64,000 nucleotides of DNA from Pseudobdellovibrio exovorus JSS. Lineage in GTDB: Bacteria > Bdellovibrionota > Bdellovibrionia > Bdellovibrionales > Bdellovibrionaceae. A program made the translations under genes and the position numbers. The notes under the pieces were generated by a model, which made no database searches, was not told the origin of the DNA, and saw only the letters and a list, made by a program, of their open reading frames with translations. The DNA lies in NCBI RefSeq assembly GCF_000348725.1, contig NC_020813.1:1364001-1428000 (forward strand), written 5' to 3'. Positions 1-64,000 of this stretch are shown piece after piece (within the stretch, counting starts at the first letter, position 1; every line of letters begins with the position of its first letter).

Positions 1-659
1 CGAGCTTCTTTATCGTATTTGCTAATATCGATCCTTCTAAAGGCTACAAAGGCATCACGGCATTTATCGTCGAAAAAGGATTCAAAGGTTTCACTGTTGG
101 TAAAAAAGAAGACAAATTAGGTATTCGCGCCAGCTCGACTTGCGAGTTAATTTTCGAAAACTGTGAAGTGCCAGAAGAAAATATTCTTGGCGAAATTGGC
201 AAAGGGTACAAAATTGCGATTGAAACATTAAACGAAGGTCGTATTGGTATCGGTGCACAAATGATCGGTATCGCTCAAGGTGCTTACGACGCCACTTTAT
301 CCTACATCAAATCGCGTGAACAATTTGGAAAAGCAATCGGACAATTCCAAGGGGTTCAATTCCAATTAGCTCAAATGCGTATTGAATTAGAAGCAGCTCG
401 TTTGATGGTTTACAATGCAGCCCGTTTGAAAGATGCAGGACAAGATTTTATCGAGTCAGCAGCAATGGCTAAATACTACTCGTCTAAAGTAGCAGAAAAA
501 ATCACTTCAACAGCTATCGATCTATTCGGCGGAAATGGTTTCACTAAAGAGTATCCTGTAGAAAAATTCTGGCGCGATGCTAAAATCGGTCAAATCTACG
601 AAGGAACTTCTAATATGCAATTACAAACAATTGCAAAAATCGAAATGGATAAAGCCTAA
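1..659 (+). CDS. Acyl-CoA dehydrogenase, C-terminal part (start lies before the window)
   Basis: The frame is open from base 3, so this is the 3' part of a gene entering from the left. The visible 218 residues match the middle beta domain and C-terminal helical domain of short-chain acyl-CoA dehydrogenases (FAD enzymes oxidising acyl-CoA to enoyl-CoA). Seen directly: the 'KLGIRAS' and 'FENCEVP' segments of the middle domain, then '[14 protein letters not shown]', '[22 protein letters not shown]' split over two helices, and 'IYEGTSNMQ', whose Glu is the catalytic base position of butyryl-CoA dehydrogenases. Ends 28 bases before the SDR gene, so co-transcription is likely. Substrate chain length cannot be fixed from this part. 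Confidence 0.93.
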
Positions 660-687
660 TCGTTAAAGACCAGAAAGGCCTGTGAAC

Positions 688-1443
688 ATGACTTACGAAA
701 ATCAAACAGTTTTGATCACAGGCGCCAGTTCTGGTATCGGTGCAGCTATCGCCAAACGCTTTGCTGCCGCTGGATACGAATTACTTCTTCTTGGGCGTGA
801 CGAACAAAAATTAGAAAAAGTAAAGTCAGAGTGTAACAACTTAAAAACAGAAACTCTGGCTTTCGATCTTGCTGATTTCACAAACCATCAGACGATATTA
901 AAAAACAAACTCTCTGAACTGGCCCCTGTCAGCATTGTGGTGAATTGTGCCGGAGTCTTCCATCAAAGCACTTTTGAAGAAACTACCGATGATATCTGGC
1001 TTCATCAATTTCAGGTGAATTTTTTCTCAGCGGTTCAATTGGTGCAGTTCCTATGGCCCACTTTCAAAAAAAACCGCAAAGGCTCTGTCGTCAACATTGC
1101 TTCAACATTAGGGATTAAACCCACAGCCCATACAACGGCTTATTCAGCTGCAAAAGCGGCTATGATAAATTGGACTCTATCTTTAGCTCAAGATGGCGGA
1201 CTCCATAATATTCGTGCTAATTGCATTTGTCCGGGGATTGTCGACACACCTATTCACCAGTTTCACTTTATGGACCCTGAACAGAAAAAAGAGAGCACAA
1301 ATCAAATTCTGAAAATGCAGCTTCTGCAAGAACTTGGGAAACCTGAGGACGTTGCTGAAGCCGCCTTCTTTTTGGGTTCGGATCTATCACGTTGGACTAC
1401 GGGCAGCCTATTGAATGTCGACGGCGGGATACATATCAAATGA
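688..1443 (+). CDS. Short-chain dehydrogenase/reductase (SDR), 251 aa
   Basis: Classical SDR fold of normal length. The N-terminus carries the NAD(P) motif 'TGASSGIG', followed by 'NCAGVF' (NAG region), a Ser in 'NIASTLG', the catalytic 'YSAAKAA' (Tyr-x-x-x-Lys) and the C-terminal 'GSLLNVDGG' typical of FabG-like members. I start it at the ATG at 688 because AGAAAGG lies nine bases upstream; an in-frame GTG at 682 is too close to that site. Its stop overlaps the next gene's start as ATGA, so translation is probably coupled. It follows an acyl-CoA dehydrogenase, which would suit 3-ketoacyl or 3-hydroxyacyl substrates, but the substrate is not determinable here. Confidence 0.9.
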
Positions 1444-2204
1444 GTGGAAAAAAAGAAGCTTCTAATTCTACCCTACGTCTTTCGAAACTGATGTCAGAAA
1501 GAGGACTTTGTTCGCGACGTGAAGCCGATGAGTATATCGCCAAAGGCCTTGTACGAGTAAATGGCGAAATCGTTAAAGAGCTGGGAACCAAAGTCACTCC
1601 TGATGTTCGCATTAGTTTAGAGGCTGAAGCCCTTAAAAAACAAAAAAAGCTAGTGACTATTATAGTGAATAAACCAATTGGATATGTATCCGGACAACCG
1701 GAACCTGGTTACGAGCCAGCTATTCGCTTAATCAATGATCGCAATCAATTTGGCCAACAGAAACGCATCCTGCAAAGAGGAGATCTGCAAGGCCTAGCTG
1801 TTATTGGTCGTCTAGATATAGACTCCCAAGGACTCCTGTTGTTTTCTCAGGATGGACGACTGGCAAAAAAGATTATCGGAGAGAATTCCGAGATCGAAAA
1901 AGAATATATCGTCCGTGTTCACTATTTAGGTCCCGAGGGACGACTTCCTGATTCTAAATTAAAACTACTCAATCACGGTCTTTCCATTGAGGGACAAGCT
2001 CTATTGCCGGCTAAAGTTGAATGGATTAACGAAGACCAATTGCGCTTTATCCTCAAAGAGGGAAAAAAACGTCAAATCCGTAAAATGTGCGAACAGGTGG
2101 GATTGCAAGTTAAAGGTCTTAAACGAGTGCGCATCGGCAAATTGGCTTTGGGGAAATTACCTGAGGGACGCTGGAGATTTATCGAAGAAGATGAAGAAAT
2201 TTAG
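1440..2204 (+). CDS. 23S/16S rRNA pseudouridine synthase, RsuA/RluB/E/F family, 254 aa
   Basis: The protein begins with an S4 RNA-binding domain (about residues 12-60, '[20 protein letters not shown]') and continues with the catalytic domain. The RsuA-family signature is clear as '[17 protein letters not shown]', whose Asp after the Leu is the catalytic nucleophile, and '[15 protein letters not shown]' is the family's C-terminal motif. The 'NKPIGYVS' segment resembles the RluF branch (23S U2604) more than RluB, but the exact target base is uncertain. The ATG at 1440 overlaps the SDR stop codon; extending upstream to 1392 would only read the SDR gene in another frame. Tail overlaps the convergent DUF455 gene by four bases. 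Confidence 0.9.
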
Positions 2205-3001
2205 TTATTAGTCTTCTTCCAAATACTGTCTTTGTCTAAAAATGACTCGCGCAACTTTTCTAAATATAGGATTTCGTTATCTGTAAATCCGGATTTTTTA
2301 CGTAGCTCACGACTGATAGGGCTAATCCTTTTCGGCAAAATACCTCGTAGGCGGTCCATTCTTTTTTCAAAGTCTTCATTAGGATCAATATTTTCTTTCT
2401 GACAAAAATTCACATACCAATCCGAACCAAACTGAACATGGCCAATTTCTTCTGTGTTGATGATCTTAACAGCTTTACGAACAGCTACGGCATCAACTCC
2501 CGCCAGTCGGCGTAAAAGGGTGTCTCCCGCGTCTAATCCACTTCCCTCAAGGTAGCGGTGCACAATTAAAATCCTATCAATCAAAGAGTCCTCACGACTT
2601 ACAGAGGTCCAAAGACCACAATTAATGGGCCAGTCTCCCCATTTAAAACCTAAAGCCTCGATTTCTGTAAGGCACATTTCTAGATGCTCAGATTCAGACA
2701 CCGTAATTTTCCAAAGTTCTTCTTTAAAAGCATCAGGAGCCTCTGGAAACTCGGCAAGGGTACGTAAACCCAACTCCATGGCTTGTAACTCAATGCTGGC
2801 CAAATCATGCAGCATACGGGCTTGCCCCTCATCAGTTGAAAAGCCTTTTTTAGGCGGATGAGCTTTAAACTCTAAAACAGCCACATCGCGAGCAGGAAGA
2901 TCGGGAGCCAGTACGATCTCTTTCGAGTTCAATACCAGATCAGCATTAGATCTAAGCACTTCTATTTTCTGAAAGACGTCCGTTACATTAAAAGCCCACA
3001 T
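2201..3001 (-). CDS. DUF455 family ferritin-like protein, 266 aa
   Basis: The sequence fits the DUF455 family, predicted ferritin-like four-helix proteins with a di-metal site. Visible candidate ligands are the Glu and His in '[16 protein letters not shown]', the 'ESEHLEMC' ExxH motif, the Glu in '[12 protein letters not shown]' and the late 'EEIGHVQFG' ExxH. The order Glu, ExxH, Glu, ExxH is the usual arrangement for such a centre. The biochemical role of the family is not established; a relation to diiron hydroxylases such as MiaE is often suggested. Divergent from yebC, with an 86-base gap that must hold both promoters. The start is an ATG and the length is normal for the family. Confidence 0.82.
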
Positions 3002-3087
3002 AAAATCGACATTAACACAATTAACAGGACCTAGACAAATTCCATCTAACTAGTTAATTTTATTAGACTCATAACAAAGGAATACTC

Positions 3088-3789
3088 ATGGGAAAGTCAT
3101 GGAAAAACGCAGGTAAAACTGAGAATGCTCAGAAAAAGGGACAACTATTCACAAAGCTAGCACGCGAGATCGCTGTTGCCAGCAAGAATGGCGGCCCTGA
3201 CCCCGACATGAATCCCCGACTACGCCTTGCGATCGATGCCGCTAAAAAAGTTTCTTGTCCTAACGATACAATTGATCGTGCTATTAAAAAAGGAGCCGGC
3301 CTTCTAGACGATGGCAAAATCATCGAAGAGTTAACATACGAAGGTTACGGCCCGCACGGAGTTGGTGTTATTGTAGAATGCCAAACCGATAATAAACATC
3401 GTACCGCTCCGGAAATGCGCAGTGCTTTTAAAAAGAGCGGCGGAAACTTAGGCGAAACTGGAAGCGTGGCTTGGATGTTTGCGCGTGTTGGAGAAGTCGA
3501 AGCCTCTAAAACAGGAACTTTTGATTTGGACGAAGAAGCCATTGAAGCTGGGGCGGATGATGTTCAAAACAATGAAGATGGCACTTATCAATTCTTCTGC
3601 TCTTTAGAAAGTTTAGACTCTGTTACAAAAGCACTGGTAGCTAGGGGCTGGCAAATCTCTTCGTCGTCACCTTCTTACAAAGCAACTAACGTTACAGAAA
3701 TTAACGACGAACAACGTAAAGAAGTTGAAGAATTTTTAAATACTCTAGATGACATGGACGATACACATAAAGTGTACGCGACTATTTAG
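3088..3789 (+). CDS. yebC: YebC/PmpR/TACO1 family protein, 233 aa
   Basis: Near full-length match in pattern to YebC: N-terminal 'MGKSWKNAGKTENAQKKGQL', then 'KLAREIAVASKNGGPDPDMN', 'RLRLAIDAAK', 'NDTIDRAIKKGAG' and 'YEGYGPHGVGVIVEC', ending in an acidic tail. The first segment differs from the common 'AGHSKW' version and matches the second (YeeN/YebC2-like) form often starting 'MGRKWENI'. Family members were annotated as transcription regulators; more recent work on relatives supports a role in translation at difficult (for example polyproline) stretches, as for mitochondrial TACO1. AAAGGA sits nine bases before the ATG. A hairpin follows the gene. Confidence 0.93.
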   Translation: MGKSWKNAGKTENAQKKGQLFTKLAREIAVASKNGGPDPDMNPRLRLAIDAAKKVSCPNDTIDRAIKKGAGLLDDGKIIEELTYEGYGPHGVGVIVECQTDNKHRTAPEMRSAFKKSGGNLGETGSVAWMFARVGEVEASKTGTFDLDEEAIEAGADDVQNNEDGTYQFFCSLESLDSVTKALVARGWQISSSSPSYKATNVTEINDEQRKEVEEFLNTLDDMDDTHKVYATI

Positions 3790-3838
3790 TTTTTTTAGTT
3801 TTTAGTTTAGTTAGTTTTAAACTCATCATTAAAGCGGG

Positions 3839-3863
3839 AGTCGGCTGACAGAAACAGCCGACT
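3839..3863. terminator. Hairpin between convergent genes, possible terminator
   Basis: A perfect 9-bp inverted repeat (AGTCGGCTG and CAGCCGACT) with a 7-base loop lies between the yebC stop and the stop of the gene on the other strand. Neither side is followed by a clear run of T, although a T-rich stretch precedes it on the + strand. Position and strength suggest a bidirectional terminator or transcript end-stabilising structure. Confidence 0.5.
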
Positions 3864-3875
3864 TGAGAAGGGCGA

Positions 3876-4412
3876 TTACTTCTTAGTAGTTGTCTTCTTT
3901 TTCTTGGTATTGGCTGGGCGCTTCTTCTTCGGTGCAGCCTTTTTCTTAGGCGGTTCACACTTAGGAATTTCAAGTTTTTCTTTTGTCACCTGTTCGCCCA
4001 AAGCGCAGGCCTTGATTGGAATTGTTAACATAAAATAAGACGAATCGGCCTTTTTAACGTACGGATAAAGAATCTCTTTGTATTCATCTATATAAAATCT
4101 GAATTCAGAAATATCAGGAAGGCCATTTTCAGAACGAATGGAATCCCACTGTTCCAATTTCCACTGGCAAATTTTTTCGCCTTTATCTTTAAGCAGAGTT
4201 ACATTGTGGACATCAGCACTGGACTCAATAACCACGCTATGCCTTAAAGTCCCCCATACCTTTTTGTGATCACGCGATAAAAACTTATCCTCATCCATGA
4301 CCTTACAAACACGTGGAGCTTCTTTAACTTTACGATTTCTAATTCTGGCTTCTGAAACAGCAGAAAAAGAGTAAACAAAAAATATCATCAAAATAGCTGA
4401 AAAGTATCTCAT
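3876..4412 (-). CDS. Putative secreted protein with Lys-rich tail, 178 aa
   Basis: I do not recognise the family. The N-terminus is a plausible Sec signal peptide ('MRYFSAILMIFFVYSFSAVSEA') ending near residue 22. The mature part has four cysteines (in 'PRVCKVMDE', 'GEKICQWKL', 'IKACALGEQ' and 'IPKCEPPKK'), enough for two disulfides if it folds in the periplasm. The last 25 residues are almost entirely Lys, Pro, Ala and Thr, a very basic low-complexity tail of the sort found on envelope- or nucleic-acid-associated proteins. ATG start; separated by 22 bases from the upstream sufE stop, so it may share that transcript. Confidence 0.7.
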   Translation of the reverse strand: MRYFSAILMIFFVYSFSAVSEARIRNRKVKEAPRVCKVMDEDKFLSRDHKKVWGTLRHSVVIESSADVHNVTLLKDKGEKICQWKLEQWDSIRSENGLPDISEFRFYIDEYKEILYPYVKKADSSYFMLTIPIKACALGEQVTKEKLEIPKCEPPKKKAAPKKKRPANTKKKKTTTKK

Positions 4413-4434
4413 CTACCTAAATGATACGTACAAT

Positions 4435-4863
4435 TTATTTAGAAAGTAAATATCGAAATGCCGTTGCGTAATATTTAATTTGCTTAATCATTGAGTACAG
4501 GCCGTTAGTTCTACTTGGACTAAGACCAGAGTCAAAACCAATATCTTTTAGAAAATCAGGCTCTGTTTTTAGAATAACGTCTGGTGTTTCTCCTGAATAG
4601 ACTTTGAGTACAATCGCCACTAATCCCTTAACAATAATAGCGTCGCTGTCCCCTTTGAAAATAATTTTTTTATCTGGAGTCAGATCTGCCTTAATCCAAA
4701 CCTGCGACTGGCAACCTTTGACTTTCAAATCCTCTGTCTTTAAAGCGTCATCAAGTCCTTCCCAGCGCTTACCATATTCGATAATTTTTTCGTATTTCTG
4801 TTCCCAATCAGTTGTCGTAGGAAAGTCTTTTTTTATGAGTTCAATTTTTTCTTCTATTCGCAT
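4435..4863 (-). CDS. sufE: SufE-type cysteine desulfuration protein, 142 aa
   Basis: SufE accepts persulfide sulfur from a SufS-type cysteine desulfurase for iron-sulfur cluster assembly. The conserved acceptor is Cys51 in 'KVKGCQSQVW', and the family segments 'WEQKYEKIIEYGK' and 'GLSPSRTNGLYSMIKQIKYY' are present. Length is typical. I prefer the ATG at 4863 over the TTG at 4869, because AAGAAG lies nine bases before the ATG and only three before the TTG. The start lies inside the 3' end of the upstream cysteine-cluster gene, so the two are probably co-translated. No sufBCDS genes are adjacent; a cysteine desulfurase sits 20 kb away. Confidence 0.92.
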   Translation of the reverse strand: MRIEEKIELIKKDFPTTTDWEQKYEKIIEYGKRWEGLDDALKTEDLKVKGCQSQVWIKADLTPDKKIIFKGDSDAIIVKGLVAIVLKVYSGETPDVILKTEPDFLKDIGFDSGLSPSRTNGLYSMIKQIKYYATAFRYLLSK

Positions 4864-5698
4864 ACTCAACTACTTCTTTTTCTAAACTCAGTCCTTGTGG
4901 CCCTAAAATTTCTTTAAATTGATTTCTATCTAGATTCTTCACAATTGCAAAACATTTCTTATAGAAACTGATCTTATCGTCGTAACCAATCCACAAAGAT
5001 TTATCAATAGCAGGTGATATCTGTTTCTGCTCTGTCTCTTCTGCTTCAAATTCTCTTTTATTTAAAAACTCCAGTTGATCGGAAATATCTCGCGGTGAAA
5101 AACCCATTTGCACAAGACATTCTTCAGCTAAAGCCATTTCGACATAACTCAGATAATCACTGAAAACGGCCCAAAACTTTTGCCCATCCTGTCCATAGTC
5201 ACTACGGCAGTAAAAGCTCGTGCAAACGACTCCTCGAAACATCCAGATATCGCATCGATTTTGACCTCTGTTGTAATAAGGGCAAAGTAAATTTTCATCA
5301 TTTCCAAATTGATCATCAGATTTCGTTAAAAAGGCATACTGATAATCAAATGGAGCCATCATCCCGATTGGAAATGCAAATTCTCGTTCTGCAATTTTAT
5401 TTCTAATTTTTTGAATTCCCTGATTCTTTGAAATTCCCTGATGGGCACCAGTGCTTTGCTGCTGAATCTCATCCTGTTCAAGTAGAGCCCCTATAGCATA
5501 GTTCGTTAAATAGGGATGAAATGTGCAGCATTTTAATTCTTTTTTATAAGTAAAAGAAAAACGTCTATCCCGCGCGCGCAGACAATTGTCACATGTAGCT
5601 TTTGTTTCAGTTACATCGAGCGACATGATCTTAGAAGAGATAAACCCCTTATAGACCGGAGGTAAAATAGTCTGCAGCTTCAGAGGGCTTATCGACAT
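4841..5698 (-). CDS. Cysteine-cluster protein of unknown function, 285 aa
   Basis: No firm family. Eight cysteines fall in two groups: Cys36, Cys39, Cys57 and Cys58 ('CDNC' then 'KCCTF'), and Cys139, Cys149, Cys159 and Cys164 ('LCPYYNRGQNRCDIW', 'GVVCTSFYC'). This order (CxxC, CC, then CP...C...C....C) resembles the metal-chelating YkgJ/FliB-type cysteine cluster, where the second part usually reads CPxL...C.IY..RP..CR.F.C. I infer a Zn- or Fe-S-binding protein. It overlaps the sufE start by 23 bases and the upstream phosphatase stop by 10 bases, so an iron-sulfur link through SufE is plausible. No signal peptide is visible. Confidence 0.72.
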   Translation of the reverse strand: MSISPLKLQTILPPVYKGFISSKIMSLDVTETKATCDNCLRARDRRFSFTYKKELKCCTFHPYLTNYAIGALLEQDEIQQQSTGAHQGISKNQGIQKIRNKIAEREFAFPIGMMAPFDYQYAFLTKSDDQFGNDENLLCPYYNRGQNRCDIWMFRGVVCTSFYCRSDYGQDGQKFWAVFSDYLSYVEMALAEECLVQMGFSPRDISDQLEFLNKREFEAEETEQKQISPAIDKSLWIGYDDKISFYKKCFAIVKNLDRNQFKEILGPQGLSLEKEVVEYANRRKN

Positions 5699-6537
5699 AC
5701 TCGCGATATTTTCTTTCTTAGTTCAAGTAATTCGTCCACACGTCCCCACTGCCAACGGAAATCTGTACACTTTTTGTACTGTGGAAATGTCATCGGAGTA
5801 AAGCCATCCCAACCTATCCATGTTTCCCTTAAAATCTGTGGAAGGATCGTATTTACAAATTTTCTATAAGAGCGATCGCCTATAATCTGCTGACGTTTCA
5901 ATTCTAAAGCGACCTCAATAGGTGTCACATAGCCAATTTGGTCCGCATGTAACTTCGAACCTCGTTCAAGCATAAGATCCCAAAGCTGAAATGTTCGATC
6001 CGACGAATACAATTGATGAATAAAGGTTATAACTCGGGTGTCAGAGGAAAATTCCCGAAAAAAGAGGCGATAGATTTGTGGATCTTTTTCTCCGTTATCA
6101 CCAAATAAGATAACGACTTCTGGTTCTTGCTCTTTCATCAATTGGCGTAAAGTGCGAATTTTATGATTTTCGTCTTTTAAATCAGCACGTAAAAACATAT
6201 CGCCATACGGAAATTGATTCATGCTTAAGAATGATCTGTGTGAAACATCCATCAGCGGCATGCCCGCAATTCTTTCAGGAGCATTAGAGACATAAGCCAC
6301 ACGCACATCTAAATGATTTTGCTGTTTAAGCGTATGGAATAACTCAGACATCCCACGAAAAGGAGTCGTGATATTCGCGGCTCGTGTCAGCTTACCTGAC
6401 CAATTTAAAATATGGGACACCTTGATTGTATCATCGATATCACTCACCAACAGGACTCGCTTCTTTCCTGCCCACGACATAGCAGGTGCTAAAGTTAGAG
6501 CTGCCACCAAAGCTATTGATGTGATTTTTGTTTTCAT
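5689..6537 (-). CDS. APP1-type (DUF2183) phosphatidate phosphatase-like protein, exported, 282 aa
   Basis: The HAD-like motif 'VSDIDDTIK' (residues 31-39; DxDxT at 33-37) and 'FRGMSELFHTL', 'VAYVSNAPE' and 'LFGDNGEKDPQIY' match the APP1/DUF2183 family, named after a yeast phosphatidate phosphatase. An N-terminal signal peptide is evident ('MKTKITSIALVAALTLAPAM', cleavage near Ala23), so the enzyme should act outside the cytoplasm. The ATG at 6537 is chosen because of this signal and the GGGGGGA just upstream; the frame stays open to 6672 but that part looks non-coding. Probable first gene of the overlapping group with the cysteine-cluster protein and sufE. Substrate is inferred only. Confidence 0.85.
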   Translation of the reverse strand: MKTKITSIALVAALTLAPAMSWAGKKRVLLVSDIDDTIKVSHILNWSGKLTRAANITTPFRGMSELFHTLKQQNHLDVRVAYVSNAPERIAGMPLMDVSHRSFLSMNQFPYGDMFLRADLKDENHKIRTLRQLMKEQEPEVVILFGDNGEKDPQIYRLFFREFSSDTRVITFIHQLYSSDRTFQLWDLMLERGSKLHADQIGYVTPIEVALELKRQQIIGDRSYRKFVNTILPQILRETWIGWDGFTPMTFPQYKKCTDFRWQWGRVDELLELRKKISRVCR

Positions 6538-6754
6538 ATTCCCCCCATAAAAACCCCGTAAAGACGGCAAACTGTGCGACCAATAACACGATGTATCATT
6601 CGAGGCTAGAGCATTCTCTGCCAGCGAGCCACAGACAGCTGTAAAGTTTCTAGACAGCCCTTTATGTCCCAATGCGGGATTTAAATTTCAGCTTAAAATA
6701 TCTGAATAAATTCAATGACTTAAACTGTTTCACAATGAGATTTTTACCATCAAG

Positions 6755-6782
6755 TTGGTAAGCCATTTGCATTAGCTATAAG
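6755..6782 (+). promoter_or_regulatory. Possible sigma-70-type promoter
   Basis: TTGGTA (6755-6760) and TATAAG (6777-6782) are separated by 16 bases, upstream of the small secreted-protein gene at 6800. The predicted transcript start would be only about ten bases before the ATG, just before GGAGG, which makes the call weak. The rest of the 262-base divergent gap (6538-6799) shows nothing else I can name. Confidence 0.3.
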
Positions 6783-6799
6783 TAGGAACTGGAGGATTT

Positions 6800-7069
6800 A
6801 TGAAACACACTCTATTTATCACAGTATTATTTACAGGATTGATCTCGTGGGGCGCCACTGAAACTTCAGCAACTTCAGCAAAATCCTACAACTTTCAATA
6901 TAAACTTCCACAGTCAAAGACACTGACGATCACACAAGCAGCTCCGAATCAGGAAGAAGCTTATAAATTAGCAGCGCGCGAATGCTTCAAAAAACTGACA
7001 CAAAATCAATACCCTGGTGAACAACAAGGTTTAGAGATTATTGATATTTGCGCAAATCCAAAAATGTAG
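6800..7069 (+). CDS. Small secreted protein, 89 aa
   Basis: No recognised family. The N-terminus 'MKHTLFITVLFTGLISWGA' is a typical short signal peptide with likely cleavage near Ala19. The mature part contains a repeated 'ETSATSA' stretch, then a compact domain with two cysteines (in 'AARECFKKL' and 'IDICANPKM') that could form a disulfide. A strong ribosome site, CTGGAGGA, stands six bases from the ATG. The next small gene starts 29 bases downstream on the same strand, so the two may form a pair. Confidence 0.7.
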   Translation: MKHTLFITVLFTGLISWGATETSATSAKSYNFQYKLPQSKTLTITQAAPNQEEAYKLAARECFKKLTQNQYPGEQQGLEIIDICANPKM

Positions 7070-7098
7070 TTAATCTAGCTCTTTAAAGAGGGACTAAC

Positions 7099-7314
7099 AT
7101 GAGTTTTCTTAAATCTGTTTCGAATTTCTTATTTGGTAAAGACGCTGATATCTTTGACGACAAAGGACGCGTTCTGCATAAACTTCCAAAGAAAAAATGG
7201 GATGACTGGCACAATCGCATCATCAGAGGATCAGAGTACAATTGGCGCGAACACACTGGCTCTCAAGCTGGTGCTAAAGACCAAACTCCAGAGAGCCAAA
7301 AAAAATCTCAATAA
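7099..7314 (+). CDS. Small hypothetical protein, 71 aa
   Basis: Unrecognised. A small soluble protein with a short amphipathic N-terminus ('MSFLKSVSNFLFGKD'), a charged middle rich in Trp, Lys and Asp ('KKKWDDWHNRI', 'YNWREHTGS') and a Gln/Ser/Lys-rich tail. An AGAGGGA ribosome site lies seven bases before the ATG. It sits between the small secreted-protein gene and convergent mutS, ending only four bases from the mutS stop. The clear ribosome site and open frame support it as a real gene. Confidence 0.6.
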   Translation: MSFLKSVSNFLFGKDADIFDDKGRVLHKLPKKKWDDWHNRIIRGSEYNWREHTGSQAGAKDQTPESQKKSQ

Positions 7315-7318
7315 TCTA

Positions 7319-9835
7319 TTAATTTAACTTCTCTTGCCACTCAGCGATTTTATTTAAAGCTTGCAGTGGCGAAGACTTCTGAATCGAGAACTTCTTTACC
7401 TCTTCAAATAAAGAATGTTTCTTAGCCTCTTCTTCTTTATCGAATAATGACATCTGCTTAGTAGTGCTTGATTTTAGATTAACATTAACCACTTCTGTAG
7501 GAGCTTCAGCATGAATAACCATTGCTGTTGGCTGATTCCTTTCCACAGAGCTTAATAGCGCTTCAGCGCGAACTGTGATCTCTTTCGGTATACCAGCAAG
7601 CTCAGCGACCTTCACACCATAGCTTTGCCCCGCAGGACCCGCCATCAACACATGCAAGAATTCAATTTGCCCATCAGTTTTATCTAAGACTTTCATATGA
7701 GCATTTTTAATTTGTGCGAAAGACTGATCTAAAGATGTCAGTTCGTGATAATGAGTCGCAAAGAACACATGGTTTTTTAAATTTTGCAGAATAAATTCTA
7801 AAATCGCCTGAGCTAAGCACATACCATCAAAAGTAGCTGTCCCGCGCCCCACTTCATCTAGAATCAAGAGGCTGTTTTTCGTCGCGGATTTTAGCATCTG
7901 CGCCGTCTCAGTCATCTCGACCATAAAAGTAGAAAGCCCTTCAGATAACTGGTCACTTGCACCAATTCGAGTGTAGACCGCATCGTAGATGGCCATTTCG
8001 GCCTTGGATGCAGATACATAACAACCCATTTGTGCCATAATAACGGCTAATGCCACCTGACGCATCAGTGTAGACTTACCGGCCATATTAGGCCCTGTCA
8101 GAAGAAGACACTCTTCTTCTTTCAGTTCGATTGTGTTCGCAACAAATTTTCCCCGCGTAAATTGCTCAACCACTGGGTGGCGTGAACTTTCTAACTTTAA
8201 ACATCTTTCATTCAGCAAAGTCGGACGACAATAGCTTTCTTCAAGGCTCAGCCACGCAAAACTACTGATCACGTCTAGTTCGCTACACATCTGAGCTAAA
8301 GACATAAGATCTGCTGACTGCGATAAAATTTCACGGCGAAGTTCATCAAATAAAGTGAACTCCATTTCAAAGCGTTTCACTTGGGCAGAAAGAACTTTCT
8401 TTTCAAGCTCGATCAGTTCATCCGTACAATATCTTTCCGCATTGGCTAGAGTCTGCTTACGCTGATAATGAGCTGGAGCTTTATCTTTGTGAACATTTGT
8501 AATCTCGATGTAGTAACCAAATACGTTATTATATCTGACCTTCAAAGAGGGAATCCCCGTCTTTTCCTTTTCAGCTTTTTCAAGATTGGCAATCAACTCG
8601 TGAGCATTCGTCGAGAGATCAATCAACTCATCCAACTCTGCCGAGAAGCCTTTTTTGATAATATGCCCCTGACGCACACTTAAAGGCGCATCTTCATTAA
8701 TGCGCGCTTTAATTCTTTCAGCTAAGGCAATACTCGTTTCAACTGCTGCTGGAAAATTCTTAATAAAAAATGTAGAGCACCATTTTAACGCCGAGACTCC
8801 CGCCTCAACAGAATCCGCTAAAGACACCAGATCGCGCCCATGACATTGTGGCTGCGCAATTTTACCAAGACGTCGTTCCACATCACCCATACCAGCTAAC
8901 ACTTCACGGACTTTTTTAAGCTCCATCATGTGTTCGCGGAATTGCTCGACTTGGTCATATCTTTTTTCAATTTGTGTTTTGTTTCTTAAGGGGAAGCTCA
9001 TCCATTGACGCAAAAGACGAGCGCCAGCAGATGTTTTCGTTCTGTTGATAGCACCAAAAAGAGAGCCTTCAGTCTCGTTCTTGTAATTAGAAAATATCTC
9101 AAGATGTCTGAGTGTCGTTTGTGACAAATGAAGTCGATGCTCAAATTCTTTTTCAACAAAAGGCCTTAAGATTTGCATGAGTTCTGTATTGGCCAATGAA
9201 CGAATGTACGCTAAAAGTCTTTCATCGGCTGTGAGCGTTTCATCTTTATATTCTGATACGACATAAGATCTAGTTAAATGATACTGATTAATCCAAGAGT
9301 CTTCTTTATCTTGAACTACGATTTCAACAACAGGAAGAACATCTAGGAGTTTGATTTTTTCAGAAAGCACATCTGACTTGAAATAAAAACTTTCACCCGT
9401 CGTGATATCGATAAAACTAATGCGGTGATTGTCTAAGGCCGCAATATAATGCGCTTTCGTCTGATCTAATGTTTCGCTGTCGTAGACCATTCCCGGAGTT
9501 AAAATACGAGTAATAGCTCTTTTCACAATTCCTTTAGCTAAAGCAGGGTCTTCGACTTGATCACAGATCGCCACCTTATGACCAGCAGCCAAAAGCTTAT
9601 TGATGGGACCAGCTACCGCATGATGAGGAAATCCACACATAGGGGTTTGGTCTTCAGCTTTTTTATTTCTTTGGGTTAACGTCAGTCCTAGCAAAGCAGA
9701 TGCACGGATGGCATCATCGTAGAAAAGTTCATAGAAATCCCCCATCCGAAACAAAACAATTTTGTCTTGGTGAAGAGATTTTATCTCCCAATATTGCTTC
9801 ATCAAAGGAGTCAATTCGCCTGCTTTTTTTGCCAT
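7319..9835 (-). CDS. mutS: DNA mismatch repair ATPase MutS, 838 aa
   Basis: Full-length MutS1. The mismatch-recognition Phe-x-Glu is in 'RMGDFYELFYDDA' (Phe34, Glu36), the connector and lever domains follow, and the ATPase has Walker A 'GPNMAGKST' (581-589), 'LLILDEVGRGTATFDG' (Walker B and signature) and 'FFATHYHELTSL'. The C-terminus has the short dimerisation-type tail. ATG start with no close upstream gene in its direction except rarD, which is 78 bases away behind a likely terminator, so mutS probably has its own promoter. mutL is not in the window. Confidence 0.98.
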   Translation of the reverse strand: MAKKAGELTPLMKQYWEIKSLHQDKIVLFRMGDFYELFYDDAIRASALLGLTLTQRNKKAEDQTPMCGFPHHAVAGPINKLLAAGHKVAICDQVEDPALAKGIVKRAITRILTPGMVYDSETLDQTKAHYIAALDNHRISFIDITTGESFYFKSDVLSEKIKLLDVLPVVEIVVQDKEDSWINQYHLTRSYVVSEYKDETLTADERLLAYIRSLANTELMQILRPFVEKEFEHRLHLSQTTLRHLEIFSNYKNETEGSLFGAINRTKTSAGARLLRQWMSFPLRNKTQIEKRYDQVEQFREHMMELKKVREVLAGMGDVERRLGKIAQPQCHGRDLVSLADSVEAGVSALKWCSTFFIKNFPAAVETSIALAERIKARINEDAPLSVRQGHIIKKGFSAELDELIDLSTNAHELIANLEKAEKEKTGIPSLKVRYNNVFGYYIEITNVHKDKAPAHYQRKQTLANAERYCTDELIELEKKVLSAQVKRFEMEFTLFDELRREILSQSADLMSLAQMCSELDVISSFAWLSLEESYCRPTLLNERCLKLESSRHPVVEQFTRGKFVANTIELKEEECLLLTGPNMAGKSTLMRQVALAVIMAQMGCYVSASKAEMAIYDAVYTRIGASDQLSEGLSTFMVEMTETAQMLKSATKNSLLILDEVGRGTATFDGMCLAQAILEFILQNLKNHVFFATHYHELTSLDQSFAQIKNAHMKVLDKTDGQIEFLHVLMAGPAGQSYGVKVAELAGIPKEITVRAEALLSSVERNQPTAMVIHAEAPTEVVNVNLKSSTTKQMSLFDKEEEAKKHSLFEEVKKFSIQKSSPLQALNKIAEWQEKLN

Positions 9836-9890
9836 GGTAATGTTCTATTTTTATGTTACGAGGGTTTCAAATAATATGTTTTATTTGCTT

Positions 9891-9921
9891 AAAAAATAGG
9901 CCTTATTTGAGGCTATTTTTT
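9891..9921 (-). terminator. Probable intrinsic terminator after rarD
   Basis: On the minus strand the arms AGGC-TATTTTTT and AAAAAATAG-GCCT (9891-9903 with 9910-9921) pair over about 12 bp with one bulged base and a 6-base loop, and one arm ends in a run of T. It overlaps the rarD stop codon and precedes mutS. Confidence 0.6.
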
Positions 9922-10836
9922 GATTAAATGGCGTCCATTAAGAGCTCCGCGAAGCACCAACACAGCCCCCGCAACCCAAATGAAAATAAAGCCGACAAAC
10001 TTCAAAGGTGTGACCTCTTCTTTAAAGATCACAACTCCGGACAAAAACTGCAAAGTAGGAGCTAAAAATTGAAAAAATCCCAGCAGATAATACGGAATTC
10101 TTTGTGCTGCCTCAGCAAAGAATATCAATGGCAATCCGGTCACAATCCCCGAACCAACTAATAGCGCCAGTGATATGTCTTGGTTCTGGTTCGTCATCCA
10201 ATCTGTAGGTTGCAGTAGTAAGAAAACTAGCGCTACAGGCACAAATAGTGCGGACTCAAACTGGTTGGATTTCAAACCAGACACCGGATTCATTTTCTTT
10301 ATTAAACCATAGCCAGCAAAGCTCAAGGCTAAATACAGAGCTATCCACGGCACTTTCATTTGGGCCACAGTGATAATTAAGACACCAATAGCTGCTAAAA
10401 TCCCTGCTATTTTTTGTTCGCGATTCAATGTTTCTTTTAGAAAGATCATTCCGATCAAAATATTTACCAGAGGATTAATAAAATATCCTAAACTGCTTTC
10501 GACAATTTGCCCTGAATTCACCGCATAGATGTACACCAGCCAATTACTCATCAATAAAACAGATGCAAAACCCAAATTAAAACTGAGACCTTTTGTTTTA
10601 GGTCTAAAAAAACTGAGACCTTTTGTTTTAGGTCTAAAAAAACTGAGCTTTCTTTCTTTCCAAAATAGAACTGCGGTATAAAAAACAAATGCCCAAATCA
10701 CACGATGACTGAGGATTTGCATGAGTGGGACATGTTTAAGAAATTTCCAGTAGATGGGAAAAAATCCCCATCCTATATAGGCTAACGTGGCGTAGCCCAT
10801 TCCTATTTTAAGCTGATCAGATTTAGAGTTATCCAT
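9913..10836 (-). CDS. rarD: RarD-type EamA/DMT transporter, 307 aa
   Basis: Integral membrane protein of the drug/metabolite transporter superfamily with about ten hydrophobic segments and two EamA repeats. RarD-like features are 'GYATLAYIGWGFFPIYWKFL' at the N-terminus, 'RVIWAFVFYTAV', 'NWLVYIYAVNSGQIVESSLG' and 'YFINPLVNILIGMIFLKE'. RarD was named for chloramphenicol sensitivity; the true substrate is unknown. A perfect 30-bp duplication adds ten residues ('FFRPKTKGLS' twice) between the second and third membrane segments, which are otherwise of normal spacing. The start overlaps the mpl stop by eight bases, so it is the distal gene of the mpl transcript. Confidence 0.9.
   Translation of the reverse strand: MDNSKSDQLKIGMGYATLAYIGWGFFPIYWKFLKHVPLMQILSHRVIWAFVFYTAVLFWKERKLSFFRPKTKGLSFFRPKTKGLSFNLGFASVLLMSNWLVYIYAVNSGQIVESSLGYFINPLVNILIGMIFLKETLNREQKIAGILAAIGVLIITVAQMKVPWIALYLALSFAGYGLIKKMNPVSGLKSNQFESALFVPVALVFLLLQPTDWMTNQNQDISLALLVGSGIVTGLPLIFFAEAAQRIPYYLLGFFQFLAPTLQFLSGVVIFKEEVTPLKFVGFIFIWVAGAVLVLRGALNGRHLIKK
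10581..10640. repeat. Perfect 30-bp tandem duplication inside rarD
   Basis: The 30 bases at 10581-10610 recur exactly at 10611-10640, and the first seven bases of a third copy follow. The unit is ten codons, so the frame is kept and the protein gains ten residues in a cytoplasmic or periplasmic loop. Exact identity at the DNA level points to a recent slippage event. Confidence 0.97.
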
Positions 10837-12268
10837 TTTTCAGCTTAAGGCGATTGATCAGTTTTTCATAAATGCCATCAAATCCACCATTGCTCATAAT
10901 CAAAACGATATCTCCAGATTTCGAGCGAGCCGCTATGTTTTCAACAATTAGGTCTGCAGACTCAAACTCAGCGGCCGTTTTCCCCTGAGAACACAGATCT
11001 TGCACTAATTCCAGAGATGAAAAACGATTATCTTCATCGATTTTTCCTTGATCGAAAGCCTTTGCAATTAATATCTCATGAGCTTCCTTAAAGGCTTCAA
11101 CATAGTCTTTTTGAAAGACCTTACGTCGAGAGGTCGCCGAACGTGGTTCGAAGATAGAAAAAACTTTTCTATCTTTGTATTTGCCTTGAATAGCGTGAAT
11201 AGTTTCTTTCACCGCAGTTGGATGATGCGCGAAATCCTCAATCAGCAATACCCCGCTGAATTCACCCAATATTTCTTGGCGTCTTTTAACTCCGCCAAAC
11301 GTACGTAAAGCCTCAGAGACTTTCCCCATATCCCAATTGTGAATATGAGCCTGAGCTACAACTGCCAAAGCGTTCAAGATATTAAAACGTCCCACCATTG
11401 GAGTATTAAAGACACCAACTAGTTGCTGACGAAACTTCACCTCGAATTGAGTTTCAGCAGTGTCTGCAGACAGGATGTTCGCTATATAGTCATTTTTTTC
11501 TGTAAGACCATAAGAGAAAGTTTTAGCGGTCTTTGAATGCTCAGCCACCGCACGCACATTCTGATCATCACCCCAAAACACCACAGAACCTGAAGAGGGC
11601 ACTAATGTCATGAGTTTTACAAAGGCCGACTTCACTTCATCAAAATTTTTGTAAATGTCCGCATGGTCAAATTCCACAGAAGTCAAAACCACATGCCGAG
11701 GTCTGTAATGAGTGAACTTAGGCACCTTATCGAAATAGGCCGTATCGTACTCGTCCCCTTCGATAATAAAAGTATTCGCCGCAGGATTACGGAAGCTTTG
11801 ATTAAAGTTTTTTGGGATTCCCCCAATAAGAAAACCTGGCTGTAATCCACAGCACTCTGCTACCCAACTCATTAAAGATGTCGTTGTGGTTTTTCCGTGT
11901 GTTCCTGAAATCACAAAAGACTCTCTGTTTTCAATAATGGCTTCACCCATGGCTTGTGGTAAAGAACAGAAAGGTAAGCCTAAACGAACCATCTCTTGCG
12001 CCTCTTCGTTAGAGGCTGAGATCACGTTACCAACGACAACAAAATCGGGTTTCATGCTTAAGTTTTCTTTTTTATAGGGCTTCTGAATTTGTATGCCCAT
12101 ATTTTCAAGCTGCGTTGACATAGGAGGATAAGGATTGGAATCACTCCCTGTAACTTTGAAACCTCTGTCTTTAAGTAATCCAGCTAAAGACGCCATCGCC
12201 GTGCCACAAATCCCCATAAGGTGAATGTGACTTCCTTGCTGCAAATCATTAATCGATGCTTGTGGCAT
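10829..12268 (-). CDS. mpl: UDP-N-acetylmuramate:L-alanyl-gamma-D-glutamyl-meso-DAP ligase, 479 aa
   Basis: Mur ligase fold. The N-terminal Rossmann motif 'HLMGICGTAMASLAGLL' and the ATP-binding 'SGTHGKTTTT' (121-130) are clear. The segment 'EGDEYDTAYFDKVPKFTHY' is diagnostic of Mpl rather than MurC, and 'EDFAHHPTAVKETI' is the C-terminal domain motif. Mpl rejoins recovered murein tripeptide to UDP-MurNAc in the cytoplasm. Here it is followed by rarD and preceded, with no gap, by a serine hydrolase and then an LD-carboxypeptidase, the enzyme class that makes tripeptide from tetrapeptide. I infer a murein-recycling operon. Confidence 0.95.
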   Translation of the reverse strand: MPQASINDLQQGSHIHLMGICGTAMASLAGLLKDRGFKVTGSDSNPYPPMSTQLENMGIQIQKPYKKENLSMKPDFVVVGNVISASNEEAQEMVRLGLPFCSLPQAMGEAIIENRESFVISGTHGKTTTTSLMSWVAECCGLQPGFLIGGIPKNFNQSFRNPAANTFIIEGDEYDTAYFDKVPKFTHYRPRHVVLTSVEFDHADIYKNFDEVKSAFVKLMTLVPSSGSVVFWGDDQNVRAVAEHSKTAKTFSYGLTEKNDYIANILSADTAETQFEVKFRQQLVGVFNTPMVGRFNILNALAVVAQAHIHNWDMGKVSEALRTFGGVKRRQEILGEFSGVLLIEDFAHHPTAVKETIHAIQGKYKDRKVFSIFEPRSATSRRKVFQKDYVEAFKEAHEILIAKAFDQGKIDEDNRFSSLELVQDLCSQGKTAAEFESADLIVENIAARSKSGDIVLIMSNGGFDGIYEKLINRLKLKNG

Positions 12269-13324
12269 TTAAACAGTCCTTTTCAAGGATTCATAAATCC
12301 AACTGTGTATTTGGGGACGCAAACTGATATAAGCTTTATTGTCGCGTCCATAGTGAACACGATTACTTAATATCATAATTAGAAGATCATTACGTGGATC
12401 ATACCAAAATGATGTACCCGTAAATCCCGTATGTCCTATAGATCGCACCGAGAAATGTGGGCCACAGCTCGCATTTTCATGGGATGGCATCATATACCCT
12501 AGAGCCCAATCTCCAACCTCAGGAGGAATCGCGCGTGTAGCAAAAAGCTGCGCCGTTTTCTGACGAACATTGTAACGAGCAATCCCCTGTAGCTGAGAAC
12601 GCACAGTTAATCCATAAGCAGCTAAATCTTCAATGCTTCCAAACAGGCCCGCATGAGTTGAAATTCCACCAAAGCTCCATGTGTTTTCGTCATGAACCTC
12701 AGCTCTTAAAATACGTTTTCTCCATGGACAATCTTCTGTAGGAGCAAATTGCTCTTTAGGTAGTGTCGTTTTATTTTCTAAATGAAAATCCAAAGTCGTT
12801 GTTGGATACGAGCGTTCTTTCAGATCTAGCCACACATCATAAATGTTCTTTTGATGTAGTTTCTCTAAAATAAAACCTAATAAGATAAAGCCTAAATCAG
12901 AATAGACAGCTTTATCTGTTTTGTTAGGTGTAGACTCATTAATCTGTTGATAAATCCACGCACGCTTAGCTGTCCACGGCATATCCAATGGTATTGACTG
13001 ATAGAATGGCTTCCACCACTCAAGCCCTGATGTATGCGTTAATAAATCTTTTATTAAAATTTCATGTTTAAAATCAGGAAGGACATCACTCACTTTAGTT
13101 TCAAATGTCCACAGACCCTTATCGTACGCTTCCATGATAGCCTGCTGAGTGAAAATCACCTTCGTCAGCGACGCCAAATCATAATAAGGGCTTGTCGTTC
13201 CAACCCCAATATCACAGACCAAACGTCCTAGATGATAAGCCCGCGCCACCACACCCGGAGTTACATCCGGAATCGCGTGTTTGATTTTTTCGATGATCTT
13301 ATTTTCCTGACTTGTATACTTCAT
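12269..13324 (-). CDS. Serine hydrolase, beta-lactamase/class C fold, 351 aa
   Basis: Penicillin-binding-protein-like serine hydrolase. The nucleophile motif SxxK is 'SLTK' (52-55), the Tyr motif is 'YSD' at 141-143 in place of the more usual YxN, and a late 'GHTG' stands in for the KTG/HxG triad. 'LLTHTSGLEWW' is the typical class C/esterase segment. There is no signal peptide, so it appears cytoplasmic, unlike AmpC or AmpH; esterase or D-amino peptidase activity is possible. It sits between the LD-carboxypeptidase and mpl, its stop directly abutting mpl, which favours a role on murein peptides. That function is inferred from neighbours. Confidence 0.87.
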   Translation of the reverse strand: MKYTSQENKIIEKIKHAIPDVTPGVVARAYHLGRLVCDIGVGTTSPYYDLASLTKVIFTQQAIMEAYDKGLWTFETKVSDVLPDFKHEILIKDLLTHTSGLEWWKPFYQSIPLDMPWTAKRAWIYQQINESTPNKTDKAVYSDLGFILLGFILEKLHQKNIYDVWLDLKERSYPTTTLDFHLENKTTLPKEQFAPTEDCPWRKRILRAEVHDENTWSFGGISTHAGLFGSIEDLAAYGLTVRSQLQGIARYNVRQKTAQLFATRAIPPEVGDWALGYMMPSHENASCGPHFSVRSIGHTGFTGTSFWYDPRNDLLIMILSNRVHYGRDNKAYISLRPQIHSWIYESLKRTV

Positions 13325-13344
13325 CAGCTACTACCCCTCTGGAA

Positions 13345-14376
13345 CTACTTGAATGCAGAATAGACTAGCATCCGCGCAGAATCTCCACAAGAAATATGCG
13401 TTTCGGTATTAAAAAACAGTGGTCGCTGAATTTCTCCGTGACCAGTCTCGACTCCTCTGAAAACAGGGAATTTAGCATCTGCAAAAAAACTCTTCAGCGT
13501 CTCATCCAAATAGTTTTCTTTATTGGGCTCATCACAGGCTGTCATATCACCAAAAACTACCGCCTGAACTCCTTTAAAAATCCCCGCCTGCTTGAGCTGT
13601 TGTAAGCAACGATCTATGCGGTATGCTCTTTCTGAAACCTCTTCGATAAATAAGATCTTACCTTCGGTTTTTATTTGATAGGGCGTCCCTAAGGTAGACG
13701 TCAGAACCATAAGATTCCCACCAATAACACTGGATTTTATACTCTTACGTTTGCGAGCTGATGAGTTCAAGGGCTCTAGATCTTTAAATTCTGCCACATA
13801 ATTTGCATCCTCTAAAGCAGACTGCAATTCGCCTAAGTTCGCCTTGCTCAACTTTTTCAGAGCCAAACGATCTAACAAGGGTGCATGCAATGTTGGCCAT
13901 CCCCACTTTTGAGTCACATAGATATGCAATGATGTCACATCACTCAGGCCTATCAAAAGCTTAGGTTTAGACGGAGCTTTCATTTTATCAAGGAATGGCA
14001 AAAGCCGAATAGCACCATAACCACCACGCAGACACCAGACCCCTTTATTCTTCGAACTCATCAGAGCTTTTTTCAGAAAACGAAATCGCTCATGATCAGT
14101 GTTAGACAAAAAATTCAAATGTGGTTGCAAAGTGCTGGGATCACTCGACACTTCATATCCCAACGCCTGTAATTCCTTAATGCCTTTTTGCAAGTTCTCT
14201 TCAGGGGAATAAGACCCTGGAGCCACGACCTCAATCAGGTCTCCAGACGATAAAGCATCTAAGCGGATAGCTCGCTTCTTATTTTTTACTGTTTTCACTT
14301 TTGTGATTTGAGATTTTTTTTTTGGATTTTTTTTCTTGCTAGACACATCGCTAGTTTGACGGATAACAGCCCTCAA
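13345..14376 (-). CDS. ldcA: LD-carboxypeptidase, peptidase family S66, 343 aa
   Basis: S66 enzymes cut the terminal D-Ala from murein tetrapeptide in recycling. Seen here: the early 'VVAPGSYSPEENLQKGIKEL', the nucleophile Ser145 in 'IGLSDVTSLH', 'WCLRGGYGAIRLLP', the Glu region 'FIEEVSERAYRIDR' and the His in 'VETGHGEIQRP', giving the Ser-Glu-His triad. A Lys-rich 37-residue extension precedes the catalytic domain. The start is uncertain: TTG at 14376 has AGGTGAAGG upstream, while an in-frame GTG at 14346 has no good ribosome site. No signal peptide is visible, matching a cytoplasmic recycling role with the neighbouring mpl. Confidence 0.9.
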   Translation of the reverse strand: MRAVIRQTSDVSSKKKNPKKKSQITKVKTVKNKKRAIRLDALSSGDLIEVVAPGSYSPEENLQKGIKELQALGYEVSSDPSTLQPHLNFLSNTDHERFRFLKKALMSSKNKGVWCLRGGYGAIRLLPFLDKMKAPSKPKLLIGLSDVTSLHIYVTQKWGWPTLHAPLLDRLALKKLSKANLGELQSALEDANYVAEFKDLEPLNSSARKRKSIKSSVIGGNLMVLTSTLGTPYQIKTEGKILFIEEVSERAYRIDRCLQQLKQAGIFKGVQAVVFGDMTACDEPNKENYLDETLKSFFADAKFPVFRGVETGHGEIQRPLFFNTETHISCGDSARMLVYSAFK

Positions 14377-14433
14377 AACAAGCCTTCACCTGCTTTCAGG
14401 ACCTCGAAATTAAGCCAGAATATCCACTATAGC

Positions 14434-15723
14434 TTAAAGGTATTTTTTCAATCGCTTCTCAATAGATTTAAGATGCTTGCTGCCCGAAAATATCTTTTCC
14501 AAATCAGCCACATTAAATAAGCCAGAAGCCTTTTCATCCCTCTGGATTCGGTCGAATAGATGTTCACCCTTTTGTAGGCCGTGGGCCAAACTTTGAATGA
14601 GGGCATACGCCTCTTCGCGGCTCATTTTTCGTTTTTCAACCAAATAAAGTAACAAGTGCGACGAATAAAGAACGCCGCCTAATTGTTGCGTATTTTCAAA
14701 CATTCTGTCCTGATCGACATAAAGGCCTTTTAACAAATCCTTTAGACGAATCGTCATATAATGCGCCAATTGAAATGCATCTGGAAAAACCACTCGCTCA
14801 ACAGAAGAGTGACTGATATCCCGTTCGTGCCAAAGGGCAATGTTCTCTAGCCCCGCCTGAGCATAGCTTCGCATCAACCGCGATAGCCCACTGATATTTT
14901 CAGCACTGATAGGGTTCTTTTTATGAGGCATGGCCGATGAGCCTTTTTGCCCCTTAGTAAACCCTTCAATCACTTCAGAGACCTCGCTGCGCTGTAAATG
15001 CCGTAGCTCAACAGCCAGTCGTTCATATCCCGCAGCTAAAAGAGCTAAGGCATTTAAAACCCCCGCATGGCGATCACGCGGGATCACTTGGGTAGCGAAA
15101 GGCTCCACTTCTAGCTTTAAGCGCTTAGCCACCTTTGTTTCAAACTCTAATGGCAATGCCGATGAAGTCCCAACAGCCCCACTCAGTTTACAAATTTTGA
15201 TATCTTTTTGCGCAACTTGCAGTCTGGCTTTATTTCGCTCGAGTTCTTGTAAAAAACCCGCCAACTTAAATCCGAACGTCGTGATTTCGGCGTAGATACC
15301 ATGGGTTCTTCCTGCGCAAATCGTCTTTTCGTGTTTCTTCACTAAAGCTTTAAGCTCTTTCTGTAAGTCACTAATTTCTTTTAATAAAATTTCCAGCCCA
15401 CCACTGATTTGCAAACTCAAAGCGGTATCTAGAACATCAGAACTCGTAAGACCAAAATGAATAAACTTACCACTCGCACCCACATTTTCGGCCAAATTGG
15501 AAACAAAAGCGATAACATCGTGTTTAGTTGTTTTTTCGATCTCTTGTATGCGAGCCAATTGAAAGTGGGCCTTCTTTTTGATGTCTGAAGCTGCTTTTTT
15601 TGGAATCAATCCCATCTCAGCTTGCACAAGAGCACATTCCACTTCTACATTTTTCATATATTCGAAACGGGCTTCTTGTGAAAACTGTTTCGTCATCAAT
15701 TCGGTTGTATAGCGAGAGATCAT
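14434..15723 (-). CDS. purB: Adenylosuccinate lyase, 429 aa
   Basis: Catalyses two beta-eliminations in purine synthesis (SAICAR to AICAR, adenylosuccinate to AMP). The fumarase/aspartase superfamily signature is 'GSSAMPHKKNPISAEN'; other PurB marks are 'TKHDVIAFV', 'HFGLTSSDVLDTALSLQ' and 'GRTHGIYAEITTFG' with the catalytic His. The length suits the short bacterial PurB type. The ATG overlaps the stop of the upstream unknown gene as ATGA. The next downstream gene, the LD-carboxypeptidase, starts 57 bases after the stop, so read-through into it is possible. Confidence 0.97.
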   Translation of the reverse strand: MISRYTTELMTKQFSQEARFEYMKNVEVECALVQAEMGLIPKKAASDIKKKAHFQLARIQEIEKTTKHDVIAFVSNLAENVGASGKFIHFGLTSSDVLDTALSLQISGGLEILLKEISDLQKELKALVKKHEKTICAGRTHGIYAEITTFGFKLAGFLQELERNKARLQVAQKDIKICKLSGAVGTSSALPLEFETKVAKRLKLEVEPFATQVIPRDRHAGVLNALALLAAGYERLAVELRHLQRSEVSEVIEGFTKGQKGSSAMPHKKNPISAENISGLSRLMRSYAQAGLENIALWHERDISHSSVERVVFPDAFQLAHYMTIRLKDLLKGLYVDQDRMFENTQQLGGVLYSSHLLLYLVEKRKMSREEAYALIQSLAHGLQKGEHLFDRIQRDEKASGLFNVADLEKIFSGSKHLKSIEKRLKKYL

Positions 15724-16667
15724 TCGGATTCCTTACCGTAAAACAAAGCTTGATTATTTCTATTCTTCGCAAAGAACATATTTTTTATGTAATAGTTTAT
15801 TTTTTCTTGCGACCAATAGGCAAACGAAGGAAATATTGCCGTGTACTTAGGATGATTTAATTTAGCATTTTGCAAATCAAACCCATCCGTTGCTGTAATA
15901 TGAGTCGCAATGATCTCTTTGATTCGAATGCTCTCGAACACCTCAGACATAACTTTAGAAGTTCTATCTACAATAAAATCGATAAAATCCTGACTCTTAT
16001 ACTGGTCACTGGAAATTAATAAACTGACTCTAAGATTTTCGTCGTTCAACCAACAGATATACCAATTATCAAAAATGGTTTTAAGTTTAGTGTTGTGGAC
16101 ATAGAGGCACTCATTCGGCAAATGAGCTCCTTCATAAAGTCTTTCAATGGCAAAGTCCAAATTCAACAACACATTCGATTGCATAGGCAACAACGAGAAC
16201 AAATTATGCCCTTGATCGTATAAGACATCCGCCACAATCTGGTGATTTTGAATAATGATATAGTCGTACTGGATTGGGTCTTTATCGCGACCTTCAATAA
16301 CATATTTATTATTATCCGTATCAAATTTCAGGCGAATAATATCTCGTAGCGCAAAATGATTTGGAATAATCTTCTTTTCAGAAGCAATGGCCTCTTTGTA
16401 GAGCTTTTCTTTTCGATAGATATTGCTTTTGAATGAGAGATATTCATTTTCAATACTTTTCAGAACATGCTTATGTTTTGCCGTCTGTAAAGTCACATCT
16501 TTAGGAATAAGCACATTTTCAGCCATAATCGGCAGATCTAAAAAATCCGAATCACTGGCGCCAAAGTCATAATCACACAAATAACTATCAATGTGAGTAA
16601 AACAGGTGGCTAAAACCGAATATGTTTTAAAGACAGTTCTGTCGTATCCTAAGTAAGCTAACTTCAT
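15720..16667 (-). CDS. Hypothetical protein coupled to purB, 315 aa
   Basis: I cannot assign a family. The protein is cytoplasmic in appearance (no signal or membrane segment), rich in Tyr, Asn, Ile and Asp. The start 'MKLAYLGYDRTVFKTYSVL' followed by 'HIDSYLCDYD', and 'QYDYIIIQNHQIVADVLYD', 'NNWY'-like aromatic stretches and 'YICWLNDENLRVSLLIS' could suggest a Rossmann-like or FAD-dependent oxidoreductase-like layout, but no dinucleotide-binding Gly motif is visible, so I make no claim. It overlaps purB by four bases (ATGA) and so is co-expressed with it. Divergent from the outer-membrane protein gene upstream. Confidence 0.65.
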   Translation of the reverse strand: MKLAYLGYDRTVFKTYSVLATCFTHIDSYLCDYDFGASDSDFLDLPIMAENVLIPKDVTLQTAKHKHVLKSIENEYLSFKSNIYRKEKLYKEAIASEKKIIPNHFALRDIIRLKFDTDNNKYVIEGRDKDPIQYDYIIIQNHQIVADVLYDQGHNLFSLLPMQSNVLLNLDFAIERLYEGAHLPNECLYVHNTKLKTIFDNWYICWLNDENLRVSLLISSDQYKSQDFIDFIVDRTSKVMSEVFESIRIKEIIATHITATDGFDLQNAKLNHPKYTAIFPSFAYWSQEKINYYIKNMFFAKNRNNQALFYGKESE

Positions 16668-16806
16668 TGAAAACCCAACCCATTAAGGCTATCAGCCACT
16701 CCAAAAAATGAAAACCCGTTTTTCCATTAACGCTTCAGGACCAAAGAATAGCGACGTACTTTATTCTACAACTCTGTCCAACTTCATTTACAATGGAAAC
16801 GTGCAA

Positions 16807-17583
16807 ATGAACCTCATCAAGAAACTCTTCGTCGCTATTTTGCTTTCCATAAGCTTATTTCATCAGCACTCTTATGCACAAGGAACTGATATTGACGAGG
16901 GATTCGATCCTTTCGCCGATTACAATGAAAATGAACAAAGCGCCGAAGAAGAAGCTGATATCAATTTTTTCAAAAATGGTCGCTTTCTTACATTGGGGCT
17001 TATGGTGGGCTACAGAGGCTTTACTGATGGCTTTTCGCAGGCTTACTCGGCCGCTCCCGCATGGGGATTTCAATTCAGTTACTTCTTTGATTTACAACTC
17101 GCAACCTCTTTAAGCTACTCTATTTCGGATAGCTCTGTTTCCTTTAAGAGTTATAATGACGACAGCATGACCAGTGTTTCTGAAGTTTATACGGGAAATG
17201 TAAATATTCAGACTTTTGATCTTAATTTGAAGTACTATTTCAACACAGAAAATGTGACTCGCGGTCTTGCTGATTTAAGCCCATATGTCTTATTCGGCGT
17301 AGGTCAATTTACTCGTACTTACAATCTATCCAAGTCCTTACCACTTACACCAGATCGCCCATTTGGATTTAAAATAGGAACTGGTATAGAAATTCCTTTG
17401 ATGCGTCACAAAGCTTATTTAGGATTACAAGCTGTTTATCACTACGTGCAATTTCCCGATGAAAACAACGATCGCATCGAAGAAGAAAAAGTTGGCCAAA
17501 CTGAACCCGTATTAAGCCCCGTAAGTCCACGCCTAAAAGGTGATATTTATGAATTAAGCACCATTATTGGGATTAATTTTTAA
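16807..17583 (+). CDS. Probable outer-membrane beta-barrel protein, 258 aa
   Basis: A signal peptide ('MNLIKKLFVAILLSISLFHQ', cleavage near 'SYAQG') is followed by an acidic linker ('GFDPFADYNENEQSAEEEAD') and then by alternating hydrophobic/polar strands: 'RFLTLGLMVGYRGFTDG', 'WGFQFSYFFDLQLATSLSYS', 'QTFDLNLKYYFNTENV', 'FGFKIGTGIEIPLMRHKAYL'. The terminal 'YELSTIIGINF' ends in Phe, as outer-membrane barrels usually do for recognition by BamA. The pattern fits an eight-strand OmpA/OmpW-size barrel. The frame is open from an ATG at 16708, but the ATG at 16807 is chosen because the signal peptide starts there; the ribosome site is weak. Confidence 0.78.
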   Translation: MNLIKKLFVAILLSISLFHQHSYAQGTDIDEGFDPFADYNENEQSAEEEADINFFKNGRFLTLGLMVGYRGFTDGFSQAYSAAPAWGFQFSYFFDLQLATSLSYSISDSSVSFKSYNDDSMTSVSEVYTGNVNIQTFDLNLKYYFNTENVTRGLADLSPYVLFGVGQFTRTYNLSKSLPLTPDRPFGFKIGTGIEIPLMRHKAYLGLQAVYHYVQFPDENNDRIEEEKVGQTEPVLSPVSPRLKGDIYELSTIIGINF

Positions 17584-17601
17584 GTAAATCTATTTTTAGA
17601 T

Positions 17602-18978
17602 CTAAAACCAATAATCTAAAATCAGTAATACCAATCCAATTCCAATGACAGCCGGAACAGCCCACTTCAGAACGAATACCCACTGATTGTACATAACTGA
17701 ACTTGTGGGTTTATTATCATCCACAAATAACTTCTTGCGATCGGAAGACGTTATAGAAGCAAAAAACACGATGATCATGCCTATTGCCGCTATCGGCAGA
17801 AATACATTAATCAGCGTGAAGTCAAAAGATTCAATCACACTGCGGCCTAGGACTTTCACATTTTTAAAAATAGTTCCCGAAAATGCAGGGAAGATCGTCA
17901 TAAAAAGAATAAAAAGGACAGCCAGTGCCGTCGCCCAAGAGCGGCGAAGCTCTGGTTTTTTTTCTGTGATATTCGCTGTGATGGTTTCAAGTAGACCGAT
18001 ACTGGCATTCAAAGCCGCAAGCCATAAGAACAAGAAGAAAATAAATCCAAATAATATCCCACCACGCATAGATGACAAAAAGCTCGGGAGCACATCAAAT
18101 AGCAATCCTGGATCCGTCGCTATTTGCTTTGAGCTTGAAAAGGCAATGGGAAATATCAACAACACCGCAATAATCGAAATCAACGTGTCTACTAATGTAA
18201 CTCTAAGACCAACACTCGGCAGATGTTCCTCTTTTTTAAGATAACTTCCGAATGTCACCATACTTCCAAATCCTAAAGACAAAGTAAAAAACACATGCCC
18301 CGTGGCATGGCCTAATGAGCTGAGGTTAAGTTTAGAAAAGTCTGGATAAAACAAGAACCTTAAAACTTGCTGGGTCGAATCCAGCGATAAAGAACCTAAT
18401 AAAAGAAAAACCACCAAAGCTCCGAATAGCGGCAACAAAGAGGCAATGCGTTTTTCAACCCCTTCACCAAAACCTTTGACGACAATGACTCCAGAAACCA
18501 ATAAGTGAACGCTGGCTAACATAAACTGTAGCCATCCATTTTGAAATAACACATTCACTGATACATTTTTTAGATAAAAAGCCGAGTCGCTTCTGAAAAA
18601 ACTCACTATGAACTGAGTTAAATAATGTAAGACCCAACCACTGATAACAGAATAGTACGCTAACGTAATCGCAGTAATACAAAGGCTGAGCCATCCAAAC
18701 AGGTAAAGAGGTTTCTTCGAACCCTGTGCCAACTTACGAGTGGCAGTTGCGATACCACTGCGGGTATGATGACCAATCATCAACTCCGCAATCAGAAGTG
18801 TTAGCCCAACAGTTAATGCTAAGAAGACATACAGTAACAAAAAAGCACCACCGCCGTTTTCACCAACAATATAGGGAAATCTCCACAAATTCCCGATTCC
18901 ACAAGCGCTACCGATAGCTAGCAAGTAGAATGAATATCTATTCTTAAATGATACTCTTTTGCGGTTAGTCTCGGGCAT
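17602..18978 (-). CDS. Sodium-dependent transporter, NSS/SNF family, 458 aa
   Basis: Neurotransmitter:sodium symporter family, which imports amino acids or amines with Na+ (LeuT fold). The hallmark first helix is 'YLLAIGSACGIGNLWRFPYI' with 'GENGGGAFLLLYV'. Eleven or so hydrophobic segments are visible, as in short bacterial members. The Asn and Gly of the unwound part of TM1 are kept. I start it at the ATG at 18978, because GAGGTG lies nine bases upstream; the GTG at 18990 is itself part of that ribosome site. It overlaps the end of der by 14 bases and is the last gene of the desulfurase-to-der run. Substrate unknown. Confidence 0.93.
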   Translation of the reverse strand: MPETNRKRVSFKNRYSFYLLAIGSACGIGNLWRFPYIVGENGGGAFLLLYVFLALTVGLTLLIAELMIGHHTRSGIATATRKLAQGSKKPLYLFGWLSLCITAITLAYYSVISGWVLHYLTQFIVSFFRSDSAFYLKNVSVNVLFQNGWLQFMLASVHLLVSGVIVVKGFGEGVEKRIASLLPLFGALVVFLLLGSLSLDSTQQVLRFLFYPDFSKLNLSSLGHATGHVFFTLSLGFGSMVTFGSYLKKEEHLPSVGLRVTLVDTLISIIAVLLIFPIAFSSSKQIATDPGLLFDVLPSFLSSMRGGILFGFIFFLFLWLAALNASIGLLETITANITEKKPELRRSWATALAVLFILFMTIFPAFSGTIFKNVKVLGRSVIESFDFTLINVFLPIAAIGMIIVFFASITSSDRKKLFVDDNKPTSSVMYNQWVFVLKWAVPAVIGIGLVLLILDYWF

Positions 18979-20326
18979 TGCTTTCGCCACCTCTGCGTGA
19001 CTTCATACAGAAAATTCTTATTGGAATTCCATGTAAATTGAATCTTTCTTTTAAATTCTTAATAAGAAATCTTCGGTAAGAATTGGTAACGCCATCCGGA
19101 TGATTCGCAAATGCAATAAAGGATGGTGGCATTTGATTTGTCTGAGTTAGATAATAGAACTTAATGTTCGTGATTCCCCAAACCGGAGCTGGAGCTTTAC
19201 GAATAGTTTCAAAGAAGAAATCATTCAGCTCAGATGTTGAAACACGGAAGTTCAATCTGTCACTTACTGACTCGATCATTTTAAACAAATCACTAATTCC
19301 TGATCCTGTTTTCGCTGATGTGAACACAACAGGAACGTCTTGGAAGAAATGGAATTCCCGTGCCACTTGAGCTTTAAACGTTTCACGATAGGATTCAACC
19401 TCATTGCTCGCCACGTCTGACTTGTTCGCCACAATGATAACACCTTTATGATCTTCTAGAATCTGTTGCATGATTTTGGCATCTTGCTCTGTAGGGCCCA
19501 CAGTTCCGTCAATAACTAACAAAACGATTTGTGAACGTCTTATAGACTCTTGAGATTTAAAAGCCGCAATAATTTCGATATCATCTTCACGACGAGACTG
19601 ACGTCTAAGACCTGCTGTATCGACAATAACGTACTTTCTATCGTTGTACACAAATGGAGAGTCCACAGAATCGACTGTTGTCCCCGCCACATCTGAAACT
19701 AGCATACGATTAATACCTAGCAGGCAGTTACACAGCGAGCTTTTTCCCACGTTGGGCTTTCCCACCATCGAGATCTGCATTCCCTCTTTAATCGTTTCTT
19801 TCGCCTCTGGCAAATTAGCCTGTAACCACTCCATCACTTCAGCTACGCCACGGCGCTGCTCGAATGAAGCCGCTACCACATCTAATCCAAACTCGTAAAA
19901 ATCAGCTTTTGCCAATTCATCCTCGTGTTGTGTGTCGACTTTGTTGATAACTAGGACCATCGGACGACCTGTTTGCTTAGCTAATTTAATAATATCACGG
20001 TCTTCCGGCACTAGGCCTGCACGGCCATCCATAACAGCAATAATATAGTCTACCGAATGTAAAAAGTCCGAAACCTGTTCACGAATTAACTTAGAAAACA
20101 AATCCTGAGACTCTGTTACACCGCCCGTATCGATCAAATCGAATTTCTTACCCCAAACATCGGCAGGCTCGATAATAATATCACGAGTAACCCCCGCTTG
20201 GTTTTTTACAACGGATTTTCTTGAATCCGTTAGGATATTAAACAACGTAGATTTACCTACATTAGGACGTCCAATAATCGCTACTTTTGGTGCTAATAGA
20301 TTAATTTCATTTCTTTGCATCGACAA
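18965..20326 (-). CDS. der: Ribosome-associated GTPase Der (EngA), 453 aa
   Basis: Tandem-GTPase factor for 50S subunit assembly. Two G domains are visible, each with G1 ('GRPNVGKS' at 19-26 and 'GKPNVGKSS' near 190), DxxG ('DTGG', 'DTAG') and NKxD ('NKVD', 'NKSD'), followed by the C-terminal KH-like domain ('TNIKFYYLTQTNQMPPSFIA', 'FNLHGIPIRIF'). Length is normal. The start overlaps the era stop region by 20 bases and the end overlaps the transporter start, so translational coupling is likely. Confidence 0.98.
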   Translation of the reverse strand: MSMQRNEINLLAPKVAIIGRPNVGKSTLFNILTDSRKSVVKNQAGVTRDIIIEPADVWGKKFDLIDTGGVTESQDLFSKLIREQVSDFLHSVDYIIAVMDGRAGLVPEDRDIIKLAKQTGRPMVLVINKVDTQHEDELAKADFYEFGLDVVAASFEQRRGVAEVMEWLQANLPEAKETIKEGMQISMVGKPNVGKSSLCNCLLGINRMLVSDVAGTTVDSVDSPFVYNDRKYVIVDTAGLRRQSRREDDIEIIAAFKSQESIRRSQIVLLVIDGTVGPTEQDAKIMQQILEDHKGVIIVANKSDVASNEVESYRETFKAQVAREFHFFQDVPVVFTSAKTGSGISDLFKMIESVSDRLNFRVSTSELNDFFFETIRKAPAPVWGITNIKFYYLTQTNQMPPSFIAFANHPDGVTNSYRRFLIKNLKERFNLHGIPIRIFCMKSRRGGESNARD

Positions 20327-21212
20327 TGTACCCTAATTCTTTCATAAATTGATTTTTTTCAAACCAATTTTCTTTTACAACCACGTTCAACTCTAAAAAT
20401 ACTTTGCCATCCATGATCTTTTCGATCTCGTGACGACTTTCACTGCTAATTTTTTTAATCACCTGAGCTTTTTGACCAATCACAATAGGCTTATGGCTCG
20501 CTTTAGCCACGATGACATCGACATAAATATGAGGGCAAGGTTTCGCGTTTTCATCAAATTTTCTAACCTGCACAGCTAATTGAAATGGCAACTCATGGGA
20601 TAGGTTCTCGAAGCATCTTTCACGCACGATTTCGCTAACCAATTCCCGTACGTTTTCTGTTGTATATAGATCTTCATCAAAAAGTGGAGCTTCTGAGGCT
20701 GGAAGAAGTGACTCTAGCTCTTTTAAGATCTCATCACGACCTTCTTTGCCATCTTTAAGACATGAAATTTGAAGACATTTAGCCCCCATTTCCTCAACCA
20801 TATTTTTAACAATTAAAATTCTGTGAGCTTTATCCGCCACATCTGTTTTAGTGATAACACCCATCCATGGTTTTTTTGATTTTTTTACTAGGTCTAAGAC
20901 TTTTTCAATGGCATCTGAGTCTTTTTCATCAATACTTAAAACAGCTAAAAGAGCATCACTTTCTTTAATGACATCCTGAGCTTCTTTTTCAAGAAAAGCA
21001 TTTAAGCCTTTCTCGGCCTTCACCAATCCTGGCGCATCAATAAAAATGACTTGAGAGTTTTCATTATTTTGAATCCCTAAAATACGACGTCTTGTCGTCT
21101 GCGGTTTTGCCGTTACAATAGATACCTTCTGATCAATTAAATAATTCATCAGCGTACTTTTTCCTGCGTTCGGTTGTCCAATTAAACCAATAAATCCTGC
21201 TTTATATCCCAT
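20307..21212 (-). CDS. era: GTPase Era, 301 aa
   Basis: Era binds the 3' end of 16S rRNA and helps 30S maturation. G1 is 'GQPNAGKS' (12-19), the switch region 'QTTRRRILGI', G3 'DAPGL', G4 'TKTD', and the KH domain holds 'IGQKAQVIKKI' and 'VFLELNVVVKENW', the usual ending. Located two bases downstream of rnc, an arrangement (rnc-era) seen in many bacteria and consistent with coupled rRNA processing. It overlaps der by 20 bases. Confidence 0.98.
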   Translation of the reverse strand: MGYKAGFIGLIGQPNAGKSTLMNYLIDQKVSIVTAKPQTTRRRILGIQNNENSQVIFIDAPGLVKAEKGLNAFLEKEAQDVIKESDALLAVLSIDEKDSDAIEKVLDLVKKSKKPWMGVITKTDVADKAHRILIVKNMVEEMGAKCLQISCLKDGKEGRDEILKELESLLPASEAPLFDEDLYTTENVRELVSEIVRERCFENLSHELPFQLAVQVRKFDENAKPCPHIYVDVIVAKASHKPIVIGQKAQVIKKISSESRHEIEKIMDGKVFLELNVVVKENWFEKNQFMKELGYIVDAKK

Positions 21213-21214
21213 AT

Positions 21215-21928
21215 CTACGATTCCTTTAATGTCTTAACAAGCTCATTCAAATAGAGCTCTGCTGCACTTTGTTCGGCGCTTTTTTTACTAGGGCCTTCAC
21301 CGCGACTTTTTTCAATACTGTTCAACTTCAACGAAACTAAAAACTTTGGCTTATGCGAAGGTCCTGTACTCAAAACAAGTTCATAAACAGGAGTTCCCAA
21401 TTTATGTTTTTGTGTTAACTCTTGTAATCTGGTTTTAAAATCCGATAAAAATGAAGCGTTGACCTCTTCATAAAAATCTTCATTTGAAAACTGTGAGAGC
21501 GTCCACAAGCGAGCTGTTTCAAATCCGGCATCTTGATAAATAGCGCCAATTAAAGATTCCACACAAGAACCCTGAATTCGTGCATTTAAGTGATTTCCCT
21601 GCTTCACTTCCCCCGGTCCAAAGAACATATAGTCTTGCAAATCAAACTTCTTAGCTATTTCCGCCAGCTTGTTCAGATTCACTAACGACGCTCGTTTTTT
21701 TGACAAAACACCTTCATTAGCTTCTGGGAATAGACCTAAAAGTTTTTCAGCCACAACAAAATTTAAAATCGAATCCCCTAAGAACTCTAATCTTTCATTG
21801 TTCTCTTTTTGTCTATGCTCGTCGACAGTGTAGCTCTTGTGAGTCAATGCAATCTGCAAATGCTCCACATTAGAAAAGCTATATTGAAGCTTTTTTTCTA
21901 ATTGTTCTTGCAAAGATTTATTGAGCAT
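21215..21928 (-). CDS. rnc: Ribonuclease III, 237 aa
   Basis: Double-strand-specific endoribonuclease for rRNA processing. The catalytic signature 'ERLEFLGDSIL' is present, with the second acidic site in 'CVESLIGAIYQDAGFE'. A C-terminal dsRNA-binding domain follows ('DFKTRLQELTQKHKLGTPVY' and 'GEGPSKKSAEQSAAELYL'). The ATG at 21928 is preceded by AAGGAGGA eight bases upstream, which decides the start over codons up to 21967. The first codons lie inside the mtaB 3' end (11-base overlap). Confidence 0.97.
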   Translation of the reverse strand: MLNKSLQEQLEKKLQYSFSNVEHLQIALTHKSYTVDEHRQKENNERLEFLGDSILNFVVAEKLLGLFPEANEGVLSKKRASLVNLNKLAEIAKKFDLQDYMFFGPGEVKQGNHLNARIQGSCVESLIGAIYQDAGFETARLWTLSQFSNEDFYEEVNASFLSDFKTRLQELTQKHKLGTPVYELVLSTGPSHKPKFLVSLKLNSIEKSRGEGPSKKSAEQSAAELYLNELVKTLKES

Positions 21929-23315
21929 TTTCAATCCTCCTTGCATGTAAAATAACGTCTGTATCACCAGTTGAAACAGACTCTACGACTGCCAAAACCT
22001 CTGTATTACGAATGTGTGCGTGTTCTTCTGCCGTAAGATTTAAATTGAGATTCCAATAGTCACGTGACAAAGCCTGTACCCCATCAGAGTGCTTATTTAA
22101 CACCAATGAGGATTTTACAAGCCCCACTTGTTTTAAGGCTTCGCTTTGTAGGCGATGCAAGCTGAGCTCACGCAGGCGCTGCGCACGCTCTTTGCGCTTC
22201 ATCATCGGAATTTGCTCTAAAACTGCAGCGCGTGTGCCTTTTCTTTCACTGTAAGGAAATACATGTAATCGAGTCCATGGCGTTTCGCTTAAAAGGCGGT
22301 ACGTGTTTTCAAACTGCTCATCTGTTTCCGTAGGGAAACCTGCGATAACATCCATTCCTACGTACGCATTTTTCACCTTAGACTGAATTCTCTCTAGGCT
22401 CTCGCGTACTTCCTTATCGCTGTACTTGCGTTTCATCTGATGCAAAACTTCCGTATCAGCACTTTGAATACTCATGTGAAAGTGAGGGCATAAGCGGTCA
22501 TCTTGATACAAATCCAAAAGTCGATCACTCAGCTCAATCGGCTCTAAAGATGATAAGCGAACTCGTTGAACCGAAGTTTGATTGAGGACGCTCTCGACAA
22601 GGTCTTCGATCTGTCTTTTCTTTCCACCGACCATGTCTTCGTAATCACCAATATGAACACCTGTAAGTACGATTTCTTTAATTCCCTGTGCACAGAGCTC
22701 TTTCGCTTTATAAACAATTTGAGATATCGGGATAGAACGACTTTTACCGCGTGCGTATGGAATAATACAGAAAGCACAAAAACTATTACATCCATCCTGA
22801 ATTTTTAAGAAACTTCTTGTATGGGACAGCTCTTGGCCCCCATCAGCTTCCAAATCTTCTTTCTTAAAGATGTTCGATTTAAAAACTTTCTGTTTGTTTT
22901 CATTTTTAAAATACTGATCTATAATCTGCGGCAACATCCCTTTATGAGAATTTGCTACAACTAAATCCGCCGCAGTTAGATTTTCAAAGGCTCCGGTATC
23001 CACTTGTGCCGCACACCCAGTGACAACAACTGTCGCCATAGGCTCTTTAGACTTAATTTTGCGAATAAGACGCACAGCTTGTTGTGTGGCTTCAGCCGTC
23101 ACAGCACATGTATTTAGAACATGAATAACAGGTCCTTCGGATTTTTTCTTAACTACAGAAAACCCATTATTCGTTAAATTTTTTTGTATTAAGCCCGTAT
23201 CGTAGGTGTTCACTTTGCAACCAAAAGTGTGCACCACGAAATCATATTCCCGACTTATACGGCGAATTTGTTCGTTTTGATTTAGCTCAACACAATTCAG
23301 TTCAACGTGATCCAT
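21918..23315 (-). CDS. mtaB: tRNA t6A37 methylthiotransferase MtaB-like, 465 aa
   Basis: Radical SAM methylthiotransferase that adds a methylthio group to t6A37 in tRNA. The N-terminal UPF0004 domain has its three cluster cysteines (Cys33 in '[11 protein letters not shown]', Cys70 in 'NTCAVT', Cys101 in 'VTGCAAQ'), and the radical SAM CxxxCxxC is Cys176, Cys180, Cys183. '[14 protein letters not shown]' and the 'FGCKVNTYD' variant mark the MtaB rather than the MiaB or RimO branch. A TRAM-like C-terminal part follows. It overlaps both mnmA and rnc; MtaB acts on t6A, whose synthesis needs TsaE, also encoded in this window. Confidence 0.92.
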
Positions 23316-24409
23316 CCGCCACCTATTAGTTTTTGGTTTTCATAAACAACAGCCGCTTGCCCCGGAGCCACCGCACGTTGAGGTTCTTTGAACTGCAAGC
23401 GAATGCCACGATCTGTTTTTGTCACAATAGCTTTAGAGGCTTTATGTTGATAACGAATTTTGACTTCATATTCAGAACCATCTTGAATATCGGAAAGCCA
23501 CTTAGGCTCAATAACTTCTACAACATTGGAATACAGATCTTTTTCGTCTCCGACCCAAACTGTGTTATCACTCACATCGATTTTAAGAACAAAAAGCTTT
23601 TCGTGGTAAGTCATGCCCAACCCTTTGCTTTGTCCGATTGTGTACAAATGTATTCCGTCATGGTCAGCCATAACTTCGCCCGATGGATAACGTTTGATTT
23701 TGCCACGGCGTAGTTTTAATTCTTCAGTGCTGACCTGATCTTTTATGAACTGATCATAACCTCTGTTACCAACAAAGCAGATTCCTGTCGAATCTTTCTT
23801 CTTAGCAACAACTAGCCCTTTCTGTTCAGCAATCTGACGCACCTCTGGTTTCTTTAAATGACCAATGGGAAATAATAATTTTGGAACGATCTGTGGGTCT
23901 ATTGTAAATAAGAAATATGTTTGATCTTTCCAGTCATCCGTTGATGTTTTGATGTGAGCGTGACCAGACTGATCATAGACGACCTGAGCATAGTGTCCTG
24001 TCGCTAGATAATCGCAATCCAGCTCTTTCATTTTTTTAACTAGATGGTCAAACTTCAAATACGTATTACAATTTACACAAGGCAGTGGAGTTTGCCCGTC
24101 CAAGTAAGCTTTAACAAAAGGATCAATAACAGATGCTTTAAATTTAGCTTCACAGTTTAAAACATAAAACGGAATATCTAATCTATCGGCGACACTGCGA
24201 GCATCATCCACATCAATACTTGAGCAGCAAGTCCCATTCCCTTCTGTGATATCACACTGAGAATAATCCCAGACTTGCATCGTAGCACCAATGACTTCGT
24301 AGCCTTGCTCGACCAGTAGTGCCGCCGCAACCGAACTGTCCACTCCGCCGCTCATCGCAACAAGTACACGTCCTTTAGAAGATTTGTTTTGTGAAGAATT
24401 AACCTGCAT
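23297..24409 (-). CDS. mnmA: tRNA-specific 2-thiouridylase MnmA, 370 aa
   Basis: Makes s2U34 in tRNAs for Lys, Glu and Gln. The PP-loop is 'SGGVDSS' (20-26); the two catalytic cysteines sit in '[11 protein letters not shown]' and '[12 protein letters not shown]'. The substrate-lid and C-terminal beta-barrel segments ('HYAQVV', '[20 protein letters not shown]') are intact. It overlaps the upstream cysteine desulfurase by 11 bases and mtaB by 19, so desulfurase and thiouridylase are co-expressed. I infer that the desulfurase is the direct sulfur donor. Confidence 0.98.
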
Positions 24410-25595
24410 AGTCTTTTTTTCCTTCTTCTGCTTCTATTGCCCGTAACTTTTCAACTGTCTCTACTAAGCAGTTGATAAAACTTTTTACTTCGCCCTCGTT
24501 ATTTTCCCAACCTAGGCTGATGCGCAGCGAGTTCTGCGCTTCCTGTCGGCTTAAGCCCATGGCTAGCAGCACAGGACTCGGCTCAGGATTACCACTGCTG
24601 CAAGCGGCACCCGTACTTACAGAAAAACCTTTTAAATCAAGACTCATAAGCAGAGTTTCACCATCCACACCTGTGATGACTAAGCTGGATGTATTGGCAA
24701 GTCTTTGTCCTTGCACAGCAGTTACTGAAATATTAGGGATTCTTTGCAAAAGCTCAGCTTCCATCTGATCGCGCATGCGCTGAACTTCACTGATCTTCGC
24801 TTCATAAGATTTCAACTCATCAAGCACGATATTCAATGCAGCAATACCTGTTACATTCTCAGTGCCACCACGGCGGGATCTTTCTTGACCTCCACCATGA
24901 ATGAGTGGCTGCCACGGAGAAGATTTTTTAACATACACAAATCCTGTCCCCTTTAGGCTGTAAAACTTATGAGCCGAAAATGTGGCGTAATCTACATCCA
25001 GCAACTTAAAGTCGACAGAACTTTTACCCAACATCTGAACACAATCTGAATGCATTAAGGCTCCAGCCGCGTGTGCTAACTGAGTCACTTCTTGAATGGG
25101 AAAGACGCTGCCGGTTTCGTTATTAGCATACATCACCGAAACCAAGGCTGTTTTTGACGAAAGTTTCGACTTTAAAAAATCTAGATCTAGACTCCCGTTG
25201 CGATCAACAGGAATCAGGTGAACCACGGCACCCCAACTACGCAAGGCCTCTGCTGTCTTTAACACACTGGGATGCTCAACATGGCTGATTAAAAACTCAT
25301 TACGAGTTTCACGCAACAAAGAATAAACAGATTTTAAAACGGAATTATTTCCTTCACTCGCACCCGAATTAAAAATAATTTCAAGCGGAGAGCAGCCCAA
25401 GAAATCTGCGATTTTTTTTCGGGTCTCGCGCAAAATGGTTTTAGATACACGACTGTCTTGATGAATCGATGAAGGATTCCCCGAAATGTCCATCAACTCC
25501 ATCCACCTAGACTTTAAGCGAGATGAATGTGGTGTTGTCGCATTATGATCTAAATAAACCCGAAATTTACCTTCGGAGTTCGAGTGATTTTGCAT
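24399..25595 (-). CDS. Cysteine desulfurase, NifS/IscS type, 398 aa
   Basis: PLP-dependent enzyme taking sulfur from cysteine. Seen: the N-terminal '[12 protein letters not shown]', '[16 protein letters not shown]', the internal-aldimine Lys in '[15 protein letters not shown]', '[15 protein letters not shown]' and the persulfide Cys in '[15 protein letters not shown]' on the flexible loop of group I (NifS/IscS) enzymes. It starts the run into mnmA, mtaB, rnc, era and der. Because no iscU, iscA or fdx is nearby, a dedicated role in tRNA thiolation, like B. subtilis NifZ/YrvO next to MnmA, seems likely. SufE elsewhere in the window usually partners a group II enzyme, not this type. Confidence 0.95.
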
Positions 25596-25648
25596 AGCGA
25601 CAAGTTGTACATGAATTTAAAAAATTTGAAAAGTTCTAATGAGTTAGA

Positions 25649-25822
25649 CTACACATTAACAGTCGTTTTTGAATAGGGTTTTGGGCGCAAAGGATGGTAC
25701 ACAGGGCCTTTTTCTTGCTGCTGAGCCTCATCATTTTGAGCTGAGCCTTTCTGCAAGGGTGAAACACTGGAAGAAAAGGCAAAAACAACTAATAATATCA
25801 ATATGTTATAGGTTTTTAACAC
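25649..25822 (-). CDS. Small secreted peptide, 57 aa
   Basis: Found by hand in the gene-poor stretch 25596-25930. A GTG at 25822 is preceded by AAGGTGGGG (five bases away), and the frame runs 57 codons to TAG. The product starts with a classic hydrophobic segment ('MLKTYNILILLVVFAFSSSV') ending near a possible cleavage site at 'GSAQN', followed by a Gln/Glu stretch and a Pro-rich basic tail ('YHPLRPKPYSK'). No family recognised. The signal-like N-terminus plus ribosome site make it a credible gene; comparison with relatives would decide. The remaining 100 bases between 25823 and 25930 show nothing clear. Confidence 0.55.
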   Translation of the reverse strand: MLKTYNILILLVVFAFSSSVSPLQKGSAQNDEAQQQEKGPVYHPLRPKPYSKTTVNV

Positions 25823-25930
25823 GAAGACCCCACCTTACTCTTCTATAAGACACCTCGACTTGTCTACAGTGGTTAAAATTTACATACCAAAACTTCAAGA
25901 TCAGCAGCCTAAAGTCCGATAAGCCCCTTG

Positions 25931-26980
25931 ATGAGCGAAGTAAATACCAACCAGAAATGGGAAGATGTTTTCATACAAGAGTCAGTTGAGCTGGAAGAGC
26001 GCATGTCCACATTCGACATTGATTCACTGAATAAATCGAAGCTAAGACTCTCGATTGAAAATAGTATTCTCAACTGGGAAAAATACGAAACGTGGGTCAT
26101 TGAAAATCTTCAGTGCTCAAGTTTAAAAAACAATATCCCTGAAAGTATTCTTAAAAACTTCTCATCTAACGCAAAACAAGCGCACGAAATCTATTCCAAT
26201 TATGATTTTTGGAATGAAGATCTTATCCCCGTCTGTATTTGGGATAGCAGCTTGATTGTTTTTGGTCTTCAGTACAATGAAAACTTAGTGAATATCAAAA
26301 ACCATATTTTCATTCTGGCAAAACCTGAAATTTTAGATTATTTCGCCAAATTAATTTTCAACAAAGAAGAAGTTTTAGACGCAGAAATTGAGGAACTTGA
26401 AAAGTCTTCACATCAAACCATTTCCAGAATTGAAGGTCTAGAACTCAATGCAGCCCCTCCTGTTAACTTAGACTTTAAAGATCTTTCGTTCGATACAGCA
26501 CCTGACTTTGCCGAAAACAAAAATGAGCCCTTAGCTGAAGTCATTCCCCTAGCTGTATCTGAAGAACAAAAAGAAATTGATGAAAATACCATCTGGGATT
26601 TTATCAATGAGCGCCATGATGAATACAGCTTTGAAGCTCGCAAAAACTTCAGCGCCTATATTGTATTAAAAATTGATCACGATCAAAAAACACATGTATT
26701 CAAGATGGATCAGGACTTAGAAAGCCATCAAATCAACGAGAAGCTTTTTGAATACAGCCTGCGCGAAGACAATCCTTTCAGCAAGGTCTATGATTCAGGT
26801 GTATCTGCTTCTTTTAACATCTCTCAATTAGGCCTGAATCTGCTTAACTTCAAATATGCCTGCATTACGGCATTAAAACGCGCCGATAAGACCATGGGTT
26901 TTTTAATTGGCTTCAAAGAAGGTTCGTTATCTGAAACAGATCAACAATTATTAGAAGAATTAGCAAAAGAAAGCGCTTAA
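25931..26980 (+). CDS. Hypothetical protein with possible C-terminal GAF-like domain, 349 aa
   Basis: No clear family. The N-terminal 150 residues are acidic and helical, with several Trp and Asn ('NWEKYETWVIENLQCSS', 'EIYSNYDFWNEDLIPVC'). A Pro/Glu linker spans about 165-205. The C-terminal third ends 'KTMGFLIGFKEGSLSETDQ' then a short helix, which is the shape of a GAF domain's last strand and helix; this is an inference from pattern only. No membrane segment or signal. The ATG at 25931 is preferred over the adjoining TTG at 25928; neither has a good ribosome site. It converges on tsaE with a 4-base overlap. Confidence 0.65.
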   Translation: MSEVNTNQKWEDVFIQESVELEERMSTFDIDSLNKSKLRLSIENSILNWEKYETWVIENLQCSSLKNNIPESILKNFSSNAKQAHEIYSNYDFWNEDLIPVCIWDSSLIVFGLQYNENLVNIKNHIFILAKPEILDYFAKLIFNKEEVLDAEIEELEKSSHQTISRIEGLELNAAPPVNLDFKDLSFDTAPDFAENKNEPLAEVIPLAVSEEQKEIDENTIWDFINERHDEYSFEARKNFSAYIVLKIDHDQKTHVFKMDQDLESHQINEKLFEYSLREDNPFSKVYDSGVSASFNISQLGLNLLNFKYACITALKRADKTMGFLIGFKEGSLSETDQQLLEELAKESA

Positions 26981-27420
26981 CGATTTATTTCAAAAAATTG
27001 AATTGTACGCTTCCCATCAGCTTCAATCCGAAACGAAAGACCATATAAATTCTGTGTTAATGGAATGCTTTGCACATCTAATCTTTCAGGCCATTCTATA
27101 AGTTTATAGTCACTTGCCTGATTGAGTAGATCATAAACGCCTGCAGACTCGAGCTCTTCTTCTGTTTCAAGTCGATAAAGATCAAAATGATCGACAACAA
27201 TTTGTTCATTTGCATAGCGCTGATGTATGGCATAAGTCGGAGACTGCATCAGTTTCAATCCCCACCTTTGACAAAAGTGAACAACGAAGGTCGTTTTTCC
27301 AGCGGCAAGATCTCCAGAAAGAAGAAGAATACTTCCTTTCGCACAAGTCGTAGCTATTTCGTTAGCGATTTGATTTAACTCGGCTTCTGAAGAAATAGTG
27401 CGATTCCAAATAGGCGTCAT
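26977..27420 (-). CDS. tsaE: tRNA t6A synthesis ATPase TsaE, 147 aa
   Basis: Small P-loop ATPase needed with TsaB and TsaD for threonylcarbamoylation of A37 in tRNA. Walker A is 'GDLAAGKTT'; most family members have Gly where this one has the second Ala, but the GxxxxGKT frame is kept. 'FCQRWG', 'SPTYAIHQRY', 'DHFDLYRLE' and 'LIEWPERL' are all family segments. It is the last gene of the long minus-strand run and overlaps pdxJ by four bases. The t6A it helps make is the substrate of MtaB. Confidence 0.94.
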   Translation of the reverse strand: MTPIWNRTISSEAELNQIANEIATTCAKGSILLLSGDLAAGKTTFVVHFCQRWGLKLMQSPTYAIHQRYANEQIVVDHFDLYRLETEEELESAGVYDLLNQASDYKLIEWPERLDVQSIPLTQNLYGLSFRIEADGKRTIQFFEINR

Positions 27421-28142
27421 TTGAGTTCGGCTAACATCTTTTTCACTGATTTTTTTAAGCCATACTCGAGCGAATAGCAGATCAGTGAATGTCCAATATT
27501 CACTTCCTTTAAGAATGGAAGTTTTCTTATCTTATTGGCGTGTTCATAGTCTAAACCATGCCCAGCATGAACTCTCATTCCTAATTCATGGGCGCGTTCG
27601 GCTTCAGCCTGCAAGGATTTCCAAATCTTCTTTTTAGTATCGCCTTTTTCAGTCACCCAATGACCTGTATGAAATTCAATGGCATTCGCTCCGGCACGGG
27701 CCGATGCCTCCACTTGAATTTGATTGGGCTCAATAAAGAAAGAGACTTTTATACCTGCGGCCTGTAGTTGCTTCGTCATGGATTTGATTTTTTCAAATAC
27801 ACGGACAACATCAAGCCCGCCTTCTGTCGTCAGCTCTTCGCGTTTTTCTGGCACAAAACAAACCCATGCCGGCTTGTTAGATAAAGCTATCTTCAACATT
27901 TCAGGTGACACAGCTAACTCTAAATTAATAGGTAGTTTTGACTTTTTACAAAGTCTCACCACATCTGCGTCTTGAATATGACGGCGATCTTCACGTAAGT
28001 GAATGGTGATTTGAGATGCTCCGCCTTCGCGGGCTAGCTCAGTCATAGTCAATAGATCGGGGTACGATGTCGTATTGCCACGCACCTGTCTTAATGTGGC
28101 AGCATGGTCAATATTAACACCAAGATGAATTTTGCTTTTCAT
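27417..28142 (-). CDS. pdxJ: Pyridoxine 5'-phosphate synthase, 241 aa
   Basis: PdxJ joins 1-deoxyxylulose 5-phosphate with 3-amino-2-oxopropyl phosphate in B6 synthesis. Typical segments: 'LGVNIDHAATLRQVRG' at the N-terminus, 'ITIHLREDRRHIQDADV', 'NLELAVSPEM', 'CFVPEKREELTTEGGLDV', 'FIEPN', 'EFHTGHW' and 'VHAGHGLDYEH'. Length 241 is standard. ATG start three bases after the glmM stop; overlaps tsaE. PLP made here serves enzymes such as the cysteine desulfurase, but that is general. Confidence 0.97.
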   Translation of the reverse strand: MKSKIHLGVNIDHAATLRQVRGNTTSYPDLLTMTELAREGGASQITIHLREDRRHIQDADVVRLCKKSKLPINLELAVSPEMLKIALSNKPAWVCFVPEKREELTTEGGLDVVRVFEKIKSMTKQLQAAGIKVSFFIEPNQIQVEASARAGANAIEFHTGHWVTEKGDTKKKIWKSLQAEAERAHELGMRVHAGHGLDYEHANKIRKLPFLKEVNIGHSLICYSLEYGLKKSVKKMLAELK

Positions 28143-28145
28143 GTT

Positions 28146-29516
28146 CTAAGAGATCTCTTTTTCTAAGAAAATTGCCAGTTCTTCTGCAATAGTTGTGATT
28201 TTTTTCTTATCCGGCCCCTCTACAAGAATACGAATTAAGGGCTCAGTTCCTGAGTAGCGGATAAAAATACGACCTTCACCTTCCAGCTCAGACTCTTTTT
28301 CTTTTAATAGACGTGCATAACCATTAATTGTATCTAGCTCGACACGACTTCTAACACGGCAGTTAATCAATACTTGCGGAACATCTTCGAAGATATTCGC
28401 CAGCTCGCTCATTGTTTTACCTGTCTCACGCATAACAGATAATACTTTAAGAGCTGCTACTGTTCCGTCACCTGTCGTCGACTGATCTAAGAAAATAATA
28501 TGACCTGACTGTTCGCCACCCAAATTGTATGAACCTTTGCGCATCTCATCAACCACGTGCTTGTCACCAACATTGGTTTTCACTACACGAATGCCATGCT
28601 CGTTCATTTTCTTTTCTAAACCGAAGTTACTCATCTGCGTCACAACTAAAGCATTATTGCGCAGTTGGCTTTTGTGCTTCATGTGGATGGCACAGATGGC
28701 AAGAATATGGTCGCCATTAATCAGTTTACCCTTTTCATCAACCATAATCACACGATCAGCGTCCCCATCAAGACCAATACCCACATCAGCGCGATATTGC
28801 ACAACCGCTTGGGAAATCAAACTTGGATGAAGGGCTCCTACTTTGTCGTTGATATTGGTGCCGTCAGGACGATTACCCACATGAATAACTTCCGCACCTA
28901 ATTCTTCAAAGATAGCGGGAGCCACGCGATAGGCCGCTCCATGAGCTGTATCCAATACAATGCGTAGTCCATCTAACGTGTGCTCTAATGGAAAAGCACT
29001 TTTTGCGTAAACAATATAACGCCCTTGAGAATCCTCAATGCGTTTTGTGCGTCCCACATCACGTGAAGCCGCCACTAGTTTTGACAAATTGTCATCAGCA
29101 ACAAGATCTTCAATTTCTTGCTCTAATTTATCATCTAATTTAAAGCCATCCGGTCCAAAAATTTTAATCCCATTATCCTGATAGGCATTATGAGACGCCG
29201 AGATCACAATCCCCGCGGCAGCTCTCATAGTACGGGCTAAATAGCCAATCCCCGGAGTTGGAAGTGGACCCACCAATTGAACATAGATTCCCATTGAATT
29301 CAGTCCACTGGCCAAAGCTTGCTCAATCATATAACCAGACAGACGCGTATCTTTACCGATAACAACCTTATTGGCCTGTGACGGCGAAGAAATAGCTTTT
29401 TTACGAATCAAGTAGCCAATAGCTTGACCGATTCGAACGACCACTTCCGGAGTCATTGGAAATTGATTGGAAGTCCCACGTATACCATCTGTACCAAATA
29501 ATTTTTTGCTTTTCAT
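28146..29516 (-). CDS. glmM: Phosphoglucosamine mutase, 456 aa
   Basis: Converts glucosamine 6-phosphate to the 1-phosphate on the path to UDP-GlcNAc. The N-terminal 'KLFGTDGIRG', the phosphoserine loop 'GIVISASHNAYQDNGIK' (active Ser108), the Mg-binding 'GLDGDADRV', the sugar-binding 'NLGGEQSGHII' and the phosphate-binding 'RYSGTEPLIRILVEG' are all intact. It follows the cdaR-like gene by five bases and precedes pdxJ. The cdaA-cdaR-glmM order is well known from Firmicutes, where GlmM inhibits CdaA; the same order here suggests the same control. Confidence 0.98.
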   Translation of the reverse strand: MKSKKLFGTDGIRGTSNQFPMTPEVVVRIGQAIGYLIRKKAISSPSQANKVVIGKDTRLSGYMIEQALASGLNSMGIYVQLVGPLPTPGIGYLARTMRAAAGIVISASHNAYQDNGIKIFGPDGFKLDDKLEQEIEDLVADDNLSKLVAASRDVGRTKRIEDSQGRYIVYAKSAFPLEHTLDGLRIVLDTAHGAAYRVAPAIFEELGAEVIHVGNRPDGTNINDKVGALHPSLISQAVVQYRADVGIGLDGDADRVIMVDEKGKLINGDHILAICAIHMKHKSQLRNNALVVTQMSNFGLEKKMNEHGIRVVKTNVGDKHVVDEMRKGSYNLGGEQSGHIIFLDQSTTGDGTVAALKVLSVMRETGKTMSELANIFEDVPQVLINCRVRSRVELDTINGYARLLKEKESELEGEGRIFIRYSGTEPLIRILVEGPDKKKITTIAEELAIFLEKEIS

Positions 29517-29521
29517 AATAA

Positions 29522-29950
29522 CTACTGATTTTCTGTGTTTTTCTGAATGATTTCAACTCGAATCGTGCTAGGTCTAACACTTAGAACTCGTATTCCCTTT
29601 GGAACCTCAATCTTAGAAGTGTTCATGTCGACATCGTAAACACCTGGGCCTTTATCAGAAATATCTAAGGCTAAGAATTGCGCCCCTTCACGATATTTTT
29701 TCAACAGTGGCTGCGCACCTGAAATTCTTATTTTAATTCGATCACTCGACTGACCAGCCACAACCAAGCTTTGAGCAGTGATAAAATCCACATCTAAATC
29801 TTTGTGTGCCACAAAATCGCGGCGATTAAGAATCGAAAGCCATAAGATAAGCGCTATAAAAAGAGCTACTAATTTATAGGACAAATTATCCAACAAACTC
29901 GTCTTAATTTTTTCTATTTTTTCTTTTTTTGTATAGCGTCCGCGGATCAT
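29522..29950 (-). CDS. cdaR: CdaR-like YbbR-domain membrane protein, 142 aa
   Basis: A charged N-terminus is followed by one membrane segment ('NLSYKLVALFIALILWLSI', about residues 22-40) and a single YbbR-type beta domain outside ('IKIRISGAQPLLKKY', 'GVYDVDMNTSKIEVPKGI', 'VLSVRPSTIRVEI'). Firmicute CdaR carries three or four YbbR domains; this one has only one, so it is a minimal form. CdaR regulates the diadenylate cyclase CdaA. It lies between cdaA (overlap four bases) and glmM. The name rests on the YbbR pattern and on synteny, as the sequence itself is short. Confidence 0.8.
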   Translation of the reverse strand: MIRGRYTKKEKIEKIKTSLLDNLSYKLVALFIALILWLSILNRRDFVAHKDLDVDFITAQSLVVAGQSSDRIKIRISGAQPLLKKYREGAQFLALDISDKGPGVYDVDMNTSKIEVPKGIRVLSVRPSTIRVEIIQKNTENQ

Positions 29951-30762
29951 GAGTTCACCTCAGGCTGATAAGGACGATATTTATACCCGTAAGCTTCATA
30001 CAAGGCCTGCCGAATTTCTGGCAATTCAGCATGTGGACTCATGTGACCTGATTGAACTATGCTGATTGATTTGAGTTCTTCAGAAACTACTAAAACCAAG
30101 GCATCCGTTTCTTCTGTTAATCCAATAGCAGCACGATGACGAGTCCCTAAGTTTTTATCAATAGCTGGATTTTTACTGAGGGGTAAAAAACATCCCGCAG
30201 AAACAACTTTTCCACCACGAATTAAAATAGCTCCGTCATGCATTGGACTCTGAGGATTAAAGATAGACTCGATGATTTCACTGGAAATTCGCGAGTCAAG
30301 TTCCGTTCCAATTTCAATGTGATAATCAACCAAGATATCTTTTTCGATAACAATCAAGGCTCCATAGCCTTTTTGCGCAATTGAAATAGCACCTTTAGCA
30401 ATTTCTTCTACCATGTGAGTTTCCATCACAGAGGAAACCCCTGTGAAGAACGGATGACTTCCAATTTGCGCTAGAGCACGACGAATCTCGCCCTGGAATA
30501 GCACCACGACAATAACAAACAAGTTCGTGAAGAATTTTTCAAGAATCCAGTTTAAGGCATGTAAATCGAACCACTGGCTCACGATAAAGGAAATCGCTAA
30601 AATACCAAGACCGGACAACATCTGAATGGTTCCGGTCCTTTTAATCAAAATCAATATACGATAAATGATCAGCCAAACAAGGGCGATGTCGACAAAATCC
30701 TGCCACCGCAAGTGCTGCAGGATAAAGGACATATTTTCAATTATGTTCGTTAAAACACTCAT
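29947..30762 (-). CDS. cdaA: Diadenylate cyclase CdaA, 271 aa
   Basis: Makes the second messenger c-di-AMP from two ATP. Three N-terminal membrane segments (about residues 24-40, 48-64 and 78-90) precede the DAC domain, whose catalytic motifs are 'MHDGAILI' (DGA 176-178) and '[10 protein letters not shown]' (RHR 208-210). Length and layout match membrane-bound CdaA rather than DisA. It is between ftsH and the cdaR-like gene, with 4-base overlaps on both sides. Targets in this organism (potassium or osmolyte transport, cell-wall control) are not visible here. Confidence 0.96.
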
Positions 30763-32708
30763 GTGGCAGGAGCTGGTTTTCTATTCGGAACATCTTCAGA
30801 ACTCTCGGTAGAGTCTGCATTATTTACCGGACCACTCACGCTGCCGCCATCTTTTTTATTACTTCTGACTTTTTGAATTTCAGAAACAGCCGCACCCTTA
30901 ACCAACATATCGACTTCATTACCATCAATCGTTTCAAACTCAAGCAAGGCTTGAGTTAAACGCTCAAGAGCATCTTTATGTTTAACAAGGATATCCATCG
31001 CTTTCGTGTAGCCCTCATTGATAATTCTAGAAATCTCGCTATCGATTTCTTGAGCTTTAGATTCTGAGTATTCACGAGTTTTTTGACCATATCCCATTCC
31101 CAAGAAAACAGGGCTGTCATTTTTTTCATAAGCAAGAGGCCCTAGTGGACTCATACCCCACTCACAAACCATCTTACGCGCCATTCCTGTTGCGCGCTCA
31201 ATATCATTAGCGGCACCCGTAGTGAAATCTTTAAAGATCAACTCTTCAGCCGCACGGCCGCCGAAGGCAAATGCAATCCAGTTTTCAGCTTGGTGTTTAG
31301 AAAAGCTCACAGCATCCTTTTCAGGCAATGTTTGAGTTAAACCTAAAGCCATTCCGCGAGGGATAATTGTCACCTTATGGATAGGATCCAAACCTGGAAG
31401 CATCATCCCAACAAGAGTATGCCCAGCTTCGTGATAAGCTGTTGTGCGCTTATCTTCTTCGCTGATGACCATGGACTTTCTTTCACTTCCCATGATGACT
31501 TTATCTTTTGCTTTTTCAAAGTCTTCCATTTCAAGATATTTTTTATCTGCACGGGCAGCAACTAAGGCCGCCTCATTCACTAGATTTTCTAAGTCAGCTC
31601 CAGAAAAACCCGGAGTTCCGCGCGCAATTTTACTGATCTCAACATCAGACCCCAATGGAGTCTTCTTCGTGTGCACAGATAGAATTTGTTCACGACCTTT
31701 AAGATCTGGTTTACCCACAACAACGCGGCGGTCGAAACGACCCGGACGAAGCAATGCGGGATCCAGAACATCCGGTCTATTCGTAGCCGCGATCAGAATC
31801 ACACCTTCAGTTGATTCGAAACCATCCATTTCAACAAGCAACTGATTCAGTGTCTGCTCACGCTCATCATGTCCGCCGCCCATGCCGGCTCCACGATGGC
31901 GACCAACAGCATCGATCTCGTCAATAAAGATCAAGCAAGGTGCACTTTTCTTTCCTTGTTCAAACAAATCTCTTACACGGCTGGCACCCACACCGACAAA
32001 CATCTCAACGAAATCAGAACCTGAAATAGTGAAGAAAGGAACTCCGGCTTCACCCGCCACAGCTCTTGCTAATAATGTTTTACCAGTCCCCGGAGGTCCC
32101 ACTAAAAGAACACCCTTTGGAATACGACCACCCAATTTCGTAAATTTTTTCGGATCTTTTAAGAAATGTACAATTTCTTGCAAATCATCTTTGGCTTCAT
32201 CCACACCAGCCACATCTTTAAATGTGACACGATTTTTATTTTCAACAAGGCGCGCACGCGACTTACCGAAAGACATCGCTTTACCACCACCCACTTGAAT
32301 CTGGCGCATGATGAAAATGAACATCCCCACAATCAGTAGCAATGGTAACCAATTGATCAGAATAGAAGACAATAAACTGTCCGACTGAGACGATTCATAG
32401 TTAGGAGTAATCCCATGCTTTTGCAGTTCTTCAAAACCTTTATCCGAAATATTACCCGAAATCAAAAATTGAGTTCCACCATATTTCTTTTCAAACTCAG
32501 GTTTAATTTCCCCGCGAATTTCCCCGCGATCCTGAATGAAGACAACTTTATCTTCAGCAATTTCTTTTAACTCAACAGCTCTTAAAAGTTTTGAGTAATT
32601 AAAATCTTGAATTGTTTTCTGATGTTTAACGTCCCATGCGCGAAACATAAAGATCGTCAAAACAATCAAGGCAAACCAGAGTGCAAATGTCTTTTGATTG
32701 GCTTTCAT
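30759..32708 (-). CDS. ftsH: ATP-dependent zinc metalloprotease FtsH, 649 aa
   Basis: Membrane-anchored AAA+ protease. Two membrane segments (about 8-22 and 115-135) flank a periplasmic domain, then come Walker A 'GPPGTGKT' (204-211), Walker B 'LIFIDEID' (259-266), the second region of homology '[18 protein letters not shown]' (308-325) and the zinc motif 'HEAGH' (426-430). The C-terminal tail is Ser/Pro/Asn-rich and ends 'NRKPAPAT'. It follows tilS by 38 bases; the tilS-ftsH pairing is common among bacteria. It overlaps cdaA by four bases. Confidence 0.98.
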
Positions 32709-32746
32709 TTATTAAGCCCCTTTCGTGGTGCTGTAGGAGAACCCAG

Positions 32747-33715
32747 TTATTGTAGCATAATTTGCGATGCGTTAATAACCCATTTTCTTCGCAGTAATTC
32801 AAATGTGAAGTCTTTTTGATTTTTGTCGAGTCTTTTTCTTATTTCTTCTAATTGTCCCGATGTGAACTGGTAAATCTGATGCTTTTTTAGGAACAAAGCA
32901 ATTGCTGTTAGCTGCTCAGCCTTAGTGAGGCCTAAATACCACTCTCGACTCAATCCCTCTGCTGATTCTTTTGATTCTTTTGCAAAAACCAACTCTAAAC
33001 CACCACGGGATTCCGCAGAGGAAATAATTTTAAACAAAGACCTAGCTAAATTATCAGGACCGCCCGTGACTTTTGCCTCTAAGGACTTGAGCCAGTTTTC
33101 ACGTAGCCAGTTACGTAAGTAATCCTCATCTTGATTGGAAGGATCTTCCACCCATAGAAAACCTCTATCGCGAACATAACTCATCAGCTCGTCTTTAGTG
33201 CAGTTCAATAGAGGGCGAAAAATCCCCTTTTGCCACATCTTGAAAGCGCTAACCCCCTCTAACGAAGTGCCGCGAATCATTTTCAAGAGCACTGTCTCAA
33301 AGTGGTCGCCCCAATGGTGGCCCGTCACAATAACCGCGCCGTCCCCTTCTTGTGCTAGCCGATTTAAAAAAGCCCAGCGAGCGTCTCGCATTTCTTGCTC
33401 CGACACCAATGCTTGTTGGCTGCCTTCTGTGACAAACTCATAACCAGATAAACTCAGCTCGTCTACTTTCTGACGTACATGTTCTAAAGCTTGCTGACGA
33501 TATTGATTTTGCGATTCCACTTCAGATGGGCCATGATGGTAATAGGCCACTTTTACTTTAGCTTGAGGCAATAATCTTGAAAAGACAGACAGCAGGGCCA
33601 TCGAATCTAGCCCGCCCGAAACTGCTAAAACATATGATCCCGAACTTTCAACACCAAACTCTTTGAAATGTCCCCAGAGTTTATGCTCGAATGAGTTCCA
33701 CGATGAAGAGGTCAT
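32747..33715 (-). CDS. tilS: tRNA(Ile)-lysidine synthase TilS, 322 aa
   Basis: Changes C34 of tRNA-Ile(CAU) to lysidine so that it reads AUA. The PP-loop 'SGGLDSM' (33-39) and the family's 'YYHHG' and 'TGHHWGDHFETVLLKMIRG' motifs are present, with 'IFRPLL' and 'WVEDPSNQDEDYLRNWLR' after it. The C-terminal part is short, as in the smaller TilS class. Overlaps the upstream aldehyde dehydrogenase by four bases. Confidence 0.95.
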   Translation of the reverse strand: MTSSSWNSFEHKLWGHFKEFGVESSGSYVLAVSGGLDSMALLSVFSRLLPQAKVKVAYYHHGPSEVESQNQYRQQALEHVRQKVDELSLSGYEFVTEGSQQALVSEQEMRDARWAFLNRLAQEGDGAVIVTGHHWGDHFETVLLKMIRGTSLEGVSAFKMWQKGIFRPLLNCTKDELMSYVRDRGFLWVEDPSNQDEDYLRNWLRENWLKSLEAKVTGGPDNLARSLFKIISSAESRGGLELVFAKESKESAEGLSREWYLGLTKAEQLTAIALFLKKHQIYQFTSGQLEEIRKRLDKNQKDFTFELLRRKWVINASQIMLQ

Positions 33716-35082
33716 GCGCGCGCTAAAACTTTCGTTTGAGTAAATTCAAAAAAAGCTTCGCGACCTAATTCTCTACCCACACCAGATTTTTTAAATCCTC
33801 CGAATGGTAAAAAGAAATCACTGCCAATAAGGCCATTGATCACGACTTGCCCCGCATGAATCTGGCGCGCCAATGCTTCAGCACGCTCTAGATCCGAGGT
33901 AAATACTCCTGCACCCAAAGCAAAATCAGTAGCATTGGCAATAGATACAGCCTCTGCATCTTCTTTAAATGGAATCACTAAAAGAATCGGCGCAAAAATC
34001 TCTTGATCTCGCAGCCAATCTGAATTTTTCGCCAATAGATAAATACCAGCATCAACAAAAGCCGAGTGTTGAGGCTGGCCATGACTACGACTGTAAACCA
34101 GCTTTGCCTCAGTCTTCAGCTCAAGTTCTTGTAACTGTTTTTTTAGACTCTCTTTAAATCGAACATGAGCCAAAGGCCCCAGCGTCGTCTGTTCACTAGA
34201 AGGGTCTCCGAAAATGATCTGATCGTATTGTAGCTTTAAAAGCTGTAAAAACTCTTGCAAAACATTTTCATGCACTAAAACTCTTTTTACAGAAATGCAT
34301 GTCTGTCCACAGTTATTGAGTCTTCCCTTAGCCACTAAACTTGCAGCTTTCGGTAAATCAGCATCATCTAAAACAAGATAGGGATCGCTGCCACCCAGTT
34401 CAAAGACTGCTTTTTTAAGATAGCGACCAGCTATTTCATAAACTTTTTTGCCCGCACCTACAGAACCCGTTAAAGAAACCCCGCCCACAAAATCCTGCGA
34501 GAGCACAAATTCAGTGTCGTCGTGACGAATAAAACGATTCAGCAGAACAGGACCATTTGGAATCAAATCTTTAAAAAGCTCTTCAATAAGATTTGCCGTT
34601 AATGGCGTGATTTCAGAGTGTTTTAGCAGGATCACATTTCCCGCAATCAAAGCTGGAACGACCATTCGAATCACCTGCCACAGAGGTAAATTCCAAGGCA
34701 TGATCGCATAGACAATTCCTAGCGGCATATACTGGACTCTGGATTGCGAATACTGGGATTTCTCTAAACGTTCATTCAAAAAACTGACATCTAAGGCAAT
34801 AGCTTTTTTAACAGCATCTAAGCTTTTCAAAACCTCTGCACGGGCCTCTTGGATCGGCTTACCCATCTCTGACGTTATCAGTTGAGCTAATTCGTCCTGA
34901 CGTGCTTCGATTCGCTCAGAAAGCTTAACTAGCGCCTGTTGCCTTTTTTCATAAGATAACTGACGCCAAACTTGGAATCCCTTATGCAAAGACTCTATAG
35001 ATAAGAGTATTTCGTCTTGCGAACAGTATTTATACGAGTCTTTGACACTACCATCCCAAAAAGACCTTGTTTCAAATGACAT
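33712..35082 (-). CDS. NAD(P)-dependent aldehyde dehydrogenase, succinate-semialdehyde type, 456 aa
   Basis: Standard ALDH fold. 'YAIMPWNLPLWQVIRM' is the oxyanion Asn region, Glu228 in 'FELGGSDP' the general base, and Cys262 in 'NNCGQTCISVKR' the nucleophile; 'PFGGFKKSGVGRELG' is the C-terminal motif. 'GGSDPYLVLDDADL' and the short length are typical of the YneI/GabD2 succinate-semialdehyde dehydrogenase group. Starts within the last base of the preceding small gene and overlaps tilS. Why it sits with tilS and ftsH is not obvious. Substrate is inferred from similarity only. Confidence 0.92.
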   Translation of the reverse strand: MSFETRSFWDGSVKDSYKYCSQDEILLSIESLHKGFQVWRQLSYEKRQQALVKLSERIEARQDELAQLITSEMGKPIQEARAEVLKSLDAVKKAIALDVSFLNERLEKSQYSQSRVQYMPLGIVYAIMPWNLPLWQVIRMVVPALIAGNVILLKHSEITPLTANLIEELFKDLIPNGPVLLNRFIRHDDTEFVLSQDFVGGVSLTGSVGAGKKVYEIAGRYLKKAVFELGGSDPYLVLDDADLPKAASLVAKGRLNNCGQTCISVKRVLVHENVLQEFLQLLKLQYDQIIFGDPSSEQTTLGPLAHVRFKESLKKQLQELELKTEAKLVYSRSHGQPQHSAFVDAGIYLLAKNSDWLRDQEIFAPILLVIPFKEDAEAVSIANATDFALGAGVFTSDLERAEALARQIHAGQVVINGLIGSDFFLPFGGFKKSGVGRELGREAFFEFTQTKVLARA

Positions 35083-35405
35083 TATTTTTGATCATTCTCT
35101 TTCTTTAAAATCTCAACTTCCGCTGTGATCTTAAATTTATGATTTTCGGCAAATTTTGAAAACTCTTTTACGAAATCAATTTTTCTAACCAAAGAAATCA
35201 TCTCGTTTGACACTTTCAAGGTGATATCATCTTTAGCTTTCAAAGCTTGCCCCAAAACTGTACTCATTAGTTCTTTCGAGATTTCAGTGGGCGAGCCGGC
35301 ACCGATAATTTTTTTAATCGTTTCACCTAGCTTTTCACCTGTTGATGAGTCTGTCGTATTGGATTTCGCCGATGTGTCTTTATCTTTTTTATCGTTATTT
35401 GCCAT
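35082..35405 (-). CDS. Hypothetical protein, 107 aa
   Basis: No family recognised. The first 25 residues are a disordered Lys/Asp/Ser/Thr-rich stretch; the rest reads as two or three amphipathic helices ('KLGETIKKIIGAGSPTEISK', 'LKVSNEMISLVRKIDFVKEF') and a short strand ending 'FKITAEVEILKK'. No signal or membrane segment. It overlaps the START-like gene before it by 11 bases and shares one base with the aldehyde dehydrogenase, so it is well embedded in the operon, which supports it being real. Confidence 0.68.
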   Translation of the reverse strand: MANNDKKDKDTSAKSNTTDSSTGEKLGETIKKIIGAGSPTEISKELMSTVLGQALKAKDDITLKVSNEMISLVRKIDFVKEFSKFAENHKFKITAEVEILKKENDQK

Positions 35406-35826
35406 AAAGCTCTTTGATTCTTTTTCTAAAGTTCGTCATCATCATTGGTAAATTCGCACTAACTAAAGGCTTAGCCATCGATTCGGGCACAAACATACCA
35501 AAAGTGGCTTCTACGTTGTAATCCACAGCGCACTTGTCCCCTTGATCTTTAATCGTCCACTCGCCCTTCATTGTTTTGAACACATCGCCACCGATGAATT
35601 CAAACTTAACGCTTTCAAAAGGCTTTTCATTTGCTTTCAACTTGTATTTGAAAGTCTTAATCAAAGACACATGATATTCCATCTCTTTTGTGCCACCTGA
35701 ATTTTTGTAGACTTTCACAGATTTAACTTCAGGCAAAAAATCAGAGTACTTTTCATAGTCTGTCACAATTTTAAAGAACTCTTCTGCCGTACAATTAAAA
35801 ACTTCCTTGGTATTTGCTGATGCCAT
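35395..35826 (-). CDS. START/SRPBCC-fold protein, Coq10/RatA-like, 143 aa
   Basis: The sequence follows the COQ10/START domain pattern: 'FNCTAEEFFKIVTDYEKYSD' and 'FLPEVKSVKVYK' at the start, 'FKTMKGEWTIKDQG' in the middle, and a long C-terminal helix 'MMMTNFRKRIKELYG'. Members bind hydrophobic ligands such as quinones; RatA-type members have been tied to ribosome binding in E. coli. Which applies here cannot be told. Cytoplasmic, 30 bases downstream of the zinc-ribbon gene. Confidence 0.85.
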   Translation of the reverse strand: MASANTKEVFNCTAEEFFKIVTDYEKYSDFLPEVKSVKVYKNSGGTKEMEYHVSLIKTFKYKLKANEKPFESVKFEFIGGDVFKTMKGEWTIKDQGDKCAVDYNVEATFGMFVPESMAKPLVSANLPMMMTNFRKRIKELYGK

Positions 35827-35856
35827 ATATTTCGTCCTTTCGTTATTCTTGAATTA

Positions 35857-36144
35857 TTATTTTTTAAACAGAGCCTCTGCAGCCGCTTTCAGGCGCGCTT
35901 TTTCATCCATTGGACCTGAGCCACCTTTTCTAACAGTAAAGAAGTCGCAGTAATTTCCTTTTTCCTTGTCCCTAACAACTTCCGCACTGGGTTCGCGACA
36001 TTCATTATAGGATTTAACGTCATAGAAATCGCAGTTCTTACAGACGTGCAAGTCCGATCGGCAGTGAAGGCACTCTTCGCGAAAACTTATTTTAGCTGTA
36101 ACAGTATTAGCTTTGTTACAGTGAAAACAAATTAACTCTATCAT
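35857..36144 (-). CDS. Small zinc-ribbon protein, 95 aa
   Basis: Two CxxC pairs at the N-terminus ('CFHC' at 6-9 and 'CLHC' at 25-28) look like a Zn ribbon, and a second group of cysteines follows ('CKNC', then 'NECREP' and 'YCDFF'), so seven or eight cysteines fall in the first 67 residues. 'CKNCDFYDVKSYNECREPSA' is a recurring pattern in conserved bacterial proteins of unknown function. The tail is Lys/Ala-rich. It abuts the glpX stop, so the two share a transcript. Confidence 0.78.
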   Translation of the reverse strand: MIELICFHCNKANTVTAKISFREECLHCRSDLHVCKNCDFYDVKSYNECREPSAEVVRDKEKGNYCDFFTVRKGGSGPMDEKARLKAAAEALFKK

Positions 36145-37110
36145 TTAGCTCAAAGCCTTCTTTACAGAAAAATTATGAAAGGCTTCGATATTACGGATTG
36201 TTCCCGTCTGCGAACGCATCACCACCGATTGGGTTTGAGCGCGACCTCCCGCTAAAATCTTAACGCCTTTTAAAAGTGGTCCATCGGTAATACCTGTTGC
36301 ACAAAACACAACATGTCCTGATGCTAAATCCTCTAGCGTAAATTTTTTATCTAAATCCTTAACACCCATACGAGTCGCGCGTTCACGCTCTTCTTGGTTG
36401 CGGAACTTAAGACGACCTTGAAAGTCTCCGCCTAAACAGCGCATAGCGGCCGCCGAGATAACACCTTCTGGCGCGCCGCCAATTCCCATAAGAAGGTCAA
36501 TCCCAGAATCATTCCATGCCGCAGCCACTGCTGCTGATACATCTCCGTCGCCAATCAATTGAATACGCGCACCAGTTTTTCTAACTTCAGCAATCAGATC
36601 TGTGTGACGAGGACGATCCAGAACAACAACGGTCACATCCCCTACAGGTTTACGATTAGCTTCTGCCACGCGATGCACATTTTCTGTAGCACTCAGATCA
36701 AGATCAATAAGACCTTTCGCCGCAGGGCCAGTTGCGATCTTTTCCATATAGGTGTCGGGTGCATGTAAGAAACCACCCTTTTCTGCACAGGCAATAACTG
36801 AAATCGCTCCAACTCCGCCTTTGGCACAAATCGTAGTTCCCTCTAGCGGGTCTAAAGCAATATCAATCTCTGGCGAGTCATCACGCTTGAAGCCCACTTT
36901 TTCGCCAATAAATAGCATCGGCGCCTCATCACGCTCACCTTCACCAATAACGACTGTTCCGTTGATACGAACGGAATCAAAAGCTTTTCTCATGGCATCA
37001 ACAGCCGCTTGATCTGCTGCTTTTTCATCTCCGCGCCCCATCCATTTTGCTGATGCTAACGCTGCTGCTTCTGTTATACGTACAAACTCTAGAGCCAGGT
37101 TTCTGTCCAT
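36145..37110 (-). CDS. glpX: Fructose-1,6-bisphosphatase class II, 321 aa
   Basis: GlpX-type gluconeogenic phosphatase, metal dependent and unrelated in sequence to class I Fbp. Seen: 'LEFVRITEAAALASAKWMGR', 'GEGERDEAPMLFIGEKVG', the metal site 'DIALDPLEGTTICAKGGVGA', 'RPRHTDLIAEVRKTGARIQL', and 'MGIGGAPEGVISAAAMRCLG'. Full length. Its first codons lie inside the 3' end of the thioesterase gene (22-base overlap). It is the only fructose bisphosphatase visible here. Confidence 0.97.
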   Translation of the reverse strand: MDRNLALEFVRITEAAALASAKWMGRGDEKAADQAAVDAMRKAFDSVRINGTVVIGEGERDEAPMLFIGEKVGFKRDDSPEIDIALDPLEGTTICAKGGVGAISVIACAEKGGFLHAPDTYMEKIATGPAAKGLIDLDLSATENVHRVAEANRKPVGDVTVVVLDRPRHTDLIAEVRKTGARIQLIGDGDVSAAVAAAWNDSGIDLLMGIGGAPEGVISAAAMRCLGGDFQGRLKFRNQEERERATRMGVKDLDKKFTLEDLASGHVVFCATGITDGPLLKGVKILAGGRAQTQSVVMRSQTGTIRNIEAFHNFSVKKALS

Positions 37111-37502
37111 TTTTCTTTCTCCACTTGCTTTACCAGTTCCGGACTTGGTTTTTTAACTTTAAAATTAAGATCTAAACAACAATGAGTCGTCTGCGCCACA
37201 CACATCGATACTTCATTCACTAAGAGTCTATACTGAAAAATGAGTCTGATTTTTTCAAGCTTCACTTGCGTCTGAATGACAACTCTGTCCCCAAAACGGA
37301 TGGGTTTGATGTGTCTAACCGCTGTTTCAAGCACAGTTAATCCAAAGACATCCTCAATTTTTCCACCAATCAGCCCATTTCTGCGACACCAATCCACACG
37401 TGCCTCTTCACAGAAGCGTAAGTAGTTAGAATGATGGACAATACCCATCATATCGGTTTCGTACACATGAACATCACGGCTGAATGTAGACACAGCTCTC
37501 AT
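37089..37502 (-). CDS. Acyl-CoA thioesterase, YbgC/4HBT hot-dog family, 137 aa
   Basis: Hot-dog fold thioesterase. The active-site segment is 'YETDMMGIVHHSNYLRFCEE', with the catalytic Asp and the His-x-x-Tyr of 4-hydroxybenzoyl-CoA-thioesterase-like proteins, and 'ARVDWCRRNGL' follows. Length is normal. In proteobacteria YbgC acts on short-chain acyl-CoA or acyl-ACP and is often linked to phospholipid synthesis; the divergent neighbour here is pgsA, which fits. First gene of the minus-strand run, 42 bases from the pgsA start. Confidence 0.92.
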   Translation of the reverse strand: MRAVSTFSRDVHVYETDMMGIVHHSNYLRFCEEARVDWCRRNGLIGGKIEDVFGLTVLETAVRHIKPIRFGDRVVIQTQVKLEKIRLIFQYRLLVNEVSMCVAQTTHCCLDLNFKVKKPSPELVKQVEKEKWTETWL

Positions 37503-37544
37503 CTTGACAGAGCCCTACAAATCAAACAACACTTATTGAGTCGC

Positions 37545-38087
37545 ATGAGCAAATTGCCTTTATATTTAACTCTTTCTCGGATTTTTTTAATTGTTCCAAC
37601 AGCGTTCTTTCTTTACATAGATCAAAGCTGGGGAGCATGGATTGCTGCCATACTTTTTACAGCAGCCTCTATTACAGATTATTATGATGGCTACTACGCT
37701 CGAAAACTCAATGCCGTCTCGAATTTAGGAAAATTCCTAGATCCTGTTGCCGACAAAATTCTTGTTTCTGGAATTTTGATCTTACTATTACAACGCGGGC
37801 AAATTGACCCTTGGCTGATCATTTTAATCATCACGCGTGACACTATCGTTGCTGGCGTCCGCGCCGCTGCTTCGGCAGATGGTATTGTTATCGCCGCTCA
37901 AACAGCGGGCAAATGGAAGGCTGCGATCCAAATGATCTCAATTCCTATGCTTATATTGAATGATTTACACCCCTACTTCCCCAATCAGAAGATAGGTTAT
38001 GGACTTCTTTGGCTCAGTGTATTATTGAGTCTTAAAAGCGGCTATGACTATTGCCTCGCTTACTTCGCGAGCACAAATAAAAAGTAA
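37545..38087 (+). CDS. pgsA: CDP-diacylglycerol-glycerol-3-phosphate 3-phosphatidyltransferase, 180 aa
   Basis: Membrane enzyme of phosphatidylglycerol synthesis. The CDP-alcohol phosphotransferase motif DxxDGxxAR(8)GxxxDxxxD is complete in 'DYYDGYYARKL' and 'NLGKFLDPVADK'. About five membrane segments are visible. The start is set at the ATG at 37545 ('MSKLPLYLTLSRIF'), the usual beginning of PgsA; the longer open frame from 37431 runs across the divergent thioesterase start. The ribosome site is weak. Confidence 0.94.
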   Translation: MSKLPLYLTLSRIFLIVPTAFFLYIDQSWGAWIAAILFTAASITDYYDGYYARKLNAVSNLGKFLDPVADKILVSGILILLLQRGQIDPWLIILIITRDTIVAGVRAAASADGIVIAAQTAGKWKAAIQMISIPMLILNDLHPYFPNQKIGYGLLWLSVLLSLKSGYDYCLAYFASTNKK

Positions 38088-38099
38088 AGTAGATTTAAT

Positions 38100-38237
38100 A
38101 TGCTATTCTATATGCAAATGAAGAACTGGTTTTTGATTTTTTTGATGTTAACTATCGCCTATATGATTCATCAAAAAACAAGCCCAGCCAGAAGCTACGC
38201 TCTAAAACCTATCTCGAGTATTTCAATTATTCGCTAA
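38100..38237 (+). CDS. Possible small membrane protein, 45 aa
   Basis: A short open frame 12 bases after pgsA, followed by a terminator. The product has one hydrophobic segment ('MKNWFLIFLMLTIAYMIH') and a short basic tail. Three in-frame ATGs (38100, 38112, 38118) could start it; none has a strong ribosome site, and translation may depend on read-through from pgsA. Low confidence. Confidence 0.35.
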   Translation: MLFYMQMKNWFLIFLMLTIAYMIHQKTSPARSYALKPISSISIIR

Positions 38238-38263
38238 TATTCAAAAGTAGACGCCAAGAAACA

Positions 38264-38292
38264 GCAGGCTAAAGATTCAAGCCTGCCTTTTT
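38264..38292. terminator. Intrinsic terminator, probably bidirectional
   Basis: GCAGGCT (38264-38270) pairs with AGCCTGC (38280-38286) over 7 bp with a 9-base loop, and CTTTTT follows on the + strand. It ends the pgsA unit; on the minus strand it also lies just after the convergent gene 38316-38762, with a weaker T-rich tail. Confidence 0.75.
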
Positions 38293-38315
38293 ATCAAACA
38301 CCCTTTTAGTTTAAC

Positions 38316-38762
38316 TTAGTGCCAAAGAAAGAAGAACTTCAAGTTCTCCCAAACGCCCTGCTCTGGCATTTGGCTACAGTCTGTAAAGTTCCGCAAAAGT
38401 CTTGCATTCTGATACGTATTTCCTTTGCTGAGCATCCATGGTGGATATGGAAAGTACGCTGCAATCACACAGTTTCCTAGATTTACAGCCGCCCATTGAC
38501 GGTCCTCACTGGAAGCCACAAATATTTCACCTGAGTGTCTATCTTTGATTCCGATAGAAAATGAAAAAACCTGTGGATTCACAGGGTCTTGTCCATTGTT
38601 GGTCACGACAGCTAAGGGAACGATAACTTTTTCAGCAGCTACCACTTCACCGACAACCTTCTTTTTAAAAACGAACGTCCAGTTGAAAACAAATAGCCAG
38701 ATGATGGCAAAGACCACAAGACCACGCAATAACCACTTTTTCGCAAGCATTAAGTATTTCAT
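38316..38762 (-). CDS. Hypothetical single-pass membrane protein, 148 aa
   Basis: No family recognised. One N-terminal membrane segment ('GLVVFAIIWLFVFNWTFVF', about residues 14-32) and an outside domain of about 110 residues. The middle contains 'VTNNGQDPVNPQVFSFSIGI', a strand-rich stretch of a small beta domain, then a Trp/Pro-rich part with two Cys ('LGNCVIAAY', 'FTDCSQMPE'). Convergent with pgsA, divergent from rny with 120 bases between. Confidence 0.68.
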   Translation of the reverse strand: MKYLMLAKKWLLRGLVVFAIIWLFVFNWTFVFKKKVVGEVVAAEKVIVPLAVVTNNGQDPVNPQVFSFSIGIKDRHSGEIFVASSEDRQWAAVNLGNCVIAAYFPYPPWMLSKGNTYQNARLLRNFTDCSQMPEQGVWENLKFFFLWH

Positions 38763-38882
38763 TTTTTGTTTTATCCTATTTCATTTTTATCCTAGAAAAA
38801 ACAGACCTTTGCACCTTATAACGCATCTTGTTTTTTAAAGCCTTTCTTGAGTAACTCCCAACGGAAGGAATACACTTAACCA

Positions 38883-40508
38883 ATGGACATAACTCAAATT
38901 CTCATATGGTTAGCTATCGGCCTTTGCGTTGGCGCCGTCCTTATCTACGCCTCGTTTTTTATGGTTCGCCAACAGATCCTCAACGAAGCCAAAGAAGAGG
39001 CTACCGAACTACTTAAAGAAGCACGCGAACAATTCGAAGCGGAAGAAATCGAACGCAAAGAACGTATTCAAGAGATTGAATTGGAAGCTTGGTCAGAAGT
39101 TGAAGAACAACATCTTTCTTTAGAACAAAAGTGTGAAGACCTTGAACTTAAAGTTACAGGTAAGAAAACTTTAAACGAAGAAAAATATAAAACGCTAAGA
39201 TCTTCTCTTATGATAAAAGAAAATGAGCTTCGCGATATATCCATGAAGCTTAAAGATAAACAGGCTCACTTCGATAAAATCATCGAACAAAAACGTGAAC
39301 TTGAAAAATCATTTCAAGAAAGCCTGTTGAACAAAACGCAACTGGACTTCAAAGACGTCCTTGCTGACATCCAGAATAAGCTGATTCAAGAAGCACAACA
39401 GGATTATCAAAAGTATTCTGAACTTGCCGAGGAAGAAGTTAAAGAGTTTGCTGAGCAAAAAGCTAAGAGGATTATCTCGATCTGTATCGATAGATTCCAT
39501 AAAGAGATGAGCACAGAACGCGGTATTGCCGCAAGTTACTTCCCTTCAGAACATGCCCGCAAGATATTCAGTGATCATCTGAAGGAAAATATTGAGGTTA
39601 TTCAAAAAGCCAGTGGATGCGATATTCATATCGACGAAAATCCCGATCAAGATCGTTGGCAGAATATCCAAATCATTGGCTATGACCCTGTTCGCCGCGA
39701 GCTAACTCGACGTATCTTCGATCGTATTTTCCGCGATATCGAAAAACATAAAAAGAAAATCCTTCCTAATGAACTTCAAAGAGTCTGTGAAAATTTAAAA
39801 AGTGAGCTTTTAAATCAAATCAAACGCGATGGTGACTTGATTTGTAAAGAACTCGGACTTCAGCACGTCAACCCAGAGGTCCGTCAGGTTATGGGCTCCT
39901 TGAGATTCCGTTACTCTTATACTCAAAATCAATACTTTCACTGCGCAGAGGTGGGATGGTTTGCTGGCCTACTGGCTGCAGAGCTTGGGAACGAAATCAA
40001 AAAGTCTCGCCGTGCGGGTATGCTACATGATCTAGGAAAAGCCCTCGATCACGAATTAGATGGAAGCCATGCTGTTATCGGCGCTGACTTTATCTCGACT
40101 CGCGGAGAAAAAGACGATGTCATTTATGCGGTCCGCGCCCATCACCATGATGTCACACCAACACATGATATGGACTTCTTAGTTATTGCTGCCGATGCCA
40201 TTTCTGGCGGACGCCCTGGAGCACGTCGAAGCACTGTTGAAACCTACACGCAGAAGGTTTCAGGACTACAAGAGATCTCAAAACGCTTTCATGGTGTTAC
40301 AGATGTTTTTGTCCTTAATGGTGGACGTGAATGCCGCGTACTTGTTAACTCAAGACAGGTCGATGATTTGGGAGCATTAAAAATCTCTCAGCAAATTGCG
40401 AAAACTATCGAAGATGAAATGCAGTACCCAGGCCAAATCAAAGTTGTTGTTGTACGTGAAACAGTGACCTCTGAAAGCACATCAGGTCGCAACAAACAGG
40501 ACAGATAG
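38883..40508 (+). CDS. rny: Ribonuclease Y, 541 aa
   Basis: Membrane-anchored endoribonuclease starting mRNA decay. An N-terminal membrane helix (about 7-28) leads into a long charged coiled coil (30-210), then a KH domain, and the HD domain with 'RRAGMLHDLGKALDHEL' and 'AVRAHHHDV'. 'GADFISTRGEKDD', 'AADAISGGRPGARRST' and the C-terminal 'QYPGQIKVVVVRET' are conserved. RNase Y is common in Firmicutes and some other phyla and absent from most proteobacteria, which helps exclude a gamma- or alphaproteobacterial origin. The KH domain seems shortened, with no clean GxxG. Stop is followed at once by the ATG of a glycosyltransferase. Confidence 0.95.
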   Translation: MDITQILIWLAIGLCVGAVLIYASFFMVRQQILNEAKEEATELLKEAREQFEAEEIERKERIQEIELEAWSEVEEQHLSLEQKCEDLELKVTGKKTLNEEKYKTLRSSLMIKENELRDISMKLKDKQAHFDKIIEQKRELEKSFQESLLNKTQLDFKDVLADIQNKLIQEAQQDYQKYSELAEEEVKEFAEQKAKRIISICIDRFHKEMSTERGIAASYFPSEHARKIFSDHLKENIEVIQKASGCDIHIDENPDQDRWQNIQIIGYDPVRRELTRRIFDRIFRDIEKHKKKILPNELQRVCENLKSELLNQIKRDGDLICKELGLQHVNPEVRQVMGSLRFRYSYTQNQYFHCAEVGWFAGLLAAELGNEIKKSRRAGMLHDLGKALDHELDGSHAVIGADFISTRGEKDDVIYAVRAHHHDVTPTHDMDFLVIAADAISGGRPGARRSTVETYTQKVSGLQEISKRFHGVTDVFVLNGGRECRVLVNSRQVDDLGALKISQQIAKTIEDEMQYPGQIKVVVVRETVTSESTSGRNKQDR

Positions 40509-41543
40509 ATGATTCGCTCTTTGACTTGCGGCATAGTTATTTATGACGAGATTAAAGAGATTCAGAATCTTATTCCAAAAATCAAACTGGAACTAAAAGA
40601 GTTTGATGTTGAATGGATTTTCGTACTCAACCATGAACAAGCCGAGATCAGAAAATGGATCTCGGACTGGATCAAAGCCAACATTCCCAGCGCTTTATGC
40701 CATGAAAACCCTAGTAATAATTTGGGCTTTGCAAGGCAGATTATTTTAGAAAAAGCCTCTCATGAATATATCTACTTAACAGATCCAGATATCGATATCC
40801 TATCTGGTAACTTAAAAAAGCTAATTCAGTTAGCCAATGTTGAAATCACCAATGAGCCTGATTTAAAATTCTTAGGTTATGGAGGAACAGTAACCCATAG
40901 ATCAACGAATTCCTTGCTACAAAACACATTTGATCTGATGTCTAAGATTTCAAAACTTATTCCCTTTTCTTTTCAAATCCAAAACCATACGTTTTTAATG
41001 GCCGTTGATCACTTACCCTCTTGTCACCTACTCTTAAATAAAAGGCTTGCTATGAGGATTGGTGGTTTTTCTTCCGCTTTTCATAAATATGGTGAAGATC
41101 TGGATTTCACCCATAGAGCCTATACTCACAACTACCGCTTCGTTTTCTTACCTTCGGCGCAAGTTATCCATTGGCAGAACTTCAGCACTCTTCGCTGGGT
41201 TCAAAAGATGTTTCAACATGGTCGTATTCAAATCCCAGTTCAAAGAATGAATTGGAAAGGTGGATTACGCTACTACAGATTGATACCTTTACTCACGCTA
41301 CTGGCCGTGACTGTGTACAGTATCCTCAATATCTACTTTCTACTTTTTGGATTAGCTTTCGTGACTTTGCTTGGCCTTTTCAACACCGGCATCATTGGTT
41401 TTTTCGTTACTTATATCGCTTACTCATTCGGGGAACTTTTTGAGCTAATCGTGCCACTCTTTGAATACAAAAATGCAGAACAATTGCAGGCGATAAATAA
41501 AGACCTGAGACTCCAACTCGGCGAAGCCAAAAACCATAACTAA
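40509..41543 (+). CDS. Family 2 glycosyltransferase with membrane anchor, 344 aa
   Basis: GT-A fold. 'LGFARQIILEKASHEYIYL' and 'TDPDIDILSG' (the DxD metal and nucleotide site) mark the transferase domain; 'MRIGGFSSAFHKYGEDLDFT' carries the ED motif of the acceptor site, and 'HRAYTHNYRFVFLP' follows. Two or three hydrophobic segments near residues 255-315 anchor it in the inner membrane. It begins at the base after the rny stop, so it shares that transcript. Its last 137 bases overlap the convergent glycosyltransferase at 41407. Acceptor and donor unknown. Confidence 0.87.
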   Translation: MIRSLTCGIVIYDEIKEIQNLIPKIKLELKEFDVEWIFVLNHEQAEIRKWISDWIKANIPSALCHENPSNNLGFARQIILEKASHEYIYLTDPDIDILSGNLKKLIQLANVEITNEPDLKFLGYGGTVTHRSTNSLLQNTFDLMSKISKLIPFSFQIQNHTFLMAVDHLPSCHLLLNKRLAMRIGGFSSAFHKYGEDLDFTHRAYTHNYRFVFLPSAQVIHWQNFSTLRWVQKMFQHGRIQIPVQRMNWKGGLRYYRLIPLLTLLAVTVYSILNIYFLLFGLAFVTLLGLFNTGIIGFFVTYIAYSFGELFELIVPLFEYKNAEQLQAINKDLRLQLGEAKNHN

Positions 41544-42192
41544 CCGCCTCTTGGGGATACTGAATCATCTTGTCTTCATTATAACCATGCAGAAACGCAC
41601 GCCGAACAAAATGTTGCCATGAGGTGGTTGTAGAATGAACCACCTCAAAATCTACTAAGGTCTTAAGTTCAAAACCATTCCCCTGCAGCAAGTAAGATAA
41701 GTATTTATCTTCTGCTCCCCAAAAATTATCTTTTTGATGCTCTAAGGCAGGAAGCTCTGTCCAACTTCTGACGAGAAAAGCACCACCCAGAAAAAAATTG
41801 AATTTGGATTCAGGACGGAAAGAGTGCTCAACCCAAATATTCGCCACTAAGTTATGAGCTTTCTGCAAATAAGAAGCACACATTGGGTTGGCGTAATACC
41901 CCGCATAGACCTCGCTCTGTTGAGAGGATTTTTGCACTTCTACTAAACTTGTCAGCACCTGCAGACTTTTTGAAGTCATACGACAATCATGGTCTAAAAA
42001 ACAGAGCCATTGCTCTTGATGGCTTTTGATAAAATCATAACGACTTTGCGATAAAGGATTACACCAAACGATTTGGGCTTGAGCGATCCCCATAGCGACA
42101 AGATCACGCCGTGCTAATTGATATGAACTTTCCGATTGTGCAAATATAACAAATACTATTTGCTGTAAGCCATCTTTTGTTACGATTGCCAC
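41407..42192 (-). CDS. Family 2-like glycosyltransferase, 261 aa
   Basis: The DxD site is 'LCFLDHDCRMTSKSL'; 'FFLGGAFLVRSWTEL' and 'FWGAEDKYLSYLLQGNG' match the acceptor-site region (with the ED motif) of GT2 enzymes. The usual N-terminal 'VSVIIPTYN' strand is reduced to 'QQIVFVIFAQSES'. I start it at the GTG at 42192, since GGTGAT lies about seven bases before it and the open frame upstream only overlaps the neighbouring transferase. It overlaps that gene's end by 13 bases. The last 45 residues are antisense to the neighbouring transferase on the + strand. Confidence 0.8.
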   Translation of the reverse strand: MAIVTKDGLQQIVFVIFAQSESSYQLARRDLVAMGIAQAQIVWCNPLSQSRYDFIKSHQEQWLCFLDHDCRMTSKSLQVLTSLVEVQKSSQQSEVYAGYYANPMCASYLQKAHNLVANIWVEHSFRPESKFNFFLGGAFLVRSWTELPALEHQKDNFWGAEDKYLSYLLQGNGFELKTLVDFEVVHSTTTSWQHFVRRAFLHGYNEDKMIQYPQEAVSYGFWLRRVGVSGLYLSPAIVLHFCIQRVARLAQKVPRMSKRYK

Positions 42193-42899
42193 TTTTTCAT
42201 CACCACAAAAAGAAAAAGAAACCCATCCTTTACAACTGATAACTTCGAATCCCCGACACGATCGCGATAAGCGATGGGAACTTCTGATAACTTCCACTTA
42301 TTTTTTACACTCAAAGCGGTGAACTCGATTGAAAATGCCAAGCCATTATCCTTTAAGGCAATGACCTCACCTTTTTTCGAAGCTTTGAAAATTCTCATTC
42401 CCGAACAAACATCACTTAGTTTTGAGCCCAACAAAACCCTTAAAAGCCAAACATAAAGTCTATTGCCCAAAGATCGTATAATGGAAATATCAGAGTTCGA
42501 ATGAATTCGAGCACCATAGACAATATCCAAATCCTCTTGGTGGAGCTTCTTCCACATATCTATAAGGCTCTTTAAGGGATAGGTGTTATCCAGATCAAGA
42601 AAAGCCAAGTAGTCTGCTCTAGCATGGGCGTATCCATATTTCAGTGCCGCTCCGTAACCTTGTACGGGACAGGAAATAACCTGAAGCCCCTCTATTGAGG
42701 CTTCTAGTTTTTTCAGCAATTCTAAAGAACCATCAGTTGAATTATTATCAACAATCAGAACCGAAAAATCTATATTTGGGACAATTTGCACGCGCTTGAG
42801 TTCTTCTAAAAATAGGCGCAGTTCCTTTTCAAAGAAAGGAATACAATCGACCTCATTATAACATGGCACAATAAGCGCGAGACTAGATTTTTTGAGCAT
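42180..42899 (-). CDS. Dolichyl/polyprenyl-phosphate hexose synthase-like family 2 glycosyltransferase, 239 aa
   Basis: The best-recognised transferase of the locus: 'LALIVPCYNEVDCIPFFEKE', 'VDNNSTDGSLELLKKLEA', 'VQGYGAALKYGYAHARADYL' and the DxD 'FLDLDNTYPLKSL' are standard for the DPM1/GtrB-like group that moves a sugar from a nucleotide to polyprenyl phosphate. 'SDVCSGMRIFKASKKG' and 'YRDRVGDSKLSVVKDGF' complete the catalytic domain. No C-terminal membrane segment of the GtrB type is present. It starts only 21 bases from the divergent transferase at 42921. Confidence 0.9.
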   Translation of the reverse strand: MLKKSSLALIVPCYNEVDCIPFFEKELRLFLEELKRVQIVPNIDFSVLIVDNNSTDGSLELLKKLEASIEGLQVISCPVQGYGAALKYGYAHARADYLAFLDLDNTYPLKSLIDMWKKLHQEDLDIVYGARIHSNSDISIIRSLGNRLYVWLLRVLLGSKLSDVCSGMRIFKASKKGEVIALKDNGLAFSIEFTALSVKNKWKLSEVPIAYRDRVGDSKLSVVKDGFLFLFVVMKKWQS

Positions 42900-42920
42900 C
42901 GCTTATTAGAATAAACTCAT

Positions 42921-44411
42921 ATGAATTTGCTGTCTACTGACAACTCGTTTTATCGCTACAACATCAGTAATAGCCACGATCTGAGCGAGTCTTGCTTTAA
43001 TCGAAGACAAAGCAAAGCTCAATATAACAACAAAAAGTCTTTCTTCTTTAACATAGAATCAAAGCTGGAAGATCCCACTTTAGCCCGCGATTTTTTATCT
43101 TCACATCTTAAAGAAAAAGATATTCTGTGCTGTACGATCGAAACGCATGATGCCTTTTATAAATCTGTTGAAAAAACGAAATATGTCCTCTTAATCCGCC
43201 AAGCCAGCGACTTACCGTTCCTATTAGAACATCTAAAAACCATAGAGAATGTGCTTTTGATCCCAACGAATAAATCTGATCTCGCTAGCTTTACTGAGTT
43301 CCATAAAACACATAACGACAAACTTAATATTTTCTGGAGGTTCTTACCTTTCAGCGAGAATACACCTCAGTCATTAACAGTAAAAGACATCTGTTCGACA
43401 CACATCGACTACAAAACGATAACGGGCCTGGAAATTTACAACCCGAATATTCCACATCATTACGAATTAGTACCACAAAGCAATATCTCTTATAAAATCC
43501 GCTGGAAGACCCAATCAAAAAATCCCGAGAACATTCGTATTTCTGTTATCATCCCAACATTTAATAATTCTATATTTCTTTCAAATGTTGTATGGCACCT
43601 CATCAGACAAAATACGTCTCAGGATCTTTACGAAATCATCATCGCAGACGACGGAAGCACCGATAACAGCAGCGAAGTTTTGTTCAATCTCTATCATAAG
43701 GCATTTGATGGACAGGTAAACATCACCTATATTCACTGGAGTAAACAACATCCTCAGCGCGGCGAGCAAAACTTCTTCCGTCCGGGCCTTTGCCGCAATT
43801 TAGCTGCCCATTACAGTAAAGGGAATTATCTGTTCTTTTTAGACTCCGATATGCTCGTTCCCAATAACTTCATTGAGACCTGCCTGAATGAATTTACGCA
43901 AACGGATGTGATGCAATTCCAACGTTTCCATATAAATCAGGAAAAAAGCTTACAAAATCCTTCTTATAAAGATATCCAAATTGAAAAAGATACCTATATT
44001 GAAGAAAAAAACTATTGGTCACAGCTGTTCTTCTGCCGTAACTGGAGTGATCTACCCGACTATTGGAAATACACATGCACCTATGCTCTAGGCATTGAAA
44101 AGAAAAAGTTTTATGAACTCGGACTTTTTAAAAAATATTATATCTCTTACGGATTTGAAGATACCGACTTAGGATATGAAGCTTTTAAAAGGCGTTTACG
44201 TTTTTCCTTGGTAAAAGTCCCTTTGTTACATCTGACTTCATACGATTTGATGCAGTATAAAAACTCAGCTTCCAAACGGTATACTCTTTTGAAGGTGACA
44301 GCTGAGCTTTTCTTCTTGCAGCACTTACAACCAGAACTATTAACGCTTTTTGGTAGCTTCTATCGCTCTCAGCGCTCTTTAAAATTTCGCCTTAAAGAGC
44401 TTTGGCGTTAA
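42921..44411 (+). CDS. Two-domain family 2 glycosyltransferase, 496 aa
   Basis: The first 200 residues have no recognised domain. From about residue 205 a GT2 domain is clear: 'RISVIIPTFNNSIFLSNVVW', 'IIIADDGSTDNSSEVLF', the DxD in 'LFFLDSDMLVPNNF' and 'LGLFKKYYISYGFEDTDLGY', the C-terminal motif of the galactosyltransferase (Glyco_transf_7C) type. This C-terminal motif is common in enzymes for chondroitin- or capsule-like polysaccharides. The N-terminal part may be a second, degenerate transferase domain. ATG start with no good ribosome site; converges with the next gene with a 4-base overlap. Confidence 0.88.
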   Translation: MNLLSTDNSFYRYNISNSHDLSESCFNRRQSKAQYNNKKSFFFNIESKLEDPTLARDFLSSHLKEKDILCCTIETHDAFYKSVEKTKYVLLIRQASDLPFLLEHLKTIENVLLIPTNKSDLASFTEFHKTHNDKLNIFWRFLPFSENTPQSLTVKDICSTHIDYKTITGLEIYNPNIPHHYELVPQSNISYKIRWKTQSKNPENIRISVIIPTFNNSIFLSNVVWHLIRQNTSQDLYEIIIADDGSTDNSSEVLFNLYHKAFDGQVNITYIHWSKQHPQRGEQNFFRPGLCRNLAAHYSKGNYLFFLDSDMLVPNNFIETCLNEFTQTDVMQFQRFHINQEKSLQNPSYKDIQIEKDTYIEEKNYWSQLFFCRNWSDLPDYWKYTCTYALGIEKKKFYELGLFKKYYISYGFEDTDLGYEAFKRRLRFSLVKVPLLHLTSYDLMQYKNSASKRYTLLKVTAELFFLQHLQPELLTLFGSFYRSQRSLKFRLKELWR

Positions 44412-45391
44412 AAACGGCTACCGCCATCTTGTTTTGATTGAATATCTTTTTTGAGCTTATCCATCAGGTGATAACGCCCTTGATTGAGACTACTCACTTG
44501 ATCACGAAAAAAATGGGGTATAATTTTCCAAAGAGCTTTCTGTTGACGATAATATCCATACCAAAAAGCATAGTTCAGATACCAAAGCACCACCCGATAC
44601 AAAAATGGCTTTTCATCACGCAGAGATCTATAGCTAGCCAACCGGAAGGTACTATTAAACTTTTGGTCAGAATAAGAAGCACCCATCCCTTGCTTAATAG
44701 TTTTACGAGTTAACCCAAAAAAACTTTCCTGCGTATGATGAATCAAATCCAAATCAATAAGAACTTTTTTCAGCCCTTTAGCTTCAGATGCTCTAAAGAA
44801 ATCCATTTCGGTTCCACCATATATCAGGTTTTCATCAAAGCTAATGCCAGAAATTTGAATTAACGACTTCTTAGCAGAAAAGTTCCCGCCTAAAAGAAAT
44901 TGGACTTCGTTCGCCGCACCTTCTTGTTTCTTTCCCCACAACAGCCACTGCTGTTGAATATAATTGTAGATTTCGTCAAAGAATTTAGTACTGGCTGGAA
45001 GCTGGTACCCCCCACCAAAGGCAAAGGTAGAAGGATTCGCTTGATGTAGATCAATGTGGATATCCAGAAAGCGAACTATATCTAACTCACAGTCATCATC
45101 CAAGAAGAGCAACAGTTCAGCTTTAGACTCTTGAATACCAATATTTCTGGCAATATTGGCTCCAATTTTTTCAGAAAATAGAAAATGAATATTCGGAGTG
45201 GACAAATAAGAAGAAAAGCGCTTTTGTAACTCATTTTTTTTCTGAGTTACTCCGCCATTAAAAACAACTAAAGTCTCGATACTTCGATTGGGAGTTTTAA
45301 ATATCTGTTTTTGAATTGAATTCAAGAGCTGTTCTAATCTATCTAAATCAACACCTATACTTGGAATAATTATCGAAATTGATGGCGTCAT
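44408..45391 (-). CDS. Family 2 glycosyltransferase, 327 aa
   Basis: GT2 domain: 'SISIIIPSIGVDLDRLEQLL', 'FSEKIGANIARNIGIQESKA', the DxD 'LLFLDDDCELDIV' and 'FLLGGNFSAKKSLIQISGI' with 'YGGTEMDFFRASEAKGL'. The C-terminal 90 residues contain aromatic amphipathic stretches ('FLYRVVLWYLNYAFWYGYYR') that may lie on the membrane. It overlaps the aromatic repeat protein gene upstream by four bases (ATGA), so the two are co-translated. Confidence 0.87.
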   Translation of the reverse strand: MTPSISIIIPSIGVDLDRLEQLLNSIQKQIFKTPNRSIETLVVFNGGVTQKKNELQKRFSSYLSTPNIHFLFSEKIGANIARNIGIQESKAELLLFLDDDCELDIVRFLDIHIDLHQANPSTFAFGGGYQLPASTKFFDEIYNYIQQQWLLWGKKQEGAANEVQFLLGGNFSAKKSLIQISGISFDENLIYGGTEMDFFRASEAKGLKKVLIDLDLIHHTQESFFGLTRKTIKQGMGASYSDQKFNSTFRLASYRSLRDEKPFLYRVVLWYLNYAFWYGYYRQQKALWKIIPHFFRDQVSSLNQGRYHLMDKLKKDIQSKQDGGSRF

Positions 45392-46767
45392 TTCATTAAC
45401 CGCTTAACTCTAGTATTATATTGATAATTACAAAACCAATAGACTTTACGAATTGGATACAGCAAATAAAGCTTTGTTATACGATAAAGGAATGTACTTA
45501 AATCATAAATTAAGCCGTATCCTTTATAAAGGCACATTAGAAAGAAATGCCTAATATCGTATTTTATAAAATTGATCGCACCAGTAATAAGAACGAAATA
45601 AAGATAATAAAAGACACGATAATATAAAAAATAACCTACTTTATAATAAAGAAAATTCCAGACATGTAGCTTCAAATAACTCCATGTATTCATGATAATT
45701 TTATAAAATATAAAATTCCAAATATAGACCTTTAAAAAAGCCCAAATATTCATAAAAACCTTATAAAATATAAAATTCCAAATATAGATTTTAAAAAAGG
45801 CCCAAGTGCCTAAGATTATTTTATAAAAGATGAAGTTAATCGATTTTACGAGTACTTGGTGATAAAGAAACAAAGTCCCTTTAAATATATAATTGAAGTA
45901 AATTCTATATAAAAATTTATAGACAAAAACATCCATAAATCTATCCCATACGCGAACAAATGCATGATAGCTATCAATAAAAATACCAAAAGATTTAAAG
46001 CCCATCATAAGTAATAAATGACGAACTCCATAAGCAATTTTAATCGCCACAATCTTAACTAAAACAAATCCATAATTAAGAGTCTTCCAAAGTCCTCCCA
46101 GAAAAATCAGAATATATTTCCAGATTATCGCTTTGCAAACAAAACCTAGGAAGGATAACAACTCAAAAAAACGATATACCAAGCGCACATTAGAGTGTTT
46201 CACTCTTTCGAAGAAGCCCTTTGCCTCGTTTATTGGATTAACAAAAAATTTTAAAAACAAAAGAAATATCAGTGGTAACCCAACTGTTTTCGTTTTTACT
46301 TTTTGTGTTTTGATAGCTGGCATCTTCAATATAGAAATATTTTTTGTTTTGAATTGTCGACTAATATACTGTCGATCTTTTAAAGCTGTTGAGTTTAGAT
46401 GACCACACAAAATGATAGTTTGAGTTGCCGCTATTCCTAATTCTTCCAAATAGGATAAGTCGAAATGTTTATGTGACAGAACGTAATATCTTTTCAGACT
46501 ATCCTGAGAAGATATTTTTTCCTTTTCAGCCTCAGAAAGGTATCTGTACAATAGAACGGCGCCGACCTCTTGTTCGAAATTATAATCTACATCAATCTTT
46601 TTTAAATCTAATTGCCCATAACGATTTTCTTGTATGAAAAATCCCGATTTATTATCTTCCACAGGACGTACTTCTACAAAATTCATTACGTACAACATAT
46701 GTTGCCGAATATCTTGCTCTTGTCCGTAGAAAATCAACTTACTTTCGTTCACTCTTCTATCATACAA
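45388..46767 (-). CDS. Aromatic-rich repeat protein, probably membrane-associated, 459 aa
   Basis: No known family. Residues 1-150 look globular and soluble ('IDVDYNFEQEVGAVLLYRYL', 'LSHKHFDLSYLEELG'), with a possible Rossmann-like strand 'QTIILCGHL'. A hydrophobic segment lies near 163-176. From about 195 the protein is extremely rich in Tyr, Phe, Trp, Ile, Leu and Lys; residues 311-390 hold four 20-residue repeats (311, 331, 351, 371). The spacing and Lys/aromatic pattern suit amphipathic helices lying on or crossing the membrane. Start codon uncertain: TTG at 46767 fits the frame, a GTG at 46752 is possible, and no strong ribosome site is seen. It shares a transcript with the transferase at 44408. 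Confidence 0.75.
   Translation of the reverse strand: MYDRRVNESKLIFYGQEQDIRQHMLYVMNFVEVRPVEDNKSGFFIQENRYGQLDLKKIDVDYNFEQEVGAVLLYRYLSEAEKEKISSQDSLKRYYVLSHKHFDLSYLEELGIAATQTIILCGHLNSTALKDRQYISRQFKTKNISILKMPAIKTQKVKTKTVGLPLIFLLFLKFFVNPINEAKGFFERVKHSNVRLVYRFFELLSFLGFVCKAIIWKYILIFLGGLWKTLNYGFVLVKIVAIKIAYGVRHLLLMMGFKSFGIFIDSYHAFVRVWDRFMDVFVYKFLYRIYFNYIFKGTLFLYHQVLVKSINFIFYKIILGTWAFFKIYIWNFIFYKVFMNIWAFLKVYIWNFIFYKIIMNTWSYLKLHVWNFLYYKVGYFLYYRVFYYLYFVLITGAINFIKYDIRHFFLMCLYKGYGLIYDLSTFLYRITKLYLLYPIRKVYWFCNYQYNTRVKRLMK
45598..45837 (-). repeat. Four 60-bp in-frame repeats in the aromatic protein gene
   Basis: The 60-base period is exact. A 27-base block at 45701-45727 recurs at 45761-45787, and the units at 45658-45717, 45718-45777 and 45778-45837 encode 20 residues each with the consensus 'NFIFYK.....W..LK.YIW'. 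The fourth unit (45598-45657) is diverged ('NFLYYK' start only). Confidence 0.93.
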
Positions 46768-46840
46768 GGCGAACTCACAAAGTAAATACTGTATTTAATA
46801 ATCTTGCTAAGCCCATATTTTAGTGAAAACATATCCATAT

Positions 46841-47425
46841 ATGAAGCAGATTTCTTTCTCGGCAGACGCTTTTTCTCACTCACAAATCAAATCTAAGCTA
46901 TGGCTTTCCAATAGTTTTTCCACTTGGTATCGTAAATACTTTTTACCTCAAAATAGCTATACACTTCATTGGTATGGAAGTTGGGTGGGACTAGGTCCTT
47001 TTATACTACTCATTAACTCTGATATACAGATTGATCGCATTGATTTATATGACCTAACCTTAAGTGATCTGGAAGTTTCTAAAAAAATACTTAATTTTTT
47101 CGATTGCGAAGGAGTTCACGTAGTCCCTCACCATCAAGATGTAAACCAAGTACCTCCTGTAGGGATAGAAAATCAAATTTTTATCAATACGTCCTGCGAA
47201 CATATGGCATCACAGGACTGGTTAATTAAGATTCCCAAAGACAGCTTCATAGTTTTACAAGCTACAGATATGCCTCACAAAGAACACATCAATAGCCCGC
47301 AAAGCCTAGATCACTTTATTGAAAAGTATGCCGATCACTTGAATATATTAGAAACAGATCAATTGCCCTTTGAGTATCCAGATAAATCTTTTACGCGTTT
47401 CATGATATTTGGTACAAAAAAATGA
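46841..47425 (+). CDS. Possible class I SAM-dependent methyltransferase, 194 aa
   Basis: The middle and end are suggestive of a small methyltransferase domain ('PFILLINSDIQIDRIDLYDL', then 'QIFINTSCEHMASQDWLIKI', 'FIVLQATDMPHKEHINSP'), where 'NTSCEHM' and 'LQATDMPHKEHIN' occupy the place of post-SAM motifs in sugar- or capsule-linked methyltransferases. The GxGxG SAM loop is not clear ('WVGLGPF'), so this is a pattern-level inference. The ATG at 46841 is chosen; a GTG at 46823 is in frame and neither has a good ribosome site. Overlaps the next gene by four bases. Confidence 0.6.
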   Translation: MKQISFSADAFSHSQIKSKLWLSNSFSTWYRKYFLPQNSYTLHWYGSWVGLGPFILLINSDIQIDRIDLYDLTLSDLEVSKKILNFFDCEGVHVVPHHQDVNQVPPVGIENQIFINTSCEHMASQDWLIKIPKDSFIVLQATDMPHKEHINSPQSLDHFIEKYADHLNILETDQLPFEYPDKSFTRFMIFGTKK

Positions 47426-48789
47426 AAAAATATCTTGGTTGGATTTTATTGCTTCCACTGCTAATTTATGGCTGCTTCTACCATATTTCATCTTCGGAAT
47501 TCTGGCCCATGACGATTTCAAAAACATGGTGGAATTGGTCGTTTTTTGAGCCATCACAATTACAAAAGCCCCTTTTTTCTTTCTTTCTTTCGTTTTTCCA
47601 CATTCTTCCCTTAAGTGATTTAACCCATATTTATTTCGTTAAGTTTGCATTTTCTCTATTAGGTATAGTGGCGCTGTATATCTTTATAAAATCTGCCATT
47701 GAAATTTCTCAAAAACAAATCACACACAACAAACTCATCTTGATTGCTCTTCTTTTTTGTCTATTTAGCCCTATATTCTTGAAAAACTTCTCTCGGATAC
47801 GTTCAGATCAAGTTGGTTTTCTATTCTTTATCCTGTCTGTATATTTTTATTTAATCAGAAGGATGCGACTTTCTTTTTTGTTCGCAATACTACTTCCCAT
47901 CAGCAGTATTAAATCCATTTTATTTTTCATCCCCTTAGCTTTTATTATCCTTCCTCAATACTTAAGCTATTTTAAAAAGCTGAACTTTATAAAAAAACTC
48001 AACTTAACGCTTCTAACCCTTGCTGCCTTAGTTTGGGCTATTGGTTATAATTTATCCGCTCTTTCTTACCTGATCGCTACCTACCAAGATGCTTCTTTCC
48101 CAACTGTCTATTTAAAAAATTTCGTTACTGTAGAAATGCCATTTATCTTATTAAGTATCTTAACATCCTTATGGATCTTGCTTAATAAGCGGCTCCGCCT
48201 TATTCCTTATGCCCTTGCCTCTCTTAGTTCGTTAGCACTTATTGTGGCGATACCTCAATCTTACTCCTACTATATCGCCAGTTTTGTCCCTATAGTCTAC
48301 CTGCCACTGCTTACCGTCTTAATCCAATATGGATTCCAATACAAAAAGGTCTTTGTCACAACGCTATCTCTATGCCTGCTGTATTCGAGCATTATGATGT
48401 GGAAGAAGAACCTTCCCTATTTTATTTCTAGTTGTCCGCAAATACTTTTTATCTCAAAAGCCTCAGCCTTAACTAATCTTCATGGGTTTAATTATCTTGA
48501 TGGGATGGGGATGCTGCCTCGGCAAAATCTGATTCCTTGCTTCGCTTCCCCTTCTGACCCCATAGCGAATAATGGCTGTCGCGAAGCCTTAGAAAATCAG
48601 CCGGATGTTATCATTATCACACAAAGACTTCTAGAACTTGGAAATGAGTCATTCAAGGTAGCTGCTGAAAATTATTTTCAGGTCTATCCCAACTACTGGG
48701 TACATCAAAAATACAAAGAAGAAGTCGAAATAAAAAAGGGAGATCTTGATAACCTCCCCGTGCCTTTGATTATATTTATGGTGGATTAA
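47422..48789 (+). CDS. Polytopic membrane protein, possible GT-C type transferase, 455 aa
   Basis: Ten or more hydrophobic segments spread over the whole length. The early loop 'SEFWPMTISKTWWNWSFFEP' with 'LQKPLFSFFLSFFHILP' (first outside loop, Trp-rich with Glu and Asp nearby) and 'NFSRIRSDQVGFLFFILSVY' resembles the arrangement in the GT-C (ArnT/PMT-like) superfamily, which uses polyprenyl-phosphate sugars; the nearby DPM1-like transferase would supply such donors. The C-terminal outside domain is about 70 residues with a pair of Cys ('LIPCFASPSDP', 'NNGCREAL'). Assignment to GT-C is inferred. Its stop directly abuts that of the prepilin gene. Confidence 0.72.
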   Translation: MKKYLGWILLLPLLIYGCFYHISSSEFWPMTISKTWWNWSFFEPSQLQKPLFSFFLSFFHILPLSDLTHIYFVKFAFSLLGIVALYIFIKSAIEISQKQITHNKLILIALLFCLFSPIFLKNFSRIRSDQVGFLFFILSVYFYLIRRMRLSFLFAILLPISSIKSILFFIPLAFIILPQYLSYFKKLNFIKKLNLTLLTLAALVWAIGYNLSALSYLIATYQDASFPTVYLKNFVTVEMPFILLSILTSLWILLNKRLRLIPYALASLSSLALIVAIPQSYSYYIASFVPIVYLPLLTVLIQYGFQYKKVFVTTLSLCLLYSSIMMWKKNLPYFISSCPQILFISKASALTNLHGFNYLDGMGMLPRQNLIPCFASPSDPIANNGCREALENQPDVIIITQRLLELGNESFKVAAENYFQVYPNYWVHQKYKEEVEIKKGDLDNLPVPLIIFMVD

Positions 48790-50004
48790 TTACATATCCA
48801 CTTTGTAACAGCTTAACGAAACGTAATCCGTCCGACCGCTATAACTCTGTGCAATACCTAAAGAGCATTGCCCAACCGTCGTATCACCATAAGTAGAACT
48901 CGGAGGTCCCGATGGACAACGCTGACGAATAGTATAAAGCTCCCCCGGAACCGCGATAAATTTAGCTTCTACGATCGCATTGGACATAGCCCACTGCCCC
49001 GCAGTAGTTGTACCCTCAGCAATTACTGTACTGTTAGTTACATTATATATCTGCACCCCAAAACTTCCTGTCGAGAAAGCCTGCGCATTTACGATACAAC
49101 TATAAGGTCCTCCATTATTGGCTGTGAATGTAAACCTTGTTGCTGGAGATGAAAGCTGGTAAAGAGAAGAATCTCCACTTGGGTTTTGCCACAACCCCCT
49201 GTCTCCACCAGTTGGGTAATATCCCCACCCCGCTGTACAAGCTCCGGCTCCTGCATTTGCACAACTAGGAGTTGAATTTGCTGGAGTAAACCCCATAGTC
49301 AGACGGAACTGACGATTGGTTTGAACAGCCGTACGTTTTACGACGATATCATAACGACCATCATTTTCTGGTCCTTCTAAGTCAATTCGCGACAGATTCC
49401 CTTGATCTATCAAGCCTCTGAAGCGATGCAAGTACCCTTGATTCGATGGATTGTAAATTAAACGACCCACAATTTTAACTTGCGGGTTCACACACGTTGT
49501 CCCTGATGGACAAGTGTACATATACACTAATCTATAAGAGATCGGACATGAGTCATTCCCCATGTTTCCAGTTTGTGAAGACGTAAAAGTACTACAGGTG
49601 GCTCCGCTTTCAGTAAAGCCGTTTGAACCTGTACCAGCCCAATTTAATAAGTTAAACGCCTCATTGTTAGCGGCATCTCTGACAACTAATTTTTGAGGAG
49701 CCGTTCCTGCGATGACAGCACAGGCGGTTGTATCGCGCAAACACGCTGTTGACTGATTCGCAGGGGTAATGGCTAAGTTGTTGGAATCAGCCAAGGTGTA
49801 GGTCCATGCCTGCTGATCTCTTAGCATATTCTCGATCCGGATTTTATTTTCACGAAGAGTGGCTAGAAGAACGGTTTTCTTTTGCTCGATCATCGAGTTC
49901 TGAATCATGGTCGCAATACCCAACGACACCACTGCCGTTAGACCTGCCGCGACCAGAACTTCGATAATACTTATACCTTTTTGATTACGAACTTGATTCA
50001 TCAT
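48790..50004 (-). CDS. Type IV prepilin-like protein (PilW-like minor pilin), 404 aa
   Basis: The N-terminus is a type III signal: 'NQKGISIIEVLVAAGLTAVV', with Gly before the cut, Ile at +1 and Glu at +5, followed by a hydrophobic helix. A C-terminal domain of about 350 residues has many Cys, Gly, Thr and Asn and reads as beta-rich ('RFRLTMG'-like strands), with several probable disulfides. Length and layout are PilW-like. No other pilus genes are nearby, so it may be an orphan or accessory pilin. Upstream fadE is 59 bases away on the same strand; a hairpin sits in the leader. Confidence 0.85.
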   Translation of the reverse strand: MMNQVRNQKGISIIEVLVAAGLTAVVSLGIATMIQNSMIEQKKTVLLATLRENKIRIENMLRDQQAWTYTLADSNNLAITPANQSTACLRDTTACAVIAGTAPQKLVVRDAANNEAFNLLNWAGTGSNGFTESGATCSTFTSSQTGNMGNDSCPISYRLVYMYTCPSGTTCVNPQVKIVGRLIYNPSNQGYLHRFRGLIDQGNLSRIDLEGPENDGRYDIVVKRTAVQTNRQFRLTMGFTPANSTPSCANAGAGACTAGWGYYPTGGDRGLWQNPSGDSSLYQLSSPATRFTFTANNGGPYSCIVNAQAFSTGSFGVQIYNVTNSTVIAEGTTTAGQWAMSNAIVEAKFIAVPGELYTIRQRCPSGPPSSTYGDTTVGQCSLGIAQSYSGRTDYVSLSCYKVDM

Positions 50005-50007
50005 AAT

Positions 50008-50049
50008 ACGTACTACCCCATCCTAAACAGGATAGGGTTATTCGTACGT
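50008..50049 (-). promoter_or_regulatory. Strong hairpin in the leader of the prepilin gene
   Basis: On the minus strand ACCCTATCCT pairs with AGGATGGGGT (10 bp with one G-U, 4-base loop), enclosed by the palindromic arms ACGTAC and GTACGT. The hairpin's second arm is the purine-rich segment nearest the ATG at 50004 and could hide the ribosome site. Alternatively it is an end structure for fadE; no T run follows it. Confidence 0.5.
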
Positions 50050-50063
50050 CAGCATCAAGGAAT

Positions 50064-52559
50064 TTATGCTTGTATCTTATTTTGGTACTCTGTTTCGTTA
50101 TAATCATCGACTAAGATCGCATCATAACGAACCTGATCTGCCTCAGATAACAGGCGGTACTCTTCTTGAGAAATGATCTGTTTAGCCAAAGCATCATCCC
50201 ATGAAGCTTTTCCTTTCTTCTTAGGAATAGCACCACTTTTGATCGCAGATCTAATTTTTCTTTCAGCATTCTCAGCTTGAGTCACAATTACGAAGGCATT
50301 CTCTAAACGAGCTGTTTGATCAATTTGAGCTCGCGATTGAACAGTCGCTGTACCATGAGTCGATTCAGCTACCCAGTAGATACCATCTGTTAAACGATCT
50401 CTTTGCTCTTTTGAATACATCATTGAATTCGAGATCAGATGCGACCAACCATCAGTAGCTTGTGAGCCAATAGAGTTGATACGCGACCATGCCCCAAGGA
50501 CACCTTTAAAGAACCATCTTAAACCTGGAATTTTCAAGTTATCGAATAAACCATCAAATCCTTTTTGGATTTCAGCCATTGAGTACTTCAAGAAGTACTG
50601 AACATAAGGAAGATCTTCTTCACGTTGCCCATCTTCTTTAAAGCGTCTTAACACACAGACCGACATGTACATATTCGAGAAAATATCAGCAAAGCGCCCT
50701 GTGATTTTCTCTTTCATTTTTAACTGACCACCCAATGAGCCCATCGCAATATCAGCTAAGATAGCAAATGTTGCAGAAGCCCATGTCAAACGTCTGTAGT
50801 GAATACGAACTTTCGGATGTGTACCTGATGGAGCACATGCCAAGTAACCGCGGCTTAATGATAACAAGATAGAACGGCAAGCATTGCTCACTACGTGTCC
50901 GATATGGCCCCAGAAAGCTGTATCGAATTTATTCGTGTCTCCACTTTCCAAAGCGCTCACTTCATCAAATGCAAACGGATGACATCTTAGAGCTCCTTGA
51001 CCAAAGATGATCAAAGTTCTTGTCATGATGTTCGCACCCTCAACTGTAATACCAATTGGAGTTGCAACATAGCCCTCTGCAATTAAATTACGATGACCTA
51101 AAGAAATACCTGCTCCACCCATAATATCCATCGCATCATTCACAACACGACGGCCCATCTCTGTGGCTTGATATTTCATCATTGCCGTTACAACAGGTGG
51201 CTTAATCCCTTTATCCAAAGCACCTAATGTGAAACGTCTCATAGCTTCCAATGCATACGTTGAAGCACCGATACGAGCTAAAGGCTCTTCAACACCTTCA
51301 AATTTACCAATGCTCACACCAAATTGTTTTCTGATAAGAGAGTGAGATGATGCTGTTCTGTAAGCTAACTTCGCGCCACCAGTAGATTGAGCCGGCAATG
51401 AAATACCGCGACCCGCAGCTAAACACTCCATCAACATTGACCAACCTTGACCGCAACCGCCAGAACCACCGACAACAGCATCTTCAAGAGGAACAACGAC
51501 ATCAACACCTGTCGTAGGACAGTTGTGGAATGGAATCGTCAATGGATCATGACGACGAGAAATATCCACGCCTTTTGCACTTGAAGGAATAAGCGCACAC
51601 GTAATACCGATATCCTCGCCTTTACCTAATAAGTTTTCAGGATCGCGCAAGCGGAAAGCCAAACCGATAACAGTCGAAATTCCCGCTAAAGTAATCCAGC
51701 GTTTTTTCCAATTCAATTTAATGTATAACTTGCCATCATCGCCTTTAAATACCACACCCGAAGATGTGATCGAACCCGCATCAGATCCCGCTAAAGGCTC
51801 TGTTAAACCGAAACACGGAATTTCGTCACCTTTGGCCAAACGAGGCAACCAGTGGTCTTTTTGCTTTTGAGTTCCATAGTGAATCAACAATTCAGCAGGC
51901 CCTAATGAGTTCGGAACCATAACCGAAATAGATGTTGGCAATGAACGAGAGGCGATTTTCATCACAACTTCCGAGTGAGCCATCGCCGAGAATCCTAATC
52001 CGCCGTATTCTTTAGGAATGATCATTCCTAAGAAGCCTTTTTCACGGATAAATTTCCATAGATCCTGAGGAACCTCGCGGTTCTTCCAGATTTTCCATGG
52101 ATCACTTAATTTACAAAGCTCTTCAACAGGGCCATTCATGAAGTCTTGCTCTTCTTGAGTTAACTTCGCATAGGGTTCAGCCATGATGTTTTTGAAGTTC
52201 GGTTTACCCGAGAAAAGATCTTTTTCAACCCAAACAACACCCGCCTCTAATGCGGTACGCTCTGTTGCTGAAATACTAGGCACAACCCCTAGCTTTTTCA
52301 TCACCCTCATTACAATAGAAGAAACCAAAACGGTACGGATTGGCTTAATAAGGAACACCAGCATCACAGCGGCATAGAGAGTCAGCAACCAAACAGGCGC
52401 TCCAAAACCGAATAATAGCAAAAGGCCAACAACAGCCCATACGACTAGCGGTAAGCCGAAAAAACCTAAAAACAGTAACAAAACGACAGATCCCAAGATC
52501 CAAAGACCTAGAAAATCTGACTGGCAGAAATAGCCACTATAACTTAATAATGTTTCCAC
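50064..52559 (-). CDS. fadE: Acyl-CoA dehydrogenase FadE, 831 aa
   Basis: First, rate-limiting step of fatty acid beta-oxidation. Unusually long for an acyl-CoA dehydrogenase, as FadE always is: two or three N-terminal membrane segments (about 15-85), a catalytic ACAD domain ('PKEYGGLGFSAMAHSEVVMK', 'PCFGLTEPLAGSDAGSI', 'MDIMGGAGISLGHRNL'), and a 250-residue C-terminal extension. E. coli FadE (814 aa) has the same design. A transcription unit start: GGATGCTCCT-type region upstream and a terminator behind the next gene upstream. The ATG at 52559 has AAGGAGCA ahead of it. The end precedes the prepilin gene by 59 bases. Confidence 0.96.
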   Translation of the reverse strand: METLLSYSGYFCQSDFLGLWILGSVVLLLFLGFFGLPLVVWAVVGLLLLFGFGAPVWLLTLYAAVMLVFLIKPIRTVLVSSIVMRVMKKLGVVPSISATERTALEAGVVWVEKDLFSGKPNFKNIMAEPYAKLTQEEQDFMNGPVEELCKLSDPWKIWKNREVPQDLWKFIREKGFLGMIIPKEYGGLGFSAMAHSEVVMKIASRSLPTSISVMVPNSLGPAELLIHYGTQKQKDHWLPRLAKGDEIPCFGLTEPLAGSDAGSITSSGVVFKGDDGKLYIKLNWKKRWITLAGISTVIGLAFRLRDPENLLGKGEDIGITCALIPSSAKGVDISRRHDPLTIPFHNCPTTGVDVVVPLEDAVVGGSGGCGQGWSMLMECLAAGRGISLPAQSTGGAKLAYRTASSHSLIRKQFGVSIGKFEGVEEPLARIGASTYALEAMRRFTLGALDKGIKPPVVTAMMKYQATEMGRRVVNDAMDIMGGAGISLGHRNLIAEGYVATPIGITVEGANIMTRTLIIFGQGALRCHPFAFDEVSALESGDTNKFDTAFWGHIGHVVSNACRSILLSLSRGYLACAPSGTHPKVRIHYRRLTWASATFAILADIAMGSLGGQLKMKEKITGRFADIFSNMYMSVCVLRRFKEDGQREEDLPYVQYFLKYSMAEIQKGFDGLFDNLKIPGLRWFFKGVLGAWSRINSIGSQATDGWSHLISNSMMYSKEQRDRLTDGIYWVAESTHGTATVQSRAQIDQTARLENAFVIVTQAENAERKIRSAIKSGAIPKKKGKASWDDALAKQIISQEEYRLLSEADQVRYDAILVDDYNETEYQNKIQA

Positions 52560-52641
52560 AGGATGCTCCTTAAATGTTTGTATTCCACATTATTGGAGCA
52601 CGAGGATTGCTTGCTGGCAAGTCGAGCAAAAGCTCTAAATA

Positions 52642-52675
52642 AAAAAGGCTCAGCCTGTTAAGACTGAGCCTTTTT
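52642..52675 (-). terminator. Intrinsic terminator of the low-complexity protein gene
   Basis: Arms AAAAAGGCTCAG and CTGAGCCTTTTT (52642-52653 and 52664-52675) form a 12-bp stem with a 10-base loop and T run at both ends. It ends the gene at 52709-52933 before fadE. The symmetry makes it able to work in both directions. Confidence 0.9.
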
Positions 52676-52708
52676 GTTGAATAAATACTCTATGTATATT
52701 TAAAGCTA

Positions 52709-52933
52709 TTACTGATTAGCAGCAGGAGCTTGTTCAGCAGGAGCTGCTTCAGTTGGTGCAGCCTCAGTTGGAGCGGCAGCAGCAGCGTCAGTTGGTTCAG
52801 CCATTGTAGCTTGTTCAGCTGTTGCTTCAGTTGTTTCAGCAGGAGCTGCAGTTTGCTCTGGAGCATTTTTAGAGCAAGTGAAACCTGTTGCTAAAGATAA
52901 AGCCATCAAAGATACGATTAACATTTTGTTCAT
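52709..52933 (-). CDS. Small Ala/Pro/Thr/Glu-rich secreted protein or lipoprotein, 74 aa
   Basis: Signal peptide 'MNKMLIVSLMALSLATGF' followed by 'TCSKNAPEQ'. The Cys at 20 could be lipidated, though Thr before it is not a standard lipobox residue. The remaining 53 residues are almost only Ala, Pro, Thr, Glu, Gln and Asp, with imperfect repeats around 'APTEAAPTEAAPAEQAP'. Likely disordered, perhaps a wall- or envelope-spanning linker. Well-separated gene with its own terminator; AAGGGAAAGGA sits a little way before the ATG, so it is probably strongly expressed. Confidence 0.72.
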   Translation of the reverse strand: MNKMLIVSLMALSLATGFTCSKNAPEQTAAPAETTEATAEQATMAEPTDAAAAAPTEAAPTEAAPAEQAPAANQ

Positions 52934-53005
52934 TTGTGTGTCCTTTCCCTTTCGGGGGTTAATGTGAACACGAAGAAATTCTCATATTTTTTTTCAATTG
53001 TCTAA

Positions 53006-53827
53006 TTACTTTTTTTGGCAAACGGGACACCAATAAGTCGATCTTCCCGCTTGGACGATCGATCGAATTTTACCCCCACAATTACTGTGGCAAGATTCCC
53101 CCTCTTTACCATAAACAAAAAATTCATTTTGATAATTTCCCGATTCACCATAGCTGTTTCTATAGTTTTCTATGGTCGAACCTCCCTTTTCAATCGACCT
53201 CAATAAGGTCATCCGCGTTTCTTTCCAGATTTTATCGTATTCCTGTGACTTAATTTGCACACATGGGCGCAAAGGACTGACCCCGACTTTAAATAGAATC
53301 TCGGAAGCATAGATATTCCCAACCCCAACCAATAACTTTTGATTCATCAGTGCACACTTTATGGGCGCGCTTAATTTGGAAAATTTTTCCGTCAAACCAG
53401 AAAAATCCACATCCCGATCCAAGGGCTCCGCCCCTAGGTTTTGAAATCTCTTTAAATAGTCATCCCTCCTGATAACCTCAACAAAACCAAACCGACGGGC
53501 ATCCTCATAAACAAACCAACGGCCACCCGAAAGCTCAAAAGCCAAATGATCATGGGTCCGCTTGTCCCATCCCTTACGCTCTAGCCTCCATGACCCCGTC
53601 ATACCTAAATGCGAGATCAGCATAAACTCTTGAAACTCGAATAGAATATATTTTGCACGTCGACTGATGGCCTGCAAAGGAAGCCCGATCAACTTCTGCA
53701 GATCTTTTTTGGGAATAAGATATCGCAAATCTTTTCGATAAAATTCCCAGTTCTTAATTTTCGTTTTAACAGGAATCATCTCTCTTAAATTGCGACACAC
53801 AATTTCAACTTCAGGAAGTTCTGGCAT
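53006..53827 (-). CDS. mutM: Formamidopyrimidine-DNA glycosylase, 273 aa
   Basis: Base-excision repair enzyme for 8-oxoguanine and FaPy. The N-terminal Pro-Glu catalytic pair is in 'MPELPEVEIV', 'SRRAKYILFEF' carries the beta-strand Lys region, 'VGVGNIYASEILF' the helix-two-turn-helix, and the zinc finger is 'CHSNCGGKIRSIVQAGRSTY' followed by 'WCPVCQ' at the end. Full length. ATG at 53827 with AGGAGAAA upstream. Divergent from the membrane protein at 53871. Confidence 0.97.
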   Translation of the reverse strand: MPELPEVEIVCRNLREMIPVKTKIKNWEFYRKDLRYLIPKKDLQKLIGLPLQAISRRAKYILFEFQEFMLISHLGMTGSWRLERKGWDKRTHDHLAFELSGGRWFVYEDARRFGFVEVIRRDDYLKRFQNLGAEPLDRDVDFSGLTEKFSKLSAPIKCALMNQKLLVGVGNIYASEILFKVGVSPLRPCVQIKSQEYDKIWKETRMTLLRSIEKGGSTIENYRNSYGESGNYQNEFFVYGKEGESCHSNCGGKIRSIVQAGRSTYWCPVCQKK

Positions 53828-53870
53828 ATTTCTCCTAGCCTCAGGCTTCAGATTAGCATAGGCTCATGGG

Positions 53871-54575
53871 ATGCAAAAACAAGAAAACAGCTTCGTCCAC
53901 ATCCTGTTTAACATCTTAATTCCAGTGCTCATCCTCAACAAAGGACACAAGTACGGCCTTAATGCCCAGCTATCTTTAGTTATAGCCCTTAGCTTCCCGT
54001 TATTTTTCACCTTAAAATCACTTATTCAAGCGCGTAAAATTGATTTCATATCCCTACTCGGCCTTCTTAACGTGTTAATTTCAGGGATCTTCACTTTGAT
54101 GACTTTAGAAGGACTTTGGTTTGCCGTAAAAGAGGCTGCATTTCCATTGCTGATCGGCTTCTTTGTCTTGGGTTCCAGCTTTACCAAGAATCCTTTCTTT
54201 CAAAGTTTGTTTTTAAATCCAAGTACATTTGACTTACAAAAAATTGATCAGCAATTAGACTCTGAAGCCAAGAAAATTGATTTTCATATTTTGATGAAAC
54301 ACCTGACTCGTTGGCTCTCTTTATCTTTCTTATTGAGTGCATTTCTGAATTTTGTTTTGGCTGTTCGTATTTTCACACCACTACCAACAGCTTTAACCGA
54401 GACACAAAAACAAGAGCTGCTTAACGAACAACTCAGCCAAATGACGCTTTACTCTTTAGTTGTGATCCTTGTCCCATCCATGATCTTCCTAGGCGTTCTA
54501 CTTTTTTACTCTTTCAAAAAGATACATGGCTTAACTGGCCTCAGCGCCGATGACCTTTTACTTAAGAAAAGCTAG
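53871..54575 (+). CDS. Polytopic membrane protein, VC0807-like, 234 aa
   Basis: About six membrane segments: 'HILFNILIPVLILNKG', 'LSLVIALSFPLFFTLKSL', 'FISLLGLLNVLISGIFTLMT', 'AAFPLLIGFFVLGSSF', 'WLSLSFLLSAFLNFVLAVRI' and 'MTLYSLVVILVPSMIFLGV'. The layout (N-terminal pair, 'EGLWFAVKEAAFPLLIG') resembles conserved VC0807-type inner membrane proteins of unknown function. The match is by pattern only. ATG at 53871 without a strong ribosome site, 43 bases from divergent mutM. Confidence 0.7.
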   Translation: MQKQENSFVHILFNILIPVLILNKGHKYGLNAQLSLVIALSFPLFFTLKSLIQARKIDFISLLGLLNVLISGIFTLMTLEGLWFAVKEAAFPLLIGFFVLGSSFTKNPFFQSLFLNPSTFDLQKIDQQLDSEAKKIDFHILMKHLTRWLSLSFLLSAFLNFVLAVRIFTPLPTALTETQKQELLNEQLSQMTLYSLVVILVPSMIFLGVLLFYSFKKIHGLTGLSADDLLLKKS

Positions 54576-54608
54576 TAAGCAAACTGTTAAGAAAACTAGC
54601 TTTTCTTA
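54563..54608. terminator. Bidirectional terminator between convergent genes
   Basis: TAAGAAAAGCTAG (from 54563) and CTAGCTTTTCTTA (to 54608) form a 13-bp perfect stem with a 20-base loop; one arm contains the stop codon of the + strand gene and the other reads U-rich. Its place between two convergent genes supports the call. Confidence 0.7.
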
Positions 54609-54617
54609 CTGGCTGAC

Positions 54618-55412
54618 TTAGAAATCAAAATCTGGTGGCGGAGGTGGTGGCGGTGGAATCGACATGTCGCCCGCTCCAAAACCTGAGTCAAAAGGCATAC
54701 CTTCAGCGCTGCCATCGTAAATAGGCGGCGGAACTGGTAATTCATCAAATTCTCCGTAAGGAACCTCAGCAGGAGCTGGAAAGTCAGGAACTGGCAAGAA
54801 ATCAGCTGGCGGAGGAATCGGGTTTTGGTTCTGATCAGGGAAAACAACCCCGCCACCACCGATAGTTCCGCCAGAAAAGCCTCCACCAGAGGATGGTGTA
54901 GACGTCGTCACCCACTTGTTACGGCGACGTTTTGTTAAATCATACCGAGGTCTGTTGACCATAAGATCATACTCTTCAGATTCCAGCTTAGCCATCGAAG
55001 AGCCCTGTCGCGACAACACTCTGTTGCGAGTGGCCACATACGTTTCGCGATTTCTTTCGTAGCGCTTCTGTTCTGCTTGCAACTCTTTTAGATATTCACG
55101 ATATTCAGGGCTGTTTTCAGACATCAAACGATTTTCCGAACGCCTAGCTCGTCGCTGCTGTTGCACACCACGTTCGCGCTGCAACTCCCATCGCTCTTGT
55201 TCTTCAAGAAACTCGGCTAACCCTTTTTCTCTTTCGTTTTCGAAGATTTTATTATTTTTTATTTCAGTTCGATAACTTTTCAGTCTTTCCAGATTATGAC
55301 TTGCTTCAATTTTCAGCGATTCAGCAAGATCAGCATCATACTCTATCGCCACAACTGCGGTCGTAGAAAGCAAAGTCAAAGCTGATAAAAGTACAATTCG
55401 AAGTGGGCGCAT
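54618..55412 (-). CDS. Secreted charged protein with polyproline tail, 264 aa
   Basis: No family recognised. The ATG at 55412 begins a signal peptide ('MRPLRIVLLSALTLLSTTAV' ending 'VAIEYD'); the frame extends to a TTG at 55499 but that part is less likely. A long Arg/Glu/Gln-rich helical region (about 30-150, for example 'EEQERWELQRERG') is followed by 'RRRNKWVTTST', a Gly-rich stretch, a Pro-rich stretch and a terminal run of eight Pro before 'DFDF'. Probably a coiled-coil, disordered envelope protein. Polyproline of this length usually needs EF-P or other factors for translation. Confidence 0.72.
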   Translation of the reverse strand: MRPLRIVLLSALTLLSTTAVVAIEYDADLAESLKIEASHNLERLKSYRTEIKNNKIFENEREKGLAEFLEEQERWELQRERGVQQQRRARRSENRLMSENSPEYREYLKELQAEQKRYERNRETYVATRNRVLSRQGSSMAKLESEEYDLMVNRPRYDLTKRRRNKWVTTSTPSSGGGFSGGTIGGGGVVFPDQNQNPIPPPADFLPVPDFPAPAEVPYGEFDELPVPPPIYDGSAEGMPFDSGFGAGDMSIPPPPPPPPDFDF

Positions 55413-55528
55413 TCGTACACAAATTATACTTCCACGGGATTCTGTGTTCTTTGGATTTCTTAAAAAACTCAGCAAATCTCGACCTTTGTCTTTACTCAAA
55501 CTGTAAGATGAGCTAGCTTTTTCAGACT

Positions 55529-56551
55529 ATGGAAATACTACAACACATCCTCTTATTTTTCTCTCAAGCTTTAATCATTGTGGTCTCTGTTATCGCGGTC
55601 TTGATTACAATTGCCACATTAGTCGCAAAAGCTAAGGCTCAGAAATCTTTCGACATCGAACTTCTTCACGAAAAATATGAAGATCAAACTCAAGCCTTAA
55701 AGCAAGCCCTGTTAAACGAGTCGGAACTTAAAGCCGAAAAGAAACGCCTTAAAAAAGAAGAAAAGCAAAAAAAAGCTGAAGACGAAAAATCAAAAAACAA
55801 AGTCTTTGTTGTCGACTTTCTAAAAGGTGATATCAAAGCTTCAGATGCGGACCATCTACGTGAAGAAGTTTCGACAATTTTAGGTGTTGCCTCAGCCCAA
55901 GACGAAGTTGTTGTTCGCGTAGAAAGCCCAGGCGGTTTGGTGCATGGATACGGATTTGCCGCAGCTCAACTTTTAAGATTCCGCCAAGCCAATATTCCTC
56001 TGACGATCTGTATTGATAAAGTCGCAGCTAGCGGCGGCTACCTTATGGCCTGCACAGCGAATAAAGTGATCTCAGCACCATTCGCATTAGTTGGCTCTAT
56101 CGGCGTCGTGGCGCAAGTTCCAAATTTCAATCGTCTATTAAAAAAGCATGACGTGGACTACAAAGAATATACCGCTGGTGAATTCAAACGCACCGTCAGT
56201 CTATTCGGAGAAATCACCCCGCAAGGGGAAGCAAAGTTCAAGGAGCAGCTCGAAGAGACCCATGTTTTATTTAAGTCATTTGTTTCCGAGTATCGCCCAC
56301 AAATGGATATCGCCAAAGTGGCAACTGGTGAGTTTTGGTATGGCGAAAATGCTATCAAGCTGGGTTTGGTAGATGAAATCCGTACGAGCGATGACTACCT
56401 ACTTTCAAAAGTTAAAACACATCAAATTATCAAGGTCTCTTTTGAACCTAAACCAACTTTATCCGACAAATTGTCAGGCGTACTTTCCAAAGCGCTAACA
56501 CAAGTTTTGGCTAAACTTGTTGAACAAAACAGCATTGCAAAAAAGATATGA
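55529..56551 (+). CDS. sohB: SohB-like signal peptide peptidase, S49 family, 340 aa
   Basis: Membrane serine protease with a Ser-Lys dyad. One N-terminal membrane segment (about 8-30), a Lys/Glu coiled stretch, then the S49 domain: 'DEVVVRVESPGGLVHGYGFA', the nucleophile Ser168 in 'KVAASGGYLMAC', 'ALVGSIGVVAQVPNFN', and the Lys220 base in 'TAGEFKRTVSLFGE'. Full length for SohB. 29 bases from the divergent start of the secreted protein gene. Role is probably degradation of signal peptides or envelope proteins; not proven. Confidence 0.94.
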   Translation: MEILQHILLFFSQALIIVVSVIAVLITIATLVAKAKAQKSFDIELLHEKYEDQTQALKQALLNESELKAEKKRLKKEEKQKKAEDEKSKNKVFVVDFLKGDIKASDADHLREEVSTILGVASAQDEVVVRVESPGGLVHGYGFAAAQLLRFRQANIPLTICIDKVAASGGYLMACTANKVISAPFALVGSIGVVAQVPNFNRLLKKHDVDYKEYTAGEFKRTVSLFGEITPQGEAKFKEQLEETHVLFKSFVSEYRPQMDIAKVATGEFWYGENAIKLGLVDEIRTSDDYLLSKVKTHQIIKVSFEPKPTLSDKLSGVLSKALTQVLAKLVEQNSIAKKI

Positions 56552-56644
56552 CGCCAATTGTTATCGCATTGGTTTTTCATCTTTTTATCATAGAGTCTTG
56601 TATTGCTCAAAATCCCTGACTCAACTTGGAAGGAGATCTAAGAA

Positions 56645-57613
56645 TTGAAACCAGTTGTTCAAGTTAAAGAACTCGAAACTACTTTTTTTCTAAAATCAGG
56701 GCCTTTTCGCGCAGTTAACCGAATTTCTTACGAAATCAATAAAGGTGAAACTTTAGGCATCGTTGGAGAGTCCGGCTGCGGAAAATCAGTTACCTCATTT
56801 TCTTTAATGAGATTAATTGAACGCCCAGGAAAAGTAACACATGGTCAATTTTTCTTAAATGATCAAGAAATACTCAGCTTAAATGAAAGTCAGATGGAAG
56901 GCGTTCGCGGCGGAAAAATGGCGATGATTTTCCAAGAGCCGATGACCGCTCTGAATCCCGTACTGACCATCGGTTATCAAATGGATGAGCAAATCCAAAA
57001 ACACCTGAAATACTCAAAAAAAGACTCACGCGATCGCGCCATTGAGATGCTTCAGTTAGTGGGCATTCCTTCAGCAAAAGATCGCTATCATGCCTACCCT
57101 CACCAGTTATCCGGAGGGATGAGGCAAAGAGCTATGATCGCCATGGCTCTTTCTTGCAACCCTCAATTCTTGATTGCTGATGAGCCGACAACAGCACTCG
57201 ATGTAACTATCCAAGCACAAATTCTAGAGTTGTTCCAAAGTCTACAAGAGAAAATGAACATGACCGTTCAGTTCATTACACATGACCTTGGAGTGATTTC
57301 AGAGATCTCAGATAAGATCATGGTAATGTACGGCGGGCACACATGCGAAACCGGCGCTACTCAAGACATTCTGAACAGCCCACTTCATCCCTACACAGGC
57401 GCTTTGATTGCATCACGTCCGAAGCTAGGTCATCGTGTCTCTCGTTTAAAAACTATCGAAGGCTCAGTGCCAGCACCGCACGAACTTCCTAAAGGATGTC
57501 CGTTCTCTAATAGATGTTCACGTGTAAAAACTGAATGCTGGACAAATAAACCCGTATTAACCCCAATCGTTAACCAACCAGGTCGCGCCGTGGCCTGCTT
57601 CAATCCATTATAA
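56645..57613 (+). CDS. oppD: Oligopeptide ABC transporter ATPase OppD-like, 322 aa
   Basis: First gene of the peptide importer. Walker A is 'GESGCGKS', the signature '[16 protein letters not shown]', Walker B '[12 protein letters not shown]' and the H-loop '[10 protein letters not shown]'. A C-terminal oligopeptide-ABC domain with cysteines ('[16 protein letters not shown]') binds an iron-sulfur cluster in relatives. The start is TTG at 56645: AAGGAG lies nine bases upstream and no ATG occurs nearby. 93 bases follow sohB, so a promoter may lie between. The next gene, oppF, starts 11 bases later. Confidence 0.95.
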
Positions 57614-57624
57614 AGGGTGACATC

Positions 57625-58629
57625 ATGAGTGATTTTATTCTTGAAGCCCGAGGCATAAAAAAATACTTCCCCATTAAAAAGGGATTTTTTATGCGCGAAG
57701 TGGGACAGGTAAAAGCTGTTGAAGAGATTAACCTCTCGGTAAGACGCGGGGAAACACTGGGACTCGTTGGTGAATCTGGCTGCGGAAAATCAACGCTTGG
57801 CCGCACTCTGATCAGACTTTATGAGCCCACAGCGGGCTCTATAAAATTTGATGGAAGTGATTTTTTAAATCTTAAAGGTGGCGAATTACGCCAAAAACGT
57901 CGCGACATCCAAATGATCTTCCAAGATCCCTATGCTTCTTTAGACTCGCGTATGACTGTTGGACAAATCATCGAACAGCCTTTCAAAATTCATGGTTTAT
58001 TGGGGCCAGCAGAGCGTGAAATACGCGTTAAACAACTCCTAGAGCTTGTGGGCCTAAAGGCATCCCATGTGAATCGCTATCCGCATGAGTTTTCAGGCGG
58101 ACAACGTCAACGTATCTCTATTGCTCGCGCCGTAGCCTTGAATCCTAAACTGATTATTTGCGATGAGCCGGTCAGCGCCTTGGACGTTTCTATTCAAGCT
58201 CAGGTATTAAATCTATTAAAAGATCTACAAGAGCGTTTAAACTTAACTTACATCTTTATTTCCCATGATCTTTCTGTCATCGAACACGTTTGCGATCGCA
58301 TTGCAGTTATGTATCTAGGAAAAATTGTTGAAATGGCCTCGCGCGATGAGCTTTTCAAAAACCCTCAACATCCTTACACTCGCGCCCTGATGTCTTCTAT
58401 CCCAAGCATCGGAATGGGTAAGAAGAAAATGAGTAAAATTTTGACCGGAGAAATTCCTTCCCCGATCAATCCACCTTCAGGCTGCACCTTTCACCCACGC
58501 TGCGCCTATAAAGTGGCAAAATGTTCCGAAGTGGTTCCAGAGTTCGAGGCTATCGCGCCTGAACACTTCAAAGCATGTCATGTAGATTTAGACAAAGATT
58601 TAGAACGCAATTTAAAGGAGACTTTATGA
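57625..58629 (+). CDS. oppF: Oligopeptide ABC transporter ATPase OppF-like, 334 aa
   Basis: Partner of OppD in the heteromeric ATPase pair. Walker A '[18 protein letters not shown]', signature '[17 protein letters not shown]', Walker B '[19 protein letters not shown]', H-loop 'FISHDLSVI', and the Cys-containing C-terminal domain '[19 protein letters not shown]'. An OppF-type start '[17 protein letters not shown]' matches the family. Stop overlaps the oppA ATG as ATGA, so the lipoprotein is co-translated. Confidence 0.95.
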
Positions 58630-60371
58630 AAAAAAGTATCAGAGTCCTGTCGGCAGCGATCTTGCTTCTGACATTATCGTGCACGAAAAAAGAAACGGCA
58701 GCGCCGGCTGATGGCTCAGCACCTGCAGCCAGCACTACAACAAGCTCAAGCCTAAACAATACTGAATTAAAAATCGGTATTTCTCAGGAGTTTGAAAACT
58801 TCAATCCTTTAATCGCCACCATGTTAGCAACAACTATCATGCAAAAAATGGTTAACCGTACACTGGTGACTATCGATGCTGACGGAAAATGGGTTCCACA
58901 ATTAGCAAAGTCTATCCCAACATTAGAAAATGGCGGCGCTAAGCTGGTCACAGTTGGTGGCGTTAAAAAAATTGAAGCTACTTGGGAAATCCTAGACAAT
59001 GCCGCTTGGGGTGATGGCACACCAGTGACTTGCGCCGACTTTGCCTTCGCTGTGAAAGTAGCTTCAGCAGCTACTGTAAGTATCGGCGAAAAAGAAGTTT
59101 ACACTCAGGTTGAAAAAATCACAGCTCCGGCTGACAACCCTAAGAAATGTACTTTTACATATGAAAAACCTAAATGGGATTTCTACCAACTAGGTACATT
59201 CTACCCTCTTCCAAAACATATCGAAGAAAAAGTTTTCAACACTTATGGTACTGAAAATGGTGGTTACGAGAAAAACTCTGTATATGTTAAAGATCCCTAC
59301 AACAAAGGTCTTTATAACGGCCCTTACTTAATGACTGATATCCAATTAGGTGATCACGTCACATTTGCGCCAAATCCAACATTCTATGGCGAAGCTCCTA
59401 AAATTCAAAAGATCATTGTCAAATTGATCCCGAATACGGGAACAATGGAAGCGAACTTGCGCTCGGGCACGATTGATATGATTTCGACTCTGGGCCTAGC
59501 ATTAGATCAAGCCCTTGCTTTCGAAAAGAAAGTTAAAGCTGAAAATCTTCCCTACAATGTCTTGTTCCAACCAAGTACGACGTATGAACACATCGACTTG
59601 AACTTGGACCACCCCGCTTTAGCCGATATTAAAGTACGTAAAGCTTTAAACTACTCCATCAATCGTCAAGAGCTAGTGCAGTCTTTATTTGAGGGCAAAC
59701 AACCTCCAGCAATTCACAACATCACTCCGAAAGATCCTTGGTACACTGACGATCCTTCAAAAGTGGTTATCTATAACTACTCTCCGCGCGATGCCGAAAA
59801 GTTATTAGATGAAGCTGGCTGGAAACGTGGCTCCGATGGCATTCGTACTAAAAACGGAAAGCGTCTTTCATTTACATTAATGACGACAGCTGGAAACAAA
59901 ACTCGCGAGTTAGTACAGGTTTATCTGCAAAATGGATGGAAACAGGTTGGCATCGAAGTGAATGCTAAGAATGAGCCTGCTCGTGTTTTCTTCGGTGAAA
60001 CAACGAAAAAACGTCTATTTGACTCAATGGCATTATTTGCTTGGATTTCTTCACCTGAAAACAATCCAAAATCGACATTCTTATCTACGAATGTTCCATC
60101 TGCTAAAAATGGTTATTCTGGACAAAACCACATGAACTGGAAAAACAAAAAAGTAGATGAATTATTACTCGCTTTGGACGCTGAGTTTTCACACGAAAAA
60201 CGCGTGCAGTTAATTCACGAAATTTTGAAATACTACACTGATGAAGTTCCTGTATTACCTTTGTACTACAGATCAGATGTGGCGGTAATACCAACTCAGT
60301 TGAAAAACTACCGTTTAACAGGACATCAGTTCCCAGAAACAAACCAAGTTGAAAAGTGGACTTTAGAGTAA
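58626..60371 (+). CDS. oppA: Peptide-binding lipoprotein OppA-like, 581 aa
   Basis: Substrate-binding protein, family 5 of the extracellular solute-binding group. A lipoprotein signal ('[19 protein letters not shown]', lipid Cys at 19) is followed by a short Ala/Pro/Ser linker and the SBP5 domain: 'LKIGISQEFENFNPLIATML', 'WEILDNAAWGDGTPVTCADF', 'FYPLPKHIEE', 'NPTFYGEAPKIQKIIVKLI', 'DIKVRKALNYSINRQELV'. The ATG at 58626 overlaps oppF and is preceded by AAGGAGA; the frame is open upstream to 58575 but that is inside oppF. Likely binds short peptides, which suits a bacterium feeding on protein. Confidence 0.94.
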   Translation: MKKSIRVLSAAILLLTLSCTKKETAAPADGSAPAASTTTSSSLNNTELKIGISQEFENFNPLIATMLATTIMQKMVNRTLVTIDADGKWVPQLAKSIPTLENGGAKLVTVGGVKKIEATWEILDNAAWGDGTPVTCADFAFAVKVASAATVSIGEKEVYTQVEKITAPADNPKKCTFTYEKPKWDFYQLGTFYPLPKHIEEKVFNTYGTENGGYEKNSVYVKDPYNKGLYNGPYLMTDIQLGDHVTFAPNPTFYGEAPKIQKIIVKLIPNTGTMEANLRSGTIDMISTLGLALDQALAFEKKVKAENLPYNVLFQPSTTYEHIDLNLDHPALADIKVRKALNYSINRQELVQSLFEGKQPPAIHNITPKDPWYTDDPSKVVIYNYSPRDAEKLLDEAGWKRGSDGIRTKNGKRLSFTLMTTAGNKTRELVQVYLQNGWKQVGIEVNAKNEPARVFFGETTKKRLFDSMALFAWISSPENNPKSTFLSTNVPSAKNGYSGQNHMNWKNKKVDELLLALDAEFSHEKRVQLIHEILKYYTDEVPVLPLYYRSDVAVIPTQLKNYRLTGHQFPETNQVEKWTLE

Positions 60372-60395
60372 GTTTTTAGCTGACGAGGATCAAAC

Positions 60396-61367
60396 ATGGT
60401 TAATTTCATCTTACGTAGGATTGCACAGACAGTGGTGGTTATTATCATCCTGTCTTATATATGCTTTGGACTTATGAGTCTTATGCCAGGCGATCCTGTC
60501 GAGCTGATGATTTCAGCCAATCCTAAAATCACCGCGGAAGACGTACAACGTCTTCGCGATTTCTACGGATTAGATCAACCTATCTATAAGCGCTACTTTA
60601 ACTGGGTATCCGACATCGCTAAGGGCGATTTAGGATACTCTCGTACTTATCGCATTCCAGTAACAGAAATGATGGGACCGGCGCTTACGGCTACATTCAC
60701 TTTATCAATGACCTCATTGGTATTTTCTCTTTTGATTGCAGTTCCAATTGGCATCTTGTGCGCCCTTAAACCCAATACGAAATTAGATTATTTCGTAAAT
60801 CTATTTAGCTTTGCAGGAATTTCAGTCCCTTCTTTTTGGTTGGGTATCGTTTTAATTATCGTCTTTGCTGTGAATCTGAATGTCCTACCAGCCGGAGGCT
60901 ACCAAACCACAGGAATGCGCTATGATGGCTTCTTCGATGAGTTAATGGATAAAGCCAAATACTTGATTCTACCGGTGCTTTCTCTTTCTATTTTGTCTAT
61001 CGGGCGCTTTGCTCGCTTTACCCGTTCCTCTATGATGGAAGCGATGAGAAATGACTTTATCCGTACAGCCAAAGCTAAAGGCTTGTCGTCTCAGACTGTT
61101 ATCTGGAGACACGGGTTCCGTAATGCACTTATTCCGTTAATCACAGTTGTCGCTTTGAGCTTGTCTTCTATTTTCTCAGGAGCTCTTATCACTGAAACTC
61201 TTTTTGCTTATCCTGGAGCTGGACGACTGATTTATTCTTCCATCATGGCCAATGACTTCAACGTGGCGATGGTTTCCTTTATCATTTCAGTCAGTATGGT
61301 TCTGATTATGAATTTAATTGCAGATATTCTATATGGCGTGGTCGATCCTCGCGTTTCATTCAAATAG
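60396..61367 (+). CDS. oppB: Oligopeptide ABC transporter permease OppB-like, 323 aa
   Basis: Inner-membrane permease with six segments. The N-terminus 'MVNFILRRIAQTVVVIIILS' and 'LMPGDPVELMI' then 'LYGLDQP'-type loop 'RDFYGLDQPIYKRYFNWVSD' are typical of OppB/DppB. The EAA loop is 'EAMRNDFIRTAKAKGLSSQT' and ends 'NALIPLITVV'. 24 bases after oppA. Confidence 0.95.
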   Translation: MVNFILRRIAQTVVVIIILSYICFGLMSLMPGDPVELMISANPKITAEDVQRLRDFYGLDQPIYKRYFNWVSDIAKGDLGYSRTYRIPVTEMMGPALTATFTLSMTSLVFSLLIAVPIGILCALKPNTKLDYFVNLFSFAGISVPSFWLGIVLIIVFAVNLNVLPAGGYQTTGMRYDGFFDELMDKAKYLILPVLSLSILSIGRFARFTRSSMMEAMRNDFIRTAKAKGLSSQTVIWRHGFRNALIPLITVVALSLSSIFSGALITETLFAYPGAGRLIYSSIMANDFNVAMVSFIISVSMVLIMNLIADILYGVVDPRVSFK

Positions 61368-61376
61368 GGACACACC

Positions 61377-62597
61377 ATGGAAGCTAAGAAAAATGTAGAC
61401 AATAGCCACTCGACCAATATGAGCAAATCGCAAATTGCTGAACTCGAAAAAGTACAAAGCCTTTCGCGTATCATTTATAACCAGTTCAAAGAGCATAAAG
61501 CCGCGGTTATTGGCGCCTATACCATTTTATTTTTCCTGACAGTGGCTTTAACAGCTCCACTTATTGCTTCTTTTATGGGTGTTGATGCGGAAACACAAAA
61601 CGTGTTTAATCGCTACAAACCACCTTTCACTTATGCCAGCGCTAGTGTGGATAAAAGAGAAACGGAAGTTCGCCTCTTTATCCAAAACAATCCCGAAAAA
61701 GCAGCTCAAGTTCAAACCGAGCTGATCCACGAAGAGTTTGTCAGCTCTGCAGATCCTGAAGATGCTATTTACGAATGGTCTCGTTTCGACAAACGTAAAG
61801 CCCTTGCTGCCATTAAATATCTTAATATCGACAGTAGCACGAAGTCTGACCTACGAAAAATCGCCAATAAATTTGAGACTTTCCATCTTTTTGGAACAGA
61901 CGAGCTAGGCCGCGACGTTCTGATGCGCCTTGTTTACGGAACCCGTATCTCGATGGGCGTGGGTATTCTTGTTGCTGTGTTTTCAGCACTTATAGGTCTA
62001 ATTGTGGGCGCTTTAGCGGGATACTATGGCGGCCTTATTGACGCCATCTTAATGCGTATCACAGATGCCCTCTTGTCATTGCCGCTAATGCCCGTGTTGA
62101 TCGTTATGGCCGCGATTGACCTCCAAAAAGTACCGATTCTAAATCAGCTTTTATCATCCGGTAGCGAAAGCACCTTAAAGCTTATCCTAATTCTTTGTGT
62201 GTTCTCTTGGATGCCCGTTTCCCGCCTTGTGCGCGGAAGTATTCTCACTTTGAGAGAGCGTGAGTTTATCTTGGCATCGAAAACTTTAGGTGCCACCGAC
62301 TTCACGATTATCACTCGTCATATGTTCCCCAATGTCATTGCTCCCTTACTGGTATCAGTCACATTAGGTGTAGGCGAATCTATTCTATTTGAAGCTGCAC
62401 TGAGCTTCCTAGGCTTAGGTATCCAGCCGCCGACTCCTAGCTGGGGTAATATGTTGTTTAATGCTCAAGAGCTCATTTACCAAGCCCCATTCCTTGCTAT
62501 ATTGCCTGGGTTACTGATCCTGTTCGTTACGATTAGCTTCAACTATGTTGGAGATGGTCTACAGGACGCTATTGATCCCAAAACAATTAAGCGGTAG
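61377..62597 (+). CDS. oppC: Oligopeptide ABC transporter permease OppC-like with insertion, 406 aa
   Basis: Second permease. The N-terminal 50 residues are charged; the first membrane segment is near 55-70, after which an unusual outside region of about 100 residues ('NPEKAAQVQTELIHEEF', 'WSRFDKRKALAAIKYLNI') precedes the normal 'HLFGTDELGRDVLMRLVYGT'. The rest, with the EAA loop 'REREFILASKTLGATDFTII', 'RHMFPNVIAPLLV' and 'FLGLGIQPPTPSWGNML', is standard. Typical OppC is near 300 residues, so the extra 100 are in the first periplasmic loop. Nine bases after oppB. Confidence 0.94.
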   Translation: MEAKKNVDNSHSTNMSKSQIAELEKVQSLSRIIYNQFKEHKAAVIGAYTILFFLTVALTAPLIASFMGVDAETQNVFNRYKPPFTYASASVDKRETEVRLFIQNNPEKAAQVQTELIHEEFVSSADPEDAIYEWSRFDKRKALAAIKYLNIDSSTKSDLRKIANKFETFHLFGTDELGRDVLMRLVYGTRISMGVGILVAVFSALIGLIVGALAGYYGGLIDAILMRITDALLSLPLMPVLIVMAAIDLQKVPILNQLLSSGSESTLKLILILCVFSWMPVSRLVRGSILTLREREFILASKTLGATDFTIITRHMFPNVIAPLLVSVTLGVGESILFEAALSFLGLGIQPPTPSWGNMLFNAQELIYQAPFLAILPGLLILFVTISFNYVGDGLQDAIDPKTIKR

Positions 62598-62621
62598 ACT
62601 ATAGTCATTCTGGGAGCATTT

Positions 62622-62834
62622 ATGGGTGAGTTTAGCCTATCGCATATTCTGATATTGTTATTTATCTTTTTGATTTTCTTTGGTCCAAGTAAGCTCCCGC
62701 AACTTGGACAATCATTAGGTAAAGCAATCCGTGGCTTTAAAGAAGGTTTAAACGAACTTAATCTTGAGGCGAAAGATGTTAGCCCTCATCAAGCATCGCA
62801 ACAGTCTCAGGATAATACGAAATCACAAACATAA
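62622..62834 (+). CDS. tatA: Twin-arginine translocase subunit TatA/E-like, 70 aa
   Basis: TatA-fold pore subunit: one N-terminal hydrophobic helix ('HILILLFIFLIFFGPSKL'), the hinge 'FFGPSKLPQLGQSLGKAI', then an amphipathic helix ('RGFKEGLNELNLEA') and a Gln/Ser-rich tail. GGGAG lies six bases before the ATG. 24 bases after oppC, so it may be co-transcribed. The next gene is a closely related second copy. Confidence 0.93.
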   Translation: MGEFSLSHILILLFIFLIFFGPSKLPQLGQSLGKAIRGFKEGLNELNLEAKDVSPHQASQQSQDNTKSQT

Positions 62835-62857
62835 CACAATAACTATAAGGAGTCTTT

Positions 62858-63112
62858 ATGGGACAATTTAGCTTACCTCATTTACTGATATTGGTGCTGA
62901 TCCTTTTGATCTTTTTCGGTCCTAGCCGCTTACCTCAGTTGGGGCAATCCATCGGTAAAGCTATTAAAGGTTTCAAAGATGGTTTAAATGAACTTGATGC
63001 TGAGTCGAAAAATGTTCCTCCGCAACAACAAGCTCAACTGAATCAGCAACAGCAGCAACAAAATACTACTGTTCACACTGAGCAAACTGAGAAAAAAGAA
63101 CACAACTCTTAA
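62858..63112 (+). CDS. tatA: Second TatA-like subunit, 84 aa
   Basis: Paralogue of the preceding gene: 'HLLILVLILLIFFGPSRLPQ' and 'LGQSIGKAIKGFKDGLNELD' match it almost residue for residue, then a longer Gln-rich, Glu/Lys-ending tail. AAGGAG lies seven bases before the ATG, a stronger ribosome site than for the first copy, so this may be the main TatA. No tatC or tatB is in the window. Overlaps the convergent phosphodiesterase gene by four bases. Confidence 0.92.
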   Translation: MGQFSLPHLLILVLILLIFFGPSRLPQLGQSIGKAIKGFKDGLNELDAESKNVPPQQQAQLNQQQQQQNTTVHTEQTEKKEHNS

Positions 63113-63828
63113 AGTTGAGAAAATAACTCTGGGGTTATCTTATCCGAGATAATCCCATGAACTTCAGCTTTGTTCTGCAAATAAACTTCTGGATCATTTA
63201 CAGTCCACAGTACAATCGGTATCTTTTTTCCTAAATTTCTAAAATGCCTCGAATAGTCCTCTGCTCTTAAATGTAAGACTTGAGGTTTCGCTAAATAATT
63301 TAAAAAACCCGACCTAATCAGCAACGTGTTCTTTTCATCCTTTTCAAAGCTCAGCAGCAAGGCTCGAAAAATTTTTGAATTGAAGAGTCTAACTTTGTAA
63401 AGGCTAACAGGGTTAAAACTCGAAACAAGAACTCGATCTTCAAGATTAAATCTTGCCACCAGCTCACAGACCTTTTTTTCAAGCTGGAAGCTGACTACTT
63501 CTGTGGATTTTATTTCAATATTCAGCTTAAATTCTTTCGTGTCCCGAAGCCACAGTAAGACCTCATCTAGTTTGGTCACAGCCCTCATACTACGAAGTTC
63601 ATTATAATTAAGTGAGCTGATCGCTTGACCTAATATTTCAGGGTCATGAAACAAAACAACTTCTTTATCTAAAGTCATTCGCACATCAAACTCACACATT
63701 TTATAACCCAATACATGAGCTGCCTGAATAGCCTCTATTGTGTTTTCTTCTAATTTTTCGTGATACCCACGATGGGCCTGTAATCGCGGAAGCCATTCTT
63801 TGATTGTGTCATCTTGTAACCAAATCAT
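63109..63828 (-). CDS. Glycerophosphodiester phosphodiesterase, 239 aa
   Basis: GDPD TIM-barrel fold. The metal and catalytic residues lie in 'QAHRGYHEKLEENTIEAI' (catalytic His, Arg and metal Glu; the usual PENT appears as EENT), 'MCEFDVRMTLDKEVVLFHDP' (metal Glu-x-Asp, second catalytic His and Asp), and 'IEIKS' (metal Glu). No signal peptide, so a cytoplasmic UgpQ-like enzyme releasing glycerol 3-phosphate from phospholipid headgroups. It would fit use of prey or recycled lipid, which is an inference. 23 bases downstream of the gene that leaves the window. Confidence 0.9.
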   Translation of the reverse strand: MIWLQDDTIKEWLPRLQAHRGYHEKLEENTIEAIQAAHVLGYKMCEFDVRMTLDKEVVLFHDPEILGQAISSLNYNELRSMRAVTKLDEVLLWLRDTKEFKLNIEIKSTEVVSFQLEKKVCELVARFNLEDRVLVSSFNPVSLYKVRLFNSKIFRALLLSFEKDEKNTLLIRSGFLNYLAKPQVLHLRAEDYSRHFRNLGKKIPIVLWTVNDPEVYLQNKAEVHGIISDKITPELFSQL

Positions 63829-63851
63829 AATGCCCTTACTTTTGCGTTCCC

Positions 63852-64000
63852 CTACTTTTGCGAACGAACTTGAACATCACCCTCAGGCAGAGCTATCAGC
63901 TCAAACTTATAAGTCTGCTTTTTATCTTGTAACTGCAGTTTTGCCAAAAGACCTTTTTCCGCCTCGGCTCTACCTTTTAGAGTTAAACGAGTTTCAGACT
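63852..64000 (-). CDS. C-terminal end of a gene continuing past the window, unknown function
   Basis: The reading frame is open from the window's right edge to a TAG at 63852-63854; 48 residues are visible. They end 'KKQTYKFELIALPEGDVQV' plus 'RSQK', following a charged segment 'SETRLTLKGRAEAEKGLLAK'. No family can be named from so little. It lies just upstream of the phosphodiesterase on the same strand, with 23 bases between. Confidence 0.65.
   Translation of the reverse strand, partial: SETRLTLKGRAEAEKGLLAKLQLQDKKQTYKFELIALPEGDVQVRSQK

Follow-up and report, generated by a model that had tools for sequence, protein, structure and literature searches.

The glycosyltransferase genes analysed here very probably belong to one coherent, conserved system, which occupies positions 40509-50004 of the window, i.e. 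of the 64,000 nucleotides of Pseudobdellovibrio exovorus JSS under study (NC_020813.1, 1,364,001 to 1,428,000). This cassette comprises five GT2-like genes (GTa to GTe), the aromatic repeat protein AROM, a small conserved protein, the GT-C transferase GTC and a type IV prepilin-like protein. In Pseudobdellovibrio and some of its relatives, the conserved sugar-transferring enzymes travel together with a pilus-like protein and an odd helical protein, a combination that points to a system for decoration with sugars which includes an undescribed component that positions the enzymes. In its full form, our reading is that of a lipid-carrier glycosylation system devoted to the neighbouring prepilin-like protein, whose cytoplasmic enzymes are gathered at the membrane by AROM, and we see the chances for and against it as evenly balanced.

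The gene positions and the strand pattern (+,-,-,+,-,-,+,+) given in the preliminary description were reproduced, but its limits, 40509-48789, are too narrow, the prepilin gene at 48790-50004 being part of the unit. The overlaps between genes are likewise real and some are kept across genomes: the tail-to-tail overlap of GTa and GTb (131-182 nt) occurs in all 7 genus members holding both genes, and the 4-nt overlap of the AROM stop with the GTe start is kept in 10 of 11 genomes.

The assignment of five genes to the GT2 type stands for four of them over Pfam cut-offs, whereas GTb (41407..42192, minus strand) lies under every cut-off and is tied to GT2 via GTe, which aligns to most GTb orthologues and whose profile is matched by GTb relatives. 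This divergent GT2-like protein probably starts at a GTG at 42192 and not at the mechanical ORF start at 42297, because alignment with its orthologues sets in only at about residue 46-51. GTa (40509..41543, plus strand; PF13632, 31.4 bits) carries a TM-like hydrophobic C-terminal stretch at residues 257-305 and has orthologues in 6 other genus members. GTc (42180..42899, minus strand; PF00535, E 1.5e-25) is a predicted polyprenyl-phosphate sugar synthase of the DPM1/AglJ-like kind. Here a resemblance only is claimed, as the NCBIfam equivalog scores are not reached (TIGR04182, E 2.7e-23, 82.8 bits against a cut-off of 325; NF041391, E 1.4e-21, 76.4 bits against 375). GTd (42921..44411, plus strand) is the most distinctive gene of the system, with an N-terminal domain of about 200 residues followed by a GT2 domain at about 207-420 (PF00535, E 7.1e-21). 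An N-terminal CxxxCxxC was found in 7 of the 39 GTd proteins compared; it is absent from the first 120 residues of the window protein, and with this motif missing the window GTd was rejected as a radical SAM enzyme. The fifth gene, GTe (44408..45391, minus strand), encodes a GT2 glycosyltransferase (PF00535, E 1.8e-11).

GTC (47422..48789, plus strand) had been called a possible GT-C transferase, and its fold confirms this, with a soluble C-terminal part. The protein has no Pfam match. Its AF2 model is mostly helical (pTM 0.81) and superimposes on ALG12 with Z 18.2 (rmsd 5.4, 387 aligned), on ArnT with Z 15.9 (5f15; rmsd 4.6, 407 aligned) and 15.2, and on ALG9 with Z 14.7. Thus the fold is the same as in these enzymes, whereas sequence identity in the alignments is 8-12%. 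In the fold search 54 of 999 chains reached a Z of at least 8, and the first unrelated chain followed at Z 5.1. A simple Kyte-Doolittle scan revealed 8 hydrophobic segments, in agreement with the at least 8 transmembrane segments of GT-C enzymes. Residues S25, E26 and W28 do not vary in either of two alignments, of 8 and 9 sequences, and the sole DxD, a motif which was sought together with its variants in the first extracytoplasmic loop, lies at 441. From the ALG12/ArnT fold of the model a polyprenyl-phosphate sugar is the probable donor, and it appears likely that GTC would use the one made by the DPM1-like GTc. The earlier proposal that a DPM1-like enzyme beside a GT-C-like protein fits lipid-linked sugar donors is supported by the family matches of GTc and the fold of GTC.

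AROM (45388..46767, minus strand; a GTG at 46752 is a possible alternative start) is modelled by AF2 with modest confidence (pLDDT 67, pTM 0.36) as a small alpha/beta N-terminal domain followed by about 295 residues of aromatic and basic helix with tandem repeats. The repeats noticed beforehand exist at the DNA level: TRF reports a 60-bp (20-residue) tandem repeat at 45687..45828 (minus strand) in two overlapping rows with 88% and 77% match, and the protein periodicity at lag 20 is matched in height by none of 200 shuffles. AROM has no match in Pfam, NCBIfam or PDB sequences. No fold match was obtained at E<=0.001, and residues 1-159 gave weak hits (Z 3-4.6), most of them to chains resembling TIM barrels; absence from these fold lists rules out no family. 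Orthologues of AROM were found. Between species the repeats differ, with DNA-level units of 15, 16, 20, 22, 26, 27 and 33 residues where arrays were found, and the last stretch stays much alike. At the end of the protein lies a C-terminal box (residues 431-459, 45391..45477, minus strand), matched at E 3.7e-14, 0 residues from the end, by a box profile which includes this sequence itself. This box was detected in 33 of 140 order genomes (E<=0.05) and in 27 of 368 phylum genomes (E<=0.001). It forms the C-terminus of stand-alone AROM and, in sister lineages, of GTd, GTe and radical SAM proteins, to which box and aromatic/basic tail are fused. A profile comparison of the AROM N-terminal domain with GTd and GTe revealed no homology, the box alone being aligned with GTd, and gave no support to the idea that AROM is kin to a GTd paralogue (772 aa, locus L082) and has lost the GT2 domain. 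The fusions and the overlap with GTe incline us to regard AROM as a membrane scaffold or localiser of glycosyltransferases. In helical amphipathicity 6 of 21 tails exceed z=2 at 100 degrees and others peak at 120-160 degrees, so that a uniform amphipathic helix was dropped and, because of this inconsistency, a membrane-lying tail helix is weakly supported. More tentatively, tail and constant box may represent a new enzyme-localising module. In it a strongly constrained box of about 25 residues would follow lineage-variable repeats under mainly compositional constraint, and the whole would pass between proteins of different kinds, be they glycosyltransferases, stand-alone carriers or radical SAM enzymes, and bring those that serve a single glycan pathway together at the inner membrane.

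For the small conserved protein (46823..47425, plus strand) homologues exist in other loci of the system, with no match in L059 and L063. It has no Pfam or NCBIfam match, and the label methyltransferase-like is left without family support: no methyltransferase family of Pfam matched the window protein, and PF01564 appeared at E 0.079, below cut-off, in a single protein when the window's and 8 homologues, 9 in all, were scanned.

The prepilin-like protein (PILIN, 48790..50004, minus strand) is adjacent to GTC. Its N-terminus shows G-x4-E, which we take to be the prepilin cleavage and methylation motif, followed by a hydrophobic stretch at 9-35, and PF07963 matches slightly under its cut-off (E 4.3e-4, 20.2 bits against 21.2). 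Six cysteines are invariant in 10 prepilin sequences. Of the 25 GTC loci read, 16 have a prepilin ORF no farther than about 5 kb from GTC, several of these matching weakly (E 1e-9 to 1e-4); at the other 9 loci no prepilin is nearby. By comparison, 15 control loci (201,755 bp) gave a single weak hit. In G035, prepilins and GTC are located on separate contigs.

The same gene order and strands were observed in seven Pseudobdellovibrio species (three followed only up to contig ends), that is in 7 of 14 genus genomes. An order conserved across the phylum had been named as evidence against a lineage-specific locus; such conservation is seen in part of the genus and does not extend to the phylum, where GTd is patchy (44 of 368 genomes) and gene order in the loci read is shuffled. 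Within the order, GTd is present in 37 and GTC in 32 of 140 genomes. Among these 140 genomes, with kinship only partly corrected, GTd accompanies GTC in 30 of 32 cases (expected 8.5), the box at E<=1e-3 in 25 of 26 (expected 6.9) and a near-full-length prepilin match in 15 of 15 (expected 4.0), or 16 of 16 if G068, with a prepilin truncated at the edge of a contig, is added. The co-occurrence also holds when counted by genus. In one genome nested among carriers, G002, the cassette is lacking, RNase Y and FadE lie 70 bp apart, and genome-wide no match to GTd, GTC, AROM or a near-full-length prepilin was obtained at the cut-offs used. This gap is best read as loss, because in the RNase Y tree G002 is the sister of the carrier G007 with 100/100 support. 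GTd forms a single genus clade (support 100/99); an ancient transfer between families is possible.

The A+T richness described for these genes holds for overall G+C, which is 0.294-0.410 in the eight genes against 0.414 +/- 0.026 in the flanking ORFs above 200 aa (n=43), but not for the third codon position, at which the cassette (0.289-0.421) stays within the range of all 51 flank ORFs (0.277-0.456; 0.376 +/- 0.030 in the 43 above 200 aa). The bias is therefore attributed largely to amino-acid content. Codon z-scores against the flanks range from -1.89 to +0.42; they are low for several cassette genes, GTC outranking just 1 of 43 flank genes. In three sister species cassette G+C tracks the flanking genes up and down, most cassette genes still lying below the flanks as in the window. 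As for ribosome sites, said to be poor in several genes, GTd, the small gene and AROM with its GTG start have a weak one or none, GTa and GTe a moderate one and the prepilin a strong one.

Taken together, the following pathway can be proposed. By family, GTc would charge polyprenyl phosphate with a sugar at the cytoplasmic face, and GTa, GTb, GTd and GTe, presumably users of nucleotide sugars, would build or extend a lipid-carried glycan at the inner leaflet. At the membrane, AROM would collect GTd, GTe and perhaps further transferases; the tail that is covalently joined to GTd or GTe in sister lineages is present here in detached form, as the AROM repeat helix. The donor lipids would then cross by a flippase assumed to be encoded elsewhere, and GTC, judging from its modelled fold, would transfer the sugar in the periplasm. 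A Pfam scan of the nine cassette proteins detected neither a flippase nor an oligosaccharyltransferase. As acceptor, the adjacent prepilin would be the most likely protein, given adjacency, co-distribution and co-absence; that it is in fact glycosylated is about as probable as the opposite.

A surface glycan, as first suggested, is one possible product; because of the prepilin linkage, glycosylation of a pilus-like protein is at least as likely. The GT2 enzymes would suit a surface polysaccharide equally well. In this rival reading the locus makes a polysaccharide or glycolipid of the cell surface, similar to an LPS core or a capsule, to which GTC adds sugar outside, the prepilin being an independent adhesin that shares the neighbourhood. 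Several GT2 enzymes per locus are typical for polysaccharide loci, and this cassette has several; GTd and GTe match exopolysaccharide enzymes of NCBIfam below cut-off, and the 9 of 25 GTC loci without a nearby prepilin fit as well. However, the scan of the nine cassette proteins turned up neither Wzx nor Wzy and neither an ABC exporter nor an initiating phosphoglycosyltransferase, a near-full-length prepilin occurs in GTd genomes exclusively, and G002 lacks the prepilin along with the rest of the cassette, which leaves this explanation as a serious but less probable one. A different role for AROM was also considered, namely that of an integral membrane protein in its own right, e.g. the missing lipid flippase, with no scaffold. 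Three TM-like stretches at residues 161-253 and the lack of a recognised flippase in the cassette speak for this, but box and tail are elsewhere fused to GT2 enzymes and a radical SAM protein, in 29 box proteins the net charge over the final 150 residues is +5 to +38, and repeat units vary by lineage, unlike in a transporter; we consider such a role unlikely.

That the locus is a recently acquired genomic island is highly improbable. The lower overall G+C, the patchy distribution and the clean empty site in G002 would suit an island, but third-position G+C in the flank range, the order shared by seven species, the single GTd clade of the genus, the reading of the G002 gap as loss and the absence of any tRNA from the window do not. 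Conserved order, composition and trees led us to reject acquisition within the lifetime of the carrier clade, so that of the phrase acquired or lineage-specific the second part, a lineage-specific glycan locus, is retained.

Surface contact with prey is essential to predatory Bdellovibrionota. A search of open PMC text returned no report on pilus glycosylation in this group and nothing published on the cassette locus; a text search within PMC11055950 on the P. exovorus life cycle gave no passage on glycans or pili, and one for glycosyl terms in PMC11656739 and PMC5941755 gave none either. Parts of PMC5430801 report type IVb pilin genes as necessary for predation. The locus offers candidate enzymes and a candidate acceptor for pilus glycosylation in these predators. 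If the proposed module is real, such a box, itself constant but borne on rapidly diverging repeats and shared by glycosyltransferases and radical SAM enzymes, would add a new means of keeping the members of a pathway together, and would clearly exemplify conservation of composition in the absence of conserved sequence.

Among membrane-associated glycosyltransferases, LpxB is described as such in PMC5785501, and the available sections of that paper, to which this comparison by description is limited, make no mention of tandem aromatic/basic repeats or an end box. In lipoteichoic acid glycosylation of the CsbB-YfhO and GtlA-GtlB type, a cytoplasmic GT-A enzyme charges C55-P for an extracytoplasmic GT-C partner (PMC5836110, in part). 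The pairing of GT-A and GT-C enzymes is alike in the cassette, whereas the acceptor there is a Gram-positive polymer, and the passages available from that source mention no prepilin or repeat protein. A precedent for the proposed reading is TfpW, as partly described in PMC11841053, a GT-C arabinosyltransferase modifying the associated type IV pilin in Pseudomonas aeruginosa group IV strains. In the cassette, too, a GT-C gene adjoins a prepilin gene. By description rather than by sequence, the cassette differs in its extra GT2 enzymes, in AROM and in its large cysteine-containing prepilin.

The cassette at 40509-50004 in P. exovorus JSS, an epibiotic predator, contains all eight genes of the preliminary description on the strands given there. 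Four of the five glycosyltransferases claimed (GT2-like GTa to GTe) score over a Pfam cut-off whereas GTb lies under it, and the small gene at 46823-47425 (+), which had been called methyltransferase-like, has no family support in Pfam or NCBIfam. The unit reaches past these eight genes, since a prepilin gene (48790-50004, -) belongs to it. The supposed lack of good ribosome sites applies to GTd, to the aromatic repeat protein AROM (GTG start) and to the small gene, which show little or no Shine-Dalgarno pairing compared with mechanically chosen flank gene starts, but not to the prepilin gene, where pairing is strong. Outside the window (G000:C1:42035-45590 and 47344-47937), four further prepilin-like ORFs form a cluster of their own; the prepilin profile matches them over their N-terminal part only.

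The locus is real and conserved and no artefact. It had been proposed to be acquired or lineage-specific, and to be A+T rich. The G+C content of the eight genes is indeed lower (0.294-0.410 against 0.414 +/- 0.026 in the 43 flanking ORFs of more than 200 amino acids), but foreign codon use was not found: third-position G+C (0.289-0.421) compares with 0.376 +/- 0.030 in the 43 flanking ORFs and stays inside the range of all 51 flank ORFs (0.277-0.456), and the z-scores for codon use lie between -1.89 and +0.42. The A+T richness is therefore mostly a matter of amino-acid content, and we judge that the locus was not acquired recently.

Of the 14 genomes of the genus that were seen, seven, the window's among them, carry the cassette. 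Gene order and strands are the same downstream of the RNase Y gene in G008 (L058), G012 (L059) and G003 (L064), are kept in G007, where the cassette is divided over two contigs (L062, L063), and are kept as far as the contig end in G010 (L065) and G005 (L060). G012 and G007 gave no match to the small gene; G012 and G003 each have two prepilin genes. In G010, two prepilins lie at the edge of a different contig (L237); the GT-C transferase gene GTC is therefore probably missing there through an assembly gap. In G002 (L061), 70 bp separate RNase Y from FadE, the genes flanking the cassette site, and GTd, GTC, AROM and a near-full-length prepilin are absent together at the cut-offs used. The RNase Y tree pairs G002 with the carrier G007 at 100/100 (enclosing branches 94/92 and 80/73), the FadE tree does not resolve its position, and loss is the simplest reading of these sequences. 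GTd was not found at E<=1e-40 in the genus members G001, G004, G006, G009, G011 and G013. In each of the seven genus members holding both genes, GTa and GTb overlap tail to tail at their 3' ends over 131-182 nt, a conserved convergent overlap (41407-41543 in the window) of unusual length. The overlap of AROM with GTe measures exactly 4 nt in 10 of the 11 genomes having a stand-alone AROM, a hint of translational coupling.

No match to AROM (45388-46767, -) was found in Pfam, in NCBIfam or among PDB sequences. In its model, residues 1-150 form an alpha/beta domain (mostly 72-86 in block pLDDT), and the chain beyond, starting at residue 163, is purely helical apart from short interruptions (44-78). 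When the N-terminal part was compared with known folds, all chains returned were weak and most were TIM-barrel-like (Z 3-4.6). Orthologues share the N-terminal domain, vary in the middle and are near-invariant at the end. A profile of this end, the box (residues 431-459), built from 17 sequences and searched against the 2,855 ORFs of the fetched loci, matched 22 ORFs at E <1e-4, each with the box at most 24 residues from the C-terminus; five lie outside the profile's own sequences (L178, L192, L175, L179, L183), and L185 has one weaker internal second copy. The box terminates stand-alone AROM proteins, but is also fused to the end of GTd (G034, G086, G095, G110, G112, G303) or GTe (G106, G108, G109, G114, G139), while some GTd and GTe of other lineages lack it. 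Three radical SAM-type proteins end in it as well: L234:7825-9180 (PF04055, 4.3e-13) and, with a CxxxCxxC motif, L236:8034-9380 and L244:7263-8414, the last without Pfam match. A second AROM-box match of our own genome lies outside the window (L083:7861-7983; G000:C1:2377860-2377982) in an open frame of 57 residues, probably a remnant, flanked by transglycosylase-like and TypA-like genes; two genes resembling radical SAM lie at a distance of a few kb (all named by eye).

The constant box is preceded by a variable, aromatic and basic tail. When the aromatic+KR-DE fraction of the last 150 residues was compared with that of 550 control ORFs, 25 of the 29 box proteins lay above the controls' 99th percentile and six above their maximum; four are unremarkable. 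TRF found DNA arrays (units of 45, 48, 60, 66, 78, 81 or 99 bp, match rates 70-100%) in nine of 19 box or tail genes and none of this sort in the other ten. The protein repeat lag was reached by none of 200 shuffles in 12 of the 29 proteins, by one or two in three and by ten or more in 14. Clear repeats are thus common, not universal. The GTd of G034 and G089 are 72% identical in the enzyme part and 30% in the tail. A single amphipathic helix geometry shared by the tails was not supported, as hydrophobic moments at 100 degrees gave z>2 in 6/21 only. At 831 residues, the AROM of G035 (L178:11629-14124) repeats some 15 times a unit of 16 residues in which Trp, His, Arg and Lys are abundant.

Among 140 genomes of the order, 37 carry GTd (E<=1e-40), 32 GTC (E<=1e-5) and 26 the box (E<=1e-3, counted from search rows). 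The prepilin profile matches 52 at E<=1e-10, most over the N-terminal part only; near-full-length matches (reaching model position 355 or further, E<=1e-45) occur in 15, and G068, where a contig end cuts the gene (E 1.2e-38), is a possible sixteenth. GTd is present in 30 of the 32 GTC genomes (hypergeometric p 1.4e-21), in 25 of the 26 box genomes (1.5e-17) and in all 15 near-full-length-prepilin genomes (1.7e-10; 16/16 and 3.0e-11 with G068), and tallied over 65 genera the values are 7e-14 (GTC), 3e-4 (prepilin) and 9e-7 (box), kinship being not fully corrected for at either level. Across 368 genomes of the phylum, GTd was found in 44 and the box in 27 at the same cut-offs. A prepilin ORF lies within about 5 kb of GTC in 16 of 25 GTC loci examined, several being weak N-terminal matches; the other nine, some on short contigs, have none. 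In 15 control loci around RNase Y that lack the cassette, 201,755 bp in all, a single weak prepilin match appeared (E 3.7e-4). In the GTd tree, family f1 minus G014 is grouped at 99/97. Families f4, f6 and f12 are scattered over the tree, and GTd may thus have undergone older transfers between families.

GTC (47422-48789) has a GT-C fold. Its AlphaFold2 model, from an alignment with eight homologues (nine sequences), reached pLDDT 77 and pTM 0.81. Foldseek gave ALG9 (8.3e-4), ALG12 and ArnT as best chains, and a second structure aligner ALG12 (Z 18.2) and ArnT (Z 15.9); among its best 50 rows, only GT-C-type chains, PIG-U counted among them, appear down to Z 9.1, the first unrelated chain having Z 5.1. 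From the fold family, the donor is predicted to be of the polyprenyl-phosphate type, and GTc of the same cassette, a DPM1/AglJ-like predicted polyprenyl-phosphate sugar synthase, is the expected partner.

CxxxCxxC occurs in the N-terminal part of 7/39 GTd proteins, including L183:7685-9187, which suggests that the corresponding domain of GTd in the window may be a radical SAM domain that has degenerated. ORFs with this motif close to their start were also frequent where other families have their glycosyltransferase loci: the scan counted 29 of them, and none in the Pseudobdellovibrio carrier loci that it covered.

In the best-supported picture, cytoplasmic GT2 enzymes would take part in a membrane-bound glycan assembly, held together by the tail module, which would act as part of the enzymes themselves (in cis) in several lineages and as the separate AROM (in trans) in Pseudobdellovibrio. 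GTC would complete the glycan work outside the inner membrane, with the prepilin as its likely target. The gene content, its conservation, joint absence and co-occurrence, the GT-C fold, the fusions and the constant box were observed directly, while donor, acceptor, scaffold role, membrane geometry and a use at the cell surface are inferred from them. Our searches, confined to open PMC text, turned up no relevant published account of Bdellovibrio pilin glycosylation or of the cassette locus. The closest working analogue is TfpW, a GT-C family arabinosyltransferase of P. aeruginosa that modifies its associated pilin (PMC11841053), and the closest mechanistic template is the CsbB-YfhO model of C55-P sugar formation, flip and GT-C transfer (PMC5836110). 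The locus would thus encode a form of lipid-carrier glycosylation linked to a prepilin, and its tail-and-box module could be the part that is new in kind.

Follow-up and report, generated by a model that had tools for sequence, protein, structure and literature searches.

A putative membrane-docking tail, aromatic and basic, associated with a glycosyltransferase cluster of Pseudobdellovibrio exovorus and other Bdellovibrionales

We analysed a window of 64,000 nucleotides from the genome of Pseudobdellovibrio exovorus JSS (a single contig of 2,657,893 bases) and found in it a protein, here called ARO (aromatic/basic tail protein), whose acid-poor C-terminal tail ends in a motif that recurs across the Bdellovibrionales, both on stand-alone proteins and on family 2 glycosyltransferases (GT2s) of the kinds encoded beside ARO (Table 1). 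Judging from sequence comparisons, we somewhat favour the reading in which ARO serves an envelope-glycan assembly cluster as a docking subunit, with a tail that acts as an interfacial membrane-docking scaffold. Other genomes are referred to as G, loci in them as L, and families as f, each with a number.

Table 1 Features of the analysed window (positions in the 64,000-nucleotide stretch).
Feature	Position	Strand	Evidence
ARO, aromatic/basic tail protein	45388..46767	minus	ORF, 459 aa from TTG; five syntenic orthologues
N-terminal alpha/beta domain, residues 1-150	46318..46767	minus	AF2 pLDDT 77, pTM 0.74; modelled small TIM-barrel-like fold
RH module 1, residues 246-275, VRHLLLMMGFKSFGIFIDSY...	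45943..46032	minus	Module HMM, iE 2.5e-15
Array of four 20-residue units, the last decayed, residues 311-390	45598..45837	minus	TRF, unit comparison, shuffles
RH module 2, residues 403-432	45472..45561	minus	Module HMM, iE 1e-14
C-terminal motif P-x-R-K-x-Y-W-F-x-x-Y-Q-Y-x-x-R, residues 430-459	45391..45480	minus	27-tail profile, E 1.3e-13
GTe, GT2, ATGA-coupled to ARO	44408..45391	minus	Pfam PF00535 1.8e-11
GTd, GT2 with extra N-terminal domain, cluster marker	42921..44411	plus	PF00535 7.1e-21
GTc, polyprenyl-phosphate hexose synthase-like GT2	42180..42899	minus	NCBIfam TIGR04182/NF041391 76-83 bits, below cut-off
GTb, GT2-like	41407..42297	minus	Weak PF13506; syntenic in relatives
GTa, GT2-like with C-terminal hydrophobic segments	40509..41543	plus	PF13632 2e-7
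Small conserved cluster protein	46823..47425	plus	No Pfam/NCBIfam match; kept in relatives
Hydrophobic multi-span cluster protein	47422..48789	plus	No Pfam, NCBIfam or PDB match; kept in clusters of distant relatives, across families

Anatomy of the ARO protein

The plus-strand reading of the ARO region contains many stops. Because the aligned homologues begin at the residue matching GTG 46749, the true start of ARO probably lies there, giving a protein of 453 aa. Among the window's 53 non-overlapping ORFs, ARO has the highest content of Phe, Trp and Tyr (22%), in agreement with the aromatic richness noted in the sequence-only reading. That reading had also proposed four 20-residue repeats with a decayed last unit, and these were recovered: the units begin at residues 311, 331, 351 and 371 (each 20 aa or 60 bp), TRF detected the 60-bp array, the period of 20 (z 6.2) is the strongest internal periodicity among the same 53 ORFs, and no shuffle matched the period-20 score of the C-terminal part. 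The description of three units as near-identical was overstated; units 1-3 share 60-65% of their residues and 65-75% of their DNA, and unit 4 is 20-30% identical. Elsewhere in the window, at 10579-10647, we observed a perfect 30-bp tandem repeat of 2.3 copies.

Comparison of units 1 and 2 revealed non-synonymous differences at 8.5 of 50.5 sites and synonymous differences at 9.5 of 9.5 sites. As synonymous sites are saturated while non-synonymous changes are few, the repeats are translated and constrained in their protein sequence; together with the existence of orthologues, this rules out a frame artefact and settles the earlier concern that the frame might not be translated.

The tail of ARO consists of 30% F/W/Y/H and 13% K/R with 3% D/E, a composition that fits the membrane-lying scaffold role suggested earlier. 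It belongs to a Bdellovibrionales tail family that we define here by a C-terminal P-x-R-K-x-Y-[WY]-F-x-x-[YF]-Q-x-x-[KT]-R following an aromatic/basic, acid-poor region. Pfam and NCBIfam returned no family match for ARO and none above cut-off for its five orthologues, a profile search of PDB sequences (profile A2) found no match for ARO, and we found no description of such tails in the literature, so that the statement that no family of this design is known holds for the libraries searched. Pfam detected no glycosyltransferase domain in ARO, which is therefore not itself a GT2. Whole-protein AF2 modelling (pLDDT 62) rendered the C-terminal region as all helix at low confidence (44-78 in the array), and gave, with Foldseek, no usable fold for the array.

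The N-terminal 150 residues, previously described as ordinary, were modelled as a small TIM-barrel-like domain, and the corresponding domains of distant stand-alone homologues show profile similarity to the GTd N-domain (hhalign probability 93, E 3e-7, 165 columns). The top rows of a VIA-align search with the ARO domain were mostly TIM barrels, yet Z was at most 5.2, and Foldseek gave no match for it at E ≤ 0.001. The similarity to GTd was obtained only via the distant homologues: aligned on its own, the Pseudobdellovibrio N-domain gave no significant hhalign match to that of GTd (0.11), and its match to the distant set was weak (0.008). ARO lacks the CxxxCxxC iron-sulphur motif of radical SAM enzymes, which a homologue in G304 and the GTd-type proteins of G105-G107 do carry. 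Since some GTd-type and stand-alone members retain this motif, the N-domains of ARO and GTd may descend from a radical-SAM-like barrel whose iron-sulphur cluster was lost in this lineage.

Conservation of the tail and its link to glycosyltransferases

The ARO stop and the GTe start overlap by 4 nt (ATGA). This overlap, consistent with the co-translation proposed earlier, recurs in all six genus genomes that carry ARO, and also in G083, G034 and G048. An ARO orthologue lies beside GTe, in the same place, in 5 of the 13 other genomes of the genus; one scan of genome contigs found no orthologues beyond those five, and within the genus GTd occurs in exactly the six genomes that have ARO. Where the cluster is missing, other genes, or an acyl-CoA dehydrogenase gene, follow the RNase Y-like gene; in G005 the GTa-c genes run up to the contig end.

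The orthologues are 354-520 aa long and 24-39% identical to ARO. Comparing repeat number among these relatives, as had been recommended, showed that all five are missing the 20-residue array (it is absent in G008, and other repeats stand instead in G003 and G007), which on this comparison is a lineage-specific expansion. Common to all six is the RH module (IRHxxLMxxxKSxGxxxD), present in two copies in the ARO genome (G000) and G008, two and a partial one in G012, three in G003 and G010, and four in G007. Two of the G003 copies share 87% of their DNA sequence; over the first 29 codons they differ by 1 non-synonymous and 4 synonymous changes. The orthologues also share the C-terminus P-x-R-K-x-Y-[WY]-F-x-x-[YF]-Q-[YF]-x-K-R. 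As judged from these alignments, the conserved feature is the C-terminal motif together with the aromatic/basic, acid-poor character, and not the 20-residue units. A further copy of the motif ends a short frame of G000 (C1:2377839-2377991, minus strand; L017:7840-7992) terminating in YLFFPVRKAYWFYKFQYEKRIRKL; this frame, which lies between genes resembling those for a transglycosylase and for a GTP-binding elongation factor, has no protein before the motif and no obvious start, and represents a remnant or a tiny gene.

Turning to the order as a whole, we built a terminal-motif profile from 27 tails and searched 369 genomes from the phylum with it. Profile searches identified distant syntenic homologues in other genera, without arrays in G034 and G083 and with its own 14-residue array in G072. 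Stand-alone homologues in G048, G041 and G117 (26-residue units) carry the terminal motif; the G048 protein (L137:5629-8124, 831 aa) has about ten near-identical 16-residue LWKYSPVRLKHWANLH units and diverged ones ahead of it, the strongest array among those examined. The motif or tail also stands at the C-terminus of GTd in G047, G052, G056, G113, G115 and G304 (families f10, f4 and f21) and of GTe in G055, G058, G109, G111 and G112 (family f4). In G014 (L068:7197-10376), a natural GTe-GTd fusion of 1059 aa is followed by a C-terminal W/R repeat array of the WQPWRIAVFVQR type. Arrays without a detectable terminal motif were found in G053, G105, G106, G107 and G140. Beyond the two GT2s, the motif occurs on radical-SAM proteins (G047, G094) and on another unnamed protein (G047, G092, G094), and in these three genomes it is also carried by proteins that do not adjoin the cluster; the radical-SAM proteins at L148:4826-6181 and L182:6034-7380 are distant from it. 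In two proteins (L145:824-2374 and L180:5628-7655) the motif is duplicated within the array, so it can belong to the expanding unit.

The thirty tail regions compared span 94-389 residues, with 0-5% D+E, 12-26% K+R and 14-31% F/W/Y/H. A significant internal repeat is present in 17 of them (periods 14, 15, 16, 18, 20, 22, 26, 27, 33, 37, 44 and 45), several have none, and the repeat units are unrelated between tails. A composition filter alone was unspecific as a tail detector, passing 13 of 162 ORFs, several of them plain membrane proteins.

We then examined co-occurrence. With GTd as marker (E ≤ 1e-35), 44 of the 369 genomes were positive. A tail was detected at E ≤ 1e-3 in 25 of these 44 genomes and in none of the other 325, counts in which related genomes are not independent and the tail in some genomes sits on GTd itself, which makes p-values for the association indicative at most. 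At E ≤ 0.01 the figures were 28/44 and 6/325; the six matches without GTd are probably chance, as their frames measure at most 53 aa. Sixteen GTd genomes have no profile-detectable tail, and some (e.g. G172, G173) have no visible array. The association also holds with the tail encoded separately: in family f1, an array/tail protein was found in 10/10 genomes with GTe (nine by profile, G014 by eye) versus 0/56 without it. The link between ARO and the glycosyltransferases is therefore stronger than the operon context first noticed, extending to synteny, coupled start and stop, tail fusions to both GT2s and phylum-wide co-occurrence. As the tail is supplied in trans here, on a protein coupled to GTe, and is fused to GTe or GTd elsewhere, we take its distribution as evidence that it serves both enzymes.

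The cluster encodes GTc, a GT2 that resembles polyprenyl-phosphate hexose synthases (PDB matches to ArnC and DPMS), together with four more GT2-like proteins and a multi-span hydrophobic protein, possibly GT-C-like, and its acceptors are for this reason probably lipid-linked. GTb probably starts downstream of the listed GTG. One or two pseudopilin-like genes with an N-methyl motif adjoin the cluster (window 48790-50004; likewise L012, L013, L014 and L015), and the G072 cluster (L069) contains pilin-like genes.

Proposed docking role and alternatives

We propose that the C-terminal two thirds of ARO, rich in Phe/Tyr/Trp and Lys/Arg and nearly acid-free, most likely form consecutive helices lying in the cytoplasmic interface of the inner membrane, where Lys/Arg would contact lipid phosphates and the aromatic side chains the interface or an isoprenoid chain. 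The barrel-like N-domain and the conserved C-terminus would hold or gather cytosolic GT2 enzymes at their polyprenol-linked substrate, the translationally coupled GTe as first partner and probably GTd as well; the enzymes would probably be kept on the inner membrane while a surface sugar chain is built. Under this proposal, repeats could expand or be replaced freely because only composition, length and membrane-lying character are needed, and the terminal motif would be conserved because it contacts something specific. The mean hydrophobicity spectrum of the tails has its maximum at 94 degrees per residue, a helix-like value (z 1.16 ± 0.35), with helical amphipathicity weak and uneven: the maximum of several W/R arrays falls near 154-160 degrees, and some other arrays contain a Pro in each unit. 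These spectra do not support a uniform amphipathic helix (100 degrees) for all tails. Also counting against the proposal are the low AF2 confidence in the array, the potentially membrane-spanning segments of some relatives, the GTd genomes in which the profile detected no tail, and the tails on proteins away from the cluster.

An unlikely alternative is that the tail is a chain-length or spacing ruler, in which unit number sets the distance between enzymes, or between enzyme and membrane, and hence glycan size. Tail lengths do vary with clean changes in unit number, RH modules number 2-4 in close relatives, and glycan assembly offers precedents in the WbdD coiled coil and the PglH ruler helix (PMC5792488, PMC3482155); however, lineages differ entirely in unit sequence and period, and several members lack repeats altogether. 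We give a similarly low probability to the idea that the tail is integral to the membrane, as a polytopic or re-entrant domain that perhaps provides a path for the lipid-linked glycan or chaperones it. Wimley-White octanol scores are strongly favourable and some segments exceed 1.6 on the Kyte-Doolittle scale, in some relatives a few being hydrophobic enough for a membrane span, but Lys/Arg content is 12-26% throughout, and the hydrophobic segments are not conserved, with none in G007, G034 or G083.

It is improbable that the tail binds a polyanion (an acidic glycan or nucleic acid) rather than the membrane: net charge is strongly positive in 30/30 tails, but in their aromatic and aliphatic residues the tails resemble interface peptides, and enzymes of the tail-bearing kinds act on lipid-linked sugars in known systems. 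Slightly less probable still is a neutral expansion of functionless repeats on an unremarkable membrane-anchored protein, for although the units are lineage-specific and G008 lacks the array, non-synonymous change between units is suppressed (also in G048, pN 0.06 vs pS 0.37) and acid depletion is kept across the order.

Returning to membrane docking, we tentatively extend it to a modular Bdellovibrionales tail, a conserved terminal motif with a fast-evolving aromatic/cationic array, which might gather several enzymes of one cell (GT2, radical SAM and others) at one membrane site as a surface-glycan factory, array length tuning assembly.

Comparison with known systems

Anchoring of glycosyltransferases to the membrane by basic/aromatic helices is already known. 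New to the family libraries searched are a common tail moving between enzymes, its strict C-terminal motif, and a repeat unit re-invented in each lineage. Through its sequence, the tail gives access to the assembly of an unstudied surface glycan in predatory bacteria and their relatives, and its natural series (94-389 residues, many repeat types) bears on whether composition and length alone suffice for recruitment or size control.

The amphipathic 11- or 33-residue tandem repeats of synuclein, perilipin and apolipoproteins form surface-lying, lipid-binding helices and are charge-balanced with Lys and Glu; in contrast, the present tails are nearly acid-free and dominated by aromatics, with periods of 14-45. 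Some radical SAM proteins bear the tail (L148, PF04055 4e-13) and the G304 homologue keeps CxxxCxxC, whereas ARO lacks this motif and its N-domain is much reduced. The C-terminal region of WbdD (E. coli O9a) brings the polymerase WbdA to the membrane and has a bearing on chain length (PMC3482155); it is likewise a non-catalytic helical C-terminal part, but a trimeric coiled coil on a kinase-methyltransferase, and we saw no relation to P-x-R-K-x-Y-[WY]-F. The ruler helix of PglH (Campylobacter, GT-B fold) combines membrane attachment with Lys/Arg-pyrophosphate and Phe-isoprenoid contacts (PMC5792488), and resembles our proposal as a basic and aromatic helix through which a glycosyltransferase is anchored at the membrane and in contact with polyprenyl pyrophosphate. 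It is, however, one helix within a GT-B enzyme, without repeats or common sequence, whereas the present tails are long, modular and C-terminal, carried by GT2 enzymes or by a separate subunit.
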